Position numbers and translations under genes: made by a program
DNA from: a virus
Strand: one strand, 5' to 3'
DNA: 53,262 bases
Virus record (IMG/VR): IMGVR_UViG_3300048582_000146
Location: 1-53,262 of that record
Part shown: piece by piece, positions 1-53,262 of the stretch
How the letters are laid out: each line of letters opens with the position of its first letter
Position numbering within the stretch: the stretch's first letter is position 1
Notes under the pieces: model-generated
What the model saw: the letters and a program-made list of their open reading frames with translations, nothing else
Told to the model about the DNA's origin: nothing
The model's database searches: none

Positions 1-127
1 AACGATTACAACGTAATGAAATTGGCACAGGGATCAGTTTCAAACGGCACACTAAAAATAGCCGGAAGCGTGAATGGCTTAACAGCAGCTTCTGCTTCAT
101 ATTATGCAACTTTAATTTCAAGAGGTT
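1..127. repeat. Left copy of exact 127-bp terminal repeat
   Basis: The first 127 bases are identical to the last 127 bases (53136-53262). The reading frame of the tail-fibre gene that runs off the right end continues without a break from the end of this repeat to a stop at 151-153. This is the pattern of a circular molecule opened inside a gene, with the overlap left by assembly. A genuine short terminal redundancy is possible but less likely, because the repeat lies in the middle of a gene. Confidence 0.95.
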
Positions 128-153
128 GGACAATAGATGTCCCATCTCCCTAA
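1..153 (+). CDS. 3' end of SGNH/SASA-like tail-fibre gene (continues from 51849)
   Basis: This is the last part of the gene that starts at 51849, present here because the circular genome was opened inside it. The frame beginning at base 1 is open to the TAA at 151-153. The first 127 bases are the repeat, so only the last eight codons before the stop (ending in DVPSP) are new relative to the right end. The joined protein is 479 residues. The C-terminal part has regular hydrophobic spacing (SNGTLKIAGSVNGL) that suggests a beta-rich trimerisation or receptor-binding tip. See the entry at 51849. Confidence 0.85.
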   Translation, partial: NDYNVMKLAQGSVSNGTLKIAGSVNGLTAASASYYATLISRGWTIDVPSP

Positions 154-164
154 AAAATAGAACT

Positions 165-464
165 ATGAAAACACTAAAAAAAATCATCCTTTGGATTTAT
201 GCAACAAACGCGGACAGACACGTATTTTTAATAGGAACACCAGTAGCATTATTGTTTTTGAAGCTTTTGTTTCTAAGTGATTCATTCAGATACAACACCC
301 ACTTTTTATTTCATGCTTTTGTGGCCGCTATTCCTGCAGTACTTGCCGGTTATGCTTGGGAAAAGTTTCAGAAGAAACAATTCAATGCCACCATGAATGA
401 ACTAGACATTTGGATTTGTGGTTTAGGAGGACCAATAGCAGTAATTATTTTAAATTTTCTATAA
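165..464 (+). CDS. Small membrane protein of lysis region, possible holin partner
   Basis: This is a 99-residue protein with a Lys-rich N-terminus (MKTLKKIIL) and three likely membrane spans: about residues 22-40 (FLIGTPVALLFLKLLFL), 48-63 (FHAFVAAIPAVLAGYAW) and 82-98 (ICGLGGPIAVIILNFL). I use the ATG at 165 because it lies just after the stop of the fibre gene at 153; an upstream start would overlap that gene. It sits 3 bp before a holin-like gene and in front of the endolysin, so a role as holin, antiholin or pinholin is plausible. I do not recognise the family. Confidence 0.65.
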   Translation: MKTLKKIILWIYATNADRHVFLIGTPVALLFLKLLFLSDSFRYNTHFLFHAFVAAIPAVLAGYAWEKFQKKQFNATMNELDIWICGLGGPIAVIILNFL

Positions 465-467
465 ACT

Positions 468-974
468 ATGCAAAAATTCTTTTCCCTCAATTTAATCGAG
501 TTTTACGAAGCTTTTAAATTTTCGGCAATAGTTGGCTTGATACCATCCTTTTTCTTTCCATATATAGATGTGTGGGTGAATGGTAATATTGATTACATAC
601 GTATCGCATTGGGTATTGTAATTGTCGATCATGCTTTAGGTTCGTTGGTACATTCAAGAATTTATAAGAATGATTGGGATTGGAAAAAGAATATTACCGG
701 CTTTGGAATTAAAATCAGTATGGTTGTGGCTTTTGGTTTTATCATGGAAGGATTGGCACACATAACCATTGCTGACGATTTTATTTATAAATACATAAAA
801 ATGACAGGTCGCATTTTGGTTTGTTTATATCCGGGAATGTCGGCTTTGCGAAATATTAAAATTATAACCTACGGTAGGTTTCCACCCGATGCCTTGATAG
901 GTAAATTGGAAAACTTTAACCGAGATTTAGATTTAGAAAAACTTAAAAAAGGAAACGATGCCGAAAGCAATTAA
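468..974 (+). CDS. Putative phage holin (holin_4_1-like)
   Basis: This 168-residue membrane protein has likely spans near residues 15-32, 41-62 and 82-108. The order of an Asp-containing span (VIVDHALGSLVHS), a charged loop with aromatic residues (DWDWKKNITGFGIK) and a further span (MVVAFGFIMEGLAHI) resembles the phage_holin_4_1/toxin-secretion holin family. The hydrophilic tail (about 140-168) is longer than in typical members. Its stop overlaps the start of the amidase by 17 bp, the usual holin-endolysin arrangement. The holin would form the membrane lesion that releases the endolysin to the cell wall. Family assignment is by eye. Confidence 0.65.
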   Translation: MQKFFSLNLIEFYEAFKFSAIVGLIPSFFFPYIDVWVNGNIDYIRIALGIVIVDHALGSLVHSRIYKNDWDWKKNITGFGIKISMVVAFGFIMEGLAHITIADDFIYKYIKMTGRILVCLYPGMSALRNIKIITYGRFPPDALIGKLENFNRDLDLEKLKKGNDAESN

Positions 975-1542
975 CGTAAAAAACTTATGCCTGCATGTTT
1001 CTGCAGGTTATTCAAAAGTACCGGGAATAGAATTGTTTTGGAAAAACACTTTGAAATGGTCTGGCAAAGGCTATGCTGTAATTATTGATGTAGATGGCAC
1101 AAAATATTTTTTAGACAACCCGTCACAAACACACGGATACACAACTACATACAATAATGGCAAATGCTTTGGTTTTGTTACCAACGGAGTAAAAGGCTTC
1201 AATGAATCAATCATAAGCATTTGCACCATTGGTGGAATTAAGAATCTAGGCACTAAAGAAAAGCCCATTTATAAAGGCGTTGACACTCGAACCGATGCAC
1301 AAAAAAAAGCATTAGATGAAGTAATTCAATTGGCTATCACCTGGTTAAAAGCGAACGGAAAAGACATCACTAAAGATTTAGGTATTGTTGGCCACCGTGA
1401 CTATTCTAAAGACGGAAACAACAACGGAGCCATCGAATCATGGGAACGTATTAAAGAATGTCCGTGTATTGATGCGATTGAAGAATACGGCTACTTCTAT
1501 GGAAGTGCAGACCGATATGGGAAATTACCAACTCAAAAATAG
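958..1542 (+). CDS. Endolysin, N-acetylmuramoyl-L-alanine amidase (Amidase_2 type)
   Basis: This 194-residue protein cleaves the amide bond between N-acetylmuramate and the peptide stem of peptidoglycan at lysis. His13 in the LCLHVSAGY motif, His146 in VGHRDYS and Cys168 or Cys170 in ECPC fit the zinc ligands of the Amidase_2/PGRP fold. The segment HRDYSKDGNNNGAIESWE followed by CPC is a pattern I know from Bacteroidota amidases. There is no signal peptide, so export depends on the holin. The ATG at 958 overlaps the end of the holin gene by 17 bp, indicating tight coupling. Confidence 0.88.
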   Translation: MPKAINVKNLCLHVSAGYSKVPGIELFWKNTLKWSGKGYAVIIDVDGTKYFLDNPSQTHGYTTTYNNGKCFGFVTNGVKGFNESIISICTIGGIKNLGTKEKPIYKGVDTRTDAQKKALDEVIQLAITWLKANGKDITKDLGIVGHRDYSKDGNNNGAIESWERIKECPCIDAIEEYGYFYGSADRYGKLPTQK

Positions 1543-1622
1543 AATTGTTTCCCTTATTAATGAGGTAAACATAATGTAAAGAATTGATTGTAAAATAATT
1601 ATAACACTTAAAAAACAGCAAT

Positions 1623-2051
1623 ATGCCAAATGTAATGTACAACTCGGCTAAAAGAGATTTTCTAAAAGCCGCTATCAACTGCGAAACCGACACCATAAAA
1701 GTAATGTTGGTTGGTGCGGGTTATGTTCAAAATATCGACACGCACACAAAGCGTTCAGATATTACCAATGAAATAGTTGGAGCAGGCTACACTGCAGGCG
1801 GTGTAGTTTTAGCAAACAAATCAGTTACGATTGATTTAGCAACAAACAAAGCAATTTTCAATTGTGATGATCCGGTAATTCCAAACGCAACAATTGCAGG
1901 TGCTATTGGTGCTGTAGTTTACAAATCAAGAGGCGGAGCAGCTAGTGCTGACGAATTGATTTGCTACAATGAATTTGCAGCTCCTGCATCAAGCACAAAT
2001 GGAAATTTTGTTGTTAACATAGCCACTATTGGGGTATTACAATTAGGATAG
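1623..2051 (+). CDS. Putative virion protein (small fibre-associated)
   Basis: This is a 142-residue protein. Its N-terminus (NSAKRDFLKAAINCETDTIKVMLV), the middle GAGYTAGGVVL and the C-terminal beta-rich half with GAVVYKS resemble a widespread group of small phage structural proteins usually found beside tail-fibre genes. Their exact position in the virion is not settled as far as I know. It starts an array of four head-to-tail structural-looking genes placed after the lysis genes, 2 bp before the 712-residue fibre protein. An 80-bp gap separates it from the amidase and I see no clear promoter there. Confidence 0.6.
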   Translation: MPNVMYNSAKRDFLKAAINCETDTIKVMLVGAGYVQNIDTHTKRSDITNEIVGAGYTAGGVVLANKSVTIDLATNKAIFNCDDPVIPNATIAGAIGAVVYKSRGGAASADELICYNEFAAPASSTNGNFVVNIATIGVLQLG

Positions 2052-2053
2052 TT

Positions 2054-4192
2054 ATGAAAATAGCAGTAGAACAAGTATTCAATGGTTCTTTAGACCAAGT
2101 GGCAGTGGGCGGAGCCTATGATGCTACTAAAATAAATAGGGGAAAACATAGTGGACAATATAATTTAGGTTCAGGAGCTATTGATAAATTCATTGGTCCT
2201 TGTCCTTTAGGAGTTGCCAATTTTGGTGAAAGCTCGTTGGCTATTCCTTCTCAATTTGTGCATCCTATTAAAATTACTGATGATTTGTTTTGGATTTTTG
2301 GTTCAGATGCTGCTGTAGCCGCAGCCACAAGAAGGGTTCAATTATGGACTTTTGTTCCTTCAACAAATACTTATAATTTTCAAGGTGCAATAAACTGTAC
2401 TTTTCCAACAGCAACAAACCATACTGTTAGAGGATTAAGAGCAATTTTGCATAATGAAACTACAGGTACGGTTGCTGTAAGTGGTACAGCCGTAACAGGA
2501 ACTGGAACTGCTTTCACAACAGGATTATCAGTTGGCTCTCGAATTGGTTTTGGCTCAACAGATCCAAACGCAATTGTAACTTGGTATCAAATACAAGCTA
2601 TTGGTTCTGCAACTGGAATAACGTTAACAACTTCTGCAGGAACTATTTCAGCCGGAACTCCTTACGTAATTCAAGATTTAATGGTTGTACAGGCTACAAC
2701 AAACGCTACAGTAACCAATGGAGGTTTATTTGTTACCAAAGGATTAAGATTTGAGGACTTTAATTCACCTGCGACAAACATTCCTACTGCTACAACTGTC
2801 GATAAAATTAAAGCAACCTATTGGTTAAAAGATGCTGCAACAATCACCAATGATGTTATTGGAGGGTGTGCATTAGGAGAATTAACTTCATTAACTGAGC
2901 AATTCGTTTATTGTACAGAAGGTGCTGCTACTTCATTAATTATTTATAAATACAATATCAGAGCAGCTCTTACTCCAACATCCGGAGCTTTTGTATTAAC
3001 TGGAGCTAATCTTGTAATTACCGGTGCACAAACAGTAACGGGAAATATTTCCCAATTAAATAACGGTAGAGAGGCAACTCTTAATCATGGTTCAGGTGCG
3101 GGAGTTGCTAGTATTTATGCTTTAACAACAACTAGAGTTTTAAGAATACCATTGGCAAATGTTACAGCAGGTAACACAACATTCGTCGCTGATTCAATGT
3201 CTGAAGTTCCTCCGGGAGGTGTAGTCACAAATATTTCAACAGGAGGATTTGTATCAATGGATGTTTCTCAATCTCTTGATAAATTAATATTAGTATCTGC
3301 TGTTTCTACAGGGACTATTTATATTACAGATTATTATACAGGAGGACAACAGATAGACAGAAGAAGCGGTTGTTTAACTCCTCAAGCACCTTCTTCATCA
3401 AGAGATACAGACAGTCCAATTTTCATTCATAGCGTTACAAGTAGCGTTCCTTTTATTTGGGCAGAGGATGGTTGGTTGTTCTACTTATATACTCAAGCGA
3501 TAACGCAAACTATAAACGCTATGACTGCGTATCCTTTAGCTGCCGATTTAGAATTTGAGTCCGACACTACCAATAGAATTATTTGCCCTAAAATAACGCT
3601 TGGAGCCGCTCCTTCAAAACTATACAGAGCATTGGTTAATTCATTAACAAATGTTGGTGACAACACGATGGGAGTTTCTCCAGACATGTATCTTTTAGAA
3701 GTACGCACATCAGGAATTGATGATAATTCCGGTTCTTGGACAGCAGTTCCGCAAAACGGAGACTTATCTGGGTTAGGCGTGCCAACAGACATTCAGTTTG
3801 CTTTCAGATTCAGAACTGCAGGTGTCATCATGTTGCCAAACAGAATTTTGTCATTAGCATTGCTATATGAAAGCGATGATGCTCTTCCTTCTCAGTACCG
3901 ATGGAACTATGCCGATTTCAATACAACTAACGGAACATTTGCATGGGTGCAAGCTGTTTTGTTTGGCGGAGCTTTAACCACGCACACAATTGAAATTTAC
4001 AGAGCCGATACCAATGCTTTAGTATTAACACAAGCAAGTTCAGGAACAACCAACGGAGCTTTTGAAAATTGGAATGGTAGTGCTTGGGTAGCAGGTCTTG
4101 GAGCGGACACAGTAGGCAGAAGGAGAAGATTTGTTCCTACCGGTTCACTTCCGGGAAGTATTGATTTATACGCAAAAATAATAGTAGCTTAA
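2054..4192 (+). CDS. Large tail-fibre or tail-surface protein
   Basis: This 712-residue protein is rich in Thr, Gly, Ala and Asn and has almost no Cys, as expected of a beta-rich extracellular virion protein. Residues about 138-208 (GTVAVSGTAVTGTGTAF, then GITLTTSAGTISAG) match a common phage appendage pattern in which short beta strands alternate with Gly/Thr turns. The C-terminal 120 residues look like a separate beta-sandwich, possibly carbohydrate-binding. It lies between two other structural-looking genes with spacers of 2 bp. A role in host adsorption is inferred; no enzymatic motif was seen. Confidence 0.6.
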   Translation: MKIAVEQVFNGSLDQVAVGGAYDATKINRGKHSGQYNLGSGAIDKFIGPCPLGVANFGESSLAIPSQFVHPIKITDDLFWIFGSDAAVAAATRRVQLWTFVPSTNTYNFQGAINCTFPTATNHTVRGLRAILHNETTGTVAVSGTAVTGTGTAFTTGLSVGSRIGFGSTDPNAIVTWYQIQAIGSATGITLTTSAGTISAGTPYVIQDLMVVQATTNATVTNGGLFVTKGLRFEDFNSPATNIPTATTVDKIKATYWLKDAATITNDVIGGCALGELTSLTEQFVYCTEGAATSLIIYKYNIRAALTPTSGAFVLTGANLVITGAQTVTGNISQLNNGREATLNHGSGAGVASIYALTTTRVLRIPLANVTAGNTTFVADSMSEVPPGGVVTNISTGGFVSMDVSQSLDKLILVSAVSTGTIYITDYYTGGQQIDRRSGCLTPQAPSSSRDTDSPIFIHSVTSSVPFIWAEDGWLFYLYTQAITQTINAMTAYPLAADLEFESDTTNRIICPKITLGAAPSKLYRALVNSLTNVGDNTMGVSPDMYLLEVRTSGIDDNSGSWTAVPQNGDLSGLGVPTDIQFAFRFRTAGVIMLPNRILSLALLYESDDALPSQYRWNYADFNTTNGTFAWVQAVLFGGALTTHTIEIYRADTNALVLTQASSGTTNGAFENWNGSAWVAGLGADTVGRRRRFVPTGSLPGSIDLYAKIIVA

Positions 4193-4194
4193 AA

Positions 4195-5112
4195 ATGGCA
4201 AACAATTTAAACTTTGGCGGAGCAGTAGCTGTCCTTGTGAGAGACAAGGGAGTGGCAAACTCCGTCAATGGTTTTGTTGCCAAAGAACCAACGCAAGGTT
4301 CCAATAGTACTACCTTACCTACAACGGTAAAGTTTTTATTATATGACTTTGTTTCATCTGCTCAATCACCGGCAAATGTAGATGCAAACGTATCGCTAGA
4401 ACTTGCCGAAGCAACCATGGAGGCATTGCAAGCAACTGCTTCCGGTTCTGCCAATGTTTCTGCAACACTAGCCGAAGCTAGCTTTGAAGGTTTGCAAGCT
4501 AGCGTTACTGCAATTGCCAATGTTTCACTTGAAATAGCGAATGTAGATTTTGAAGCATTACAAGCAAACGCAATAGGAAACGCAAACGTAACACTTGACA
4601 TTGCCGAAGCTACATTTGAAGCTTTCCAAATGAATACAACAGTTGAGGCAGGTGTTGAAGTGTTTTTGGAGCTTGCCAACGCACCAATGGAAGCCTTGAA
4701 AATGACCGTATCCGGTGATGCAGTAACGCAAATTAATATTGCTGAGGGATCAATTCAAGCTTTGAATATTACTGCTTCCGGTGGTGTAAATGCTTTTTTA
4801 GAATTAGCAGATATGACTATTGAGGCTTTTCAAGCTACTGCTAAAGGTGATGCAAACATGCAATTAGACATAGCAGAAAGTTATTTTACATTAGGAAACA
4901 TAATCATTTTCAATGCATCGAGATTAAAAGCAGTTTACATCAACTCACTTGTTAAACAGGAAATTGCTTTAATTTCAAAAATCGATTCATCTGCAGTTTT
5001 AAATTCATCTGTTAAAGTAGAAAAAATTATTTATTCATTGGTTTCAAGAAAAAAAGAAATAGAATCAACAGTCTTAAAAGAATTACAATTAAAATCAGAG
5101 ATATATGGATGA
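4195..5112 (+). CDS. Tail/fibre protein with eight 22-residue tandem repeats
   Basis: This 305-residue protein has a 60-residue head, eight tandem repeats and a Lys/Ile-rich tail. Repeat units start at residues 64, 86, 108, 130, 154, 176, 198 and 220, so the period is exactly 22 apart from one 2-residue insertion. The unit reads roughly ANVSLELAEATFEALQATASG; Ala-Glu at positions 8-9, an aromatic or hydrophobic residue at 12 and Ala-Leu-Gln at 14-16 are conserved. The spacing suggests a beta-solenoid or stacked hairpins forming a shaft. The last eight bases overlap the next gene. I do not recognise a named family; see the findings. Confidence 0.6.
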   Translation: MANNLNFGGAVAVLVRDKGVANSVNGFVAKEPTQGSNSTTLPTTVKFLLYDFVSSAQSPANVDANVSLELAEATMEALQATASGSANVSATLAEASFEGLQASVTAIANVSLEIANVDFEALQANAIGNANVTLDIAEATFEAFQMNTTVEAGVEVFLELANAPMEALKMTVSGDAVTQINIAEGSIQALNITASGGVNAFLELADMTIEAFQATAKGDANMQLDIAESYFTLGNIIIFNASRLKAVYINSLVKQEIALISKIDSSAVLNSSVKVEKIIYSLVSRKKEIESTVLKELQLKSEIYG

Positions 5113-5398
5113 TAAAATTTATTTAGGGCAAGATTTCCCAATCACTCTAAAAATTAATGAAAACCTTGCTGGAGCCACCGACTTAAAATTAAATCGAGAA
5201 GATCCACAAGGAGAGGCAGCCTCACAATTAAACCTAACGATTATTAATGAAGAAGAAGGAGAAACTTTTTTCATGTCAACGGATAACGAATTTAATATGA
5301 TAGGTCCGTGGAACGTGTGGCCAACTTATACTAACGGCGATGGATTGTCAAGAATAGGCAAACCTTCACAGATTTATATTCACAAACCAGGAACTTAA
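5105..5398 (+). CDS. Small Ig-like or baseplate-upper-like structural protein
   Basis: This 97-residue protein begins with LGQDFPITLKINENLAGATDL and ends with GPWNVWPTYTNGDGLSRIG and a short strand. The pattern of an N-terminal beta strand with Gly-x-Asp, a central variable part, and W-x-V-x-P-x-x-T near the end is common in small phage proteins with an immunoglobulin-like fold, including the N-terminal part of BppU-like baseplate proteins. Its start overlaps the stop of the repeat protein (ATGGATGA), so the two are translationally coupled and may form one complex. Function is inferred from position only. Confidence 0.5.
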   Translation: MDDKIYLGQDFPITLKINENLAGATDLKLNREDPQGEAASQLNLTIINEEEGETFFMSTDNEFNMIGPWNVWPTYTNGDGLSRIGKPSQIYIHKPGT

Positions 5399-5408
5399 AA
5401 AATAAATT

Positions 5409-6092
5409 ATGAAAAAAATAAATTTCCCATTGATTTACGATTACATAAAAAGCTATGTATATCCAATTTTGATTTTGTTATTGTTAATTGGTTGCGGAAC
5501 AAAAACTAAAACAAAAACAGAATCATCCAATGAAATTGCATTAAAAGAGCAGGCTCGAAAATCTGATTCTATAAAAACCATTGATTTAATAATCAATAAA
5601 AAAGTAGAGGAAAAGGTAAAGGAATACATTGATCAATCAAAATCAAGTTCTGAATCTGTTTCAGAAGATAAAGATGTGACCACTATAACAGAAATTAGTA
5701 CTGATGCTCCGGCAACGATAACACTAACAGATGGACGTGTTTTAAATCTTCAAAATGGCAAAATTACTGAAACCAAAAGCACCGCAACGAAGAAAAATAA
5801 TACCAAAGCTATTACTGAAAAGAATATCGAAATTTCTGAACGATCGCAATCAATAATTGATGAAGTAAACATCAAAGCGATGTCACGTGAAATAGTAGAA
5901 GAAGTTCTCACCGACTTATCAAAAAAGGAAACTTCAAAAACAGGTGAACAAGTTAAAAAAGGATGGCAGCCCGGATTTTGGTTTTGGTTCTGGATAATTC
6001 TGATTTTACTTATAGCAATTGCATTGTGGCTTTTCAGGAAATATTTAGGCATTCAGTTTCCTTTTTTGCAAATGTTTAAATTCTTCAGATAA
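5409..6092 (+). CDS. Candidate unimolecular spanin (lipoprotein with C-terminal membrane anchor)
   Basis: This 227-residue protein has a Sec signal with a lipobox, L26-I27-G28-C29, so mature Cys29 would be lipidated and held in the outer membrane. A long charged region follows (about 30-184, Lys/Glu/Ser-rich, likely helical), then an aromatic-rich membrane span at about 190-209 (FWFWFWIILILLIAIALW). A lipoprotein at one end and an inner-membrane anchor at the other is the architecture of unimolecular spanins such as T1 gp11, which join the two membranes to finish lysis. It is the last gene of the fibre-lysis operon and is followed by a terminator. The long aromatic tail after the span is unusual. 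Confidence 0.6.
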   Translation: MKKINFPLIYDYIKSYVYPILILLLLIGCGTKTKTKTESSNEIALKEQARKSDSIKTIDLIINKKVEEKVKEYIDQSKSSSESVSEDKDVTTITEISTDAPATITLTDGRVLNLQNGKITETKSTATKKNNTKAITEKNIEISERSQSIIDEVNIKAMSREIVEEVLTDLSKKETSKTGEQVKKGWQPGFWFWFWIILILLIAIALWLFRKYLGIQFPFLQMFKFFR

Positions 6093-6096
6093 AACA

Positions 6097-6121
6097 AAAC
6101 CCCTTAATTGGGGTTTCTTTT
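6097..6121. terminator. Bidirectional terminator between spanin and integrase genes
   Basis: The stem AAACCCC (6097-6103) pairs with GGGGTTT (6110-6116) around a 6-nt loop, followed by CTTTTT on the plus strand and, on the other strand, by GTTTT after the stem. It lies between the convergent stops at 6092 and 6121 and can end both transcripts. Confidence 0.8.
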
Positions 6122-7269
6122 TACAATGCCGGTGAGTTTTCCATAATGTTATTACGGTGAACTTCTTTAACTACCTTAGCATACTCAGCAGTCATTAATT
6201 TTGATGAGTGGCCATAAAGCTCACGCAAACTATCTAAATCAAGTCCGGCCAGTATTTTTCTATCAGCTCCCAAATGTTTAAGGGCATACATATTCATATC
6301 AATTCCCAGATCAGTTTTTACAATTTTTGCCCATCGTTTAGTGGCCGTGTCTCTTTTTAATTTTGTTGGAGCCGGAATAAAATCAGAATGCTTGCCTAAA
6401 TTACCACGTCCGGATGTTCTGAAGCTTCCAAACAAATAGAAGTTATCAGGAAATGTATTTAATTCCATTTTTGAATAATACTCCAGCAAATGTTTATTAA
6501 TAGGAACAATGCGTTTCTTTTTGGTTTTGGTAATGCCTGCCGGCAGAATTATCTCTGATTTATTAAGGTTTACCATCTTCAATGTAATTTTTAAAATCTC
6601 TTCAGGCCTGATGCCGGTGTGAAAAATAGTCAAGCAGAACACCCAAAAATTATAATGATTCTTTTCAAGTTGCTCCTTTATTTTTTCTACATCTTCAAAC
6701 GATGCCGGAATGTTCGCCTCGCTTGATGCGACATGCAAATTATTGATTTTATATGCCGGGTTAGCCTCAATAATATCCCATTGGATTAACTCGCTTAAAA
6801 TAGCCTTTAAATGATTCAAATGTTTATTGAATGCATTATTGGTCCATTTACGTTGTTCTTTTGCTTTTTCGATGATCAACTTTACATGAACTCTTTTAGT
6901 GTCTGAAATCTTCAAATGTTCTAATCCTAATTCTTTGACCGACTGTTTAATGAATCGAACGGTTCCGTTATAGCCTGAAAGCGTTTTTGGTGCGATATTT
7001 GGACGTTTCATTTCCATAGCGAAGTCCAATGCTTCTGTAAAAGAAAAAACCTTTTGAGCGTTAGCTATATCCGGAACTTGCGGGTTCCAACCTTCTTTAA
7101 GTTTAATGTATAGGGATTCTCTAAGGAGTTCGAATTCTTTTTCTTTCTCCTTTAAATCTGCGATGAGGTTTAGTCCGAGCTTAAAACGGTACTGTTGACC
7201 ATCATAGCGAAAATGAACATACCAATACTTTCCTTTGGTAATTTTTGGAATTGAATAATTTGCTTTCAT
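6121..7269 (-). CDS. Tyrosine recombinase/integrase
   Basis: This 382-residue site-specific recombinase would integrate the phage at an attachment site. It has an N-terminal arm-binding region, a SAM-like core-binding domain (about 75-180) and a catalytic domain (about 190-375). Catalytic residues visible are Arg221 (HTGIRPEEI), the Lys in a beta-hairpin near 250 (TKTKKKR), His354 (LYGHSS) and the nucleophile Tyr363 (MTAEYAKV). The usual HxLRH box reads Y328-A-L-K-H, so His is replaced by Tyr and the second Arg by Lys. I recall this YxxKH form from Bacteroidota integrases. The promoter-proximal 256 bp upstream carry the likely attP. Confidence 0.92.
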   Translation of the reverse strand: MKANYSIPKITKGKYWYVHFRYDGQQYRFKLGLNLIADLKEKEKEFELLRESLYIKLKEGWNPQVPDIANAQKVFSFTEALDFAMEMKRPNIAPKTLSGYNGTVRFIKQSVKELGLEHLKISDTKRVHVKLIIEKAKEQRKWTNNAFNKHLNHLKAILSELIQWDIIEANPAYKINNLHVASSEANIPASFEDVEKIKEQLEKNHYNFWVFCLTIFHTGIRPEEILKITLKMVNLNKSEIILPAGITKTKKKRIVPINKHLLEYYSKMELNTFPDNFYLFGSFRTSGRGNLGKHSDFIPAPTKLKRDTATKRWAKIVKTDLGIDMNMYALKHLGADRKILAGLDLDSLRELYGHSSKLMTAEYAKVVKEVHRNNIMENSPAL

Positions 7270-7336
7270 ATTTTAATAATTAGAGATTATTAAAATGCTT
7301 GCAGGAACTTGAAGCTAATTATTTCAATACGTGTAC

Positions 7337-7510
7337 TTTTTGTGTACGAATTTTTTATAAAAATCGGGAAGCCTATATTTTACAGTACTTCCCGATTTCA
7401 GCGGAGAAAGAGGGATTCTCTTTCTATAAAAAATAAAATCGTATCAATATAATTATCAAGAACTTACAAAATTTTAAATCTGATTTATATTTTATTTTTG
7501 TGTACGAATT
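7337..7510. other. attP: Candidate phage attachment site attP
   Basis: The proposed core is at 7401-7425. Arms AGAAAGAG (7405-7412) and CTCTTTCT (7418-7425) form an inverted repeat around GGATT, as in tyrosine-recombinase core sites. Read on the minus strand, 7417-7401 gives GAATCCCTCTTTCTCCGC, which has the form of a tRNA 3' end: T-loop end, T-stem strand, seven acceptor bases TTTCTCC and discriminator G, as in tRNA-Ser. Identical 16-bp direct repeats TTTTTGTGTACGAATT lie on both sides (7337-7352 and 7495-7510), which fits arm-type sites. The integrase starts 68 bp to the left. Confidence 0.65.
7361..7398. repeat. 11-bp inverted repeat beside attP core
   Basis: AAATCGGGAAG (7361-7371) is the reverse complement of CTTCCCGATTT (7388-7398), separated by 16 bases. 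There is no T-run after it on the minus strand that would make it a clear terminator for the leftward operon, although TTTTTATAAAAAA follows loosely. It may bind an excisionase or host factor, or attenuate leftward transcripts into the integrase gene. Confidence 0.6.
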
Positions 7511-7525
7511 GTGATTTAAATTTTT

Positions 7526-7789
7526 CTATAAAACCTCAGCTAGTTTAAGGCTGTTGGCGGTATTGAAAACCTTATCATCAAACCCAAAAATCCAATTGGC
7601 ATTGACATCATATTTTGTGCAAATGGCTTGAATTTGCATTACCGTAAAATGTGTTTGACCTTTTTTTATTTTGGTAATCGTTTGTGGCTGCATATCAATT
7701 TCAAGACAAAAGTCACGGATATAGGAGATCTTATTTTGAAAAATCAAAAGCTCGATAAGTCTTATTATTCTTTTGTCGGTTGAATGCAT
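7526..7789 (-). CDS. XRE/HTH-type regulator
   Basis: This 87-residue protein has a helix-turn-helix of XRE type: FCLEIDMQPQTITKIKKGQTHFTVMQI, followed by QAICTKYDVNANWIFGF, a signature common in phage repressors and Cro-like proteins. It is the last gene of the leftward repressor operon and abuts the lipoprotein gene with no gap. It could be an excisionase control factor, a second repressor or an antitoxin-like regulator; the target cannot be read from the sequence. Confidence 0.7.
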   Translation of the reverse strand: MHSTDKRIIRLIELLIFQNKISYIRDFCLEIDMQPQTITKIKKGQTHFTVMQIQAICTKYDVNANWIFGFDDKVFNTANSLKLAEVL

Positions 7790-8206
7790 TTAATTAAGTT
7801 TAAACATGTTTATAAAAACCGAATCCTTATTACAAACCACCAAATATTGCTCTTTAATTAAAGCGTTAAACTCATTTGTATTCCTACAGTTAAAGGACAT
7901 TATAATATCATCATCAGAAATATAATAATCTTCCAAGTATTGTTTTTTAAGTCCTTCAAAATACAACTCCCTTTCCGGATTCATGTTTGATGGATTATTT
8001 TTTAAATGATAAAAAATTGAAACATTGGAATCTTTAAAAATATTTTCACCAATGGATATAAACTCATATCCTGATGGGTCGTTGACATTCCGTTTTATTT
8101 GACATTCCGCATTTTCTTTAATTAGGTCAATTTTCTTTATATCATTAGATTTTTCGCACGACATAAACAATATTGCAATCAAGATATATAATTGAAATTT
8201 TTTCAT
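7790..8206 (-). CDS. Lipoprotein encoded in the lysogeny operon
   Basis: This 138-residue protein starts with a short signal peptide, MKKFQLYILIAILFMSC, with a lipobox F-M-S-C at residues 14-17. The mature part is small and acidic with several Asp-Asp and Asn clusters (YISDDDIIM). It lies between the repressor and the XRE regulator with spacers of one base or none, so it is expected to be expressed in lysogens. Known prophage lipoproteins in this position often change the host surface or block superinfection, but no homologue is recognised here, so this is inference from context. Confidence 0.6.
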   Translation of the reverse strand: MKKFQLYILIAILFMSCEKSNDIKKIDLIKENAECQIKRNVNDPSGYEFISIGENIFKDSNVSIFYHLKNNPSNMNPERELYFEGLKKQYLEDYYISDDDIIMSFNCRNTNEFNALIKEQYLVVCNKDSVFINMFKLN

Positions 8207-8207
8207 C

Positions 8208-8831
8208 TTACATCGTTGTTTTTGTTATTACTCCTTTTATAATAAAGAACCTCTTTAGTAGTGATAAGTGAAATTCTTTTGCTTCATACTTTGGATTTTC
8301 AGAAGCCAAAAGCCAATGATCGTCGTCTTTTCCTTTTCTTATGTATTTTAAAAAGACTTGGCCATCATTCAAAATAATCACATAAGCATATCCAAAATTT
8401 ATATAGCAGGGCTCAACTTCTTTTATTCCTATTATTTCACCACTGCAATACTTCGGATACATGCTGTCTCCGTAAACATTAATAAATTCGACACCTTTCT
8501 CCCAGTTAGGAATACTTATAGCGATTCTTCTTAGTTCATCATTTTGAAGCTCCATTTCTAAACCGGCACTTGCCGAAACATCCGGATAGTAATAACCGGT
8601 AGGATCTTCATTCACAAAATCAACAGTACTTTCTTTTAATACATAACTTTTTGTTTTGTAATTTGTAATGTAATTTTCAAGTATCTCTAAAGTTTTTTCT
8701 CTTGGGTTTTTAGAGGTTCCATTGATTATTTTGTTTATTCCAACCTCAGTTAATTCAGTGTCTTTTGCTATCTCATAGGCCGTTAATCCTAGAGATTTAA
8801 TGTCTTTTACTATTTTTATCGCTCTCATCAT
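8208..8831 (-). CDS. CI/LexA-like phage repressor with S24 peptidase domain
   Basis: This repressor has about 207 residues. The N-terminal helix-turn-helix (LTAYEIAKDTELTEVGINKIINGTS) binds operators, and the C-terminal S24 domain contains the nucleophile motif YGDSMYP and the Lys in VFLKYIR that together allow self-cleavage in response to host DNA damage. I chose an ATG at 8829-8831 because the annotated alternative at 8855 would add eight residues (MILNYIWE) outside the domain; that longer start cannot be excluded. It is divergent from the early operon, and two palindromic operators lie in the intergenic region. It is the likely master switch of lysogeny. Confidence 0.85.
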   Translation of the reverse strand: MMRAIKIVKDIKSLGLTAYEIAKDTELTEVGINKIINGTSKNPREKTLEILENYITNYKTKSYVLKESTVDFVNEDPTGYYYPDVSASAGLEMELQNDELRRIAISIPNWEKGVEFINVYGDSMYPKYCSGEIIGIKEVEPCYINFGYAYVIILNDGQVFLKYIRKGKDDDHWLLASENPKYEAKEFHLSLLKRFFIIKGVITKTTM

Positions 8832-8862
8832 TTCCCATATATAATTTAAAATCATTTTAAAT

Positions 8863-8879
8863 TACATAATTATTATGTA
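8863..8879. promoter_or_regulatory. Repressor operator O1
   Basis: Arms TACATAAT (8863-8870) and ATTATGTA (8872-8879) form a perfect palindrome around one T. The half-site TACATAA is shared with O2, 31 bp away centre to centre, which is three helical turns. It lies 32 bp upstream of the repressor start and is probably where the S24 repressor limits its own transcription. Confidence 0.75.
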
Positions 8880-8886
8880 TTATGTT

Positions 8887-8916
8887 TTGTAGATACATAA
8901 CAGTTATGTATATTTG
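8887..8916 (+). promoter_or_regulatory. Rightward early promoter (Bacteroidota type)
   Basis: The -7 box TATATTTG (8909-8916) matches TAnnTTTG, and a -33 TTG lies at 8887-8889 with 19 bp between, the usual Bacteroidota spacing. The expected start of transcription is near 8922. It reads into the structured leader and the early operon, and operator O2 sits between its two boxes. Confidence 0.75.
8893..8911. promoter_or_regulatory. Repressor operator O2
   Basis: Arms ATACATAAC (8893-8901) and GTTATGTAT (8903-8911) form a perfect palindrome around one A. The site occupies the spacer between the -33 and -7 boxes of the rightward early promoter and overlaps the first bases of its -7 box, so a bound repressor would block RNA polymerase. 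Confidence 0.8.
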
Positions 8917-8921
8917 TCCTG

Positions 8922-9344
8922 TACAAAAAGCAAGAAGCAAAAGTATACTAAAAATTTATTGAAATTACGCGATTCTGTCAATTTAGAATCATTATAAATA
9001 AAATTTTAGAGTTGTAAGTTATTTGAAATCATGAGATTAACTGATGAGTATAGTCTGAATAACGGGCAGGGCAATGCGATAGATCACTACGTGTAGTGAT
9101 TCAATAGGTGGAACTCCTTTTGCGTAACTTAAAATGTGGAACGATACGGTATACGTAAGGTTGGTCTATAGCCACAATGGGCTGAATAATACATGTTGAT
9201 AATTACAATACCAAATATTAAGGCTATGGGTTTAACAACCTTTCTGCGAAAGCCTGAAAGATAAAATTAAAAACGCCATTGGATTAAGTTCTATGCTTCG
9301 ATGAAACAATGGCACTATTGTAAAACCTTTTAACCTAACTAAAA
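8922..9344 (+). ncRNA. Long structured 5' leader of the early operon, no clear gene
   Basis: These 420 bases have no convincing protein gene. They hold several stems: GATTCT/AGAATC (8971-8990), ATCACTAC/GTAGTGAT (9083-9100, perfect 8-bp arms), a long-range helix of AAGGTTG (9157-9163) with CAACCTT (9236-9242) plus CTATAGCC (9166-9173) with GGCTATGG (9222-9229), and GCCATTG/CAATGGC (9275-9313). A 21-codon frame starts at 9031 (MRLTDEYSLNNGQG) and stops inside the 9083-9100 hairpin, as a leader peptide might. A 3' regulatory leader, an independent RNA or an anti-terminator RNA are all possible. Confidence 0.5.
8980..9000. promoter_or_regulatory. Degenerate third copy of the late-promoter palindrome
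   Basis: Aligned to the palindrome at 34934-34954, this site matches 18 of 21 positions; the right arm reads ATTATAAATA in place of ATTCTAAATA and the first base differs. No good TAnnTTTG box follows at the same distance. It may be a weak binding site for the late regulator inside the early leader, or chance similarity in AT-rich DNA. Confidence 0.35.
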
Positions 9345-9581
9345 ATGATAGCAATTGATAAAAACATACCAATCCCTTCACGAGTAAGAAATAGGGTTTA
9401 TCCGCTTAACAAGATGGAAGTAGGTGATAGCTTCTTTAAAGAGATTGACGAAAACAAAAGTAAGCACTACGAAAAACAAAAAATTTATATGGCGGTTTGG
9501 AGGCACTGCCAAAACCATAGTAATAAAAAATTTACAACCGCATCTGAGGAAAATGGAGTAAGAGTTTGGAGAATTCAATAA
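9345..9581 (+). CDS. Small phage protein, DUF7303-like
   Basis: This 78-residue protein has the pattern YPLNKMEVGDSFF near residue 24 and KFTTASEENGVRVWRI at the C-terminus. The combination M-x-V-G-D-S-F with a final F-T-x-x and G-V-R-V-W-R recurs in a family of small early phage proteins of unknown function. It is the first gene of the early operon after the long leader. No catalytic residues are evident; a nucleic-acid-binding role would be a guess. Confidence 0.65.
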   Translation: MIAIDKNIPIPSRVRNRVYPLNKMEVGDSFFKEIDENKSKHYEKQKIYMAVWRHCQNHSNKKFTTASEENGVRVWRIQ

Positions 9582-9598
9582 TTAATAAATCAATAAAA

Positions 9599-9766
9599 AT
9601 GAAAAATATATTCAAATCAATTTCAATGTTTTTAGAAAACAGCGAATTACAGAATTTAATTAATCCCGCCAATAATGACTTTTACGATCATAAGGTAGGA
9701 ACAAGTTTGCTTAGTAAGGAACAATTCATTTCTCACATGAGAAGAAAAAATATAATCTGTTTATAA
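9599..9766 (+). CDS. Hypothetical early protein
   Basis: This 55-residue protein begins MKNIFKSISMFLENSE and ends in a basic stretch (MRRKNIICL). I use the ATG at 9599, 17 bp after the previous stop, instead of an upstream TTG that overlaps the preceding gene. No family is recognised. It lies in an early operon of small proteins just before a helix-turn-helix protein. Confidence 0.5.
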   Translation: MKNIFKSISMFLENSELQNLINPANNDFYDHKVGTSLLSKEQFISHMRRKNIICL

Positions 9767-9780
9767 AACCAATCACAATC

Positions 9781-10002
9781 ATGGCACTACAAATAAGAGA
9801 TGATATTTATCATTTAATCAGAAACGATGTAAAGCTTAGAATTAAAATGGCAGCTCATTTAGAAGTGAGTGATGCTACCATCTATTTACACGCTAAAAGA
9901 AAGGCTCCAAAGTTAAACGACTACAATTTGGTTAAAATACTAATGGATCATACCGGGAAATCAGAGGAAGAAATATTTGAAACTCAAAACTCAACCACAT
10001 GA
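9781..10002 (+). CDS. Small helix-turn-helix protein, possible Cro-like regulator
   Basis: This 73-residue protein contains LRIKMAAHLEVSDATIYLHAKRK, a helix-turn-helix with the recognition helix SDATIYLHAKR, followed by a short dimerisation-like tail. It is the third gene of the early operon opposite the S24 repressor, the classic position of Cro. It could repress the repressor promoter or act on middle promoters. Its stop overlaps the next small ORF by four bases. Confidence 0.6.
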   Translation: MALQIRDDIYHLIRNDVKLRIKMAAHLEVSDATIYLHAKRKAPKLNDYNLVKILMDHTGKSEEEIFETQNSTT

Positions 10003-10115
10003 ACATCTACGAGAGATTAATAATTGCTTTTGCGATTTTATTAGTTGGATTGGCAATTGTAAATGTGTGCTATTGGATTGGCAAACAAATAAACAAATTT
10101 GACGATGAAGACTAA
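9999..10115 (+). CDS. Tiny single-span membrane protein (38 aa)
   Basis: The 38-residue reading frame starts at ATG 9999 overlapping the stop of the regulator gene (ATGA) and ends inside the start of the next gene. It has a charged N-terminus, one hydrophobic span (LIIAFAILLVGLAIVNVCYWI) and a Lys/Asp-rich C-terminus. Overlap on both sides suggests real translation. No family is recognised; similar tiny spans occur at 10308 and 10704. Confidence 0.5.
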   Translation: MNIYERLIIAFAILLVGLAIVNVCYWIGKQINKFDDED

Positions 10116-10311
10116 TCAGATCATTATATCAGAGGAAGACATAAATGTTTTGCAGGAACATTTGAAGCCGCTTAATCAGTTACTGAATAAGCTAAAAAAA
10201 GGGGCGGTTTCGGCCGCTCCTTCTATTAAAAAGCCTGAAACAAAAAAGCAGGGTATCAACAGAATGTTACAGAAAATAGAAGAAAATCAATCTAAAAAAC
10301 TCTCCAGATGA
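10105..10311 (+). CDS. Hypothetical coiled-coil early protein
   Basis: This 68-residue protein starts MKTNQIIISEEDINVLQEHLKP with an amphipathic helix, then LNQLLNKLKKG, a Pro/Lys linker and a second helix ending in KKLSR. I use the ATG at 10105; an upstream TTG at 10099 is less likely. It overlaps the tiny membrane ORFs on both sides. Positive charge and helices fit a DNA-associated or scaffold role but nothing specific can be named. Confidence 0.5.
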   Translation: MKTNQIIISEEDINVLQEHLKPLNQLLNKLKKGAVSAAPSIKKPETKKQGINRMLQKIEENQSKKLSR

Positions 10312-10415
10312 AAAAATTAACCGAAGACAATTTTTTATTCATAATCGCAATATGCTGCATTATTATGATGCTAGTGGCTTTAGGCTTATCCTTTAGCGTG
10401 GTTATGGACAAATAA
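10308..10415 (+). CDS. Tiny single-span membrane protein (35 aa)
   Basis: The 35-residue frame starts at ATG 10308, overlapping the TGA of the previous gene. After KKLTEDN it has one span, FLFIIAICCIIMMLVALGL, and ends VVMDK. It ends one base before the terminator stem at 10417. The overlap and the position between real genes support translation; function is unknown. Confidence 0.5.
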   Translation: MKKLTEDNFLFIIAICCIIMMLVALGLSFSVVMDK

Positions 10416-10416
10416 A

Positions 10417-10446
10417 AAAACCGGCTCTACACCGGTTTTCATTTTT
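10417..10446 (+). terminator. Intrinsic terminator in early operon
   Basis: AAAACCGG (10417-10424) pairs with CCGGTTTT (10432-10439) around a 7-nt loop and is followed by CATTTTT. The early operon goes on 38 bp later, so this probably gives partial termination or is overcome by an anti-terminator. Confidence 0.7.
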
Positions 10447-10484
10447 AAATTCTAACAGCCGAGCAAGGCATAAAACTTAAAGTG

Positions 10485-10700
10485 ATGGCAAAGATACAAA
10501 TTTTACAGAAATTAGTAAACACTAAAATTAATAACGACAAATCCAAACAAATCATTGGTAACATCGTCAGAAAAGAATTTGACCAAACCAAAGATGAGGA
10601 CAGAGCGTTCGAACTACTTACCATTGCCTTTCAATGGAAACTTCCCCAATTCAACGAAATGATTGATGACTATAAGTTTGAAGACTTTAAATGGGTTTAA
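10485..10700 (+). CDS. Hypothetical protein
   Basis: This 71-residue protein is mixed-charge and likely helical (VRKEFDQTKDEDRAFELLTIAFQW), ending in an acidic-aromatic stretch FKFEDFKWV-like. The ATG at 10485 is preferred to a GTG three bases upstream. It follows the terminator at 10417. No family is recognised. Confidence 0.5.
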   Translation: MAKIQILQKLVNTKINNDKSKQIIGNIVRKEFDQTKDEDRAFELLTIAFQWKLPQFNEMIDDYKFEDFKWV

Positions 10701-10703
10701 CTT

Positions 10704-10802
10704 ATGAAAGCAATCATCACACTTATCATTGTCGGTATTGTTATCGGCATTATCGTAACCATCTTATTCTTCTGGTGGGCAGTCAAACAAAACAATAAAT
10801 AA
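10704..10802 (+). CDS. Tiny single-span membrane protein (32 aa)
   Basis: The frame starts at ATG 10704, 3 bp after the previous stop, and encodes 32 residues: a short start, the span IITLIIVGIVIGIIVTILFFWW and a Lys/Asn tail. It stands 20 bp before the SMC-like gene. It is the third such tiny membrane peptide in 800 bp; none has a recognised family. Confidence 0.5.
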   Translation: MKAIITLIIVGIVIGIIVTILFFWWAVKQNNK

Positions 10803-10822
10803 ATTCTAAAAATAGAGCAAAA

Positions 10823-12841
10823 ATGAAAAATATCATTATTAAAAAAATCGGCCTTATCAACTTCAAAGGCTTACGAAATCAGGAAATAAACTTCGATAAG
10901 ACAACTAGTATCTTCGGAGACAACGGAACCGGAAAAACAACAATCTTCGACGCGTTTACTTGGTTGATGTTTGGCAAAGATTCAACCGACCGGAAAGACT
11001 TTGAGATTAAAACACTCGACAAACACAACATTGTTATTCCTCAAATCGAACATGAGGTATCTGCAATCATCTTGGTTGAAGGAGAGGAGATAAGCATCCG
11101 AAGAATTTTAAAAGAGAATTGGGTTAAAAAGCGTGGTTCTTTAGAATCTGAATTCTCCGGAAATGTAACGGACTACTATTGGAATGAGGTTCCAATGCAG
11201 CAAAAGGAATTTCAAACCAAAGTAAGTCAGATTCTTGACGAAACGGTTTTCAAGATGATTACCAATCCTCTTGCGTTCAATGCGATGAAATGGCAAGACC
11301 GAAGAAATGCTTTAATTCAAATTGCCGGTGAAATTTCAGAAATCGAATTGGCAGCCGGAAACTCGGAATATGAAAAACTTTTGGAGCAATTGACACAAGG
11401 CAAAACCCTTGAAGATTATCGCAAACAAATAGCAGCTTCCATCAAAAAAGCTAAAGAAGATTTGAAAGCGATTCCCACTAGAATTGATGAAGTATCTCGT
11501 TCAAGACCGGAAGAGCACGATTTCAAAGGTTTAAAGACAGAATTAGATTCAAAGGTAATTACCCTCGAAAAATTAGATGCTGAAATTGCAGATGCAAACA
11601 CTGCCTTCCAATCAAAATTGGACGCCGTAAGAGCCGAAAAAATCAAAGTCAACAACTTGTCTTCGGAAATAGAAACAATCGAACACAACGCACGAAAAGA
11701 AGCTACATCTAACGGCAAACCGGATACCGAAGCATTTGAGAAATCAAAACGCCTTTATGAAGAAAAGAAAGCAGAATTAAACGGTTATGAAGGTTCGCTT
11801 CGAACTTTGGTAAGCAATCGAGATTCTTTGAAAACTCAAATCACTTCGGTAAAGTCTAAAATGGACGCCAAAAGAAATGAGTGGACAGAAGTAAATGCAA
11901 AGACTTTTGTTTTTGATGATTCCAACTGTTCATGTCCTACTTGTAAAAGAAGTTATCCGGAGGGCGATATCGAGGCAACCAAATCGGATTTAAAGAAAAA
12001 CTTTGAAGAAGATAAAAAGGCTAAACTTTTACTAATCAATCAAGCCGGTGCAAGTTTAAAAGCAGAATTAGAAAGTACGGAAGCCGAACTAAAAGCACTA
12101 GAAGAAAGAATTGCCAAAGGTGAAACCTACATCACCAACGCAAAGACAGAGCTTGAAAAACTAAAATCCGATTTTGATTATCAAACTGAGCAATTAAATA
12201 AAGTTGAAACTTCTGCTACAGATATTGAAGCTTTGGTTGCATCAATATTGAAAAACAATCAGGTTTACCAAGAAAAGCTAATCATGCTTGAAGGTTTAAA
12301 ATCTTCGCTTCAGGAAGTTCCATCGGTTGATAACTCGGAGTTGGTTGAGAAAAGAAAGTCTTTAGTTGCTGAAATCGATACAATCAAAGCAAAGCTTCAA
12401 AATGAAGTGCAAATCAATTCTGTAAATCAAAGGATTGAAGATTTGAAAAAAGAAGAAAGCACTTTGGCTCAACAAATTGCCAACGTTGAAAAAACGCAGT
12501 TTGTGATTGAAAACTTCAACAAATTGAAAATCGACACTTTAGAGGAACGCATCAATGCCAAATTCAAATTCGTAAAATTCAAAATGTTTCAAACGCAAAT
12601 CAACGGCGGTGAAATTGAATGTTGTGATGCTTTGATTGACGGAGTTCCTTTTTCGGATGCAAACACGGCTTCAAAAATTAATGCCGGGTTAGACATCATC
12701 AACACGCTTTGCGAATTCTATCAAGTGACAGCTCCAATCTTTATTGATAACAGAGAAAGCATTGTGCAACTGATCAACACCGAAAGTCAGGTTGTAAACT
12801 TGATTGTGAGCGAAGTTGATAAGAAATTGAGAGTAGCGTAA
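10823..12841 (+). CDS. SMC/Rad50/SbcC-like ATPase
   Basis: This 672-residue ATPase has the Walker A motif GDNGTGKT (32-39) in an N-terminal AAA head, two long coiled coils, and a zinc hook CPTC near residue 370 that would join two molecules. The C-terminal head contains APIFIDNRES, which corresponds to Walker B, and INAGLDII as the signature region. The arrangement matches Rad50/SbcC and phage gp46-type proteins that process DNA ends with a nuclease partner. The metallo-beta-lactamase-fold hydrolase downstream could be that partner (inference). It is the first large gene of the recombination module and is followed at once by a 58-residue protein. Confidence 0.85.
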   Translation: MKNIIIKKIGLINFKGLRNQEINFDKTTSIFGDNGTGKTTIFDAFTWLMFGKDSTDRKDFEIKTLDKHNIVIPQIEHEVSAIILVEGEEISIRRILKENWVKKRGSLESEFSGNVTDYYWNEVPMQQKEFQTKVSQILDETVFKMITNPLAFNAMKWQDRRNALIQIAGEISEIELAAGNSEYEKLLEQLTQGKTLEDYRKQIAASIKKAKEDLKAIPTRIDEVSRSRPEEHDFKGLKTELDSKVITLEKLDAEIADANTAFQSKLDAVRAEKIKVNNLSSEIETIEHNARKEATSNGKPDTEAFEKSKRLYEEKKAELNGYEGSLRTLVSNRDSLKTQITSVKSKMDAKRNEWTEVNAKTFVFDDSNCSCPTCKRSYPEGDIEATKSDLKKNFEEDKKAKLLLINQAGASLKAELESTEAELKALEERIAKGETYITNAKTELEKLKSDFDYQTEQLNKVETSATDIEALVASILKNNQVYQEKLIMLEGLKSSLQEVPSVDNSELVEKRKSLVAEIDTIKAKLQNEVQINSVNQRIEDLKKEESTLAQQIANVEKTQFVIENFNKLKIDTLEERINAKFKFVKFKMFQTQINGGEIECCDALIDGVPFSDANTASKINAGLDIINTLCEFYQVTAPIFIDNRESIVQLINTESQVVNLIVSEVDKKLRVA

Positions 12842-13017
12842 TGGATGCTGAAAAATATGTCAGCCTGTACTTTGGAGGAAAAGAACAGGCTGTTTCTTCC
12901 CTAGAAAAAGCAATCAACCTTTATAACAACGACCGACGTAAAACAAAAAAGGTTTTAAAGCGAATTGAGGAATACAAGAAGCTTTTAGAGGAAATAAAAT
13001 CATTACCAAATGAGTGA
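12841..13017 (+). CDS. Small basic helical protein
   Basis: The 58-residue frame starts at 12841, overlapping the last base of the ATPase stop, and ends inside the start of the next gene (ATGAGTGA). It is basic and likely helical (DRRKTKKVLKRIEEYKKLLEEIK). Tight overlap on both sides supports a real gene. No family is recognised. Confidence 0.55.
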   Translation: MDAEKYVSLYFGGKEQAVSSLEKAINLYNNDRRKTKKVLKRIEEYKKLLEEIKSLPNE

Positions 13018-13216
13018 TATTAAAATCCAAAGAAACTCCGATGGAAGCCTTACCCAAAACTGCAAGGAAAACATCGGGGTTAAAATTGGCTCATTTGATT
13101 GCACGGCTAATTGTCCACACAATCAAAACACCAAAAAAGAAATTCACGAACAGGCTTTCGATTTGGAAAATGTTCGATGTTCAAAAATTCAAAATCAATT
13201 AACAATAGAAATTTAA
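13010..13216 (+). CDS. Small cysteine-containing protein
   Basis: This 68-residue protein has Cys-x19-ish spacing with a cluster CTANCPHNQN and a later Cys (VRCSKI), which could hold a metal ion. It overlaps the upstream gene by 8 bp and sits before recT. The predicted core is beta-rich (GSLTQNCKENIGVKIGSFDC). I do not recognise a family. Confidence 0.5.
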   Translation: MSDIKIQRNSDGSLTQNCKENIGVKIGSFDCTANCPHNQNTKKEIHEQAFDLENVRCSKIQNQLTIEI

Positions 13217-13218
13217 AA

Positions 13219-14103
13219 ATGAGCACAACAAACAACGCCCAAGTGGCACAAGTAAAAAACGACATTTCAACACAAGTATTAGCAAAGATTGATGCTTTTG
13301 AAAATTCAGGAGAATTAAAACTCCCAAAAGATTACAATGTTGAAAATGCTTTGAAATCGGCTTACATTATTCTTTCAGACCCAAAGAATAATATCCTTGC
13401 AAAATGTGATAAATCATCGGTTGCAGAGGCTCTTTTGAAAATGGTTATTTACGGTGTATCTCCAATTAAAAAACAATGCTACTTCATTCCTTACGGTGAA
13501 AAATTAGAATGTAGTATTTCCTATGCCGGAAACGTTGCAATCGCTAAGAGATACGGTAAACTAAAAAGCATTAAAGCAAATGCTGTATTTGAAGGAGATA
13601 CTTTTGAATTTGAAGTTGACCAAAAAACAGGCTTAAGAAAAATAATCAAACATATTCAAAGCCTTGAAAGTGTTGGTTCAAACAAAATAAAAGGTGCTTA
13701 TGCCGTTTTTGAATTAACCGATGGAACCATTGATGTTGAGGTAATGAGCATTACTCAAATTCAGGCAGCATGGAATCAAGGAGGTTCAAAAGGAAATTCG
13801 CCGGCACACAAAAACTTTGCCGACCAAATGGCCATTAAAACAGTAATTAACAGAGCTTGTAAATTACTAATCAGTAGTTCGGATGATTCTGTTCTGTATG
13901 ATCCTTTGGATGAAGAAAATGCAATTGACGTGACTAACGAGAACGTAAAGCATGAAATAAAAACCAAAGCCAACAAACAGCCAATTGATTTTGAAGATGC
14001 TGAGGTTGTTGATGAAGAAATTGTAAATGCAAATACTCCGGCAGAACAACCTGAAGAACAACCGGCAGAAGGTCAGCAAGAATTGACCGGTCCTAATTTC
14101 TAG
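13219..14103 (+). CDS. recT: RecT family single-strand annealing protein
   Basis: This 294-residue protein is a RecT-like annealing protein for phage recombination. I use the ATG at 13219 (MSTTNNAQVAQVKND), because a longer frame begins inside the preceding gene. Family features are the segment ISDPKNNILAKCDKSSV-like, MVIYGVSPIKKQCYFIPYG, ISYAGNVAIAKRYG and GNSPAHKNFADQMAIKTVINRACK. The C-terminus is acidic and Gln/Pro-rich, which often binds partner proteins. It is followed after 3 bp by the MBL-fold hydrolase, a usual RecT neighbour. Confidence 0.92.
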   Translation: MSTTNNAQVAQVKNDISTQVLAKIDAFENSGELKLPKDYNVENALKSAYIILSDPKNNILAKCDKSSVAEALLKMVIYGVSPIKKQCYFIPYGEKLECSISYAGNVAIAKRYGKLKSIKANAVFEGDTFEFEVDQKTGLRKIIKHIQSLESVGSNKIKGAYAVFELTDGTIDVEVMSITQIQAAWNQGGSKGNSPAHKNFADQMAIKTVINRACKLLISSSDDSVLYDPLDEENAIDVTNENVKHEIKTKANKQPIDFEDAEVVDEEIVNANTPAEQPEEQPAEGQQELTGPNF

Positions 14104-14106
14104 GCC

Positions 14107-14847
14107 ATGAATCTTAAAATAATAGGCACGGGAAGCCGTGGCAATGCCTACCTCCTCGAAAATGAGGAGGAGGCTCTATTAATTGAATGTGGCGTTTCCA
14201 TCACCGAAATTAAAAAAGCATTGGATTTCAATCTAAACAAAGTTGTTGGTTGCATTGTAACACACAACCATTTAGACCACGCCAAATCAATGTTGGAAGT
14301 CACACGATGCGGAATAGATGTATATGCCTCCAAAGGCACTTTAAAAGACCGATTTTGCCATACTCTTGCAAGAGCCAAAGCAATAAAGCCTCGAGAGACT
14401 TTCAGAGTCGGTAATTTCAAAGTAATGCCTTTTGATGTGAAACACGATGCCATCGAGCCTCTTGGCTTTTTAATTGAGCATCCGGACTGTGGCAAAACAT
14501 TGTTTTTAACTGACACTTATTTCTGCGAGTACACCTTCAGAGGATTACACAACGTAATCATTGAAGCCAACTACTCAAAGGAAATCATCGATAGGAAATA
14601 TGGCCCGGAAAGCGGAAAGGAATTTTTGAGAAACAGAATCCTTCAATCGCACTTTTCCTTAGCCAACTGCAAAGACATGTTGTCCGCCAATGACTTGGCA
14701 CAAACAAACAACATCGTACTTATTCACTTATCCGACACCAATTCCGATGAAGCTCAATTTAAAAAAGAAGTGGAAGAATTGACCGGAAAAAATGTAACAG
14801 TTGCCAATAACGGAATGATAATCCCATTTAACAAAACACCTTTTTAG
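14107..14847 (+). CDS. Metallo-beta-lactamase-fold hydrolase (probable DNA exonuclease)
   Basis: This 246-residue protein has the dimetal motif T-H53-N-H55-L-D57-H58, later ligands in VKHDAIEPLGF and LTDTYF, and a C-terminal HLSDTN. It resembles YycJ-type MBL hydrolases that phages carry beside RecT. A role as 5'-3' or single-strand nuclease in end resection is inferred from this neighbourhood. It begins 3 bp after RecT and is 2 bp before the next gene. Confidence 0.8.
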   Translation: MNLKIIGTGSRGNAYLLENEEEALLIECGVSITEIKKALDFNLNKVVGCIVTHNHLDHAKSMLEVTRCGIDVYASKGTLKDRFCHTLARAKAIKPRETFRVGNFKVMPFDVKHDAIEPLGFLIEHPDCGKTLFLTDTYFCEYTFRGLHNVIIEANYSKEIIDRKYGPESGKEFLRNRILQSHFSLANCKDMLSANDLAQTNNIVLIHLSDTNSDEAQFKKEVEELTGKNVTVANNGMIIPFNKTPF

Positions 14848-14849
14848 TC

Positions 14850-15152
14850 ATGGAAGATAGCAACGTTGAATGTTTAAAAAGCATTTCAGTAAAGGGAAAC
14901 AATAAGCGTATCTCGGTTGGACTGTTTTTAAACAAAAAAGAAAATAACCACTTCTTCATTGTTTCCACAATAACATTGGTAGACCGATTAAAGAGAAAAA
15001 AGATTTCGACAAATAATATTTATTCGGTTGAAACAATGGTAGTTCTTAACGAGTTGGTTACTAAGTTTTTTGAGGATAGCGAAATATCAAATAAAATCCT
15101 AAATATTGAACTATCTAAAGTTACAAAATTTAAAGGACGGTCAAATTTTTAA
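14850..15152 (+). CDS. Hypothetical protein of recombination module
   Basis: This 100-residue protein has a beta-rich N-terminal half (NKRISVGLFLNKKENNHFFIVSTI) and a helical C-terminal half (VVLNELVTKFFEDSEISN). It lies between the MBL hydrolase and the NinB-like gene with spacers of 2-3 bp, so it is in the same transcript. No family is recognised; involvement in recombination is inferred from neighbours only. Confidence 0.55.
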   Translation: MEDSNVECLKSISVKGNNKRISVGLFLNKKENNHFFIVSTITLVDRLKRKKISTNNIYSVETMVVLNELVTKFFEDSEISNKILNIELSKVTKFKGRSNF

Positions 15153-15155
15153 AAA

Positions 15156-15605
15156 ATGATCTACAACCCTGAAAATCCACTCGAGATAAAACAGGCAATT
15201 GAAAAGATAAATCACCTCATCAAAACCGGCAAACGATTTGAGTTAAAAGCAAAACACGACAGAAGAAGCATTTCTCAAAATAGCTATCTGCATTTGATTT
15301 TAACTTGGTTTGCTATTGAAACCGGTTACACCCTCGAAGAAGTAAAACAGGACATCTTTAAAAAAGTAGTCAATCCCACATTGTTTTACGAAGGCGAACA
15401 CATTGGAAAAATCGAATCTTTAAAGCTCGAGCGTTGGCGAAGTACTTCATCATTAGATACTACAGAACTAACATTAGCAATTGACCGATTCAGAGACTTC
15501 TCTTCAATTGAACTTGGCATTTATCTACCCGAACCAAGCGACTTAGCTTTAATCCAGCAAATGGAAAACGAAATCAGCAAACACTCTAATCAAAAATACC
15601 TATGA
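15156..15605 (+). CDS. NinB-like recombination protein
   Basis: This 149-residue protein has the segment FELKAKHDRRSISQNSYLHLIL, matching the [RS]-x-x-Q-N-x-Y-L-x-x-x-x pattern of NinB/Orf-family proteins, which promote RecA-independent recombination or bind ssDNA in lambdoid phages. A second conserved-looking block is FKKVVNPTLFYEGEHIG, which contacts the helical second half. It begins 3 bp after the preceding gene and overlaps the following one by 4 bp. Confidence 0.7.
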   Translation: MIYNPENPLEIKQAIEKINHLIKTGKRFELKAKHDRRSISQNSYLHLILTWFAIETGYTLEEVKQDIFKKVVNPTLFYEGEHIGKIESLKLERWRSTSSLDTTELTLAIDRFRDFSSIELGIYLPEPSDLALIQQMENEISKHSNQKYL

Positions 15606-15892
15606 AAAATCAAGCATTAGAATTAGACTTTGACCAACTGCATCACCAAGAAAACAACATCGATTCACAACGCCACTTTGAAGAAAACAAAGACCGTTTC
15701 TCAAATCAATGTAAAATCGTTTATGAGGCACTTTTAAGAGGCGAAAGGCTCACAACTACCAAAGCCTTGCTAAAGTATCAAATTGGCGACCTACGACGTC
15801 GTTGTAAAGATTTGAGAGATATGTGGAACGTTCCTGTTGAATCAGAATACGTTGATGGACGCTATAAAGAGTATTTTCTAAAAACTTCATAA
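15602..15892 (+). CDS. Winged/HTH-domain protein
   Basis: This 96-residue protein has a helix-rich core: FSNQCKIVYEALLRGERLTTTKALLKYQIGDLRRRCKDLRDM. The pattern resembles small winged-helix domains found in many Bacteroidota phages. The C-terminal strand KEYFLK is typical of a wing. It ends just before the promoter repeats at 15890. It could be the transcription activator or a DNA-replication accessory factor; only the fold is suggested by the sequence. Confidence 0.6.
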   Translation: MKNQALELDFDQLHHQENNIDSQRHFEENKDRFSNQCKIVYEALLRGERLTTTKALLKYQIGDLRRRCKDLRDMWNVPVESEYVDGRYKEYFLKTS

Positions 15893-15930
15893 CAAATTAT
15901 GCTACTAAATAACAAATTATGTTATTTTTG
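15890..15930 (+). promoter_or_regulatory. Middle promoter with paired TAACAAATTATG elements
   Basis: The sequence TAACAAATTATG occurs at 15890-15901 and again at 15910-15921, exactly 20 bp apart, two helical turns. The -7 box TATTTTTG (15923-15930, TAnnTTTG) overlaps the second copy, and there is no TTG at -33. The expected start is near 15936. The reverse complement of the same 12-mer, CATAATTTGTTA, occurs at 28950-28961 upstream of another -7 box. Confidence 0.6.
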
Positions 15931-15934
15931 TAGT

Positions 15935-16040
15935 GCTAGTTCGTTAAACATAAAATCACAAAAGAACCCCGATTATTACATTGCCTTATGTCAAACCTTG
16001 ACAAACGGACTAGCCTTTGTCTTAGTCGGGACTTTTTGTT
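15935..16040 (+). ncRNA. Structured leader before the HNH gene, with interleaved stems
   Basis: The region after the promoter folds by eye. GCTAGTTCGTT (15935-15945) pairs with AACGGACTAGC (16004-16014) with one G-U. CCCGATTA (15968-15975) pairs with TTAGTCGGG (16022-16030) and is followed by ACTTTTTGTT. A hairpin TGTCAA/TTGACA (15989-16003) lies between. The first two helices interleave, so they are either a pseudoknot or alternatives, for example anti-terminator versus terminator. The T-rich run ends at the start codon of the HNH gene (16041). Confidence 0.55.
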
Positions 16041-16658
16041 ATGGAAAATCAAATTGAAATTTGGAAGCCAGTCAAAAACTTTGAAGGCTTTTATGAGGTT
16101 AGTAGTTTAGGAAACGTAAAAAGACTAAAATCTTATACCAGACACCGTTCAGGCTCAAAGAAAATTGTTAGAGAAAGAATTCTAAAGTTATCAAACTCAA
16201 ATGGATATTCTTTAGTAATGATTTCAAATGATAATAGCCGTACAAATAAAATGGTGCATCGGTTGGTTGCCGAATCTTTTATTAAAAATCCTAAAAACAA
16301 AAAGCATGTTAATCACATTAACGGAATCAAAAACGATAATCGTGTTGAAAACTTAGAGTGGAATACTCCTAAAGAAAACGAACAACACAAAGTTCATGTA
16401 TTGGGAAAAATAATGACCCCAACAAACTTAAAGCATGTTTTTGAGGTCAATGAACCCATAGTAATTGATAACAAAAATGTAGTTGGAGTATTGATGCAAA
16501 AGTTTTATAAAGACCTACTTGCAGGAAATGTGATTAGTGCTCAGGATAAATCTTACGGAAGCATTTACACACTAAAATACCTACTTAAAACCAAATACAA
16601 CTTGAGGATAGAATCAAGAAGAGTAGGGAAATTCAAAGAGTATTATTTAAACAATTAA
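16041..16658 (+). CDS. HNH homing-type endonuclease (NUMOD4 plus HNH_3)
   Basis: This 205-residue protein begins with the NUMOD4 DNA-binding motif EIWKPVKNFEGFYEVSSLG, followed by an HNH domain with HRLVAESFIKNP, HVNHINGIKNDNR and ENLEWNTPKENEQH. Such endonucleases are free-standing homing enzymes that cut related phage genomes and spread their own gene. The C-terminal part (KFYKDLLAGNV onward) may be an additional DNA-binding unit. It is preceded by its own structured leader and promoter region. Confidence 0.85.
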   Translation: MENQIEIWKPVKNFEGFYEVSSLGNVKRLKSYTRHRSGSKKIVRERILKLSNSNGYSLVMISNDNSRTNKMVHRLVAESFIKNPKNKKHVNHINGIKNDNRVENLEWNTPKENEQHKVHVLGKIMTPTNLKHVFEVNEPIVIDNKNVVGVLMQKFYKDLLAGNVISAQDKSYGSIYTLKYLLKTKYNLRIESRRVGKFKEYYLNN

Positions 16659-16671
16659 TTTTTTTATATCT

Positions 16672-17193
16672 ATGAACATTACCATTAAAAAAGCAAGCAT
16701 TAAAAACAGCTTGTTTCTGGCGTATGAGTACGACCAATCAGTCAACGGTACCAAAAACATTATCAAAACCTCATCCGATGCACCCATTCATGATGATTTG
16801 AGAAATGCTTTTTCTGCTTTGAATCCACACTTTGCATTGATCTGCGAAGAAGTGCCCGAAAACATTGTTGAACATGCCATCGAACATCCGAATGCTATTT
16901 TAGCTGAAGACAATCCATTGAGCAAATACAAAGTTTCCGGCTTTTCTATCGGAGGAACCGGCGACGGTGAAGGCGTTACAATTTCCGGAAGCAAAAGACT
17001 TGAAAGCGGAAATGTAGTGAGCTTCAACACTCCTTTCTTAAAGTTTGAAGATGCTAATCAATATAAGTTCATGCAAGAACTTGTAATAGCAATCGACGAA
17101 CTAAAGTCGGAAGTATACGAGTACTTGGAAGGCAAGCAAGCACCAGCCAAACAAATGGCCATGTTTGAGGAAGAAGAAGCCTCAGCAATCTAA
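16672..17193 (+). CDS. Conserved phage hypothetical with clamp-binding-like C-terminus
   Basis: This 173-residue protein has the middle segment VSGFSIGGTGDGEGVTISGSKRL, typical of a widespread Bacteroidota phage protein without known function. Near its C-terminus is K-Q-M-A-M-F-E-E, which resembles the Q-x-x-L/M-F peptide that binds bacterial sliding clamps. The phage encodes its own clamp at 23087. It lies 13 bp after the HNH gene and 24 bp before the helicase. The clamp link is inference from a short motif. Confidence 0.55.
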   Translation: MNITIKKASIKNSLFLAYEYDQSVNGTKNIIKTSSDAPIHDDLRNAFSALNPHFALICEEVPENIVEHAIEHPNAILAEDNPLSKYKVSGFSIGGTGDGEGVTISGSKRLESGNVVSFNTPFLKFEDANQYKFMQELVIAIDELKSEVYEYLEGKQAPAKQMAMFEEEEASAI

Positions 17194-17217
17194 AAAACCA
17201 ATTCTAACAAACGAGCA

Positions 17218-19035
17218 ATGCAAATAGTTGAATTTTTAAATGAATTTCACATTTCAATAAATTTTGGAAGGTGGAAAGAGAGAAACACCCAAATGATAAA
17301 AGGCATTTGTGTTGTGCAAGAGTGGAGCACCGATATTTTTACCGGGCAATACATTGATAACACAAAGTCAATAGGATATTGTTTAGCAAAACCGGAACAG
17401 ATAAATGTGCCTTACCAACATGAAAAAGATAATCAGAAAATTATCTGGAGAAAAAACATTTCTGCAGCACGTTGGAATCACACAAAAAAGGTCTGGGTTT
17501 TTCCTATTCACTGCAAAGAACAGGTGTATGAAGTTGGACAAAAATGCAAAGCTTCAATTATCAAAATTAAAGACAATCTTCCGGAGAAAGTAGATGAAAT
17601 TCCTGCTTTACCAAAACTAAAAATTAGCATTCCATTAAAAAAAGGAGCTATGAGAAGTTATCAGGAAGAAGGCGTTGCTCGTGGTTTAGAATTAAAAAGG
17701 TTTATTAATGGAGACCAACCAGGCTTGGGAAAAACACTTCAATCAATAGCTACGGTTGTTGGTGCAGAATTGCAAGGTGAAGTTACTTTTCCATGTCTGG
17801 TTGTTTGTCCATCTGCTTTAAAAATCAACTGGAAACGTGAGTTTGAAATGTGGACCGACAAAAAGGCTATGGTTTTAGATGATAAAATCAAAGATACTTA
17901 TCACCGGTTTTATGAAATGGGTTTGGCAGATGTTTTCATTGTAAACTATGAATCAATGAAAAAGTATTTTGTTAAGTCTATGCCTGATAAAAAGCATTTG
18001 AAACACTCAAGTGAGATTATCATGGATGATAGAACCAAGATGTTCAAATCGGTTATTGTAGATGAAAGTCACCGGCTAAAGGATCCTACTTCTATACAAG
18101 CTAAAATCTGTATTCAATTAACCAAATCAAAGCCATACATCATTTTACTTACCGGAACGCCGGTTGTAAACAAACCGATTGATTTATTTAGTCAGTTGGC
18201 CGTCATGTTTAAATTGGCACACTTTGGAGGTGAAAACGGATTCAAAGAAAGATACTGCGAAGGTGGCCGAGGTTCAGCAAACTTAAAAGAGCTCAATTAC
18301 TTAATGAATATGAGCTGCTACTTCATGCGAAAAAAGGAAGATGTATTAAAAGACCTTCCTCCATTGTCACGGCAAACAATCGTTTGTTCCATTACCACGC
18401 GTGAAGAATTTGATGTAGTTAAAAATGACTTTGCCAATTATTTAAAGAATACCGATTTAACTGATTCTGAAATCAAAAAGAAAGTCAGTTCTGAAACCAT
18501 CGTAAAAATTACAATGCTTCTTCAAATATCTGCTAAAGGTAAAATTGAAGCAGCTCAGGAATACATCGATGAAATTATTGGTTCAGGTCAAAAGATAGTG
18601 GTTTTCTGTAAACATAAAATCATTGTCGACATGCTAAAAAAACTATATCCAAGAGCCGTAACAGTTACCGGTAATGATGATGCATCTCAAAAGCAAAATT
18701 CTGTTGATAGCTTTCAGAATAAAGAAAGCACCAATATAATCATCTGCAACCATAAGGCCGCCGGTGTGGGTTTAACTCTAACCGCGAGTAGTGAAGTACT
18801 ATTTGTTGAACTTCCATGGACTCAGGCGGATTGTGAGCAAGCTGAGGCACGATGTCACCGTATGGGGCAACCCAGTAATGTAAGAGCAACTTATTTATTG
18901 GGTGAAGATACTTTGGACCAATGGCTTTATGATATCATTCAGGAGAAAAAAGCCATCGCAAATACCATTACAGGCACGGAAGACATTGTTCCCACAAGTA
19001 TTGTAAATAGAGTGTTTGACTTATTCAAGAAGTAA
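17218..19035 (+). CDS. SNF2-like DEAD/DEAH-box DNA translocase/helicase
   Basis: This 605-residue protein has a SNF2-family two-lobed ATPase core. Walker A is GDQPGLGKT (about 165), the DEAH-type box is VIVDESHRLKD (about 280), motif III is LLTGTPVVNKP, and the second lobe has ICNHKAAGVGLTLT and QAEARCHRMGQ (motifs V-VI). The N-terminal 120 residues are a separate beta-rich region. Such proteins remodel DNA or protein-DNA complexes in phage replication. The next gene starts on its stop codon. Confidence 0.85.
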   Translation: MQIVEFLNEFHISINFGRWKERNTQMIKGICVVQEWSTDIFTGQYIDNTKSIGYCLAKPEQINVPYQHEKDNQKIIWRKNISAARWNHTKKVWVFPIHCKEQVYEVGQKCKASIIKIKDNLPEKVDEIPALPKLKISIPLKKGAMRSYQEEGVARGLELKRFINGDQPGLGKTLQSIATVVGAELQGEVTFPCLVVCPSALKINWKREFEMWTDKKAMVLDDKIKDTYHRFYEMGLADVFIVNYESMKKYFVKSMPDKKHLKHSSEIIMDDRTKMFKSVIVDESHRLKDPTSIQAKICIQLTKSKPYIILLTGTPVVNKPIDLFSQLAVMFKLAHFGGENGFKERYCEGGRGSANLKELNYLMNMSCYFMRKKEDVLKDLPPLSRQTIVCSITTREEFDVVKNDFANYLKNTDLTDSEIKKKVSSETIVKITMLLQISAKGKIEAAQEYIDEIIGSGQKIVVFCKHKIIVDMLKKLYPRAVTVTGNDDASQKQNSVDSFQNKESTNIIICNHKAAGVGLTLTASSEVLFVELPWTQADCEQAEARCHRMGQPSNVRATYLLGEDTLDQWLYDIIQEKKAIANTITGTEDIVPTSIVNRVFDLFKK

Positions 19036-19265
19036 TGGAACCGGTTAATTATGATTTGGCAGATGTCTTTCAAATAGCGATGTCGCCTGCTTATTATTTG
19101 CCTGACACTTATTTCATTTTTAGAAGTGAACGAGAGCAGATAGTTATTACAATCATCGGAAACACATTTATTTCAACGCACTTTCTTAATGGCGAAGAAA
19201 TCAATCACATCAAAAAATACTATCCTTTTTTGGAAATTATTAATTATAAAGTAAGAGCACGATAA
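19035..19265 (+). CDS. Hypothetical protein
   Basis: This 76-residue protein overlaps the helicase stop by one base and the next start by one base, so it is in a compact operon. It is mixed, with ADVFQIAMSPAYYLPDTYFIF and a central strand FEIT-like region (REQIVITIIGNTFIS). No family is recognised; replication context only. Confidence 0.5.
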   Translation: MEPVNYDLADVFQIAMSPAYYLPDTYFIFRSEREQIVITIIGNTFISTHFLNGEEINHIKKYYPFLEIINYKVRAR

Positions 19266-20089
19266 TGGCTGAAAATAAAAAATCAATTGTTGTTTATTCA
19301 GATTGGATTGAATTATTTGAAAATTTAACTGACGATGAAGCCGGAAAACTCATTAAACATTTCTTCAGATATGTCAATGATAAGAATCCAATTGCACCCG
19401 ATCGACTAACTGAACTTTCATTTATTCCAATCAAACAATCTCTAAAAAGAGATTTACAGAAGTGGGAAAAAACACTTGAAGGCAGAAGCAGAGCGGGAAA
19501 AGCAAGTGCCGAAGCTAGAAAATTATCAAGTCAACAAATTTCAACAAATTCAACAAATGTTGAAAATCTTCAACAAAGCTCAACAAATCCAACTGATAGT
19601 GTAAGTGATAGTGTAAGTGATAGTGTAAGTGTTAGTGAGAATGTTAGTGATATTCTTTTAAAAAAAGAAACAAAAGAAAATACTCTTGTCAATTCAGTTG
19701 ATTTAAAAAATCAACCCGACCATGCAAAAATTGATTTTAACAAGCTTGTTTCTTTTTTTAATGCGAATAGAGGAGCTCTTCCGGAAGTCAAAAAACTTTC
19801 TGAAGCTCGAAAAAAAAGAATTTTCATTTTGGAAAAACAATATGGAAAAGAATCGATTCGAATTGCCATCGAAAAAACAAGAGAATCAGAATTTCTGCAA
19901 GGCAACAATTCAAACAATTGGATTGCTTCATTCGATTGGATTTTTAAACCGGCGAATTTTTTAAAAATTTTAGAAGACAATTATGCAAACAGAGAAAAAC
20001 CAAGAACTAACAATACACCAAAGTCAGACATTGAACATAAGCAAGACGCAGTCAGTGCAGTTAATGCAATGTTTGGTATCCAACAATGA
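19265..20089 (+). CDS. DUF6291-like replication protein with internal iterons
   Basis: This 274-residue protein begins SDWIELFENLTDDEAGKLIKHFF and has IPIKQSLKRDLQKWEK, the pattern of the DUF6291 N-terminal domain found in replisome-organiser-like phage proteins. The middle (about 90-130) is low complexity, Ser/Gln/Asn-rich with repeated DSVSDSVSD. The C-terminal half (about 158-240) contains KKRIFILEKQYGKESIRIAIEKT and SNNWIASFDWIFKPANF, typical of initiator or loader C-termini. The DNA of the low-complexity part carries iteron-like repeats, as in lambda O. Confidence 0.7.
   Translation: MAENKKSIVVYSDWIELFENLTDDEAGKLIKHFFRYVNDKNPIAPDRLTELSFIPIKQSLKRDLQKWEKTLEGRSRAGKASAEARKLSSQQISTNSTNVENLQQSSTNPTDSVSDSVSDSVSVSENVSDILLKKETKENTLVNSVDLKNQPDHAKIDFNKLVSFFNANRGALPEVKKLSEARKKRIFILEKQYGKESIRIAIEKTRESEFLQGNNSNNWIASFDWIFKPANFLKILEDNYANREKPRTNNTPKSDIEHKQDAVSAVNAMFGIQQ
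19531..19588 (+). repeat. Five TCAACAAA iteron-like repeats inside replication gene
   Basis: TCAACAAA(T/G) occurs at 19531, 19541, 19550, 19570 and 19580 in the same orientation. Spacings of 10, 9, 20 and 10 bp keep the copies on one face of the helix, as expected of initiator-binding iterons. The run is followed by the 12-bp repeats at 19595 and then AT-rich DNA at 19652-19715. Confidence 0.6.
19595..19654 (+). repeat. 12-bp tandem repeat block next to the iterons
   Basis: GATAGTGTAAGT is repeated exactly at 19595, 19607 and 19619; two degenerate units follow (GTTAGTGAGAAT and GTTAGTGATATT). The repeats encode the Ser/Asp-rich linker. An AT-rich stretch with an inverted repeat (GTTGATTT/AAATCAAC at 19699-19717) follows and could be the unwinding element of an origin. 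Confidence 0.65.
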
Positions 20090-20696
20090 AGTTGGATTAA
20101 TTGTTTTTGAAAAAAATTTAAGTCTTTCAAATGCTATTGATGGCACAAAACTAACAAAACTTGAAAAAGAAGTTGGAGAAGTAAACACCATCACCGCTAT
20201 ATGCTACTTGCTTAATCGTTTCAATTCAAATTTCAATGTTGGAAAATCGCTAACCGTTCAGCAAGCTGCTTTATTGGCTTCGGATATTGTAGAAAAATAT
20301 CCTTATGAAACCATTGAAGATATTGTTTTGATGCTCAAACAAGTTCGGCAAGGAATACTCGGAGACGGAAAGGATTATAAAGTTGACGGCCAGAATGTTT
20401 TAGCCAAATGGATGCCGGAGTATTTAGATAAAAAGTATGCTGAGGTTGAGCGAATTCATAAAATTGTTAAAAAGGCTGAAGAAACTGGAGAATCAGCAGT
20501 TGAAATTTTCTACAGAAAACGAAGAGAAGAAAAGAAAAGCCAAGAAGAATTGCAAAAGATTTATGATGAAATTGATAAAATGACGTCAGTAATGGACCGG
20601 CAAATGTTGGAGGACACTATCTCACATTGGGAGAAAGATGAAAATCTAAAAAAGCATATTGAGTATTTAAAACAAAAACGTAAAGCAATCAAATAA
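20064..20696 (+). CDS. DUF6633-like replication accessory protein
   Basis: The open frame runs from 19983, but I prefer the ATG at 20064 (MQCLVSNNEVGL) because it overlaps the previous gene by only 26 bp. The 210-residue product contains LTVQQAALLASDIVEKYPYETIEDIVLMLK and GILGDGKDYKVDGQNVLAKWMPEYL, a pattern I associate with DUF6633-like proteins beside DnaB loaders or replisome organisers in Bacteroidota phages. The C-terminus is a charged helix. It may load a helicase at the candidate origin (inference). Confidence 0.6.
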   Translation: MQCLVSNNEVGLIVFEKNLSLSNAIDGTKLTKLEKEVGEVNTITAICYLLNRFNSNFNVGKSLTVQQAALLASDIVEKYPYETIEDIVLMLKQVRQGILGDGKDYKVDGQNVLAKWMPEYLDKKYAEVERIHKIVKKAEETGESAVEIFYRKRREEKKSQEELQKIYDEIDKMTSVMDRQMLEDTISHWEKDENLKKHIEYLKQKRKAIK

Positions 20697-20703
20697 CCAA
20701 ACC

Positions 20704-20901
20704 ATGTCACCAGAAGAAATAAAATCAAGATTAGAATCACTCAGACAAGCAATAACCGCTTTAGGATTCGAAGCAATCAATCAAAAAACGCCAATGAAGG
20801 TTGATGATATGCAAAAACTATTAAAGCCTTTCATCAACTTAGAAAATGCTTTTGATAGAGAAATAAGAAAGTTTGTCACTCAAAACAAACTCAATGGGTA
20901 A
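20704..20901 (+). CDS. Small hypothetical protein
   Basis: This 65-residue protein is helical: SPEEIKSRLESLRQAITALG, then DDMQKLLKPFINLENAFDREIRKF. It ends overlapping the start of the RuvC-like gene by 8 bp (ATGGGTAA). No family is recognised; the tight spacing suggests it is expressed with its neighbours. Confidence 0.5.
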   Translation: MSPEEIKSRLESLRQAITALGFEAINQKTPMKVDDMQKLLKPFINLENAFDREIRKFVTQNKLNG

Positions 20902-21319
20902 GTTATTGATCGGAATAGATCCTGATGTAGATAAATCAGGAGTGGCCATGCTCCAAGACAACAAAATCAAACTTCAAAACTTAACCTTCTTCGAATTGTT
21001 TGATTTTTTAAAATTCTACAAAGAGCGAGAGGTAAAACCAACGGTTTATGTTGAATGTGGATATTTAAACAAATCCAATTGGCATAAGAAAGTTGGTAAA
21101 TCGGCAGCTATGAACACTAAAATCGGTGAAAGAACCGGAGCGAACTTTGAAACTGCAAAGAAGATTGTTGAAATGTGCAAATACTTAGGCTTGCCACATG
21201 TTGAAGTGAAGCCGACAGCTAAGAAAACGGATAGCGACTTCTTCCAAAAAGTTACCGGGTTAAAAATTAGAACTAACCAAGAGCAGCGAGACGCCTTGAT
21301 GTTAATCATCGGACGATAA
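20894..21319 (+). CDS. RuvC-like Holliday junction resolvase
   Basis: This 141-residue protein has the RNase H-like fold of RuvC. It starts MGKLLIGIDPDVDKSG with the first Asp; VYVECGYLNKS carries the second acidic residue; VEVKPTAKKTDSDFF precedes NQEQRDALMLI, which holds the C-terminal Asp. The ATG at 20894 is preferred to a TTG at 20873. Phage RuvC-like enzymes cut branched DNA before packaging. The next gene starts 30 bp later. Confidence 0.8.
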   Translation: MGKLLIGIDPDVDKSGVAMLQDNKIKLQNLTFFELFDFLKFYKEREVKPTVYVECGYLNKSNWHKKVGKSAAMNTKIGERTGANFETAKKIVEMCKYLGLPHVEVKPTAKKTDSDFFQKVTGLKIRTNQEQRDALMLIIGR

Positions 21320-21349
21320 AATAAAAATTAATTCTAACAACGAGCAGAA

Positions 21350-21757
21350 ATGAAATCAACAGAAGCATTTAAAACAGCAATTCAAAATCATTTGGACCAA
21401 CTAGCAGCAAAGGATCCTTTGTTTGCTGAAACATTAAAAAAGGAAAACAAAAACATTGATGATTGTGTGACCTACATTCTCAATGAAGTTCAAAAATCAG
21501 GAGTCAACGGATTTGAAGATTCTGAGATATATGGCATGGCTGTTCACTATTACGATGAAGATGATATTAAACCAGGAAGAAGAACGACTGCAACAGTGGT
21601 TGTAAATCATGCTGTTGAGCTTTCAGAAGCCGACAAAGAAAAAGCCAAGCAGGCAGCAATTGACAAGGTTATTGAAGAGGAAAAGGAAAAAATGAGAATG
21701 AAAAAACAACCTAAAAAACAGGATAAACCAAATTTGGAAATTGATTTATTCAGTTAG
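21350..21757 (+). CDS. PcfK-like protein
   Basis: This 135-residue protein is a PcfK-type protein: FKTAIQNHLDQLAAKDPLFAETLKKENKNIDDCVTYILNEV, then GVNGFEDSEIYGMAVHYYDEDDI. The family is found in plasmids and phages of Bacteroidota and is often next to PcfJ, as here, with 2 bp between. Its role is not known. The C-terminal LEIDLFS is clamp-motif-like and should be treated with caution. Confidence 0.8.
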   Translation: MKSTEAFKTAIQNHLDQLAAKDPLFAETLKKENKNIDDCVTYILNEVQKSGVNGFEDSEIYGMAVHYYDEDDIKPGRRTTATVVVNHAVELSEADKEKAKQAAIDKVIEEEKEKMRMKKQPKKQDKPNLEIDLFS

Positions 21758-21759
21758 TT

Positions 21760-23103
21760 ATGAAGCCAAAAACTAGACTGCAGGTTGAGGTTTGGAATCT
21801 TACAAATAAGATTGGAGAACCGAAAGAGCATGAGCCTTTCATGATTTCCAAACATGATTTTTATTATACTACGCATTACAAGAACCTGGTATGTTTGGAA
21901 TGTAATCACATGTGGAAACCGGACGGACAGCTCTGGCATAATGAATTAGTTGGAACGAAATGTCCATCATGCCAAAAGAAGTTGAAATACATAAAAATTC
22001 AAAACGGAGTGAGTGCTTCAAGAATATTAATGTTTTCGCAAGTTCTTACAGTAGATAGATTTCAAGTATTTAGATATTTTTCATGTTGGAAACACATGAC
22101 AAAAAAGAATGTGCCTCATTATTATTTTCGAGCATTGTTTGAAGAATGGAAAGATTTTGATAAAGATAAAAGGGTTATAGTTGGTAGAACCATTTCGTAT
22201 AGTGGTGATGGATTTAGCACAACAGATTATGAAGTACGGCATGTAATGCAATCAGGCTGGAGAGCTCCAACGTATGACACTCTTGCATCAGATTTTAATT
22301 TACCAAAACCGCAATTTTTACCACGCTTTCATAAGTACGGACTAAAAGATGATTTTCATAACTGCGATTATCGTTTTCTTTTGAAGCAACTTGAATTGTC
22401 ACCAAAGATTGAAACCCTTCTTAAGACCAGACAAAAGGAGTTACTATTTACGGCGGTTCATAAACAAAGTCATCACAATAGATTTTGGCCACAAATAAAA
22501 ATTGTGATCAGACACAAGTATAAGATTAAAGATGCCGGGTTATGGTATGATTATCTTGAGCTCCTTCAATTCTTCAATAAGGATTTACACAGTCCAAAAT
22601 ACATTTGTCCGGATAATTTGAAAAAAGAGCATGACCGTTATGTGGCCAAGAAAAGAATTGTCGAGAAAAGACAAAAGCTCGAGGCACAAAAAAACAAAAT
22701 GGTCACCGATCAGAAGAACTATGAAAAAGAAAAGTCAATCTACTTTGGTTTAGCATTCGAAGAAAATCAAATCAGAATTGAAGTGATTGATACAGTTGAA
22801 AAGGTTTTGGAGTACGGCGATAAATTCAAACACTGTATTTACACCAATTCCTATTACAAGAAAAAAGATTCTTTGCTCTTAGTTGCCTTCGCTGATCAGG
22901 AACCTGTAGAAACAATTGAATTATCACTCACCAACTTTAAAGTTCTTCAATCTCGAGGGTTGCAAAACGAGGCAAGTAAATTCAATTCCCAAATCTTAGA
23001 ACTCATTTCTAAAAATGCCGGTAAAATAAAAAGCATAAAACCAGTAAAACCAAAAAAATCAAAAAGTAACAATTTAATTCAAGCGTATGAAAATCACAAT
23101 TAG
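21760..23103 (+). CDS. PcfJ-like protein
   Basis: This 447-residue protein has an N-terminal zinc-ribbon-like region (CLECNHMW with CPSC at about residues 46-71) and a C-terminal region FKHCIYTNSYYKKKDSLLLVAFADQEPVETIELSL, followed by VLQSRG, the recurring PcfJ pattern. PcfJ genes lie beside PcfK in Bacteroidota mobile elements; the function is unknown but DNA binding is suggested by the zinc ribbon. It overlaps the start of the clamp gene by 17 bp. Confidence 0.8.
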   Translation: MKPKTRLQVEVWNLTNKIGEPKEHEPFMISKHDFYYTTHYKNLVCLECNHMWKPDGQLWHNELVGTKCPSCQKKLKYIKIQNGVSASRILMFSQVLTVDRFQVFRYFSCWKHMTKKNVPHYYFRALFEEWKDFDKDKRVIVGRTISYSGDGFSTTDYEVRHVMQSGWRAPTYDTLASDFNLPKPQFLPRFHKYGLKDDFHNCDYRFLLKQLELSPKIETLLKTRQKELLFTAVHKQSHHNRFWPQIKIVIRHKYKIKDAGLWYDYLELLQFFNKDLHSPKYICPDNLKKEHDRYVAKKRIVEKRQKLEAQKNKMVTDQKNYEKEKSIYFGLAFEENQIRIEVIDTVEKVLEYGDKFKHCIYTNSYYKKKDSLLLVAFADQEPVETIELSLTNFKVLQSRGLQNEASKFNSQILELISKNAGKIKSIKPVKPKKSKSNNLIQAYENHN

Positions 23104-24205
23104 CAGCTCGGCACTTTTAAAAAAATTACAAATCCTTGCAGGCGTTTTAAACTCCTCAAATTCAGGATTACCAATTTTAGATAACTTTCTCTTTGAAACA
23201 AAAGAAGATTATTTGGAGGTAACCGCATCGGATTTAGACACGACAATGAAAACCTATTTGATCGTGAGTTGTAAGGAAACCATGAAGTTTGCAGTGCCGG
23301 CACGAATTTTAATCGACATTTTAAAAACCTTGCCGGAGCAACCATTGGAATTTGATGTAAAGGAAAACAACACCATCGACATCAGTTCAACATCCGGAAA
23401 ATACAGCATCGCTTATTTTGATGCTGCAGCATTTCCAAAACAAAAGGAGATCAACAACCCATCTACAAGCGTATTGCCTGCAAAGATACTTTCAACAGCA
23501 ATCACCAAAACCATTTTTGCAACAGGAACCGATGATTTAAGACCGGTAATGACCGGAGTTTTCTTTGATCTTTCAACAACCGGACTTCGATTTGTGGCCA
23601 CCGATGCTCACAAGTTGGTTAAGTATTCCCGGACCGATTTAACAGCTTCGAAAGATTCACAATTCATCATGCCTAAAAAACCACTTAACGTTTTAAAATC
23701 GGTTTTGACAGGATTGGAAGAAGATGTTACGATTGAATACAATGAATCAAACGCTTCATTTTTGTTTGAAAGCTACATTTTACATTGCCGTTTGATTGAT
23801 GGGAAATATCCGAACTACGAAGCGGTTATTCCAAAAGACAATCCGAACCAATTAAAAATAAGCCGTCAGCAGTTTTTAAATTCTGTTAACTGTGTATCTA
23901 TCTTCTCAAACAAGCAAACCCATCAAATCCGATTGAACATCAAAGGAAATGAATTGAACATTTCGGCAGATGATCCGGATTACTCCAACAAAGCAGATGA
24001 GCGTTTGACTTGTGATTATACCGGCGAAGATATGCGGATTGGTTTTAACTCACGATTCATGACTGAAATGCTCAAGAATATGCAATCGGATGAAATTGTA
24101 TTGGAAATGTCACAACCCAACCGAGCGGGAATTTTAACGCAAGTAGATGGTTTGGAAGTTGGAGAAAGCCTTTTGATGCTGGTGATGCCTTCGGTTATAA
24201 ACTAA
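23087..24205 (+). CDS. dnaN: Phage DNA sliding clamp (DnaN, beta clamp)
   Basis: This 372-residue protein has the full three-domain length of the DNA polymerase III beta subunit. It begins MKITISSSALLKKLQILAGVL and has LPILDNFLFE, DLDTTMKTYL, PVMTGVFFDLS, FVATDAHKLVKY, CRLIDGKYPNYEAVIP and ends LLMLVMPSVIN, all family features. The ring tethers polymerase and repair enzymes to DNA. No DNA polymerase gene is seen in the window, so it probably serves the host polymerase. Several small neighbours carry clamp-binding-like peptides. Confidence 0.92.
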   Translation: MKITISSSALLKKLQILAGVLNSSNSGLPILDNFLFETKEDYLEVTASDLDTTMKTYLIVSCKETMKFAVPARILIDILKTLPEQPLEFDVKENNTIDISSTSGKYSIAYFDAAAFPKQKEINNPSTSVLPAKILSTAITKTIFATGTDDLRPVMTGVFFDLSTTGLRFVATDAHKLVKYSRTDLTASKDSQFIMPKKPLNVLKSVLTGLEEDVTIEYNESNASFLFESYILHCRLIDGKYPNYEAVIPKDNPNQLKISRQQFLNSVNCVSIFSNKQTHQIRLNIKGNELNISADDPDYSNKADERLTCDYTGEDMRIGFNSRFMTEMLKNMQSDEIVLEMSQPNRAGILTQVDGLEVGESLLMLVMPSVIN

Positions 24206-24206
24206 A

Positions 24207-24437
24207 ATGATTCCTCACATTGAAAACTGCTATTTCATTAGCAGAATCAACAATGTACTAATTGCAAACCTTATCGATGGAGAACAGATTCCATTGGTAA
24301 GGTTAAAGCAAAACTTTGTTGACATCATTGTTTTAGACAGGCAATCATGGGAATACATGCAACGGTATATGGAAATGTTTCCGCACTTATGGGAACTGAT
24401 TACCGAAGAAAAACAACAACAACTAACTCTTTTTTAA
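24207..24437 (+). CDS. Clamp-neighbour microprotein ending in a clamp-binding peptide
   Basis: This 76-residue protein begins 1 bp after the clamp gene. Its last residues, QQQLTLF, contain Q-L-T-L-F, a near-ideal match to the bacterial beta-clamp-binding pentapeptide QL(S/D)LF, placed at the free C-terminus where such motifs usually work. The rest is a mixed alpha-beta domain (LIDGEQIPLVRLKQNFVDIIV). I do not recognise the family. It could recruit something to the clamp, block polymerase binding, or adjust clamp loading. Confidence 0.6.
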   Translation: MIPHIENCYFISRINNVLIANLIDGEQIPLVRLKQNFVDIIVLDRQSWEYMQRYMEMFPHLWELITEEKQQQLTLF

Positions 24438-24440
24438 ATT

Positions 24441-24701
24441 ATGGATAAAAAGATACTTATGGTAGGATGTGATTATGCAACCATGCAAACAACAACTGCA
24501 ATTATAGAAAAAGTTTTAGGAGAGAGGCATGAAGTAATTATTGTAAATAACCACGAAGTTAAAAATCAACTTCGAGAACAAATTCTTAATAAACCAGAGC
24601 CAACGGTTATTAAAGCTCCGCCGGTAATGAGAGAATACATTTATTCATTCGATAAAAAAGGCAAACCATTACCAAAACCAAAATCTAAATATCACAAGTA
24701 A
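24441..24701 (+). CDS. Hypothetical protein
   Basis: This 86-residue protein begins KKILMVGCDYATMQTTTAIIEK, a possible small alpha/beta fold, and has a basic, Pro/Lys-rich C-terminus (KGKPLPKPKSKYHK). It lies 3 bp after the clamp-neighbour gene and 1 bp before the next. No family is recognised. Confidence 0.5.
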   Translation: MDKKILMVGCDYATMQTTTAIIEKVLGERHEVIIVNNHEVKNQLREQILNKPEPTVIKAPPVMREYIYSFDKKGKPLPKPKSKYHK

Positions 24702-24702
24702 A

Positions 24703-24942
24703 ATGGAAAAGAATTCAACCACAGATAGTCAAGCTAAATTGTTTGAGTTGCCTCATTCAAATCCATTAAATAATAACCGACTTACTTGTAATACTTGCGA
24801 ACACCGTCAAAGGCACCAATGCAATAGCAAAGTTTTTCAGTATTGCGGAGTTCGAAAAAGCAATAGAACTGATAACGGACTGCTCAAAATCAAATGTAAA
24901 ACCGAGGCGTGTTCGCTCTATAAACAAGAAAATAAATCATGA
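24703..24942 (+). CDS. Small zinc-binding-like protein
   Basis: This 79-residue protein has seven Cys: CNTCEHRQRHQCNS and YCGVRKS, then IKCKTEACSLY. The Cx2C with later Cys fits a zinc-binding module such as a treble-clef or zinc ribbon. Near the N-terminus is S-Q-A-K-L-F-E-L, which could bind a sliding clamp (Q-x-x-L-F). It overlaps the next start by 4 bp. Role unknown. Confidence 0.55.
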   Translation: MEKNSTTDSQAKLFELPHSNPLNNNRLTCNTCEHRQRHQCNSKVFQYCGVRKSNRTDNGLLKIKCKTEACSLYKQENKS

Positions 24943-25133
24943 CAGAAGAATTAAAGCAAAAGTTGATAGAAGCAGGGAGAGAAGATTTGATTAAAATACA
25001 TGAAATCAATCAGTCAGGCTATGCCGGTGTGCTGCCAAACGGAAACATAGTTGATAGAAGAGAGCATCCGGAAGCAATACCGGTACAGAAGAATTCAATG
25101 TTTAACATTCCAGAACCAAAAGATTTACCATGA
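24939..25133 (+). CDS. Small hypothetical protein
   Basis: This 64-residue protein is hydrophilic, starting MTEELKQKLIEAGREDLIK, with GYAGVLPNGNIVDRREHPEA. It overlaps its neighbours by 4 bp on both sides, so it is probably translated as part of the operon. No family is recognised. Confidence 0.5.
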   Translation: MTEELKQKLIEAGREDLIKIHEINQSGYAGVLPNGNIVDRREHPEAIPVQKNSMFNIPEPKDLP

Positions 25134-25759
25134 AAGCACTTTCAATTAAACAACCCTATGCTCAATTAATTGTTGAAGGATTTAAAGACATCGAAAATAG
25201 AACCTTTAAAACTCATTACAGAGGCAAAATTTACATACACGCTTCAGGTAAATGGCATGATAGATTAAAAACAAATTCTCTTTTCACTAAAGGACAATGG
25301 TTAGATCTGGTAAATAAAAGTTCGCAGAGAACAAACAATCTGTACCGATACCTTGAGCAAAATGTTGCTACAATGAAACTCGAAACATACGCAATCATCG
25401 GAGAAGTCGAAATCATTGATTGCGTTTTACATCATCCTAGTGTTTGGTCTGAGAATGTAATGTCAATCGATACTGGTAAGCCAATTTGGAACTGGGTGCT
25501 TGCCAATCCTGTTCTCTATGATAAACCAATCCTAAACGTCAAAGGAAAATTATCATTTTGGGATATCGACAAAAACGAAATCATCAAAAATGCCTATGGT
25601 AGGTTTTACAATCCACAGTTACACCACTATTCAATGAGTGGTTACACCGACCCCAATCACTATTCAGAAGATGAATTGTATGAAATGCTTCAGGAAATCG
25701 AAATGGAATTTGGTGAGCATCGATGCAGACCAAAATTGTTAGCTAACATTTTAAAATAA
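25130..25759 (+). CDS. ASCH-domain protein
   Basis: This 209-residue protein is of the ASCH fold, which in other families binds RNA or acts on nucleotides. Characteristic segments are ALSIKQPYAQLIVEGFKDIENRTF, GKIYIHASGKWHD, AIIGEVEIIDCV, and a C-terminal PILNVKGKLSFWDI. The last 60 residues (GRFYNPQLHHY onward) are beyond the usual domain. It overlaps the previous gene by 4 bp. A role in transcript or tRNA handling is inferred from the fold. Confidence 0.75.
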   Translation: MKALSIKQPYAQLIVEGFKDIENRTFKTHYRGKIYIHASGKWHDRLKTNSLFTKGQWLDLVNKSSQRTNNLYRYLEQNVATMKLETYAIIGEVEIIDCVLHHPSVWSENVMSIDTGKPIWNWVLANPVLYDKPILNVKGKLSFWDIDKNEIIKNAYGRFYNPQLHHYSMSGYTDPNHYSEDELYEMLQEIEMEFGEHRCRPKLLANILK

Positions 25760-25850
25760 ACTGGCCAAAAATCACAACTAATACATAGGCTGCAGTCATG
25801 CCTCCAGCGATTAAAAACAGAATACCTAACTCTTTTATAAATTGTTTCAT
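25743..25850 (-). CDS. Antisense tiny membrane peptide (35 aa)
   Basis: On the minus strand, an ATG at 25850 opens a 35-residue frame: KQFIKELG followed by a span ILFLIAGGMTAAYVLVVIFG and FILKC. It fills most of the 109-bp gap between two plus-strand genes and overlaps the ASCH gene by 17 bp. It is the only minus-strand ORF in the early or middle region. No promoter is evident, so this is a guess based on the hydrophobic pattern. Confidence 0.4.
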   Translation of the reverse strand: MKQFIKELGILFLIAGGMTAAYVLVVIFGQFILKC

Positions 25851-25867
25851 ATATCAAAAATACAAAA

Positions 25868-26056
25868 ATGGCCAAAATAAAACAACAAAGAAGTTTAGTT
25901 AAAGTGCCTTATTCGATAGGTAGATATAATTATAACGCTAGAAAAATAAACGGAGATTACTACGTATGGGATTGGGTTGAATTTTCAAAAGCAAAAACAA
26001 AAAGAGGTAGAGCTAATAAAGCAGCTAGAAGACAACGTAAATTAAATAATAAGTAA
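25868..26056 (+). CDS. Small basic protein
   Basis: This 62-residue protein is strongly basic, ending KRGRANKAARRQRKLNNK, and has a Tyr-rich middle (YNARKINGDYYVWDW). Such basic tails bind nucleic acid. Its start is 108 bp after the ASCH gene. No family is recognised. Confidence 0.5.
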   Translation: MAKIKQQRSLVKVPYSIGRYNYNARKINGDYYVWDWVEFSKAKTKRGRANKAARRQRKLNNK

Positions 26057-26068
26057 ATCACAAAAAAC

Positions 26069-26800
26069 ATGAAAACACAAATTGAATCAAGTACAGAATA
26101 TCACAAATTCGCATCCATCATAGGCAATCGCAACCTCAACATGAGCAAAATCGAAAAGATTTGCAATGATGTGGCCAATGGTTTTAATATGTTGGCTTAC
26201 TATCCGATCATTTGCTACAAAGACAATGATTTGCTAAAAATAATCGACGGCCAACATCGCTTTGAAGTTTCCAAACGAACAGAAACTCCGGTTTATTTCA
26301 TTGTTTGTGACAACATTTCCTTGAAGCAAATCGCAATACTAAATTCAAGGGGTGAAAAATGGAAGCCAACAGATTTCCTAAACTGCTACATCAAACTCGG
26401 CATCAAAGACTATGAAGACGTAAGAGCTTTAATGATTAGCCATCACATCAACATAAAGCTTGCAGTGGATCTATTGATGGATTTTAGACATCACGGTGGC
26501 CAACCATCAACCGAAGCATTTCAGGATGGAAACTTCAAAAGCAATTACCTAACAGAAACAATTGCCTTATTGGATGAGATAGGTGCTGTCTTCGGAAGAT
26601 ATAAATTTTGCTATGACCGTTATTTAGTTGGAGCATTTTTAAAACTCAAAGCAGTAGGCAAAACAGACTTCGAAGAACTGAAAACAAAAATAGAGATGGC
26701 TCCGATGATGATGGACAAACAAGTTGACATGAAAGGTTACCTCAACAATATCGAGCGTGTTTACAATTATAAAAACTCAATTCGACGAACTATTTTCTAA
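26069..26800 (+). CDS. ParB-like nuclease-domain protein
   Basis: This 243-residue protein contains DGQHRFE (around residue 68), the signature of ParB/sulfiredoxin-type DGQHR domains. An N-terminal part reads YYPIICYKDNDLLKIIDGQHRF, and a long C-terminal helical region follows. In phages such proteins can be nucleases, DNA-modification partners or CTP-binding regulators. A second ParB-like domain is at 29004. It is separated from the previous gene by 12 bp. Confidence 0.7.
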   Translation: MKTQIESSTEYHKFASIIGNRNLNMSKIEKICNDVANGFNMLAYYPIICYKDNDLLKIIDGQHRFEVSKRTETPVYFIVCDNISLKQIAILNSRGEKWKPTDFLNCYIKLGIKDYEDVRALMISHHINIKLAVDLLMDFRHHGGQPSTEAFQDGNFKSNYLTETIALLDEIGAVFGRYKFCYDRYLVGAFLKLKAVGKTDFEELKTKIEMAPMMMDKQVDMKGYLNNIERVYNYKNSIRRTIF

Positions 26801-26815
26801 AACAACCCAAACCCT

Positions 26816-27049
26816 ATGCAAATTATCACAGTTCAAGAAATCGAAGCCACAAAAGTTTACAAAGACGCTTCTTTCCTAGCCAAACAGTTTTTAATTAAAC
26901 GAGCCAACAGAGAAATGATCAACAATGCAATAGTTGTCCATCGCAACACAGGAGAAATACCCGGCAACATTGATGGAAGAAATCTACTTCTCGTAAAAGA
27001 GTTAGTCAGACCTCATCACATTCAAAACAATCCGGAACCAAAAATTTAG
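26816..27049 (+). CDS. Hypothetical protein
   Basis: This 77-residue protein is mixed, with AKQFLIKRANREMINNAIVVHRNTGEIPG. It starts 15 bp after the ParB-like gene and ends 4 bp before the next small gene. No family is recognised. Confidence 0.5.
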   Translation: MQIITVQEIEATKVYKDASFLAKQFLIKRANREMINNAIVVHRNTGEIPGNIDGRNLLLVKELVRPHHIQNNPEPKI

Positions 27050-27053
27050 AATC

Positions 27054-27191
27054 ATGGGAATACCAATCAGAAAGGACTTCGATGAAATCAGAACTACCAA
27101 AGAAGAAAAACGAAAAAAAGCCTTAGAGGTTTTGGAGCTGGCCAAAAAGCAAGAAGCCGAAAAGCAGCTCAAAAGAAAAAACCAACAATAA
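27054..27191 (+). CDS. Small highly charged helical protein
   Basis: This 45-residue protein reads MGIPIRKDFDEIRTTK, then EEKRKKALEVLELAKKQEAEKQ and ends in Lys/Asn/Gln. It is almost entirely charged and likely one long helix. The position between two real genes and the ATG-to-stop spacing support translation. No family is recognised. Confidence 0.45.
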   Translation: MGIPIRKDFDEIRTTKEEKRKKALEVLELAKKQEAEKQLKRKNQQ

Positions 27192-27263
27192 AGCCTAAAG
27201 CTCTTGATTCTTCCAAATTGTCAACCCAATATTGCTCAACGTTTAACACTAAAAAGCAATAAC

Positions 27264-27473
27264 ATGGCAACACTTTTATTTACTCCAAGAACCACAATCG
27301 ATGCAAATGTATTTCAACATCGTTTAGATCAATCACCTTTTCATGCAGAATGGAACGTAAGAACCGGAGCATACGAATTTCAAGAAGAAGAGGAAAACAT
27401 CGACGAACTAGAAGAAATCATCACTAACTCACTCGCATTCGATATCGACGGCCGTTTTGAATTTGAAAACTAA
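27264..27473 (+). CDS. Small acidic protein
   Basis: This 69-residue protein starts MATLLFTPRTTIDANVFQHR and has an acidic second half (EFQEEEENIDELEEII). The ATG at 27264 is chosen over an upstream TTG. No family is recognised; an acidic protein could mimic DNA, but this is speculative. The 72 bp before it hold nothing distinct. Confidence 0.5.
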   Translation: MATLLFTPRTTIDANVFQHRLDQSPFHAEWNVRTGAYEFQEEEENIDELEEIITNSLAFDIDGRFEFEN

Positions 27474-27480
27474 AAGAAAC

Positions 27481-27669
27481 ATGAAAAATTTAATTTCCAA
27501 AAAAGTAAAAATCGATAACTTCTTAACAACGGATCCATTTGAAAAGAGAGGCGAAACAGGAACTGTCGTTGGAATTACAGAAATAGACGAAGAAAACGCC
27601 GATGTATTTATTGAATTTGAAGATGGCGTTATCGGAATGTATCAACTAGGAACTTTTGAAACCCTTTAA
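27481..27669 (+). CDS. Small beta-rich protein
   Basis: This 62-residue protein begins MKNLISKKVKIDNFL and has GETGTVVGITEIDEENADVFIEFEDGVIGMY, a compact barrel-like (SH3-type) pattern of strands with DG turn. It begins 7 bp after the previous gene. No family is recognised. Confidence 0.5.
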   Translation: MKNLISKKVKIDNFLTTDPFEKRGETGTVVGITEIDEENADVFIEFEDGVIGMYQLGTFETL

Positions 27670-27671
27670 TC

Positions 27672-27752
27672 ATGTTCAAGTATTGCAAACGCTGCTTCGT
27701 AATGACCCTATTTAAAAACAATAAATGTACAATCTGTAAATCAAAAAAATGA
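27672..27752 (+). CDS. 26-residue zinc-ribbon-like microprotein
   Basis: The frame starts 2 bp after the previous stop and overlaps the next start (ATGA). It reads FKYCKRCFVMTLFKNNKCTICKSKK: two CxxC pairs (YCKRC and KCTIC) separated by about 13 residues, which would bind one zinc ion. Such mini zinc ribbons occur in phages but I cannot name this one. Its short length means it is missed by size cut-offs. Confidence 0.5.
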   Translation: MFKYCKRCFVMTLFKNNKCTICKSKK

Positions 27753-28396
27753 ATACCTATTCAAAATACACCGCCAACGTATTCGTGGCAAAATGCCCGG
27801 ACCAACACGAAAAAGGAGAAACAATTCTTGTAACCACAAAATACGGCAAAGAAAACGAATGCATTGTTTTCAATCTCGTTCACCGCGACAAAGAAGGCAA
27901 CTTCTATTATTCGATTGTCAGAGCCGATGGCTTTAATATGCAAGAATATGCAAAAGCAAAAGCCGAACGTTACCAAAGCTGGGCAAATGCTCGAGAGAGA
28001 AAATCCACCGAGTATTATGAAGCTTCACAAGAAGGAAAAGACTTTCTCGCACTTGCAGAACCAATCAAAATTGGCCACCATTCAGAAAAGAGGCATCGAG
28101 CATTGATAGAGCGAAATTGGAACAGGATGGGTAAGTCAGTCGAAAACACAAAGATTGCTGAACAGCACGAAAGCAAAGCCGACTATTGGACCAGCAGAGC
28201 AAACCTGATAAATCTTTCAATGCCAGAATCAATCGAGTTCTACGAATACAAACTTGAAGAAGCCAAAATGCATCATGAAGGATTGAAAGACGGAACCATT
28301 GAAAGAAGTCATTCCTTTTCGCTTACTTATGCTAAAAAGGAAGTGAACAAATTTCAAGACCTTTTGAATGATGCTAAAAAACTGTGGGGAGAATAA
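27749..28396 (+). CDS. DUF3560-like protein
   Basis: This 215-residue protein has the family block FLALAEPIKIGHHSEKRHRALIERNWNRMGKS, including the GHHSE-x-RHR motif of DUF3560, preceded by the Ala-Arg-Glu helix (AKAERYQSWANARERKS). The C-terminal part is a further helical extension. The family occurs in phages and plasmids and has no known activity. It overlaps the zinc-ribbon microprotein and is 18 bp before the next gene. Confidence 0.75.
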   Translation: MNTYSKYTANVFVAKCPDQHEKGETILVTTKYGKENECIVFNLVHRDKEGNFYYSIVRADGFNMQEYAKAKAERYQSWANARERKSTEYYEASQEGKDFLALAEPIKIGHHSEKRHRALIERNWNRMGKSVENTKIAEQHESKADYWTSRANLINLSMPESIEFYEYKLEEAKMHHEGLKDGTIERSHSFSLTYAKKEVNKFQDLLNDAKKLWGE

Positions 28397-28414
28397 TCTA
28401 ATTAAAATTAAAAC

Positions 28415-28657
28415 ATGGAAAATCCAAATATTAAAACTAAAGTAGTTCATTCTGAATCAAAGGATGCTTGGAACGTCGTTGGAACAAAAATACCAGGGAA
28501 GTTTAAAATCGCCCGAATTCCTTACTTTGTAATCGGAAATGATATCATCGATACTAAAAACAAAGCAGAGGCCTTACTTCATGCTGAATTTATTTCAAGA
28601 TGTTTCAATAGCTCAGATAAGATTATATCAACTATATTCAGTACTTATGGAAATTGA
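28415..28657 (+). CDS. Hypothetical protein
   Basis: This 80-residue protein contains a two-strand segment (AWNVVGTKIPGKFKIARIPYFVIG) and a helix (KNKAEALLHAEFISRCF). It overlaps the next gene by 11 bp. No family is recognised; the strands plus helix resemble a small phage fold. Confidence 0.5.
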   Translation: MENPNIKTKVVHSESKDAWNVVGTKIPGKFKIARIPYFVIGNDIIDTKNKAEALLHAEFISRCFNSSDKIISTIFSTYGN

Positions 28658-28868
28658 CTTCAAAACATCAAATCTTAAGGCAACTATCATCACAGTGAAC
28701 GATATTGAGGCATTAAAACGCTATAAAAAAGCATCAGAAGGCTCAATTATGTATTGGAATAAGGAAAAAGACAACAATCATCCAAGAGCTGATCTAAATA
28801 TTGAGTTCTTCACCCAAGCTCTAAATCTTTGCGATGAGAAAATTTTAAAAGCAAGTAAACAACTATAA
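28647..28868 (+). CDS. Hypothetical protein, end of middle operon
   Basis: This 73-residue protein starts at ATG 28647 (MEIDFKTSNLKATIITVND), overlapping the previous stop. The remainder is helical. It is the last gene before the terminator at 28892. No family is recognised. Confidence 0.5.
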   Translation: MEIDFKTSNLKATIITVNDIEALKRYKKASEGSIMYWNKEKDNNHPRADLNIEFFTQALNLCDEKILKASKQL

Positions 28869-28891
28869 GAACTTAACAATCAGTAATTTAT

Positions 28892-28925
28892 AAAAGGCTG
28901 CCTTTATAGGGTGGCCTTTTTTGTT
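28892..28925 (+). terminator. Intrinsic terminator of the middle operon
   Basis: AAAAGGC pairs with GCCTTTTTT around TGCCTTTATAGGGTG (28892-28922), with an inner CCT/AGG helix, followed by TTTTTT. It is strong and closes the early-middle operon 24 bp after the last gene. Confidence 0.8.
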
Positions 28926-28943
28926 ATAACATATTTTATTACT

Positions 28944-28967
28944 TAACAACATAATTTGTTACATTTG
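28944..28967 (+). promoter_or_regulatory. Promoter before the methyltransferase-like gene
   Basis: The -7 box TACATTTG (28960-28967) follows an inverted repeat TAACAA/TTGTTA (28944-28961). The right part, CATAATTTGTTA, is the reverse complement of the repeat at 15890 and 15910. There is no -33 TTG. The gene starts 37 bp later. Confidence 0.55.
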
Positions 28968-29003
28968 TTGCTAAATGTTTCCAAAGAAAAAAAATAAACT
29001 CCT

Positions 29004-29849
29004 ATGATTCAGCAATCTATCCAATCACGCATCATCAAAACCGACCTCATCAAGTGGCGTGAATTGAAATTCATTCAGCAAGAAAACTTTAAAGAATGGG
29101 TAACAAATGGTTCAGAAAAGCTAATTGAATCCATTTTAAAATATCAGTTTATTGCTCCTTTCATGGTTTGGCAGCATGATGCAGTAAATTATTGTTTAGA
29201 TGGCCGACATCGTTTTATGGATTTGGAAAAGGTGGCAGCATCCGGGAAAGAAGTGCCTGAAATGCTCCCGGCAACATTCATTGATTGTGCCAACATGAAA
29301 GAAGCCGAGCTTTTAGGACTTAAAAGTGCTTACTGGTTTGATGGAGATAGTAACGAGGTATTAGATACTTTCGATAAAACAGGTGCTGACTTCGTTTATT
29401 CTTGCCCTCCATACGCTGACCTTGAAAAATACAGCGACGACCCAAAGGATTTATCAAACATGGATTATGCAGACTTCAAAGAAGTTTACTTTTCCATCAT
29501 TAAAAAATCAGTTGCTCAACTCAAAGACGATCGTTTCGCTTGCTTTGTAGTGGGTGATGTTCGCGACAAAAAAGGATTTTACTACAACTTTGTTAGTGAC
29601 ACTATTCAAGCCTTTAAAGAGGCAGGGATGGAACTATACAATGAAATCATCTTGGTTAACGTGGTAGGAAGTTTGGCAATTCGTGTTCGTCGTCAGTTCA
29701 ACGGAGGTAGAAAGATTGGCAAAATGCATCAGAATGTATTGGTTTTCTACAAAGGCGACCCTAAAAAGATTAAAGAAAACTATCCGGAACTAAACATCGG
29801 CGAGGCTTTAGATGCTTTTGAAAATGACAATTCACTTATGAATTTATAA
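29004..29849 (+). CDS. ParB domain fused to N6-adenine methyltransferase-like domain
   Basis: This 281-residue protein has an N-terminal ParB-like motif YCLDGRHRFMDLEK (about 60-75), then a methyltransferase-like core with SCPPYADLEKYS (motif IV, normally D/N/S-PPY) and ends with FNGGRKIGKMHQNVLVFYKGDPK. In longer relatives the SAM-binding motif LDPFAGGS stands between the ParB domain and the CPPY block; it is absent here, where the linker reads YWFDGDSNEVLDTF. It may thus be a shortened, perhaps inactive or differently working, version. Confidence 0.7.
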   Translation: MIQQSIQSRIIKTDLIKWRELKFIQQENFKEWVTNGSEKLIESILKYQFIAPFMVWQHDAVNYCLDGRHRFMDLEKVAASGKEVPEMLPATFIDCANMKEAELLGLKSAYWFDGDSNEVLDTFDKTGADFVYSCPPYADLEKYSDDPKDLSNMDYADFKEVYFSIIKKSVAQLKDDRFACFVVGDVRDKKGFYYNFVSDTIQAFKEAGMELYNEIILVNVVGSLAIRVRRQFNGGRKIGKMHQNVLVFYKGDPKKIKENYPELNIGEALDAFENDNSLMNL

Positions 29850-29859
29850 AGATTAAAAC

Positions 29860-29889
29860 TTTTGTTACATTTATGCCATTGTAACAAAA
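29860..29889. promoter_or_regulatory. Inverted repeat with weak -7 box before the small-terminase genes
   Basis: TTTTGTTAC (29860-29868) and GTAACAAAA (29881-29889) are perfect reverse complements around 12 bases. The left arm runs into TACATTTA, close to TAnnTTTG, and TTTGTTACATTT matches the promoter at 28956-28966. It may be a repressed promoter or a weak terminator without T-run. Confidence 0.5.
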
Positions 29890-29901
29890 ATTCATATCAA
29901 A

Positions 29902-30138
29902 ATGGCAGTAACTAATTATCAAATACTTATCGAAATGAGAGATACTATTATTGAATATTTAGAAACTCAGAAAAGCATTTGCGAAGATGCTTTGATTGCT
30001 TACATGCCACAACCTATTCAAGATATGGATTCAGAAATACGAATCATGAGGGAAAAGGAGGCTATCAAACTGCGTGACCGCATTACTGAATTGAAGCGTC
30101 ACATCGCGGTTATTAAAAACATGTACCATCAAAAGTAA
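29902..30138 (+). CDS. Small helical protein before small terminase
   Basis: This 78-residue protein is helical (MRDTIIEYLETQKSICEDALIAY, then MREKEAIKLRDRITELKRHIAVI). It is 12 bp downstream of the inverted repeat and 5 bp upstream of the small terminase. No family is recognised. Position suggests a packaging accessory. Confidence 0.5.
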   Translation: MAVTNYQILIEMRDTIIEYLETQKSICEDALIAYMPQPIQDMDSEIRIMREKEAIKLRDRITELKRHIAVIKNMYHQK

Positions 30139-30143
30139 TACTT

Positions 30144-30605
30144 ATGGCCGGCAGTAGATCAAGTATTTTGGAAACAGAACGACGCGTGTTCACTATACAA
30201 GGGTGGATTATTACCGGCGTGCCTGACTATTTGATTCTGAAAAACATCGAGCAACAGTTTGGCGTTTGCCGTAGACAGTCAAAAAACCTACTAAAAAGAG
30301 CCTACACAATTTGGGTTCAGGACCAGGAGGCAACCATTGAACAGAAGCGAGCTTTAAAGATTGCCAAACTCAAGCAAGAGATTCGCTCAATGGGTGAGGA
30401 GTACAAATTTACTCCTAAAGGCATGGCTGTGAAGTTGGCTTATGAAAAGGAAATAAACAAGCTTGAAGGCATTTACCACGCTAAGCAAATGGTTCTCAAA
30501 GGCGATAAAGAAAACCCTGTTGTGGTTACCGACGACTTCACTCCGGAGAAGGAAGCACGACTAAACAAACTCATTGAAAAGGTTTTACAGTTCAAAAAAG
30601 AATAA
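30144..30605 (+). CDS. Terminase small subunit-like protein
   Basis: This 153-residue protein has an N-terminal helix-turn-helix region (VFTIQGWIITGVPDYLILKNIEQQFGVCRRQSKNLLKRA) and a charged C-terminal helix (FTPEKEARLNKLIEKVLQF). The layout matches small terminases that recognise phage DNA. It is separated from the large subunit by about 1.2 kb, including a non-coding block, which is unusual. The exact family cannot be fixed by eye. Confidence 0.65.
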   Translation: MAGSRSSILETERRVFTIQGWIITGVPDYLILKNIEQQFGVCRRQSKNLLKRAYTIWVQDQEATIEQKRALKIAKLKQEIRSMGEEYKFTPKGMAVKLAYEKEINKLEGIYHAKQMVLKGDKENPVVVTDDFTPEKEARLNKLIEKVLQFKKE

Positions 30606-30620
30606 TTTTTTTGTACTTTC

Positions 30621-30663
30621 AATAACATAAACTACTATTTAATAATAAAATATGTTATTTTTG
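30621..30663 (+). promoter_or_regulatory. Promoter related to the 15.9-kb promoter
   Basis: The -7 box TATTTTTG (30656-30663) is preceded by AATAACATA (30621-30629) and TATGTTATT (30651-30659), which are reverse complements. The stretch CTACTA...TATGTTATTTTTG is alike at 15903-15930 and 30633-30663. The start would be near 30669, only about 20 bp before the terminator at 30691. Confidence 0.55.
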
Positions 30664-30690
30664 AACTATGAATTCAATCCAATATACTAA

Positions 30691-30721
30691 AAGCCTCTTA
30701 TGTGAGCGAGAGGCTTTTTTT
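30691..30721 (+). terminator. Intrinsic terminator after the small terminase
   Basis: AAGCCTCT (30691-30698) pairs with AGAGGCTT (30709-30716) with a 10-nt loop, followed by TTTTTTT. It closes the transcript from 29.9 kb, and would also limit any transcript from the promoter at 30656 to about 50 nt. Confidence 0.85.
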
Positions 30722-31203
30722 AAACAGAACAACCCAGAGAATTCTCCGAACGCACGAATACGTACGATTGTGTTTCTAATTGCAAGTAGATAGGAGATAG
30801 AGAAGCGAAAAACATAGCCAGAGGAGTTTCCTGATGATCGGTTTTAGATTCTGGCAAATTGGGGAAGTAGCTCAGAGGTTAGAGCAATTCAATAAACCTA
30901 GGCCTTCGATCGGGGTGCTTCGTATAGAAGGGGTTTATTTTCATAAGTCGTTGGTTCGAATCCAACCTTCTCCACAAAACAACTCATTCCGATAAGACGG
31001 AACATGGAACCTTTCGGGCGGTTGAATGGCTCGTCATATCATTCCGTGATACATGGATTATAGGTCTGGCATGTAGACAATTTGAGTCGTGTGGCGTTAG
31101 GATGTTTTTAGGGTTTTTCAGGTTTTCCTTTTTCGTCTTCCAAAGAACACCTTATAAAAAATCAAATGTGAGTTGTTTTTTTAACCATTTAAAATCTAAT
31201 CAA
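30722..31203 (+). other. Non-coding block between terminase genes
   Basis: No convincing protein gene is seen in these 480 bases; frames begin in the middle with hydrophobic nonsense. It holds a stem GCCAGA/TCTGGC (30817-30855) with inner AGGA/TCCT, the tRNA-like RNA (30861-30974), and several small hairpins (TTCCG/CGGAA near 30987-31002; GTCT/AGAC near 31063-31077). The rest is unexplained. The downstream gene starts at 31204. Confidence 0.6.
30861..30974 (+). tRNA. tRNA-like RNA with extended hairpin replacing the anticodon arm
   Basis: GGGGAAG (30861-30867) pairs with CTTCTCC (30967-30973) as an acceptor stem, one G-U. The D arm is GCTC AGAGGTTA GAGC (30870-30885), and the T arm GTTGG TTCGAAT CCAAC (30950-30966) is perfect. 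Base 30974 is A. The normal 17-nt anticodon arm is absent: between them lie 64 nt, in which AATAAACC (30891-30898) and CCTTC (30903-30907) pair with GAAGG and GGTTTATT (30927-30939) to form a 13-bp hairpin with a TAGG bulge and a 19-nt loop. No CCA is encoded. It probably cannot decode. Confidence 0.55.
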
Positions 31204-31563
31204 ATGAGCTTAATCATTCAAGGAGGTAAAATTTTTGTAGAAGGAAAAGAAACAGTCGATGTAAATCTGATCGGTTATGCCCTTTTAGATTTTGCTGAAG
31301 ACATTAACTCATTGGAGCAAGTGTTTCAAATCACCCTCAATAAAGAAATGGTTAAAGAAGTTCAAACAAATTCAATTGAATCACCACCAAACCTTTTCAA
31401 CCCTAAAGACATGGTTTACTTGGTTCATGATTTTGAACAACTCCCTAGAATGGTTACAAAGATTGTGATTGATGATTTGGGCGTGATGTATGAGGTGGCC
31501 AGCGGAACAGATATTTCCGTTCACTACAACTTTGAATTAAGTAAAACCAAAACAGTTTTTTAA
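31204..31563 (+). CDS. Hypothetical protein upstream of large terminase
   Basis: This 119-residue protein starts MSLIIQGGKIFVEGKETV, with a beta-rich N-terminus and a C-terminal half that reads MVTKIVIDDLGVMYEVASGTDISVHYNFEL. The ATG at 31204 is preferred, because upstream extension gives a hydrophobic, unlikely N-terminus. It is 2 bp before the next small gene. No family is recognised. Confidence 0.5.
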   Translation: MSLIIQGGKIFVEGKETVDVNLIGYALLDFAEDINSLEQVFQITLNKEMVKEVQTNSIESPPNLFNPKDMVYLVHDFEQLPRMVTKIVIDDLGVMYEVASGTDISVHYNFELSKTKTVF

Positions 31564-31565
31564 TC

Positions 31566-31808
31566 ATGAGCCTACTCGAGAAATTAAAAGACAGATACAA
31601 AAGACATCTTGACAAACGCCAAGATAAAAAAGATGTTCAGAAAATCATTGCTGATTACAACCTAAGTGACCCGCACGAACAGGTTAGACTTGTAAATGAG
31701 TTTACACTGATCTACCAAAAGAAAAGCACACTTAACCGCAAGCAACGCGATATAGTCAGAAAGAAAATACTTTTCATGGCTGAAAATAAAATCTTAGAAG
31801 TTAAGTAA
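31566..31808 (+). CDS. Small basic helical protein
   Basis: This 80-residue protein is basic (KLKDRYKRHLDKRQDKKDVQK) and wholly helical. It is placed 2 bp after the preceding gene and 14 bp before the large terminase. It might be a terminase-associated factor; nothing more can be said. Confidence 0.5.
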   Translation: MSLLEKLKDRYKRHLDKRQDKKDVQKIIADYNLSDPHEQVRLVNEFTLIYQKKSTLNRKQRDIVRKKILFMAENKILEVK

Positions 31809-31822
31809 ATCCATCAATACCA

Positions 31823-33298
31823 TTGCTAACAGAAGCTGAAATACTAGAACTTGAAACTCTTCTGAAAGAAAGAGAAATTGATATTAAACGTAAGCGATTA
31901 AAGACTATCGGTGAAGATACGAATCCAAACTACCAGCTTCTTTTTAATGCCATCAATGAGCAAAAGTATAATGAATTAGGCGAGTTAATTTCAGGGTGGC
32001 GTGGTTGTGCATTGGAGGGTTCCTCTCGTTCCGGCAAAACGTGGTCCGGTGTTGATATAATCGTATGGCTTGCTCTTTATTATGAGCCAAACGGATGTAC
32101 AATAAACATTTACCGGCAAACCTACAACGAATTTAAAACAACGCTTTATGATGATTTCAAACGCCGGCTTGATGATTATGGATTGCCAAATCCTTTTCAT
32201 ACAGCCAAAGAAATAAAAAGCTTCAAGATAGGCAAAACAACCATTTACTTTCTTGGTGATGGAAAACATGGTGGAGGTTGTGACTATGCTTTCTTTAATG
32301 AAATGATGTTCATTGAGCAGCATGTATTTGACCAAACAGAAATGCGTTGCCGTAAGTTTTGGTGGGCAGATTACAACCCATCAGTTACCGAGCACTGGTT
32401 CTTTGATAGAGTTTTGTCACGTCCTGATGTTGGGTTTTTGAAAACAGTATACCAGGATAACAAATACATTTCCGTTCAGGAGAAAAACAAAATACTTTCC
32501 TACGAACCATGGAAGCCCGGTTCATACATCGTCAAAGAAAGTGAATTGCTTTGTTACAATAAGCAAACCGGCAAGATTGAATTAGTAAGCAAAACCAATC
32601 AACCGCCACCTCATCCATCAAATATTGAGAATGGAACTGCCGATGAGTTCATGTGGAAGGTTTACGGTCTTGGATTGCGTGGTGCCATGAAAGGAGTGAT
32701 ATTCAATCACGTTACTTGGATTGATGAGTTTCCGGACATTGCCTACATTTTTACTAATGACTTTGGATTTACAACAGATCCAAACTCTTTTAATAAATAT
32801 GCTGAAGATGAACACAACATTTGGATTGAGCCTCTATGCTATGAACCAATTGAGACATCTGAAGAACTGATTGGTGTGATGGATGCTCATTCAGTAAAAA
32901 GAAATTCAGATGATTTTAATCTTGATGGTGATTTGGTTATTTGCGACAGCTCCGATAAGTACACCGGAGAAAACAAAGGAACGGTGGAAATGGTAAGAGC
33001 TTTGAAAAAAGCACTATTCAACGCTTCAAAGGTCAGTAAAACTAAATCGGTGATGTTCTGGTTGAACTCAATGAAGTCTAAAAAGATTCACATTGTAAAA
33101 AATCATCTATACAACCAGGTTAAAAAGGAAAAAGAAAACTACAGAATGCGAGAAATAAACGGCATAGCAATCAATCAACCAATTGATTTGTTTAACCACT
33201 TCTGGGATTCTTCAAGATATGGCCACATGGCTTATAATTCGCAAAACAGAGTACACAGAACAGAACAATCACTCCCTGAATTGGGCATAAACTATTAG
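31823..33298 (+). CDS. terL: Terminase large subunit (TerL)
   Basis: This 491-residue protein is the packaging motor. Walker A is GSSRSGKT (66-73), Walker B is YAFFNEMM (155-162), and the nuclease domain has DFGFTTDP and ICDSSDKY with a final Asp-rich region (DLFNHFWDSSRY). The ATP-binding and nuclease halves are full length. No in-frame ATG exists upstream; the frame is open from a TTG at 31823, so translation probably starts there. Portal follows 5 bp later. Confidence 0.9.
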   Translation: MLTEAEILELETLLKEREIDIKRKRLKTIGEDTNPNYQLLFNAINEQKYNELGELISGWRGCALEGSSRSGKTWSGVDIIVWLALYYEPNGCTINIYRQTYNEFKTTLYDDFKRRLDDYGLPNPFHTAKEIKSFKIGKTTIYFLGDGKHGGGCDYAFFNEMMFIEQHVFDQTEMRCRKFWWADYNPSVTEHWFFDRVLSRPDVGFLKTVYQDNKYISVQEKNKILSYEPWKPGSYIVKESELLCYNKQTGKIELVSKTNQPPPHPSNIENGTADEFMWKVYGLGLRGAMKGVIFNHVTWIDEFPDIAYIFTNDFGFTTDPNSFNKYAEDEHNIWIEPLCYEPIETSEELIGVMDAHSVKRNSDDFNLDGDLVICDSSDKYTGENKGTVEMVRALKKALFNASKVSKTKSVMFWLNSMKSKKIHIVKNHLYNQVKKEKENYRMREINGIAINQPIDLFNHFWDSSRYGHMAYNSQNRVHRTEQSLPELGINY

Positions 33299-33303
33299 AA
33301 AAC

Positions 33304-34704
33304 ATGGAAGAATTAGAAGTGTTATTGGCAGGACCGGCAGACAAGGCTATTAAAGTTTTGACTTCCCAAAAAAAAGATTCTGCAATCATTCAGAACTACA
33401 TCAAAGAGTTCAAAAATCAAGACAGAACCATCCGGGCTTCTCAGGTTGGCAGCATCCAAAAGGATAAAGCAGTAGGAAAGGGGGAAAATTCAAAAACAGT
33501 TAAGGCGATTCGCTCTATTGTCAATTATCAAAAGAAAATCGTTACTACTGCATGTGCTTTTGAGGTAGGAGAGCCCGTTACATTGGTTGCTGACAAACCA
33601 AACGATTTAACTGAAGAAGTTTTACGTCTTTGGGAAGATAACCGTATGGATGATAAAATTCAAAAGGCAAAAATCATACAAAAAAGCCACACAGAATGTG
33701 CGATTCATTTCTATATTCAGGAAACAATCAATGCTGAAGAGAAAAAAGTGAACGACATCAAATCTAAATTGCTAACAAACGAATTTGGAGTAATGTCACC
33801 GTATTTTGATGAAACGGGAGACATGATTGCTTTTACTTGGGCTTTCAGCGTAAAGAATTCAGAAGAAAAAACCATAAAACACGTATGGATTTGGACTGAT
33901 AAACTTTGCTATAAGTATTCTGATGAATCAGGAACTTTTACATTCGTTGATAATTTGCCTCATGGATTCAATAAAATTCCAATCGTTTACATTTCTCAGG
34001 ATTTCCCAGAATGGAATGAAGTAGTGAGCCTTATTGACCGTTACGAAACTGCACTTTCAAAACTTGGAGCAAGTAACGACTATTCAGGTTATCCATTATT
34101 GAAGTTGTACGGAGAGGTTAAATCAATGCCTGACCGTAACGATGACGGTAAGACTTTGAACTTCCCAATGAAAGAAGTTGACGATACCGGCAAAACAATT
34201 CACGGTGATGCTGAGTTCCTGACTAATTCAAACGCACCGGAAAGCGTTAAACTAGAAATGGAGACTTTGGAAAACTTGATTTTTGCATTGTCATCGACTC
34301 CCAACTTATCATTCGACAACATGAAGGGAAGCATTGGCAATATTTCAGGTGTTGCTTTAAAGTTACTTTTCTTAGATTCAATGATCAAGGCTAAGATGAA
34401 TGAAGGCGACAATAGAACGATGATTCAAAGAATAATCAAAATATTGATTTCAGGAATTGTAACCACTACTCAAACCAAGCTAAATACTCAATCAAGAGAA
34501 ACGGTTATAAAAGTTCAGTTCAATTCTATTCTTCCGGATGATTTGAAAGAGGCTGTTGATATTGCAAGTGCTGCGGTTAATGCAGGAATTATGTCTAAAA
34601 AAACAGCTGTTGAACACTTAGGCATGACCGATGATTCTGAAGAAGAATTAAACACAATCAATTCAGAGCAAACAGTAACTGAACCAACAAACCCAGAGCT
34701 ATGA
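33304..34704 (+). CDS. Portal protein (SPP1 gp6-like)
   Basis: This 466-residue protein forms the dodecameric ring at one capsid vertex. It follows TerL directly and has the SPP1-like pattern: ACAFEVGEPVTLVADKP, IKHVWIWTDKLCYKYSD, NLPHGFNKIPIVYISQDFPEWNEV, and the helical stem region SLIDRYETALSKLGASNDYSG. The C-terminal crown is helical with a Glu/Thr tail. It overlaps the following small membrane gene by 4 bp. Confidence 0.85.
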   Translation: MEELEVLLAGPADKAIKVLTSQKKDSAIIQNYIKEFKNQDRTIRASQVGSIQKDKAVGKGENSKTVKAIRSIVNYQKKIVTTACAFEVGEPVTLVADKPNDLTEEVLRLWEDNRMDDKIQKAKIIQKSHTECAIHFYIQETINAEEKKVNDIKSKLLTNEFGVMSPYFDETGDMIAFTWAFSVKNSEEKTIKHVWIWTDKLCYKYSDESGTFTFVDNLPHGFNKIPIVYISQDFPEWNEVVSLIDRYETALSKLGASNDYSGYPLLKLYGEVKSMPDRNDDGKTLNFPMKEVDDTGKTIHGDAEFLTNSNAPESVKLEMETLENLIFALSSTPNLSFDNMKGSIGNISGVALKLLFLDSMIKAKMNEGDNRTMIQRIIKILISGIVTTTQTKLNTQSRETVIKVQFNSILPDDLKEAVDIASAAVNAGIMSKKTAVEHLGMTDDSEEELNTINSEQTVTEPTNPEL

Positions 34705-34877
34705 AAAGTAAATTGATAAACACAGGTGTTTTAGTTGGAGGAATAATTCTCTCCATCAGTCCAATAGTTTGGATTTGGTTAGGCTGGTCCTTGTTTTGGA
34801 GGACAGCACTAACCGGACTGTTTATTCTTTTGATGATGGTCATTTTCAATTCAGCAAACCAATTAAAAATTAAGTAA
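34701..34877 (+). CDS. Small two-span membrane protein between portal and scaffold
   Basis: The frame starts at ATG 34701, overlapping the portal stop by 4 bp, and encodes 58 residues. Two hydrophobic spans are visible: VLVGGIILSISPIVWIWLGW and ALTGLFILLMMVIF, divided by SLFWRT. The terminator at 34891 follows 13 bp later, so it is the last gene of the terminase operon. No family is recognised. Confidence 0.55.
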   Translation: MKSKLINTGVLVGGIILSISPIVWIWLGWSLFWRTALTGLFILLMMVIFNSANQLKIK

Positions 34878-34890
34878 CTTATAAAATATA

Positions 34891-34919
34891 AACCGCTCTC
34901 AAAAGGAGCGGTTTTTTTT
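34891..34919 (+). terminator. Intrinsic terminator after the terminase-portal operon
   Basis: AACCGCTC (34891-34898) pairs with GAGCGGTT (34906-34913) around a 7-nt loop, followed by a run of T. It separates the terminase operon from the late promoter 50 bp downstream. Confidence 0.85.
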
Positions 34920-34933
34920 CTTTTAATGAAACT

Positions 34934-34954
34934 TATTTAGAATGATTCTAAATA
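34934..34954. promoter_or_regulatory. Late-promoter palindrome, copy 1
   Basis: Arms TATTTAGAAT (34934-34943) and ATTCTAAATA (34945-34954) form a perfect palindrome around G. It is centred 25 bp upstream of the -7 box at 34969, so it lies where a -33 element is normally found. The second copy at 49652 is identical over these 21 bp. Confidence 0.8.
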
Positions 34955-34968
34955 GAATAAAATTTTAT

Positions 34969-34976
34969 TACATTTG
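34969..34976 (+). promoter_or_regulatory. Late promoter 1 (capsid operon), -7 box
   Basis: TACATTTG matches TAnnTTTG. There is no TTG at -33; the palindrome takes that place. The start of transcription is expected near 34982, with a leader of about 30 nt before the scaffold gene. Confidence 0.7.
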
Positions 34977-35010
34977 TAATCATTATTATAACAACTAAAA
35001 CTTTTAAATC

Positions 35011-35682
35011 ATGGCAGTTAAACCAGAAATTATTAAGGCTAGACTTAAGGCTTTGTTTCCTAAGGCTAACTTATCACAAAAAAGGTTAGACGCTTTAGCG
35101 GCTAAACTTGCTCCAATGCCGGCAGACAATGCAGATGATGCTGCGGTTGATGCTGTGTTGAACCAAGCGAATGACTTTATGTCTTTTGAAGAAATTGCAA
35201 AAGAAGATGATCGAGTAAGAACATTAGAGGCAAAAGCTAATCCAACACCCGCTCCTGCACCAGCACCTGAACCAACGCCTGCTCCAACTCCGGCACCTGC
35301 TCCTGCAAATCCGAATGATGATACACCGGCATGGGCAAAATCGCTGATTGAATCTAATCAGAAATTAACCGCTGATTTAGAGGCCATCAAAACCGGAAAG
35401 ATAACAGAAATAAAAAAGCAGACTGCACAGACTGTTTTTGAAGCTTCCGAAATTTTAAAGGGATTGAAGCCTGAAATCAAAACAAGCTGGCTTAACAGAA
35501 TTGACGTTAATGCTGAAACTCCTATTGAGGATCAGGTGAAAAGTCTTGAAACAGAATTTACAGAAATTCGGCAGGAAATTGCTAGTTCAACTAGATATGC
35601 CGGTGCTCCACCTTCTTTTTCAGATAACAATAACGCTCCTTCTGCCGATGATGTAAAAGCTGTTGTTGACGCTTTAATCTAG
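35011..35682 (+). CDS. Putative scaffold protein
   Basis: This 223-residue protein has an N-terminal helical part (EIIKARLKALFPKANLSQKRLDALA), a Pro/Ala linker with repeated PAPAP-type units at about 78-105, a central helical coiled region (AWAKSLIESNQKLTADLEAIKTG), and a disordered Ser/Asn tail. It is the first gene of the capsid operon, before decoration and capsid genes. A scaffold or capsid-assembly function is inferred from order and composition. Confidence 0.65.
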   Translation: MAVKPEIIKARLKALFPKANLSQKRLDALAAKLAPMPADNADDAAVDAVLNQANDFMSFEEIAKEDDRVRTLEAKANPTPAPAPAPEPTPAPTPAPAPANPNDDTPAWAKSLIESNQKLTADLEAIKTGKITEIKKQTAQTVFEASEILKGLKPEIKTSWLNRIDVNAETPIEDQVKSLETEFTEIRQEIASSTRYAGAPPSFSDNNNAPSADDVKAVVDALI

Positions 35683-35706
35683 TAATTAACCCAAAAAAAA
35701 TAAATT

Positions 35707-36105
35707 ATGTCAGGTACAACTGCAAATTTACAAGACACACCCCAAAGTGTAGATACCAGCAACGACGGAATCGTTATTGTTGCGAATCTTGAAACTATTC
35801 CGGGTGGAAAGACATTAGATGTTACAGGTTTCGCTCCTGCCGTTATTCCGGCTGGTCACCTTGTAATTGAAGAAACTTCTACAGGAGTTTTAAAACCAAT
35901 GCCTGTTTCAGGAGCTGCTTACGGCTCTTTACCAGGCAGTCACACCTATAAAGGTGTTGTTGTTGCGAGCATTTTAACTGCAAAACCTTTTGCATCAGTA
36001 TTGGTGCGTGGTTCTGTAAACGGAAATGCCTCTACGTATGCTATCGCATCAGTTCTAACGGCTGTTAAAGCAGCTTTACCATTAATCAGATTTACAAAAG
36101 ACTAA
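35707..36105 (+). CDS. Putative head decoration protein
   Basis: This 132-residue protein sits directly before the major capsid gene, the usual place of a decoration protein. It has beta-rich blocks (DGIVIVANLETIPGGKTLDVTGF, HLVIEETSTGVLKPMPVSG) and SHTYKGVVVASILTAKPFASVLVRGSVN, which resemble lambda gpD/head-decoration families. It starts 24 bp after the scaffold gene and ends 6 bp before the capsid gene. Confidence 0.65.
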   Translation: MSGTTANLQDTPQSVDTSNDGIVIVANLETIPGGKTLDVTGFAPAVIPAGHLVIEETSTGVLKPMPVSGAAYGSLPGSHTYKGVVVASILTAKPFASVLVRGSVNGNASTYAIASVLTAVKAALPLIRFTKD

Positions 36106-36111
36106 TAGAAC

Positions 36112-37377
36112 ATGGAAAAATCATTATTTGTACAGTTTGCAGCTTTCTTTAAAGCAATTGCAAAAGACATTGTAGAGCGAGTTAATGGTAAAAAAACACC
36201 TTTAACCTATCTTCACAAGGAAATGTTGACTAAAGAATTGTCAACAGATTTGAAATGGCAAACCTTAAACGTTGACGGATCAGTAGTTTCTGCTGATGTT
36301 GTATCAATGGATTCAGCTTTACCATTGAAAAAGAGAGACTCATTCGGAACTGCTTCAGGAGACATTCCTAAGCTAGGGATGAAATTTGCTTTGAACGAGA
36401 AAACAATGTCAGAAATTGACGTTCTACAAGCTAGAAATGTGGAAAGCAAAGTATTAGTAGGTAAAATTTTTGCAGACACTTCCAAAGCTATGTTTGGTAT
36501 CTATGAGAAATTAGAATTCATGTTCTTACAAGCATTGTCAACAGGTGTAACCTTAGTTGATGATGATACAAATGTTGGAACTGGTATTCGTGTGGATTTT
36601 GGATATAAAAACGCTAATAAGTTTGGAGCAGTTTTACCGTGGTCAGACACTAATGCAAAACCAATCGATGATATTAAAAGAGTTGTAAGAGAGGCTAAAG
36701 CCAAAGGAAACACTCCAACAATATTGATGATGGATGAATCCACTTTTGATTCGTTAGCTGCTAATCAACAAACACGTGAGCAATATGCATTCAGCCAAAA
36801 CTTTGTTGGGTCACAAATTCCAGTGCCTGATTTAGAGCAAGTGAACGCGATGTTGCAAAAACGTTACAAGCTAACAATTATAGTAGTTGATAGAAGTGTT
36901 GTAACAGAGCGTGACGGTGTAAGAACAGTTCAAACTCCATGGGCTGCTAACAAAATTGTTTTCTTAGAAAGCACTAAAGTTGGTAAATTGGTTTATGGTA
37001 TTTTGGCTGAGGAAACACGTCAAAACAAAGCGGTCATGTATGAGAAAGCAGATGACTTTATTTTGCTTAAAAAATGGCATTCTCCGGAACCATTTGCAGA
37101 ATACACTTCTTCTCAGGCTTTAGTATTACCGGTAATCAACAATGTAGACAGCATCTATATCTTAGATGTTCAAGAAGCTACTTTAGACGTACAAACTGAG
37201 GGAGACGCTAACTTCCTATACAAAACAGTAAGTAAAACTAAAGTTGCGGTAATAGCTGCCTTGAAATTGGCTGAGCCTAAAACCAAGCTTACAGTTGCTT
37301 CAACAGATGCTGCAATCTTAAATGCTATCAACGCATTATCAGATGAGCAAGTATTGATTTTTGAAGCTAATATTTAA
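36112..37377 (+). CDS. Major capsid protein
   Basis: This 421-residue protein is the expected length and position of a major capsid protein of HK97 fold, probably the E-like family. Recognisable segments are LTKELSTDLKWQTLNVDGSVVSADVVSMD, DIPKLGMKFALNEKTMSEIDVLQ and YGILAEETRQNKAVMYEKADDFILLKKWHS. The C-terminal 60 residues (VAVIAALKLAEPKTKLTVAS) form an extra alpha/beta piece. A strong 14-bp hairpin follows the stop at 37384. Confidence 0.85.
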   Translation: MEKSLFVQFAAFFKAIAKDIVERVNGKKTPLTYLHKEMLTKELSTDLKWQTLNVDGSVVSADVVSMDSALPLKKRDSFGTASGDIPKLGMKFALNEKTMSEIDVLQARNVESKVLVGKIFADTSKAMFGIYEKLEFMFLQALSTGVTLVDDDTNVGTGIRVDFGYKNANKFGAVLPWSDTNAKPIDDIKRVVREAKAKGNTPTILMMDESTFDSLAANQQTREQYAFSQNFVGSQIPVPDLEQVNAMLQKRYKLTIIVVDRSVVTERDGVRTVQTPWAANKIVFLESTKVGKLVYGILAEETRQNKAVMYEKADDFILLKKWHSPEPFAEYTSSQALVLPVINNVDSIYILDVQEATLDVQTEGDANFLYKTVSKTKVAVIAALKLAEPKTKLTVASTDAAILNAINALSDEQVLIFEANI

Positions 37378-37383
37378 TCATAA

Positions 37384-37420
37384 TAACTAGCATATTCTGA
37401 GAAATCGAATATGCTAGTTA
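37384..37420. promoter_or_regulatory. 14-bp hairpin after the capsid gene
   Basis: Arms TAACTAGCATATTC (37384-37397) and GAATATGCTAGTTA (37407-37420) are perfect reverse complements with a 9-nt loop. No T-run follows on the plus strand, so it is not a classical terminator. It may protect the 3' end of capsid mRNA from nucleases, increasing capsid protein over connectors, or act as an RNA processing site. Confidence 0.75.
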
Positions 37421-37432
37421 AATTTAAAGCTT

Positions 37433-38014
37433 ATGTATAGCCAAGAAAGCACAACAGTATTGATCAACAGGATAGGTTGGGGTTTGCCACAAGAAGCATC
37501 CTTTGTACTTGCGTTGACTGACGCAAACAAAATAGGAACTTCAGGAAGAAACTTCAATGCATTCCACCAACTTGTTACTGTTGAGAATGTTTTGGCTTCT
37601 ATCGAGGATTCAAGTGCAAATGCACAAGAGTTCAATGCGATTCTTTCAGAAATCAGAAAACAGGCCGTTCTTTCAGTAGTTCCAATGATACTTGACAAAC
37701 ACAAAGACTATGATCCTGCAGTTGATTATTCAAGCATCATAACAGATCAAGCAGTATTGTTTGATGATGCCATTGGATATAAAGTTGCTATTTCGGTCCT
37801 TGAATCATTTATGACTACCAAAAGAAGAAACCTTGCTGAAATTAATGCAAAGCTCGCAATTGCCAACTTAAAGTTGGAGGTAGAAGGTTACAGAAACGAA
37901 ACAGGTGCAATGGTTGCAAAGGGATTGGTTCAAAAGCTTGATTATGCGATATACAAAGCTTCAAAAAAGATTTTCCCGTTCAAGGTATTAATCGATGGAA
38001 CAAACGTTTGGTAA
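37433..38014 (+). CDS. Putative head-tail connector, DUF6712-like
   Basis: This 193-residue protein is alpha-helical with motifs LLINRIGWGLP and KHKDYDPAVDYSSIITDQAVLFDDAIGYKVAISVLESF. The arrangement after the capsid gene fits a connector (DUF6712-like) that binds the portal. It overlaps the next start by a single base. Family assignment is weak. Confidence 0.6.
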   Translation: MYSQESTTVLINRIGWGLPQEASFVLALTDANKIGTSGRNFNAFHQLVTVENVLASIEDSSANAQEFNAILSEIRKQAVLSVVPMILDKHKDYDPAVDYSSIITDQAVLFDDAIGYKVAISVLESFMTTKRRNLAEINAKLAIANLKLEVEGYRNETGAMVAKGLVQKLDYAIYKASKKIFPFKVLIDGTNVW

Positions 38015-38541
38015 TGAATTACAATAACTACAAAGCCGTTGGAATAGACAAAAAGATTCTTCTTATTCAAAATGTTTTGAATGAGAAACTTGGATTTTCA
38101 AATGTTGACTTCTATGGCCGTGTACAACGTACATTACAGAAAGACGGTAAAACATTCATTCCGGAGGTGCATATATCAAACACTGAAAGAAAATGTGTTT
38201 ATTACAATGATCAGGTTGCATTGGGTGGTAATGTATTTTTCATTGATGATACATTACACAGAGCCTTAACAGGTAATCAATTTGAGGTGAAAGTGAAAGT
38301 TGTTTTCATGCTAAATCTAAACAACCTTATTTCTGGCACCAATTACAGACAAGATGCTGAGATTCAAGAAACTTGTTTAAAGTTCATCAAAAGCCTTCGC
38401 ATTATGGAAGTTACGGAGCTTGAAAAAGGTCTTTCTAATGTATTGAAAGGATTTAGTTTAGAGCCTATCAAAACAAACGACATTCAGCCTTATCACTGCT
38501 TTTCAATCAATGGCATAATCAAATATAATTTTAATTGTTAA
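38014..38541 (+). CDS. Putative head-tail joining or tail-terminator protein
   Basis: This 175-residue protein starts at ATG 38014. It has strands IFPEVHISNTERKCVYYNDQVALGGNVFFI-type and helical QDAEIQETCLKFIKSLRIMEVTEL. In gene order, it follows the connector and precedes the tail-tube gene, so a tail-terminator or joining protein is most likely. No family is certain. Confidence 0.55.
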   Translation: MNYNNYKAVGIDKKILLIQNVLNEKLGFSNVDFYGRVQRTLQKDGKTFIPEVHISNTERKCVYYNDQVALGGNVFFIDDTLHRALTGNQFEVKVKVVFMLNLNNLISGTNYRQDAEIQETCLKFIKSLRIMEVTELEKGLSNVLKGFSLEPIKTNDIQPYHCFSINGIIKYNFNC

Positions 38542-38561
38542 CCTTATAAATAACATACACT

Positions 38562-39437
38562 ATGAGTTTAATCGTAGAATGCTCAAAAGCTGAGCAAAGT
38601 CAAAAAAATACCGGTGCCAAAGAGCAATGCTTGGAAGGTGTTGTTATCCGTCACGCACTTGCTCCAGACACGCAAGAGTTTGCAACGGTAACAGAAGCCA
38701 AAACATTGGCCACTTGGAAAACGCAAGTTGCAGCAAAACAAATCATTCCTCTTTATGAGATTGAAGAGTTGGCTGTTGCTGATACAGAAGATACTTTCTT
38801 CGAAGGTCGTGAGAAACGTTACAGAACAGCGACTGGTAAAAAAATCAGAACGTTCAACTGTTTCTTAGGTTTGTGCTCTCATAACGCTCTTAAATCTTAC
38901 AACGGTAAGAAAATGAGAATTTATGAGTTTACAGATGCTCAGGAAATCAAAGGAACTACTCCTGATGGAACAAAAGTTCGTGGCCAATTAGTAACAATTG
39001 AAGTTGGAAAACGCATTGATGCAATGCCGGACAAACCAGCTTACACTCCTGTTACTTTAACCTATGCTGATTTCAACGAGTTTGAAGATAGCGGTGTAAT
39101 CTTAAAACCAACTTGGTCACAAATCGAAGTACAAGGTATTTACGATGTTGAACTTACTTTGGTTTCTGCTTCTGCTACATCTTTGAAATTTACAGTTTCT
39201 GCAGGTTGTTCAGGTGATGATAAAATAGCATCTTTCGATACTGCTGATATCACATTGAAAACCGCTGCTGGAGTTGCTGTAACGCACACATTTGTTGCTG
39301 CAGATGGAAATGGAGTGTATGAACTTACAGGAACAGGTTTTGTAAATACACTTGTTATTGACTTAAACGGAATTGTTACACAAACTGAAGCTATTTACGA
39401 AAGTACTGGCGGATTGTCTGTGACCGGAATATCTTAA
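38562..39437 (+). CDS. Major tail-tube protein
   Basis: This 291-residue protein is beta-rich with the first domain (CLEGVVIRHALAPDTQEFATVTEAKTLA through MRIYEFTDAQEIKGTTPDGT) and a C-terminal Ig-like extra domain (SASATSLKFTVSAGCSGDD, then GVYELTGTGFVNTLVIDLNG) of about 95 residues. Position before the chaperone-like and tape-measure genes fits the major tail protein of a siphovirus. The extra Ig-like domain could decorate the tail surface. Confidence 0.7.
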   Translation: MSLIVECSKAEQSQKNTGAKEQCLEGVVIRHALAPDTQEFATVTEAKTLATWKTQVAAKQIIPLYEIEELAVADTEDTFFEGREKRYRTATGKKIRTFNCFLGLCSHNALKSYNGKKMRIYEFTDAQEIKGTTPDGTKVRGQLVTIEVGKRIDAMPDKPAYTPVTLTYADFNEFEDSGVILKPTWSQIEVQGIYDVELTLVSASATSLKFTVSAGCSGDDKIASFDTADITLKTAAGVAVTHTFVAADGNGVYELTGTGFVNTLVIDLNGIVTQTEAIYESTGGLSVTGIS

Positions 39438-39449
39438 TAGATTTTCCAA

Positions 39450-39632
39450 ATGGCAAGGCACAAGTATAAAGGTATCACTTTTGCCGAAGGTTGGAGTGGT
39501 ACATTTGAACAGTTTAAGTCAGAGTTTGAGAATACTCATGTGTTTAAAAACTTAGAACCAAAGCAAAGATTGGCGGAAATGAAAAAGGTTTTCAATACGA
39601 TTACCAAAACAGATCCACCAAAGGAAAAGTAA
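39450..39632 (+). CDS. Small hypothetical protein after tail tube
   Basis: This 60-residue protein (MARHKYKGITFAEGWSGTFEQFK, then NLEPKQRLAEMKKVFNTIT) is helical and charged. It is between the tail-tube gene and the terminator at 39654. No family is recognised; it could be an assembly factor. Confidence 0.5.
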   Translation: MARHKYKGITFAEGWSGTFEQFKSEFENTHVFKNLEPKQRLAEMKKVFNTITKTDPPKEK

Positions 39633-39653
39633 AAGTTTTATTTACTGTATAAG

Positions 39654-39696
39654 AGGCCGTATAAGATGATTATTCATTTTATATCGGCCTTTTTTA
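39654..39696 (+). terminator. Intrinsic terminator after the tail-tube gene
   Basis: AGGCCG (39654-39659) pairs with CGGCCT (39685-39690), with a further A/T-rich extension inside, followed by TTTTTT. The tail genes continue without a clear new promoter, so it probably lowers transcription of downstream genes after the abundant tail-tube product. Confidence 0.75.
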
Positions 39697-39708
39697 TAAA
39701 AAACAATC

Positions 39709-40158
39709 ATGGCCACATTTCAAGACCAACTGATAAAAGCAAATAAAATCGATTCTAATATAGTATCGAAGGAGTTGTTTGATTTTATCCGGGCCATATC
39801 TAAAGAACTCGTTGAACTCAATAAGAAACAAATTAACGAAGATTCTCAGGACATCTACGGCAAAGCAATTGGTTTCTATTCCAGAGCTACCGAGTTCCTA
39901 ACATTGGGAGTAAAGAAAGCGGGTGAACCATTTACCGGAGAAGATACCGGCTCATGGCTTTCAAGGTTTTATGTTACCGTTTTGGATAATACTTTTTTCT
40001 TTGGAAGTACCGACCCTAAAACCGATGACATTTTAGATTCTCCTTATTGGCTTTCATCCGATTTATTCGGACTTACAGATGAAAATCTGCAAATGGTTAT
40101 CGATACAAAGTTCCTGCCTTTCATTAAAGAATATTATAGAAAATCACTCGATTTATGA
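39709..40158 (+). CDS. Putative tail assembly or tail-completion protein
   Basis: This 149-residue helical protein includes FYSRATEFLTLGVKKAGEPFTGEDTG and ILDSPYWLSSDLFGLTDEN. In Bacteroidota siphoviruses such a protein lies just before the tape-measure gene and may be involved in tail completion. Its stop overlaps the next start (ATGA). No slippery sequence was obvious near its end. Confidence 0.5.
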   Translation: MATFQDQLIKANKIDSNIVSKELFDFIRAISKELVELNKKQINEDSQDIYGKAIGFYSRATEFLTLGVKKAGEPFTGEDTGSWLSRFYVTVLDNTFFFGSTDPKTDDILDSPYWLSSDLFGLTDENLQMVIDTKFLPFIKEYYRKSLDL

Positions 40159-40754
40159 TTTATACCTCACTTAGAATATTGCCAATGATTTTGTTTGATG
40201 AGATTCTTTCATCAGGAAATTATGCATTGCTTTCCACTGAACCAAACTTAACAGAAGAAGATCTTCTTTCGTTAAAAATTCTTTGGGAGGAATTACATGA
40301 ACAGTACCAGGAGAAGTATAACAAAACAGGAAAAAACAAATACTTCAATGTTGATCGTGAGGTTTCCTATCAGGCGAATAGGTTTACATTAATCAATTCT
40401 GCATGTGATTCATTGTTGTTTGATAAGAATGATTTATTGATAAACTTTTTAATTGAAGAAGGATATTCAATAAAAAACTCAACCTACTTAGTAGATATTG
40501 AGCGAGTAAAAAAGCAATCACAAGGCATCCTAATAAAAATCAACACTTTGGTTGATACACTTCCAAAACCAAAGCCCGGACAATCGAAAGAGGCTGAGTA
40601 TTCTATTGTAGATATTATGGCCGGCTATGTTTCTGTATTGGGTTTTGACTTTGATTTCTACACTATATCCGTTGAAAAATTTAAGTCCATTGAAAAAACG
40701 GTACATAATAAAATGAAGGCGATGGAGAATAACAAACCCACCAAAAAGAAATAA
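40155..40754 (+). CDS. Putative tail assembly chaperone
   Basis: This 199-residue protein is helical with LRILPMILFDEILSSGNYALL near the start and a Lys-rich C-terminus. It stands directly before the tape measure by 2 bp, the usual position of tail assembly chaperones that bind the tape during tail growth. It overlaps its upstream neighbour by 4 bp. Family not certain. Confidence 0.55.
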   Translation: MIYTSLRILPMILFDEILSSGNYALLSTEPNLTEEDLLSLKILWEELHEQYQEKYNKTGKNKYFNVDREVSYQANRFTLINSACDSLLFDKNDLLINFLIEEGYSIKNSTYLVDIERVKKQSQGILIKINTLVDTLPKPKPGQSKEAEYSIVDIMAGYVSVLGFDFDFYTISVEKFKSIEKTVHNKMKAMENNKPTKKK

Positions 40755-40756
40755 CT

Positions 40757-43700
40757 ATGTCAACAGGTCAAATTACACGCAAAGAAATAATTGAAGATGA
40801 AGCTTTACGATGGGGCGAAGATTACGCAAAGCTCATGGAAAAAGCGATCGGAAAAAATAAAGAATTTGTTGAATCTATTTTGGCATTGAACGAGGCAAAC
40901 AAACAATTGAGAGCTTCCGGTAACCAAAAGGAATTGGCAGAAAATCAACGATTGGCAAATGTGCAAGGAGAAAAGGCTTTAGGTATTTGGAAGGAGCAGA
41001 ACCAATTAGAATTGGCTTTAATTTCTACCAAAAGAAAGAATCTTTTAGCAACGGAATCAACAAATAGAGCACTTGTAAAAGAACGCACTGCACTTGCTGA
41101 AACCAATAAGGAAATCAAAGCACAAGCACGTGAGCAACTTGGCTTGATTGGTTCTTATGAAAAGCTAAATAAGTCGCGTAACGATGCTCAAAAGCGTTTG
41201 GGTGATTTGCTTTCTGCTGAAAAGAAATCAACTGCAGAAGTAATCAAGGCTCAATTGGAATTTAATAAGCTTGATGCTCGAGTAAAGGCCGTTGATGCAT
41301 CGCTGAAAAACTATTCTAAGAACATTGGTAATTATCAAAGTGCCTTTCAAGGCTTGGGAGGAACACTACGGGATTTAACCTCTGCTTTTGGTATAGTTAC
41401 CGGTATTGCTTTGTTTGGCCAGATCGTTGGCGATATCACTTCAACCATCAGAGAATTTGACCGTCAATTAATTGCTGTTGGAAAAACAACTAACATTTCC
41501 GGTAAAGAATTGGAGCAATTTGGACGTGAAGTAGTTCAATTGGGTAGTGATTTAGATGGTGTTTCCGTTCAAGGATTATTGTCTTCTGCGGAGGTTGCCG
41601 GGCAGTTAGGAGTAAAAGGAACAGAAAACATTTTGAAGTTTTCAACAGCTATTGAGAAACTTAAATTAACTTCGGATATTATCACAGAAGAGCAAGTACA
41701 ATCATTTGCTCAATTCATCGAGGTATCTGCTGATAGCTTTGAGAATGCTGATAAATTGGCATCTGTAATCACTCAGTTAGGCAACAACTTTGCCACTACT
41801 GAAGCTCAAATTCTTTCCAATGCAACAGAGATTCAAAAAGGTATTGCGGTTTACGCAACCAGTGCTGAGGGTGTTTTAGGTCTTGGAGCTGCCACTGCAT
41901 CGTTGGGATCAGAAGCGGAAAGCTCACGAAGTGCGATTCAATCCACTTTTGCAGTAATAAATAATGCTATTGCCACCGGTAAAAATCTTCAAAACGTTTT
42001 AAAATTAACCGGGTTAACGCAAGCAGAACTATCCAAACAATTCAACAAAGATGCAACGGGTGTATTTGTGAAGTTTGTGGGTGGACTTGCCAAAGCCAAA
42101 GAAGAAGGGCAAAATCTTACTTTAGTTTTGAATGATTTAGACATCACCGAAAAAAGAGCTTTCACGGTTGTAGGTTCTTTGGCTGCTAATTATGATGTGC
42201 TTGCAAATTCTGTAGCAACGGCCACAGAAGAATACAAAGTAAATGAAGCATTAAATAGAGAAGTTGTAGCTGCTTCCGAATCAATCAATTCTATATTAAG
42301 CGACATAAACGACCAATGGGAGGCCTTTGTTTTATCAACCAATGATGCTAATGATGGTACCAAAATAATCACTAATTCTTTAAAGTTCCTTCGCGACAAT
42401 TTGCAAACCATTATTGCTAATTTCCTGAAATACGGAGCTGTTGTTTTGACTTTTGTTGGAGTAATGCGAATTGTAAATTTTACAATGGGAGCATGGACAG
42501 CATTACAAGGAGCTGCAACTGCTGCACAAATAAACTTTGCATTAGCTACCGGAATTGGAACTAAATCAATCCTTGCACAAGCTGCAGCAGTTCGAGCAGC
42601 TACAACTGCTCAAACAGGTTTAAATGTAGCAATGACCGCAACGCCTTGGGGAATTGTTTTAGCAGCTCTTGCGGCTGCCGTTATCGCTTACAAGGTTTTC
42701 AATGATGAGTTAAACGAAACGGAAATCAGAACCAATGCCATCAAGAAAGCAGTTGAAACATTAGGAGAAACAGAAGCGTATTATGCCGAACAAAGAACCA
42801 AAGGCCGTGACAATAATTTCAAGCAAATTGAAGATGAGATTGCACTTAGAAAAGCTCAAGGCGAAAACTCGGATAAGTTAGACAAAGAAGAAATTGCTAG
42901 AAAAAAAGCAGTTACAGAAGCTCAATTAAAAGTGTTTTTAGATTTAAAAGCTGTTGAAATCGAGCGGACCAAAACACAAATTGAGGAATCTAACAAACGT
43001 GTTGCTGTTGCTCAAAATGAAGTAAATTCAATTAATAAGTTTGCTTTATCAAATCCTTTTGGAGAATCAAATAAAGAGAAGGAACAGCGATTAATTCAAT
43101 TAAAAGCAGAGAATGATGCACGTCGTGCCACTTTGCAAGAACTCAATAAATTAACTGTAGAAGAATCTAAAAAATTAAACAAGGTTCTTGAGGATTTAGA
43201 CAAACAAAAGGCTTTGAAAGATGCTGAGACAGTATCAGAAACCAACGAAAAATTAAAACGTGAAGCGGAAAAAAGAAGAAAAGAATACCTTCAAAACCTT
43301 CAAGAACAGGACAACGCTGAATTTAAATTACGTGAGTTCCGTTTAAAGAATTTAGCTGAAATTGATCGCCAATATGCCGATAGTGATTTAAATCCATTCG
43401 ACCAACGCCTTGACGCCTTGCTTGAAGCAAATCAATTGGAATTATCAATTTCAAGAGAAACAGCCGAACAAAAATTAAAAGACATTTCCCGTTACACAGA
43501 TTCAGTTCGTGATTTGAGTAATGAGGAAATACGGATTTTATTGGAAGGCGGTACCATTAAAAAAGAATTGAACAACCAGGAGAAATTAGTTTTAGAACAA
43601 TTTGAAGCCGATAAAACTAAGATTGTTGTTAAAGGAAATGAAGACCGTGAAAAGTTGGTGGATAATCAGGTGAAGCTTCTTCAGAAAGGAATTACCAGCA

Positions 43701-44914
43701 ACTTGCTTACTGATGAAACAGAGCTAAACAAACAATTGACCGCTCAAAATAAACTTTACAAAGCCAATTTGCAAATCATTAAAGATTTCTATGCACAAAA
43801 AGAGGCGTTGGATGGGTTTAATCTTGCTGACTATGATGCGATGCAAAAAGAAATGCAGGACCTGACAACGGCCAACGAGCAGGAAATGTTTGAGATTAAG
43901 AAGGAATTCGCTTTGAAAGGCTTAAAGATGCAGATTTCTGCAATTGAAGCATTATTAAAGGCACAGGATGCTTTACCTGAAAATGAGCGTATCTCAGCGG
44001 AGAAAAGAGCCGAAATCGAAAATCAACTTTCTAAGGCAAAGCTTGCAATGTCAGAGGAAGAATTGAAGAAGTATGAAGAAAATGCAGATGACCGGGTTAA
44101 TATTGAAGAAGAAACTACTGCATTAATCAAGCAACTTTCACAAGATTTATACAATGCTTTAGGAAATTTTGTCAATGCAATATTTGAGGCTAAAATAGCC
44201 AACATTGATAATGAAATCGCTGCAAATGATGAGTATTATGCCAAACAAATTGAGCTGGCCGGAAATGATCAACGTCAAAAGGATTTATTGACACAAGAAT
44301 CAGAAAAGAAACGTAAAAAACTAGAAGAAGAAAAACGAAAAGAGCAACGCAAGCAAGCCATTTTTAATAAAGCCACTGCAATTGCAGAAATAGGAATCAA
44401 TACTGCTGCCGGTATCATGGCTACAATCAAAAATTTAGGATTGCCTTTTGCAACACCTTTTGTTATTGCAACGGGTTTACTCGGAGCTCTTCAAGTAGCT
44501 ACCGTTTTGGCCACTCCAATTCCTAAGTATGAAAAAGGAACTAAGAACCACAAAGGAGGTTTTGCAGAAGTAGGAGAGGTACGTCCGGAGGTAATTATCG
44601 AGCCCGGTAAAAAACCTTATGTTGTCGATAAGCCAAGTATTTTGAATCTGAAAAGAGGAACTGAAGTTGTTCCATCGATTCCGGAGTATGAGGCAATGAT
44701 GCGAGCTTCTTATATGGCATCATTAGATATGCAAGGCCAAAAATTAAGCTCGGCCACAAGTGAAATGATTTTTGATAGCAGATTCAATCAAGAAATTTTG
44801 GAAGAATTAAAGTTAAACAGAAAAGCTACTGAGCGTCAAAGAACTTCTTTTAACTTAAAAAATGAGGTTAATTTAGGTTACGAGATTTGGAGATTAAAAA
44901 ACATAAATTGGTAA
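40757..44914 (+). CDS. Tape measure protein
   Basis: This 1385-residue protein is the longest in the window and typical of a siphovirus tape measure. The order is: N-terminal coiled coil (about 1-190), a TP901-like domain (about 195-420, REFDRQLIAVGKTTNIS), two hydrophobic spans near 552-570 and 626-645, long coiled coils to about 1110, and a Gly-rich C-terminal part with the pattern KHKGGFAEVGEVRPEVI. By the 1.5 angstrom per residue rule the tail would be about 200 nm. Hydrophobic spans may insert in the host membrane during DNA injection. Confidence 0.9.
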   Translation: MSTGQITRKEIIEDEALRWGEDYAKLMEKAIGKNKEFVESILALNEANKQLRASGNQKELAENQRLANVQGEKALGIWKEQNQLELALISTKRKNLLATESTNRALVKERTALAETNKEIKAQAREQLGLIGSYEKLNKSRNDAQKRLGDLLSAEKKSTAEVIKAQLEFNKLDARVKAVDASLKNYSKNIGNYQSAFQGLGGTLRDLTSAFGIVTGIALFGQIVGDITSTIREFDRQLIAVGKTTNISGKELEQFGREVVQLGSDLDGVSVQGLLSSAEVAGQLGVKGTENILKFSTAIEKLKLTSDIITEEQVQSFAQFIEVSADSFENADKLASVITQLGNNFATTEAQILSNATEIQKGIAVYATSAEGVLGLGAATASLGSEAESSRSAIQSTFAVINNAIATGKNLQNVLKLTGLTQAELSKQFNKDATGVFVKFVGGLAKAKEEGQNLTLVLNDLDITEKRAFTVVGSLAANYDVLANSVATATEEYKVNEALNREVVAASESINSILSDINDQWEAFVLSTNDANDGTKIITNSLKFLRDNLQTIIANFLKYGAVVLTFVGVMRIVNFTMGAWTALQGAATAAQINFALATGIGTKSILAQAAAVRAATTAQTGLNVAMTATPWGIVLAALAAAVIAYKVFNDELNETEIRTNAIKKAVETLGETEAYYAEQRTKGRDNNFKQIEDEIALRKAQGENSDKLDKEEIARKKAVTEAQLKVFLDLKAVEIERTKTQIEESNKRVAVAQNEVNSINKFALSNPFGESNKEKEQRLIQLKAENDARRATLQELNKLTVEESKKLNKVLEDLDKQKALKDAETVSETNEKLKREAEKRRKEYLQNLQEQDNAEFKLREFRLKNLAEIDRQYADSDLNPFDQRLDALLEANQLELSISRETAEQKLKDISRYTDSVRDLSNEEIRILLEGGTIKKELNNQEKLVLEQFEADKTKIVVKGNEDREKLVDNQVKLLQKGITSNLLTDETELNKQLTAQNKLYKANLQIIKDFYAQKEALDGFNLADYDAMQKEMQDLTTANEQEMFEIKKEFALKGLKMQISAIEALLKAQDALPENERISAEKRAEIENQLSKAKLAMSEEELKKYEENADDRVNIEEETTALIKQLSQDLYNALGNFVNAIFEAKIANIDNEIAANDEYYAKQIELAGNDQRQKDLLTQESEKKRKKLEEEKRKEQRKQAIFNKATAIAEIGINTAAGIMATIKNLGLPFATPFVIATGLLGALQVATVLATPIPKYEKGTKNHKGGFAEVGEVRPEVIIEPGKKPYVVDKPSILNLKRGTEVVPSIPEYEAMMRASYMASLDMQGQKLSSATSEMIFDSRFNQEILEELKLNRKATERQRTSFNLKNEVNLGYEIWRLKNINW

Positions 44915-44917
44915 TCT

Positions 44918-47137
44918 ATGAATACAATAGACACAGGTTATAAGGAGCGAGTAAAATACATCATTTCATGTGAAGGATTGGGTTCAATGGAAATTGTGGA
45001 CCCGATAGGATGGAATGATGATCAGAAAGAATATGCACGTAATGAAAAGTACCACGGCATCATAGCGAAGTTCTCAAACAACTTGACTTTTATCGAAAAT
45101 GGTGCAGACTTCATCACAACTGCTTTTGCATTGTATGATATCAAAGCTAAGGTACGATTGGAAAAATACATCATGCATCCAAAAACAGACCTTTGGGAAC
45201 GAGAGTATTGGGGCTTCTTGGATATGTCAACCAAAGAAAGTGAAGGCAAGGAAATAAAAATAAAATTCAATTCAGGTGGATTAGAGCAAGATTTAAAAGT
45301 TAGAGAAGATGATTCTTTTGAAGTTGAGAGAGAAACTACAGCTAGCGGAACAGCACTTGAGCCATTGGTTCCAAGTGTGGTTGATATCGATGGAAGAAGA
45401 ATATTTTTAAAATCAAAATGGGATGCTGATGAAATAAACAACAGCATTACTTTAAGCGTGTTTTCAGACGACGGTAACACTCGGAATATTACAAAGCCAT
45501 TTCCTTTAATGAACATTGTTTCTTCACACGAACAGGCTCAAAGTAACTTAGTAAATGCTGAAGGTACTGAAAATATATCCACCGGCGGAATGATGATTTT
45601 CAACGTTGCCGACAGAACCAGAGTATTGAAGTTTAAAGGTGAAGGCATCAAGTTTAAACCGGTTGTAACTAGATGGGATTATGATTGGGCTTTTGCCAAA
45701 CTATGCCTCACTGTTTACGAAAATGGTGTTGATTATAATCTGAAAAACAGAATAGATTTGTTTGATTCTGATGATAACAGTCGAATTGATGGCATTCACA
45801 ACGCATTACAAACACTAAACTTTGAGCAAGAAATTACTGTCGAACAGGGTGATTCAGTTGCATTAGAATTTTATATAAAAGCTGATTTAAAAAACTTTGT
45901 AGGTGCAGGAGCTCGCTTCACAGTTAACTTTCAAGAAATAGCCGGAAAAGTATTTTTGGAAGAAGATAGCGTTTACCCGGCCACAACATCAAAGTTCATA
46001 TTGGTTCATGAATTATTGGACCGGTATTTAAAAATATGCACCAATAAATCAAACATCTTTAAGTCCAATTTTTATGGCAGAACTGATTTAGGTTATCCTT
46101 CAAATGGTTACGGAGCTTATCTTGGAGTTACGCACGGCTTTTGGATTCGTGGATTTGAAAAAGATGAAGAAGAAATTGAGAATTCAGAAAACAAATACAA
46201 GCCTTTGACAACTTCATTCAAAGACATCATCGAATCATTGATAGCGGTTCACAATGTTGGTATTGGAATAGAAACGATCGGAAATAAAGAAACTGTTAGG
46301 GTGGAGGACTTAAAGTATTTTTATCAACCAAAAGTTACTATTAAGCTTCCAAATCAGGTGCAAAAGGTAAAGAGAACTATTTTGTCAAAGAAGTATTTTT
46401 CTTCAATTGAGATTGGTTACAGTAAAGGAGGTGACTATCAAGAAGCGTTTGGACTTGATGAACCCAATGGAAAAACAACCCTTACTACAATCATGGATAC
46501 CGTGAAAGAGTTTTATACTGCTTTATCAAAAATTAGATCCGACGGTTACGGAATTGAATTCACAAGAAGAAAGCCTTACATTGAGTTTTCAACAGAAGAT
46601 ACTCCTTCAGATGAAGATTTATTCTTTTTAGATACAAAGCCCGGATTTACAAACTTTGTTTTAAGAAAATATGCGGATGATTTTGAGCAAATACCTACAG
46701 GTATCTTTTCTCCTGAAACAGCTTTTAATTTACGATTGTCTCCGATCAATAATTTGTTACGTCACGGTTGGTTCATTGGTTGCTGCTTGACTAAATATCC
46801 TTATGAATACATTCGTTACGGTTCATCAACAGCCAATAGTAAATTGAGAACTAAGCTTGTGGGAAAACCTGAGTATGCCGAAAATGACAATATTTTAAAT
46901 AGTGATTTGCAACGGCCACGTTTCTTAACTGAAGAAATTGAGTTTGAACACAATGTAGATTTTGAAATCATGCAATTGGTTGAAGGATTTACAACAGATG
47001 AAAACGGTGACAAAATACCTAATCTCTACGGATTGATTGAGTTTGTAAATGAAGATAACCAAATTGAAAGAGGTTATTTTATGAACTTGAAACCAAATAA
47101 AGAAGGCAACTGGAAATTAATTAAAGCTAATATTTAA
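44918..47137 (+). CDS. Large tail/baseplate protein 1
   Basis: This 739-residue protein follows the tape measure, the usual place of a distal tail or hub protein. The N-terminal region (RVKYIISCEGLGSMEIVDPIG) resembles hub-type beta domains; the rest is beta-rich with regular Ile/Val strands and no enzymatic motif. It may form the tail-tip ring or adsorption hub. The gene ends 4 bp before the next. Confidence 0.6.
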   Translation: MNTIDTGYKERVKYIISCEGLGSMEIVDPIGWNDDQKEYARNEKYHGIIAKFSNNLTFIENGADFITTAFALYDIKAKVRLEKYIMHPKTDLWEREYWGFLDMSTKESEGKEIKIKFNSGGLEQDLKVREDDSFEVERETTASGTALEPLVPSVVDIDGRRIFLKSKWDADEINNSITLSVFSDDGNTRNITKPFPLMNIVSSHEQAQSNLVNAEGTENISTGGMMIFNVADRTRVLKFKGEGIKFKPVVTRWDYDWAFAKLCLTVYENGVDYNLKNRIDLFDSDDNSRIDGIHNALQTLNFEQEITVEQGDSVALEFYIKADLKNFVGAGARFTVNFQEIAGKVFLEEDSVYPATTSKFILVHELLDRYLKICTNKSNIFKSNFYGRTDLGYPSNGYGAYLGVTHGFWIRGFEKDEEEIENSENKYKPLTTSFKDIIESLIAVHNVGIGIETIGNKETVRVEDLKYFYQPKVTIKLPNQVQKVKRTILSKKYFSSIEIGYSKGGDYQEAFGLDEPNGKTTLTTIMDTVKEFYTALSKIRSDGYGIEFTRRKPYIEFSTEDTPSDEDLFFLDTKPGFTNFVLRKYADDFEQIPTGIFSPETAFNLRLSPINNLLRHGWFIGCCLTKYPYEYIRYGSSTANSKLRTKLVGKPEYAENDNILNSDLQRPRFLTEEIEFEHNVDFEIMQLVEGFTTDENGDKIPNLYGLIEFVNEDNQIERGYFMNLKPNKEGNWKLIKANI

Positions 47138-47141
47138 AACT

Positions 47142-49142
47142 ATGTTTAGTAAAATAACAATCACATTTAACGAGGAGTTTACTGTTGGTAAAACCTTGAC
47201 TATCGATGCTTCAAACGGAGGTTTAGATACTATTATGCTATCAAATTTTGTAACTTTAAGAATAGGACTTTATCAAGTTACGAGCAACATTAGAATTTTA
47301 GAAGACGAGGACTATGTTGTAGGAGCGAGTACTGCACAAAATTTCAGAACTGCTTTTTTATTGGATTATCCGGGATTATATTCTGTTGTAAGAACAGCAA
47401 ATGTTCTAGTTATCGAGGCTTTAATTGATTCAATAATTTTCAATAGCGGAAGCTCAACCGGTGATGCTGATTTTGTGATAGAGAACTTTGCCTCTGATCC
47501 TTTCACGCTAACTTCAATCACAACTTCTACAGCATCATTAAATCCATGTGCTAATGTAAAAGTATCGATTCTTTTTTCAGAAGCTCCAACAAAGGTAACT
47601 TTACCTTTTCTCATAAATGACAATGAAGATAACCCAGTTGAGTTTGACTGGCCAAGAGGTACAACATTTAATTTAGATGCTGAATTAACACCCGAACAAA
47701 AGGTGATTCGTTCAAATGTCCGAGTACCTCCATTATTAAATTCTGAGGGTGAAATTTCAATTATTCAAACACCAAACGGAGGAACTTTATCTGCAGCTAT
47801 TTTAAATTCAACAATTTTAGTTGTTGAGTTTTCTTTAGATGGCATAAATTGGCAATCATCAAACGTGTTTTCAGGATTAGAAGCCGGAGAATATACTTTA
47901 CGCATTCGCGACCAGTTTGGATGCGTGAAACAACGTACAAACATAATTGTAACCGAGGTTGGAGAATTAAATGGCAATCAACCATTTTTCTATATCAGCA
48001 AATCAAATTCAATAAGATATGCTAATCGAATTATTTTTGGAGAATCAGCCAATTATAAGAACGATGAAAACACATTAAGCTGTGAGGCTGATGTTGAGGT
48101 TCCTTACATGGAAATACAACCCTTTCAATCAGCTGACGTGGTAACTACACAATTCAAATCGAATTATTCAGAGAATTTGGCAAATGTAGTTCTTGCCAAT
48201 GGTTCTGAGGTTTCAATTCCGGTAATTCAAAAGACCTCCAACATTGGATTAAAAGACAAACGCGATGCACGAAAATTCAATTTAGGAGGTGGAAAAATAG
48301 GAATTTATTTCACTTCAGGAAATAAGTACAATTACGACACCAATGCAGTAGAATCAACCTATGAATTGAATGGAAGATTACCGGCGTTTGCGAAGGCAGG
48401 AAATTACATTTTCTTTGATTTGAATTGGTATTTAATTAGCGGTGTTTTGTATGTAGAAGAAAAAAACGCCGATGTAATTGAAGTGATTGGTGTTTATGAA
48501 GGTTCAGATGTGGCCACTATTGTAAGTTGTGTTTACAACCTTTTCAACTACGAAGTGTATGAATTTGCCATCGATATGGTAGATTATTTGAACGAGCAAA
48601 TTAGAGTTCGAATTAATGCGAATGATACAGTTTTCCAAGATTTAGTTTTCCTTTCGGAAAGGATAGAAATAAAAGTTAGACATGAAAAGACAGTTGAGGT
48701 GTTGTATTACAACGAAGAAAACACAGATATTTTCTATCAGACAGGCATCCGCAATAAAATTAGAATGTTTTTAAACCGTAAAAATTCAATTGTAGAGGCC
48801 GAAAACGAACTGCATAAAATGGACAATAGCACCATAGTTTTAAGCGGAAAACAAATTGAGGGCGATGAGTTTGAATTTGAGCCCGTATCAAAAGAAATCA
48901 TGCGAAAGCTTTGTCAGGCATTGGCTCATAAGTTTTTGTTTATAGATGGGCAGCAATATGTTTTAGATGGCTCTCCGGATGTTGAAGGTCCGATTGAACG
49001 CTCAAACCTACACGTTGTAAAAGCCAAGCTATTAAAATCAGGCGAACCATTCAGAAACAATGGAAACGAATTTGGATTTGATACAACCAATATTGATATT
49101 CCGGGATTAATTGAAACGGAAGATGGATTTGTGAAGTACTAA
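47142..49142 (+). CDS. Large tail/baseplate protein 2 with SprB-like domain
   Basis: This 666-residue protein has, at about residues 205-272, the pattern PNGGTLSAAILNSTILVVEFSLDGINW, LEAGEYTLRIRDQFGCV, then IIVTEVG. This matches a SprB/gliding-adhesin repeat unit (aGTYtvtVtDanGC) typical of Bacteroidota cell-surface proteins. The rest is beta-rich, with a DNA-free C-terminal hub. The SprB-like piece could bind host surface structures. A strong terminator follows at 49171. Confidence 0.65.
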   Translation: MFSKITITFNEEFTVGKTLTIDASNGGLDTIMLSNFVTLRIGLYQVTSNIRILEDEDYVVGASTAQNFRTAFLLDYPGLYSVVRTANVLVIEALIDSIIFNSGSSTGDADFVIENFASDPFTLTSITTSTASLNPCANVKVSILFSEAPTKVTLPFLINDNEDNPVEFDWPRGTTFNLDAELTPEQKVIRSNVRVPPLLNSEGEISIIQTPNGGTLSAAILNSTILVVEFSLDGINWQSSNVFSGLEAGEYTLRIRDQFGCVKQRTNIIVTEVGELNGNQPFFYISKSNSIRYANRIIFGESANYKNDENTLSCEADVEVPYMEIQPFQSADVVTTQFKSNYSENLANVVLANGSEVSIPVIQKTSNIGLKDKRDARKFNLGGGKIGIYFTSGNKYNYDTNAVESTYELNGRLPAFAKAGNYIFFDLNWYLISGVLYVEEKNADVIEVIGVYEGSDVATIVSCVYNLFNYEVYEFAIDMVDYLNEQIRVRINANDTVFQDLVFLSERIEIKVRHEKTVEVLYYNEENTDIFYQTGIRNKIRMFLNRKNSIVEAENELHKMDNSTIVLSGKQIEGDEFEFEPVSKEIMRKLCQALAHKFLFIDGQQYVLDGSPDVEGPIERSNLHVVKAKLLKSGEPFRNNGNEFGFDTTNIDIPGLIETEDGFVKY

Positions 49143-49170
49143 TTCTTATTAAGGCGAATTCGCCACAATT

Positions 49171-49198
49171 AAAAAGCCTCTAAATAGAGGCTTTTTTT
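49171..49198 (+). terminator. Strong intrinsic terminator of the tail operon
   Basis: AAAAAGCCTCT (49171-49181) and AGAGGCTTTTT (49186-49196) pair perfectly with a 4-nt loop and continue into T. It ends the late operon. A short palindrome GGCGAATTCGCC (49153-49164) precedes it. Confidence 0.9.
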
Positions 49199-49259
49199 AA
49201 ACGTACTGCGTAAGCTCGCCTTTATTTCACGTGATTAGCTGACCACGTGCGGACGTTTT

Positions 49260-49436
49260 TTATTGTATGGATACATTTTTTGTGGTTGGAATAGCAATAA
49301 TCATTTCCTTTTGAAGTTCCAATTCTCGTATTTTTTTTATAGAATCAAAGTAGTTTTCAAGAGTTATATTTTGCACCACTTCTTTTTGAGATTCAAATAC
49401 TTTTTTGGCTCTTGATAATTTTTCCTCTATTCTCAC
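49260..49436 (-). CDS. Small helical protein translated from GTG, coupled to 49433 gene
   Basis: The frame begins GTG at 49436, overlapping the stop TGA of the upstream gene (GTGA), and ends TAA at 49260. It encodes 58 residues, charged and helical (EEKLSRAKKVFESQKEVVQNI). No ATG is in frame, and a stop lies just upstream, so GTG would be the start by coupling. The 61 bp beyond it contain CACGTG twice and other repeats, perhaps a terminator for this strand. Confidence 0.4.
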   Translation of the reverse strand: MRIEEKLSRAKKVFESQKEVVQNITLENYFDSIKKIRELELQKEMIIAIPTTKNVSIQ

Positions 49437-49621
49437 TTCTTCAAGTTTTTAAATTCCTCGCCATTCACATGAACGCTTCTATTGTCATAATGATGATGAT
49501 GCACGCTTTTATCTACAAAAGTATTACTGTCATTGTGTTTAGGGAATAAAGCATTTCCAATCGCTTTAAATAGCAACCAGCAACCTCCAACGCAAACAAC
49601 AAAGAGAATGAATATCAACAT
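49433..49621 (-). CDS. Small membrane protein with His-rich tail, lysogenic-conversion candidate
   Basis: This 62-residue protein has an N-terminal span (LIFILFVVCVGGCWLLFKAIG), a short linker and a His-rich motif VHHHHYDNRSVHVNGEEF. I recall similar small proteins in Bacteroidota. It is on the minus strand amid plus-strand late genes, with its own -7 box at 49626-49633 (minus TAAATTTG), which would start nearly at the ATG. This is the mark of a moron-type cassette, maybe expressed in lysogens. Confidence 0.55.
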   Translation of the reverse strand: MLIFILFVVCVGGCWLLFKAIGNALFPKHNDSNTFVDKSVHHHHYDNRSVHVNGEEFKNLKK

Positions 49622-49625
49622 GATG

Positions 49626-49633
49626 CAAATTTA
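49626..49633 (-). promoter_or_regulatory. Minus-strand promoter -7 box of the small cassette
   Basis: On the minus strand TAAATTTG matches TAnnTTTG. The G is 5 bases before the ATG at 49621, so the transcript would be leaderless or nearly so. The palindrome at 49652-49674 covers its -33 region. Confidence 0.5.
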
Positions 49634-49651
49634 TAAAATATTACATTAGAA

Positions 49652-49674
49652 TTATTTAGAATGATTCTAAATAA
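49652..49674. promoter_or_regulatory. Late-promoter palindrome, copy 2
   Basis: The 21-bp core is identical to copy 1 (34934) and the palindrome extends by one base pair each side, giving arms TTATTTAGAAT and ATTCTAAATAA around G. It is centred 23 bp before the -7 box at 49686 and 30 bp from the minus-strand -7 box at 49633, so a bound regulator could govern both. Confidence 0.8.
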
Positions 49675-49685
49675 CAAATTATTAC

Positions 49686-49693
49686 TACATTTG
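49686..49693 (+). promoter_or_regulatory. Late promoter 2 (fibre and lysis operon), -7 box
   Basis: TACATTTG matches TAnnTTTG with no -33 TTG, as at 34969. The start is expected near 49699, 17 bp before the fibre gene. Confidence 0.7.
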
Positions 49694-49715
49694 TCATAAT
49701 CAAAAAGGCAATGCA

Positions 49716-50306
49716 ATGCTACAGCAAATACTTCAATATCTCTCAGCAATAAACATAAAGCTTAATTCATGGGAAACTAATGCAAAAAAAACAGAAGAAC
49801 TTCCTGCGTTACCGGAGATAGATGCTGAAGGTTTACTGCGTGTTTCTGTTGGAGGCGAATCAAAAAAGATGCCGTTAAGCATGATTTTAAGTGCTATTCC
49901 TGATGGTGGTTCAGGAGAATCTGCTCAAAGAAATCAAAACAACATCACTTTTACAAATGTCAATGGAGACTTTTTTGGAACTGCTGCAGCTCCAAGAACA
50001 GGAGCTTTGACAATAGATACAACGGGAGCTGTTTTAGGTGGTAATGCTTGTGTTTTTTATAACAATGCAACTTTAAATGTTACTCCAACACCTGATTTGA
50101 TTGTTGGAAATTTCGCTCCCGATGAATTAAATGCAATTTTTATTTTAAGGTCTGGAGGCGGTTTTTTAATCGCTAACATTATAAATTCAGGTTCTACTCC
50201 GGGCACACCATCGGCAACGGCTCCAACAATCACAGTAACCGACCCAATATTTAACCCTAATGCACCAGCGGCAACAGCACCAACTATCACAGTAACAAAC
50301 CCATAA
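49716..50306 (+). CDS. Fibre protein with repeated linker motif
   Basis: This 196-residue protein has a short N-terminal coiled-coil part (MLQQILQYLSAINIKL), a beta-rich middle and a C-terminus with two copies of a linker that reads ATAPTITVTDP and ATAPTITVTNP. The same linker appears near the start of the protein at 51849 (ATAPTIEVVNP). The N-terminus probably attaches to the tail; the linker may join exchangeable fibre modules. It is the first gene after late promoter 2. Confidence 0.6.
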   Translation: MLQQILQYLSAINIKLNSWETNAKKTEELPALPEIDAEGLLRVSVGGESKKMPLSMILSAIPDGGSGESAQRNQNNITFTNVNGDFFGTAAAPRTGALTIDTTGAVLGGNACVFYNNATLNVTPTPDLIVGNFAPDELNAIFILRSGGGFLIANIINSGSTPGTPSATAPTITVTDPIFNPNAPAATAPTITVTNP

Positions 50307-50317
50307 ATTAATATAAA

Positions 50318-51847
50318 ATGGCCACAGTAAAAAAAGTAACAGTAACAGCTGCTAGTGTAGTAACAAACGATACGCTTGCAGGATATAATATTTATTCAAA
50401 TATTGATGGAAAACTCAACACATCAGTAGTTGCACCCGCAACAGCAAACGCAGGAGTTGATTATTCACTGACTGATGGTGTAATTCACAACATCACTGCA
50501 AAACCAGTGGGAACTGTAAACGGCGAGTTTACAGCAGTTGCAAGTTCGGCAGTATCAGTTGACTTAACGGGTGCTGGTGCTCCTGTTGTAACCTTTGGCG
50601 AGGTTGGAACTATTAATGCGACTACTGTTGTTTTAACAGCAAACGAAAATTTGGAAGTGATAAACGTTGCAGGAGCAAACGGATTCACAATTGATAACAC
50701 AGCTGAAGGAACTGCAATTACAGTTACCAATGTTCAAGTGCAATTATCAGATCCTACAAAAATACTTTTAACAGTAACAGCAGGCTTGAAAGATTCCTCT
50801 TTCGGAATAATTTCAGTTGACTACATAGGTACAGTAATTGAAGGTACTGACGGAAATCCGTTGGCTGCAATATCTAATTTAACGTTAGTGAATAACATTC
50901 CGGCAGCAGCAATAGAATTATTTGATTTTGTCAATGCGGCTTCGGCTCCAAATGAAGTAAATTCAAACTCTGGATTTTCGGTATCTACTTTAGTTCATAC
51001 TGAAATTATAGGAAGCCCTACTGTCACGCCACAGCATGGAGCAAGATTTTTAGAAGTGAAATCTACCAATACCGGAATTGGTGGTGGTGATTTCTTGTCA
51101 TTAGCACCCAACTTACTTGCCGCTATTCCGTTGGCGGGGGACCTATATACTTTGAGTTGTAAATATTTCATTCCAACATCTAACACGGATACTGGTCAAA
51201 AAATAGTAGGCAACACGGGAACAAAAGGCACAAGCACAATGGTTGATTTTGATTTGACTTTGTCAGGGGCAAAAGGAGCTTGGCACACTGCTTCTTTGGC
51301 TAATTTACGTATAAGTGCTAAAAACGTTCCTATTTATATGGCTTTTAGAGGTGGAAATTCAGCCACAGCTAATCAGCCTGTTTATTACGATGAAATTAAA
51401 TTAACTAAAACGCATCAAGCTTCTTCATTATTCAATACCTATTCTGCAACAGAAGCCGGTGGAAAAGACAGGGTTGGCACAATTTCTTATACATGGGCTG
51501 GTGGTATTGGTGTTTTAACGGCAATAACAGATTCAAACGGACCCGGTGGAGTTCCGGGTGAAACTTATCTTGAATGGTTAGATACAGGTGCAGCTTTCAA
51601 TCAAGGTAGAACTTTAAGTTTAGGATCGGGAACTCGATTAATTAAATGTAAAATCAAAATAACTGGTGGTGGTGCTTTTAGGTTAGCTGGTGGTGTTATT
51701 CTTTTAGCTGCTGATTATGCCACTTGGCAAGATGTTGAGTTTGTAAGTACTAGTGGATTTGCATTTACAACTCGTCAGGCAGCTAATGGTTCAAAATTGT
51801 TTATATCAGATATCGAAATGGGAACTGTAATAGACACAGCTTTATAA
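50318..51847 (+). CDS. Fibre or receptor-binding protein with Ig-like and carbohydrate-binding-like domains
   Basis: This 509-residue protein is beta-rich. The first 90 residues resemble an Ig/fibronectin type-III domain, then a 100-residue domain (GEVGTINATTVVLTANENLEVINV), and a C-terminal part (about 205-509) with TLSCKYFIPTSN and VDFDLTLSGAKGAW, patterned like a carbohydrate-binding module. It ends 1 bp before the SGNH-like gene. It may recognise host polysaccharide; no enzyme motif is seen. Confidence 0.6.
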   Translation: MATVKKVTVTAASVVTNDTLAGYNIYSNIDGKLNTSVVAPATANAGVDYSLTDGVIHNITAKPVGTVNGEFTAVASSAVSVDLTGAGAPVVTFGEVGTINATTVVLTANENLEVINVAGANGFTIDNTAEGTAITVTNVQVQLSDPTKILLTVTAGLKDSSFGIISVDYIGTVIEGTDGNPLAAISNLTLVNNIPAAAIELFDFVNAASAPNEVNSNSGFSVSTLVHTEIIGSPTVTPQHGARFLEVKSTNTGIGGGDFLSLAPNLLAAIPLAGDLYTLSCKYFIPTSNTDTGQKIVGNTGTKGTSTMVDFDLTLSGAKGAWHTASLANLRISAKNVPIYMAFRGGNSATANQPVYYDEIKLTKTHQASSLFNTYSATEAGGKDRVGTISYTWAGGIGVLTAITDSNGPGGVPGETYLEWLDTGAAFNQGRTLSLGSGTRLIKCKIKITGGGAFRLAGGVILLAADYATWQDVEFVSTSGFAFTTRQAANGSKLFISDIEMGTVIDTAL

Positions 51848-51848
51848 T

Positions 51849-53262
51849 ATGCGATTATTTATATCTTCATTAGGAAACAGCAATGGCACTGTGGTTCCTC
51901 CGCCTTTAGAAGCGGAGGCAACTGCACCTACTATTGAAGTTGTTAATCCTACTGAAAATATTCTTGGATGTATGAATCCACTAGCGATAAACTACAATCC
52001 GTTTGCTACTGTTAGTGACGGAAGTTGTGTTTTTGAAGAAGCGACTATTGAAGAAAATGAAGTTACTTTCATTGCTTTAATAGGTCATTCGCAAATTTCC
52101 GGCAAAGGATTTACGAATGCTCCCGGAAGCCCTACCGGTGATTATTTGCAAGAAACAGATAAGATTATAAATAATATGCAATTTGCCAACGGAACAGCTC
52201 CGTTTCAATTATACAACCCTACAACATTAGGAGTTGATCATGGACGTGAGGCATATTTGAACGCTTATTGGAAAGATTATTTAGACGATTCAAATGGTGA
52301 GCCATTGTATGCTGCAAAAACAATAGTTGTAGGAGCAGCTCCTCATTCAAAATTTATGATTGGTGGGCGTTATTGGGAAAACAGTTGGAATAATCAAATC
52401 AGACCTAAAATTAATCAATTAGTAAGTTTAGGTAAGAGAGTTTCTATTCATTTTATTTTTGACATGTGGACAGATTTAGATATATACAGCTCGGGGGCGG
52501 GTGTATATGATATAGATCATTCTCATTGGTGTGTTGCTAGGGCGTTAGGAATTAAGGAAATTAATGCAAATATAACAAGTGGTGAAAACAATGCGAATTG
52601 GAAACTGCAAATGAATAAATCATTTAACGACTATGTTGAAGCAGATACAATTCGCAGAAGCATTTCGGACGGCGTAGATGCGGCAACTGTTGATGGAGTT
52701 CACTGGAGTGCAAATTCTTTAAAAATGCACGCATTAAATCATTTAGCAGCAATAGAATTCCAACCAAAAATGAAAATCAATTGGACGGTTCCAACGATTT
52801 CAGGTTTGACAATGGCTTTTAAGCAGACAAACAATCAAAGAGGCTTGGGTTTTTCAGTTGAATGGGATGTGCCTTGCGAATGTCGTGTGTTTACCGATAC
52901 TGAATTATTATACGAAAAAGAAATTTCAATATTCTCAATCGACATCAGATTGATGCGATACGGCTTTGTAACCTTAATTGGTGACTTAACCGGAATGACC
53001 CGATTTGTTGCTCCTTATACTGGAACTTGTGTGGAGTTTGAATTGGTTGACAAGTTTGTTAGCACTTTGAATTTTATTGATTTACGTGGTAATGCTCTGA
53101 TTGCCGGAAATCCCGCTTTCATTGTGAGTTATTCAAACGATTACAACGTAATGAAATTGGCACAGGGATCAGTTTCAAACGGCACACTAAAAATAGCCGG
53201 AAGCGTGAATGGCTTAACAGCAGCTTCTGCTTCATATTATGCAACTTTAATTTCAAGAGGTT
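51849..53262 (+). CDS. SGNH/SASA-like esterase tail-fibre protein (continues at 1-153)
   Basis: The gene runs off the right end and finishes at 153 in the left end, for 479 residues in all. Residues 26-34 have the ATAPTIEVVNP linker; residues 40-60 are a Cys-paired GCMNPLAINYNP-DGSC module common in Bacteroidota surface proteins. An SGNH/SASA hydrolase-like domain then begins with GHSQISGKG (Ser81, compare GQSNxxG) and later has D282-G-V-H285-W-S, the DxxH of block V. It might deacetylate host surface sugar. The C-terminus is a beta-rich tip. Confidence 0.6.
   Translation, partial: MRLFISSLGNSNGTVVPPPLEAEATAPTIEVVNPTENILGCMNPLAINYNPFATVSDGSCVFEEATIEENEVTFIALIGHSQISGKGFTNAPGSPTGDYLQETDKIINNMQFANGTAPFQLYNPTTLGVDHGREAYLNAYWKDYLDDSNGEPLYAAKTIVVGAAPHSKFMIGGRYWENSWNNQIRPKINQLVSLGKRVSIHFIFDMWTDLDIYSSGAGVYDIDHSHWCVARALGIKEINANITSGENNANWKLQMNKSFNDYVEADTIRRSISDGVDAATVDGVHWSANSLKMHALNHLAAIEFQPKMKINWTVPTISGLTMAFKQTNNQRGLGFSVEWDVPCECRVFTDTELLYEKEISIFSIDIRLMRYGFVTLIGDLTGMTRFVAPYTGTCVEFELVDKFVSTLNFIDLRGNALIAGNPAFIVSYSNDYNVMKLAQGSVSNGTLKIAGSVNGLTAASASYYATLISRG
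53136..53262. repeat. Right copy of exact 127-bp terminal repeat
   Basis: Identical to bases 1-127. The open reading frame of the fibre gene passes from here to base 128 without a change of frame. See the left copy. Confidence 0.95.

Follow-up and report, generated by a model that had tools for sequence, protein, structure and literature searches.

Phage tRNAs are usually seen as codon supplements or as substitutes for tRNAs that defence systems cut. The alanine identity of a tRNA is signaled for charging by its G3:U70 pair and A73, and the anticodon plays no part in recognition by AlaRS. Nor do LeuRS and SerRS, the textbook cases, rely on the anticodon to recognize their tRNAs (PMC7373986). 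A phage tRNA-Tyr counters the tRNA-cleaving defence Septu/retron-Eco7 (PMC13096335). Phage T4 encodes species 1 RNA (rnaC), the role of which is unknown (PMC3014915); it is a late RNA that has been detected by Northern blot (PMC9697503). We found no description of a class of non-decoding phage tRNA mimics in the open-licence literature.

The window analyzed here is the whole 53,262-nt stretch of IMG/VR record IMGVR_UViG_3300048582_000146. The record represents a 53-kb virus that encodes an integrase and a CI-like repressor and is therefore probably temperate. Its large terminase gene (terL, 31823-33298), which is followed by the portal protein gene, is preceded in order by a terminator-like hairpin, a tRNA-like RNA, a second structured RNA (X-RNA), and two small ORFs. 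The features are as follows.

30690-30722, plus strand: terminator-like hairpin GCCTC..GAGGC followed by T7, upstream of the tRNA-like RNA (from sequence; loop too long for the terminator scan used)
30861-30974, plus strand: tRNA-like RNA, Ala-type body with the anticodon arm replaced (complete RF00005 match, 49 bits; ARAGORN negative)
30861-30867, plus strand: 5' acceptor strand GGGGAAG, its G3 pairing with U70 (sequence)
30870-30885, plus strand: D arm GCTC-AGAGGTTA-GAGC (sequence and RF00005 alignment)
30887-30944, plus strand: 58-nt replacement of the anticodon arm (comparison of inserts among members)
30891-30898, plus strand: outer hairpin strand AATAAACC, pairing with 30932-30939
30903-30907, plus strand: inner strand CCTTC, pairing with GAAGG at 30927-30931 in the MFE fold
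30918-30921 and 30927-30930, plus strand: competing hairpin CTTC/GAAG, the version common to the window and relative L058
30932-30939, plus strand: outer hairpin strand GGTTTATT, pairing with 30891-30898
30945-30949, plus strand: variable loop AAGTC (RF00005 alignment)
30950-30966, plus strand: T arm GTTGG-TTCGAAT-CCAAC (sequence and RF00005 alignment)
30967-30974, plus strand: 3' acceptor strand CTTCTCC and discriminator A73 (sequence)
30979-31101, plus strand: X-RNA, a separate structured RNA with a pseudoknot, directly 3' of the tRNA-like RNA (covariation)

An earlier note, made from the sequence without database searches, had proposed a tRNA-like RNA with complete acceptor, D, and T arms and a TTCGAAT T loop. 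This was borne out by the Rfam tRNA model RF00005, which matched exactly 30861-30974 at 49 bits (gathering threshold, 29; E = 1.6e-7 in the window), with model positions 1 to 71 fully covered and 54 nt left unaligned at the anticodon arm. It was the sole tRNA-like match to the model in the whole record, and an ad hoc body scanner detected an equal-scoring body in 0 of 60 shuffled windows, both strands included. The claim that no normal anticodon arm can be drawn also held: the 64-nt filler between D stem and T arm (30886-30949, in the place of a normal anticodon arm and variable loop) has no canonical 5-bp/7-nt arm with U33 and an anticodon, and ARAGORN returned 0 tRNAs and 0 tmRNAs in the window. 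Both alanine identity signals, G3:U70 and A73, are present, the former being the single G-U pair in the acceptor GGGGAAG/CTTCTCC. CAA stands directly 3' of A73, so that CCA is incompletely encoded.

The outer hairpin strands and the CCTTC/GAAGG pairing proposed for the insert are present in the sequence and form in the MFE fold. Taken alone, the insert has a stability that is ordinary for its base composition (82 of 500 shuffled versions were as stable), and support for the hairpin is therefore comparative. The homologous 8-bp stem in relatives L054 and L058 (AAAACAAA/TTTGTTTT versus AAUAAACC/GGUUUAUU in the window) keeps all pairs, and four of the eight outer-stem pairs, read from the sequences, are changed on both sides between the window and L058. 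The L058 hairpin CTTTC-GTATT-GAAAG is the homologue of CTTC-GTATA-GAAG in the window, so that the CCTTC/GAAGG pairing may compete with this conserved one. Stability was dropped as proof of structure, inserts being on average no better than shuffles (mean z, -0.34). The longest complement of the window insert in its own genome, sought as a sign of an antisense role, is 11 nt, which is also the length most often met in shuffles.

A TerL scan returned 80 related loci, 64 of which had enough sequence upstream of terL. Most relatives' sequences are metagenomic contigs; their records were searched with the Rfam tRNA model and the body scanner. tRNA-like RNAs of 70 to 165 nt were found in 27 of the 64 loci, 0.6 to 3.7 kb upstream of terL, and 24 loci had neither a tRNA nor a tRNA-like RNA. 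Ordinary tRNAs at the same site were mostly Met, Tyr, and Trp, along with Leu and Ala. The tRNA-like RNAs of this set were Ala-type, in a few cases Leu-type, and of no other type. Pattern scans built on CTTCTCCA yielded further copies and are biased to the body type of the window, a bias from which the TerL-based set is free; three prophage-like copies could be given a named host, which was a Flavobacterium strain for two of them. A rigid body-plus-body pattern gave 0 matches in viral contigs. The pattern of the tRNA-like RNA occurred in 2 of 397 host-family genomes, which indicates that it is phage-borne and ruled it out as a host chromosomal feature.

The site is one of cassette exchange. 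Two relatives, L019 and L020, have flanks that are 95% identical on both sides, yet one carries an Ala-type tRNA-like RNA and the other a Leu-type one (GGCTAAG..CTTAGCCA) plus tRNA-Tyr; it is this swap within near-identical flanks that shows the exchange. In L002, with a TerL 95% identical, an HNH endonuclease gene stands in place of the tRNA-like RNA, and L028 has an apparently decayed copy. The earlier note had reasoned that related phages with a normal tRNA and no insert here would count against a mimic. None was seen: no TerL relative has a normal tRNA-Ala on this body, and these loci instead hold other inserts, other tRNAs, or the HNH gene. The note had also called the place uncommon, which did not hold within this group of phages: a tRNA/noncoding RNA cassette site lies at the same spot across related phages. 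Its description of a 600-bp noncoding block between terminase subunits stood in part. The block (30606-31203) and terL are as described; no small terminase was found upstream, where the ORF at 30144-30605 had no PHROG or Pfam match and no similarity to a relative's annotated small terminase, and two small ORFs intervene before terL. Judged from its sequence, the window element is a conserved tRNA-Ala body without an anticodon arm, phage-borne and located at a hotspot, and the stretch that stands in for the arm is exchangeable.

Phage tRNA-Met genes with an unpaired, initiator-like 1:72 were seen in several relatives, among them L019:2428-2500 and L020:3838-3910. L155:2328-2409 combines the same Ala-type body with a D-loop hairpin (GCGAAAGC) and carries an arm readable as anticodon UUU; if charged with alanine, this RNA would misread Lys codons. 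A second T-arm-like hairpin (GGTTCGAGTCC) lies within the inserts of L077:4205-4327 and L156:13549-13667.

Among 23 long-armed Ala-type members (253 pairs), body identity was 86% and arm-region identity 52%, compared with 50% for shuffled arms. Each of the 37 distinct Ala-type sequences that are 86 nt or longer has G3:U70; A73 is missing from one of them, L009. Pairs 1:72, 4:69, and 7:66 and the entire T stem vary among Ala-type members, mostly with compensation (for example, G-C to A-U at 4:69 in L074 and at 7:66 in L079). The conserved signals and the restriction to Ala and Leu types fit selection for a body that would still be chargeable. A single origin of the Ala-type members is probable, however, so that conservation of G3:U70 partly reflects descent.

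The anticodon is lost by three routes: expansion of the arm region to 30 to 76 nt, as in the window; truncation of the arm to 8 to 15 nt, several such members (L004, L006, and L027) having a structured D-loop insert, the stem of which covaries in L027/L054; and absence of the arm. The last gives a 58-nt RNA, its D and T stems 8 nt apart, that five genomes of Polaribacter phage Danklef share unchanged; in the cultured phage Danklef_1 (L175:1474-1531) this armless tRNA-Ala body is annotated as tRNA-OTHER. What the family has in common is the predicted loss of decoding, not any given arm, and the proposal of a tRNA mimic is thereby supported, the phage family conserving the body and losing the anticodon.

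These forms bear on two other explanations. An intron-containing tRNA from which the insert is spliced out is barely credible, even though one Aeromonas phage member is annotated as a two-piece tRNA-Leu and some members (L009 and L019) have a 5-bp stem beside the body. Splicing cannot apply to the truncated and armless members; members lack a consistent U33 or anticodon; and inserts run about 45 to 60 nt beyond a normal arm, far under group I size. In the window, the insert ends ATTCA/TTCAT pair at three of five positions by eye, giving no 5+5 stem, and exon ends forming a normal arm after splicing were not found. A decaying tRNA pseudogene with random insertions would account for inserts that look random in sequence and stability and for the apparently decayed L028. 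We nevertheless find it very doubtful: dozens of sequences preserve the acceptor, D, and T arms in full, with compensatory changes, the anticodon arm alone is lost, the body stems hold up better than the insert, and in the near-isogenic pair one copy has been swapped for another intact one.

The X-RNA has 24 proposed pairs, including a pseudoknot, with 91% of cells paired (32 to 45% in slid controls) and 20 pairs changed on both sides, versus 12.3 in shuffles. It had no Rfam match at E ≤ 1. Roughly one in two TerL loci has a member of this family, and because each RNA is found without the other, the X-RNA and the tRNA-like RNA are separate elements. We speculate that the X-RNA may act in cis as a leader for the late operon. 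Its presence in 1 of 397 genomes ruled it out as a host chromosomal feature. Self-cleaving HDV/theta ribozymes adjoin phage tRNAs (PMC10879173), and the helix order of the X-RNA is like P1/P2/P3; this identity was rejected for now, since there is no Rfam HDV match, an extra helix crosses, and no conserved catalytic C is evident.

The position of the tRNA-like RNA after the terminator-like hairpin and upstream of the X-RNA, small ORFs, terL, and portal gene, where relatives have normal tRNAs, could mean that a tRNA fold heading the late operon guides RNase P/Z to a cut that frees the downstream RNA and the late mRNA. Such a role as processing punctuation or leader element is distinctly improbable. 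It leaves unexplained the conservation of G3:U70 and A73 amid compensation elsewhere, the multiple copies, and the arrays described below, and more than a third of the TerL loci (24 of 64) have neither kind of RNA.

Similar RNAs form a wider class. L096 and L117 have about eight Leu-bodied tRNA-like RNAs with one body and differing inserts, set among ordinary tRNAs. We also noted Leu-bodied arrays with near-identical bodies (AGTCAGG..CCTGACTA) and many normal tRNAs between them in L096 (about 7688-12210), L117, L165, and L157. In Aeromonas phages that span several genera, and in one phage of 735 kb, the insert (a covarying hairpin plus UUACAGCAA) is conserved and the body varies. Members of this family include L180:1679-1795, L174:1501-1619, and L186 to L192, and the same insert module occurs in a second, Gln-like body at L180:1546-1659 and L187:468-580. 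These mimics mostly lack G3:U70/A73, and aminoacylation is thus not class-wide. These RNAs show that selection can act on either part, body or insert, depending on the lineage. In Klebsiella phage KP13-26 (L185:950-1450) there is a run of circularly permuted tRNA bodies with UACAGCAA modules, YrlA-like at 40 bits, which is below gathering; the module also resembles Dictyostelium Class I RNA, circularly permuted (E = 0.02 and 0.048), which may be chance.

Kinship of the window RNA with tmRNA or the bacterial Y RNA YrlA is highly improbable. tmRNA likewise has a tRNA-like domain that is charged with alanine and has something else in place of its anticodon arm, L152 gave a weak tmRNA score (23.1 bits), and the Klebsiella phage locus joins an Aeromonas-type module to a YrlA-like score. 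The window, however, has no ARAGORN tmRNA and no Rfam tmRNA or YrlA match at E ≤ 1, and its 114 nt leave no room for a tag and pseudoknots. It has a D stem and no circular permutation, and no Ro60/TROVE protein was found. The tag reading frame, pseudoknots, and model match of a tmRNA were thus not found, nor were the permuted module, model match, and Ro60 partner of YrlA, and both identities were rejected.

A stronger alternative is that the tRNA body serves as a scaffold for an RNA effector, the body providing processing and stability and the insert being the working part, with a protein or RNA of host or phage as its binding partner; laboratory tRNA-scaffold constructs use a tRNA body this way. 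The Aeromonas phage insert, kept while its body changes and shared with a Gln-like body, leaves room for this reading, and together with inserts that covary within subfamilies (L041/L079/L098/L152, L107/L153, and window/L058) it favors it; the L096 array, with one Leu body and about eight inserts, fits as well. Flavobacterium-group inserts, in contrast, have random-level similarity, can be absent, and are on average no stabler than shuffles, and that of the window has no antisense match in its own genome. We regard an effector scaffold as rather unlikely for the window.

We tentatively favor, at somewhat less than even confidence, a non-decoding and probably alanine-accepting tRNA mimic, built on a tRNA-Ala body with an exchangeable arm and likely serving as a decoy. 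Host RNase P, 3' processing, and CCA addition would handle it as a tRNA-Ala, and AlaRS, blind to the anticodon, would charge it with alanine, giving a stable RNA unable to decode. In the least certain step, this RNA would be a decoy or sponge, its target some host factor that works on the body or the acceptor end of tRNAs, such as a tRNA-targeting defence nuclease or toxin or the translation machinery; the arm would be free to vary or would tune the target. Random-like inserts and armless members favor a decoy, which we place somewhat ahead of an effector scaffold for the family of the window. Against a decoy, the apparent compensatory changes and shared motifs in some inserts exceed the needs of a freely drifting arm. 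A family of look-alikes with differing middles at the same spot suggests a virus-host function beyond ordinary decoding.

It is possible, and we hold this more loosely, that phages of very different hosts have an undescribed class of RNAs in which a tRNA body matures, and is often aminoacylated, via the host and carries an exchangeable RNA domain for the anticodon arm, kept in cassette sites or arrays as a repertoire of decoys or inhibitors; T4 RNA C may belong to it. A recurrent class that keeps charging signals and drops decoding would mean that phages put the tRNA body to another use. It would account for some "tRNA-OTHER/Undet" entries in phage genomes and may frame T4 RNA C comparatively. 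The expanded, truncated, and armless forms and the near-isogenic L019/L020 pair make these ideas directly testable.

Among known RNAs, phage tRNA-Ala TGC (L099, L127, and L144; acceptor GGGGAAG/CTTCTCCA) has the same acceptor with G3:U70, A73, and D and T arms, whereas the window RNA has 58 nt for the anticodon arm and cannot decode. T4 rnaC (L181:1909-2047, 139 nt), from the tRNA region of T4, is likewise a small stable phage RNA; it finishes with a canonical T arm (CCGGG-TTCGAAT-CCCGG) beside a 7-bp acceptor made imperfect by two U-U mismatches. It has no recognized D arm, a degenerate acceptor, and no RF00005 match, and the comparison is one of likeness. The tRNA-like domain of tmRNA shares a G3:U70 alanine acceptor and a non-anticodon arm in that place; the window RNA, at 114 nt, has a normal D stem and no mRNA part or pseudoknots. 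YrlA, which also mimics a tRNA without decoding and has D-like and T-like arms, is circularly permuted and has a Ro60-binding stem, whereas the window has no YrlA match or Ro60 gene. Anti-defence phage tRNAs, by contrast, are full, decoding tRNAs, but they share with the window RNA exchangeable cassette sites near homing endonucleases.
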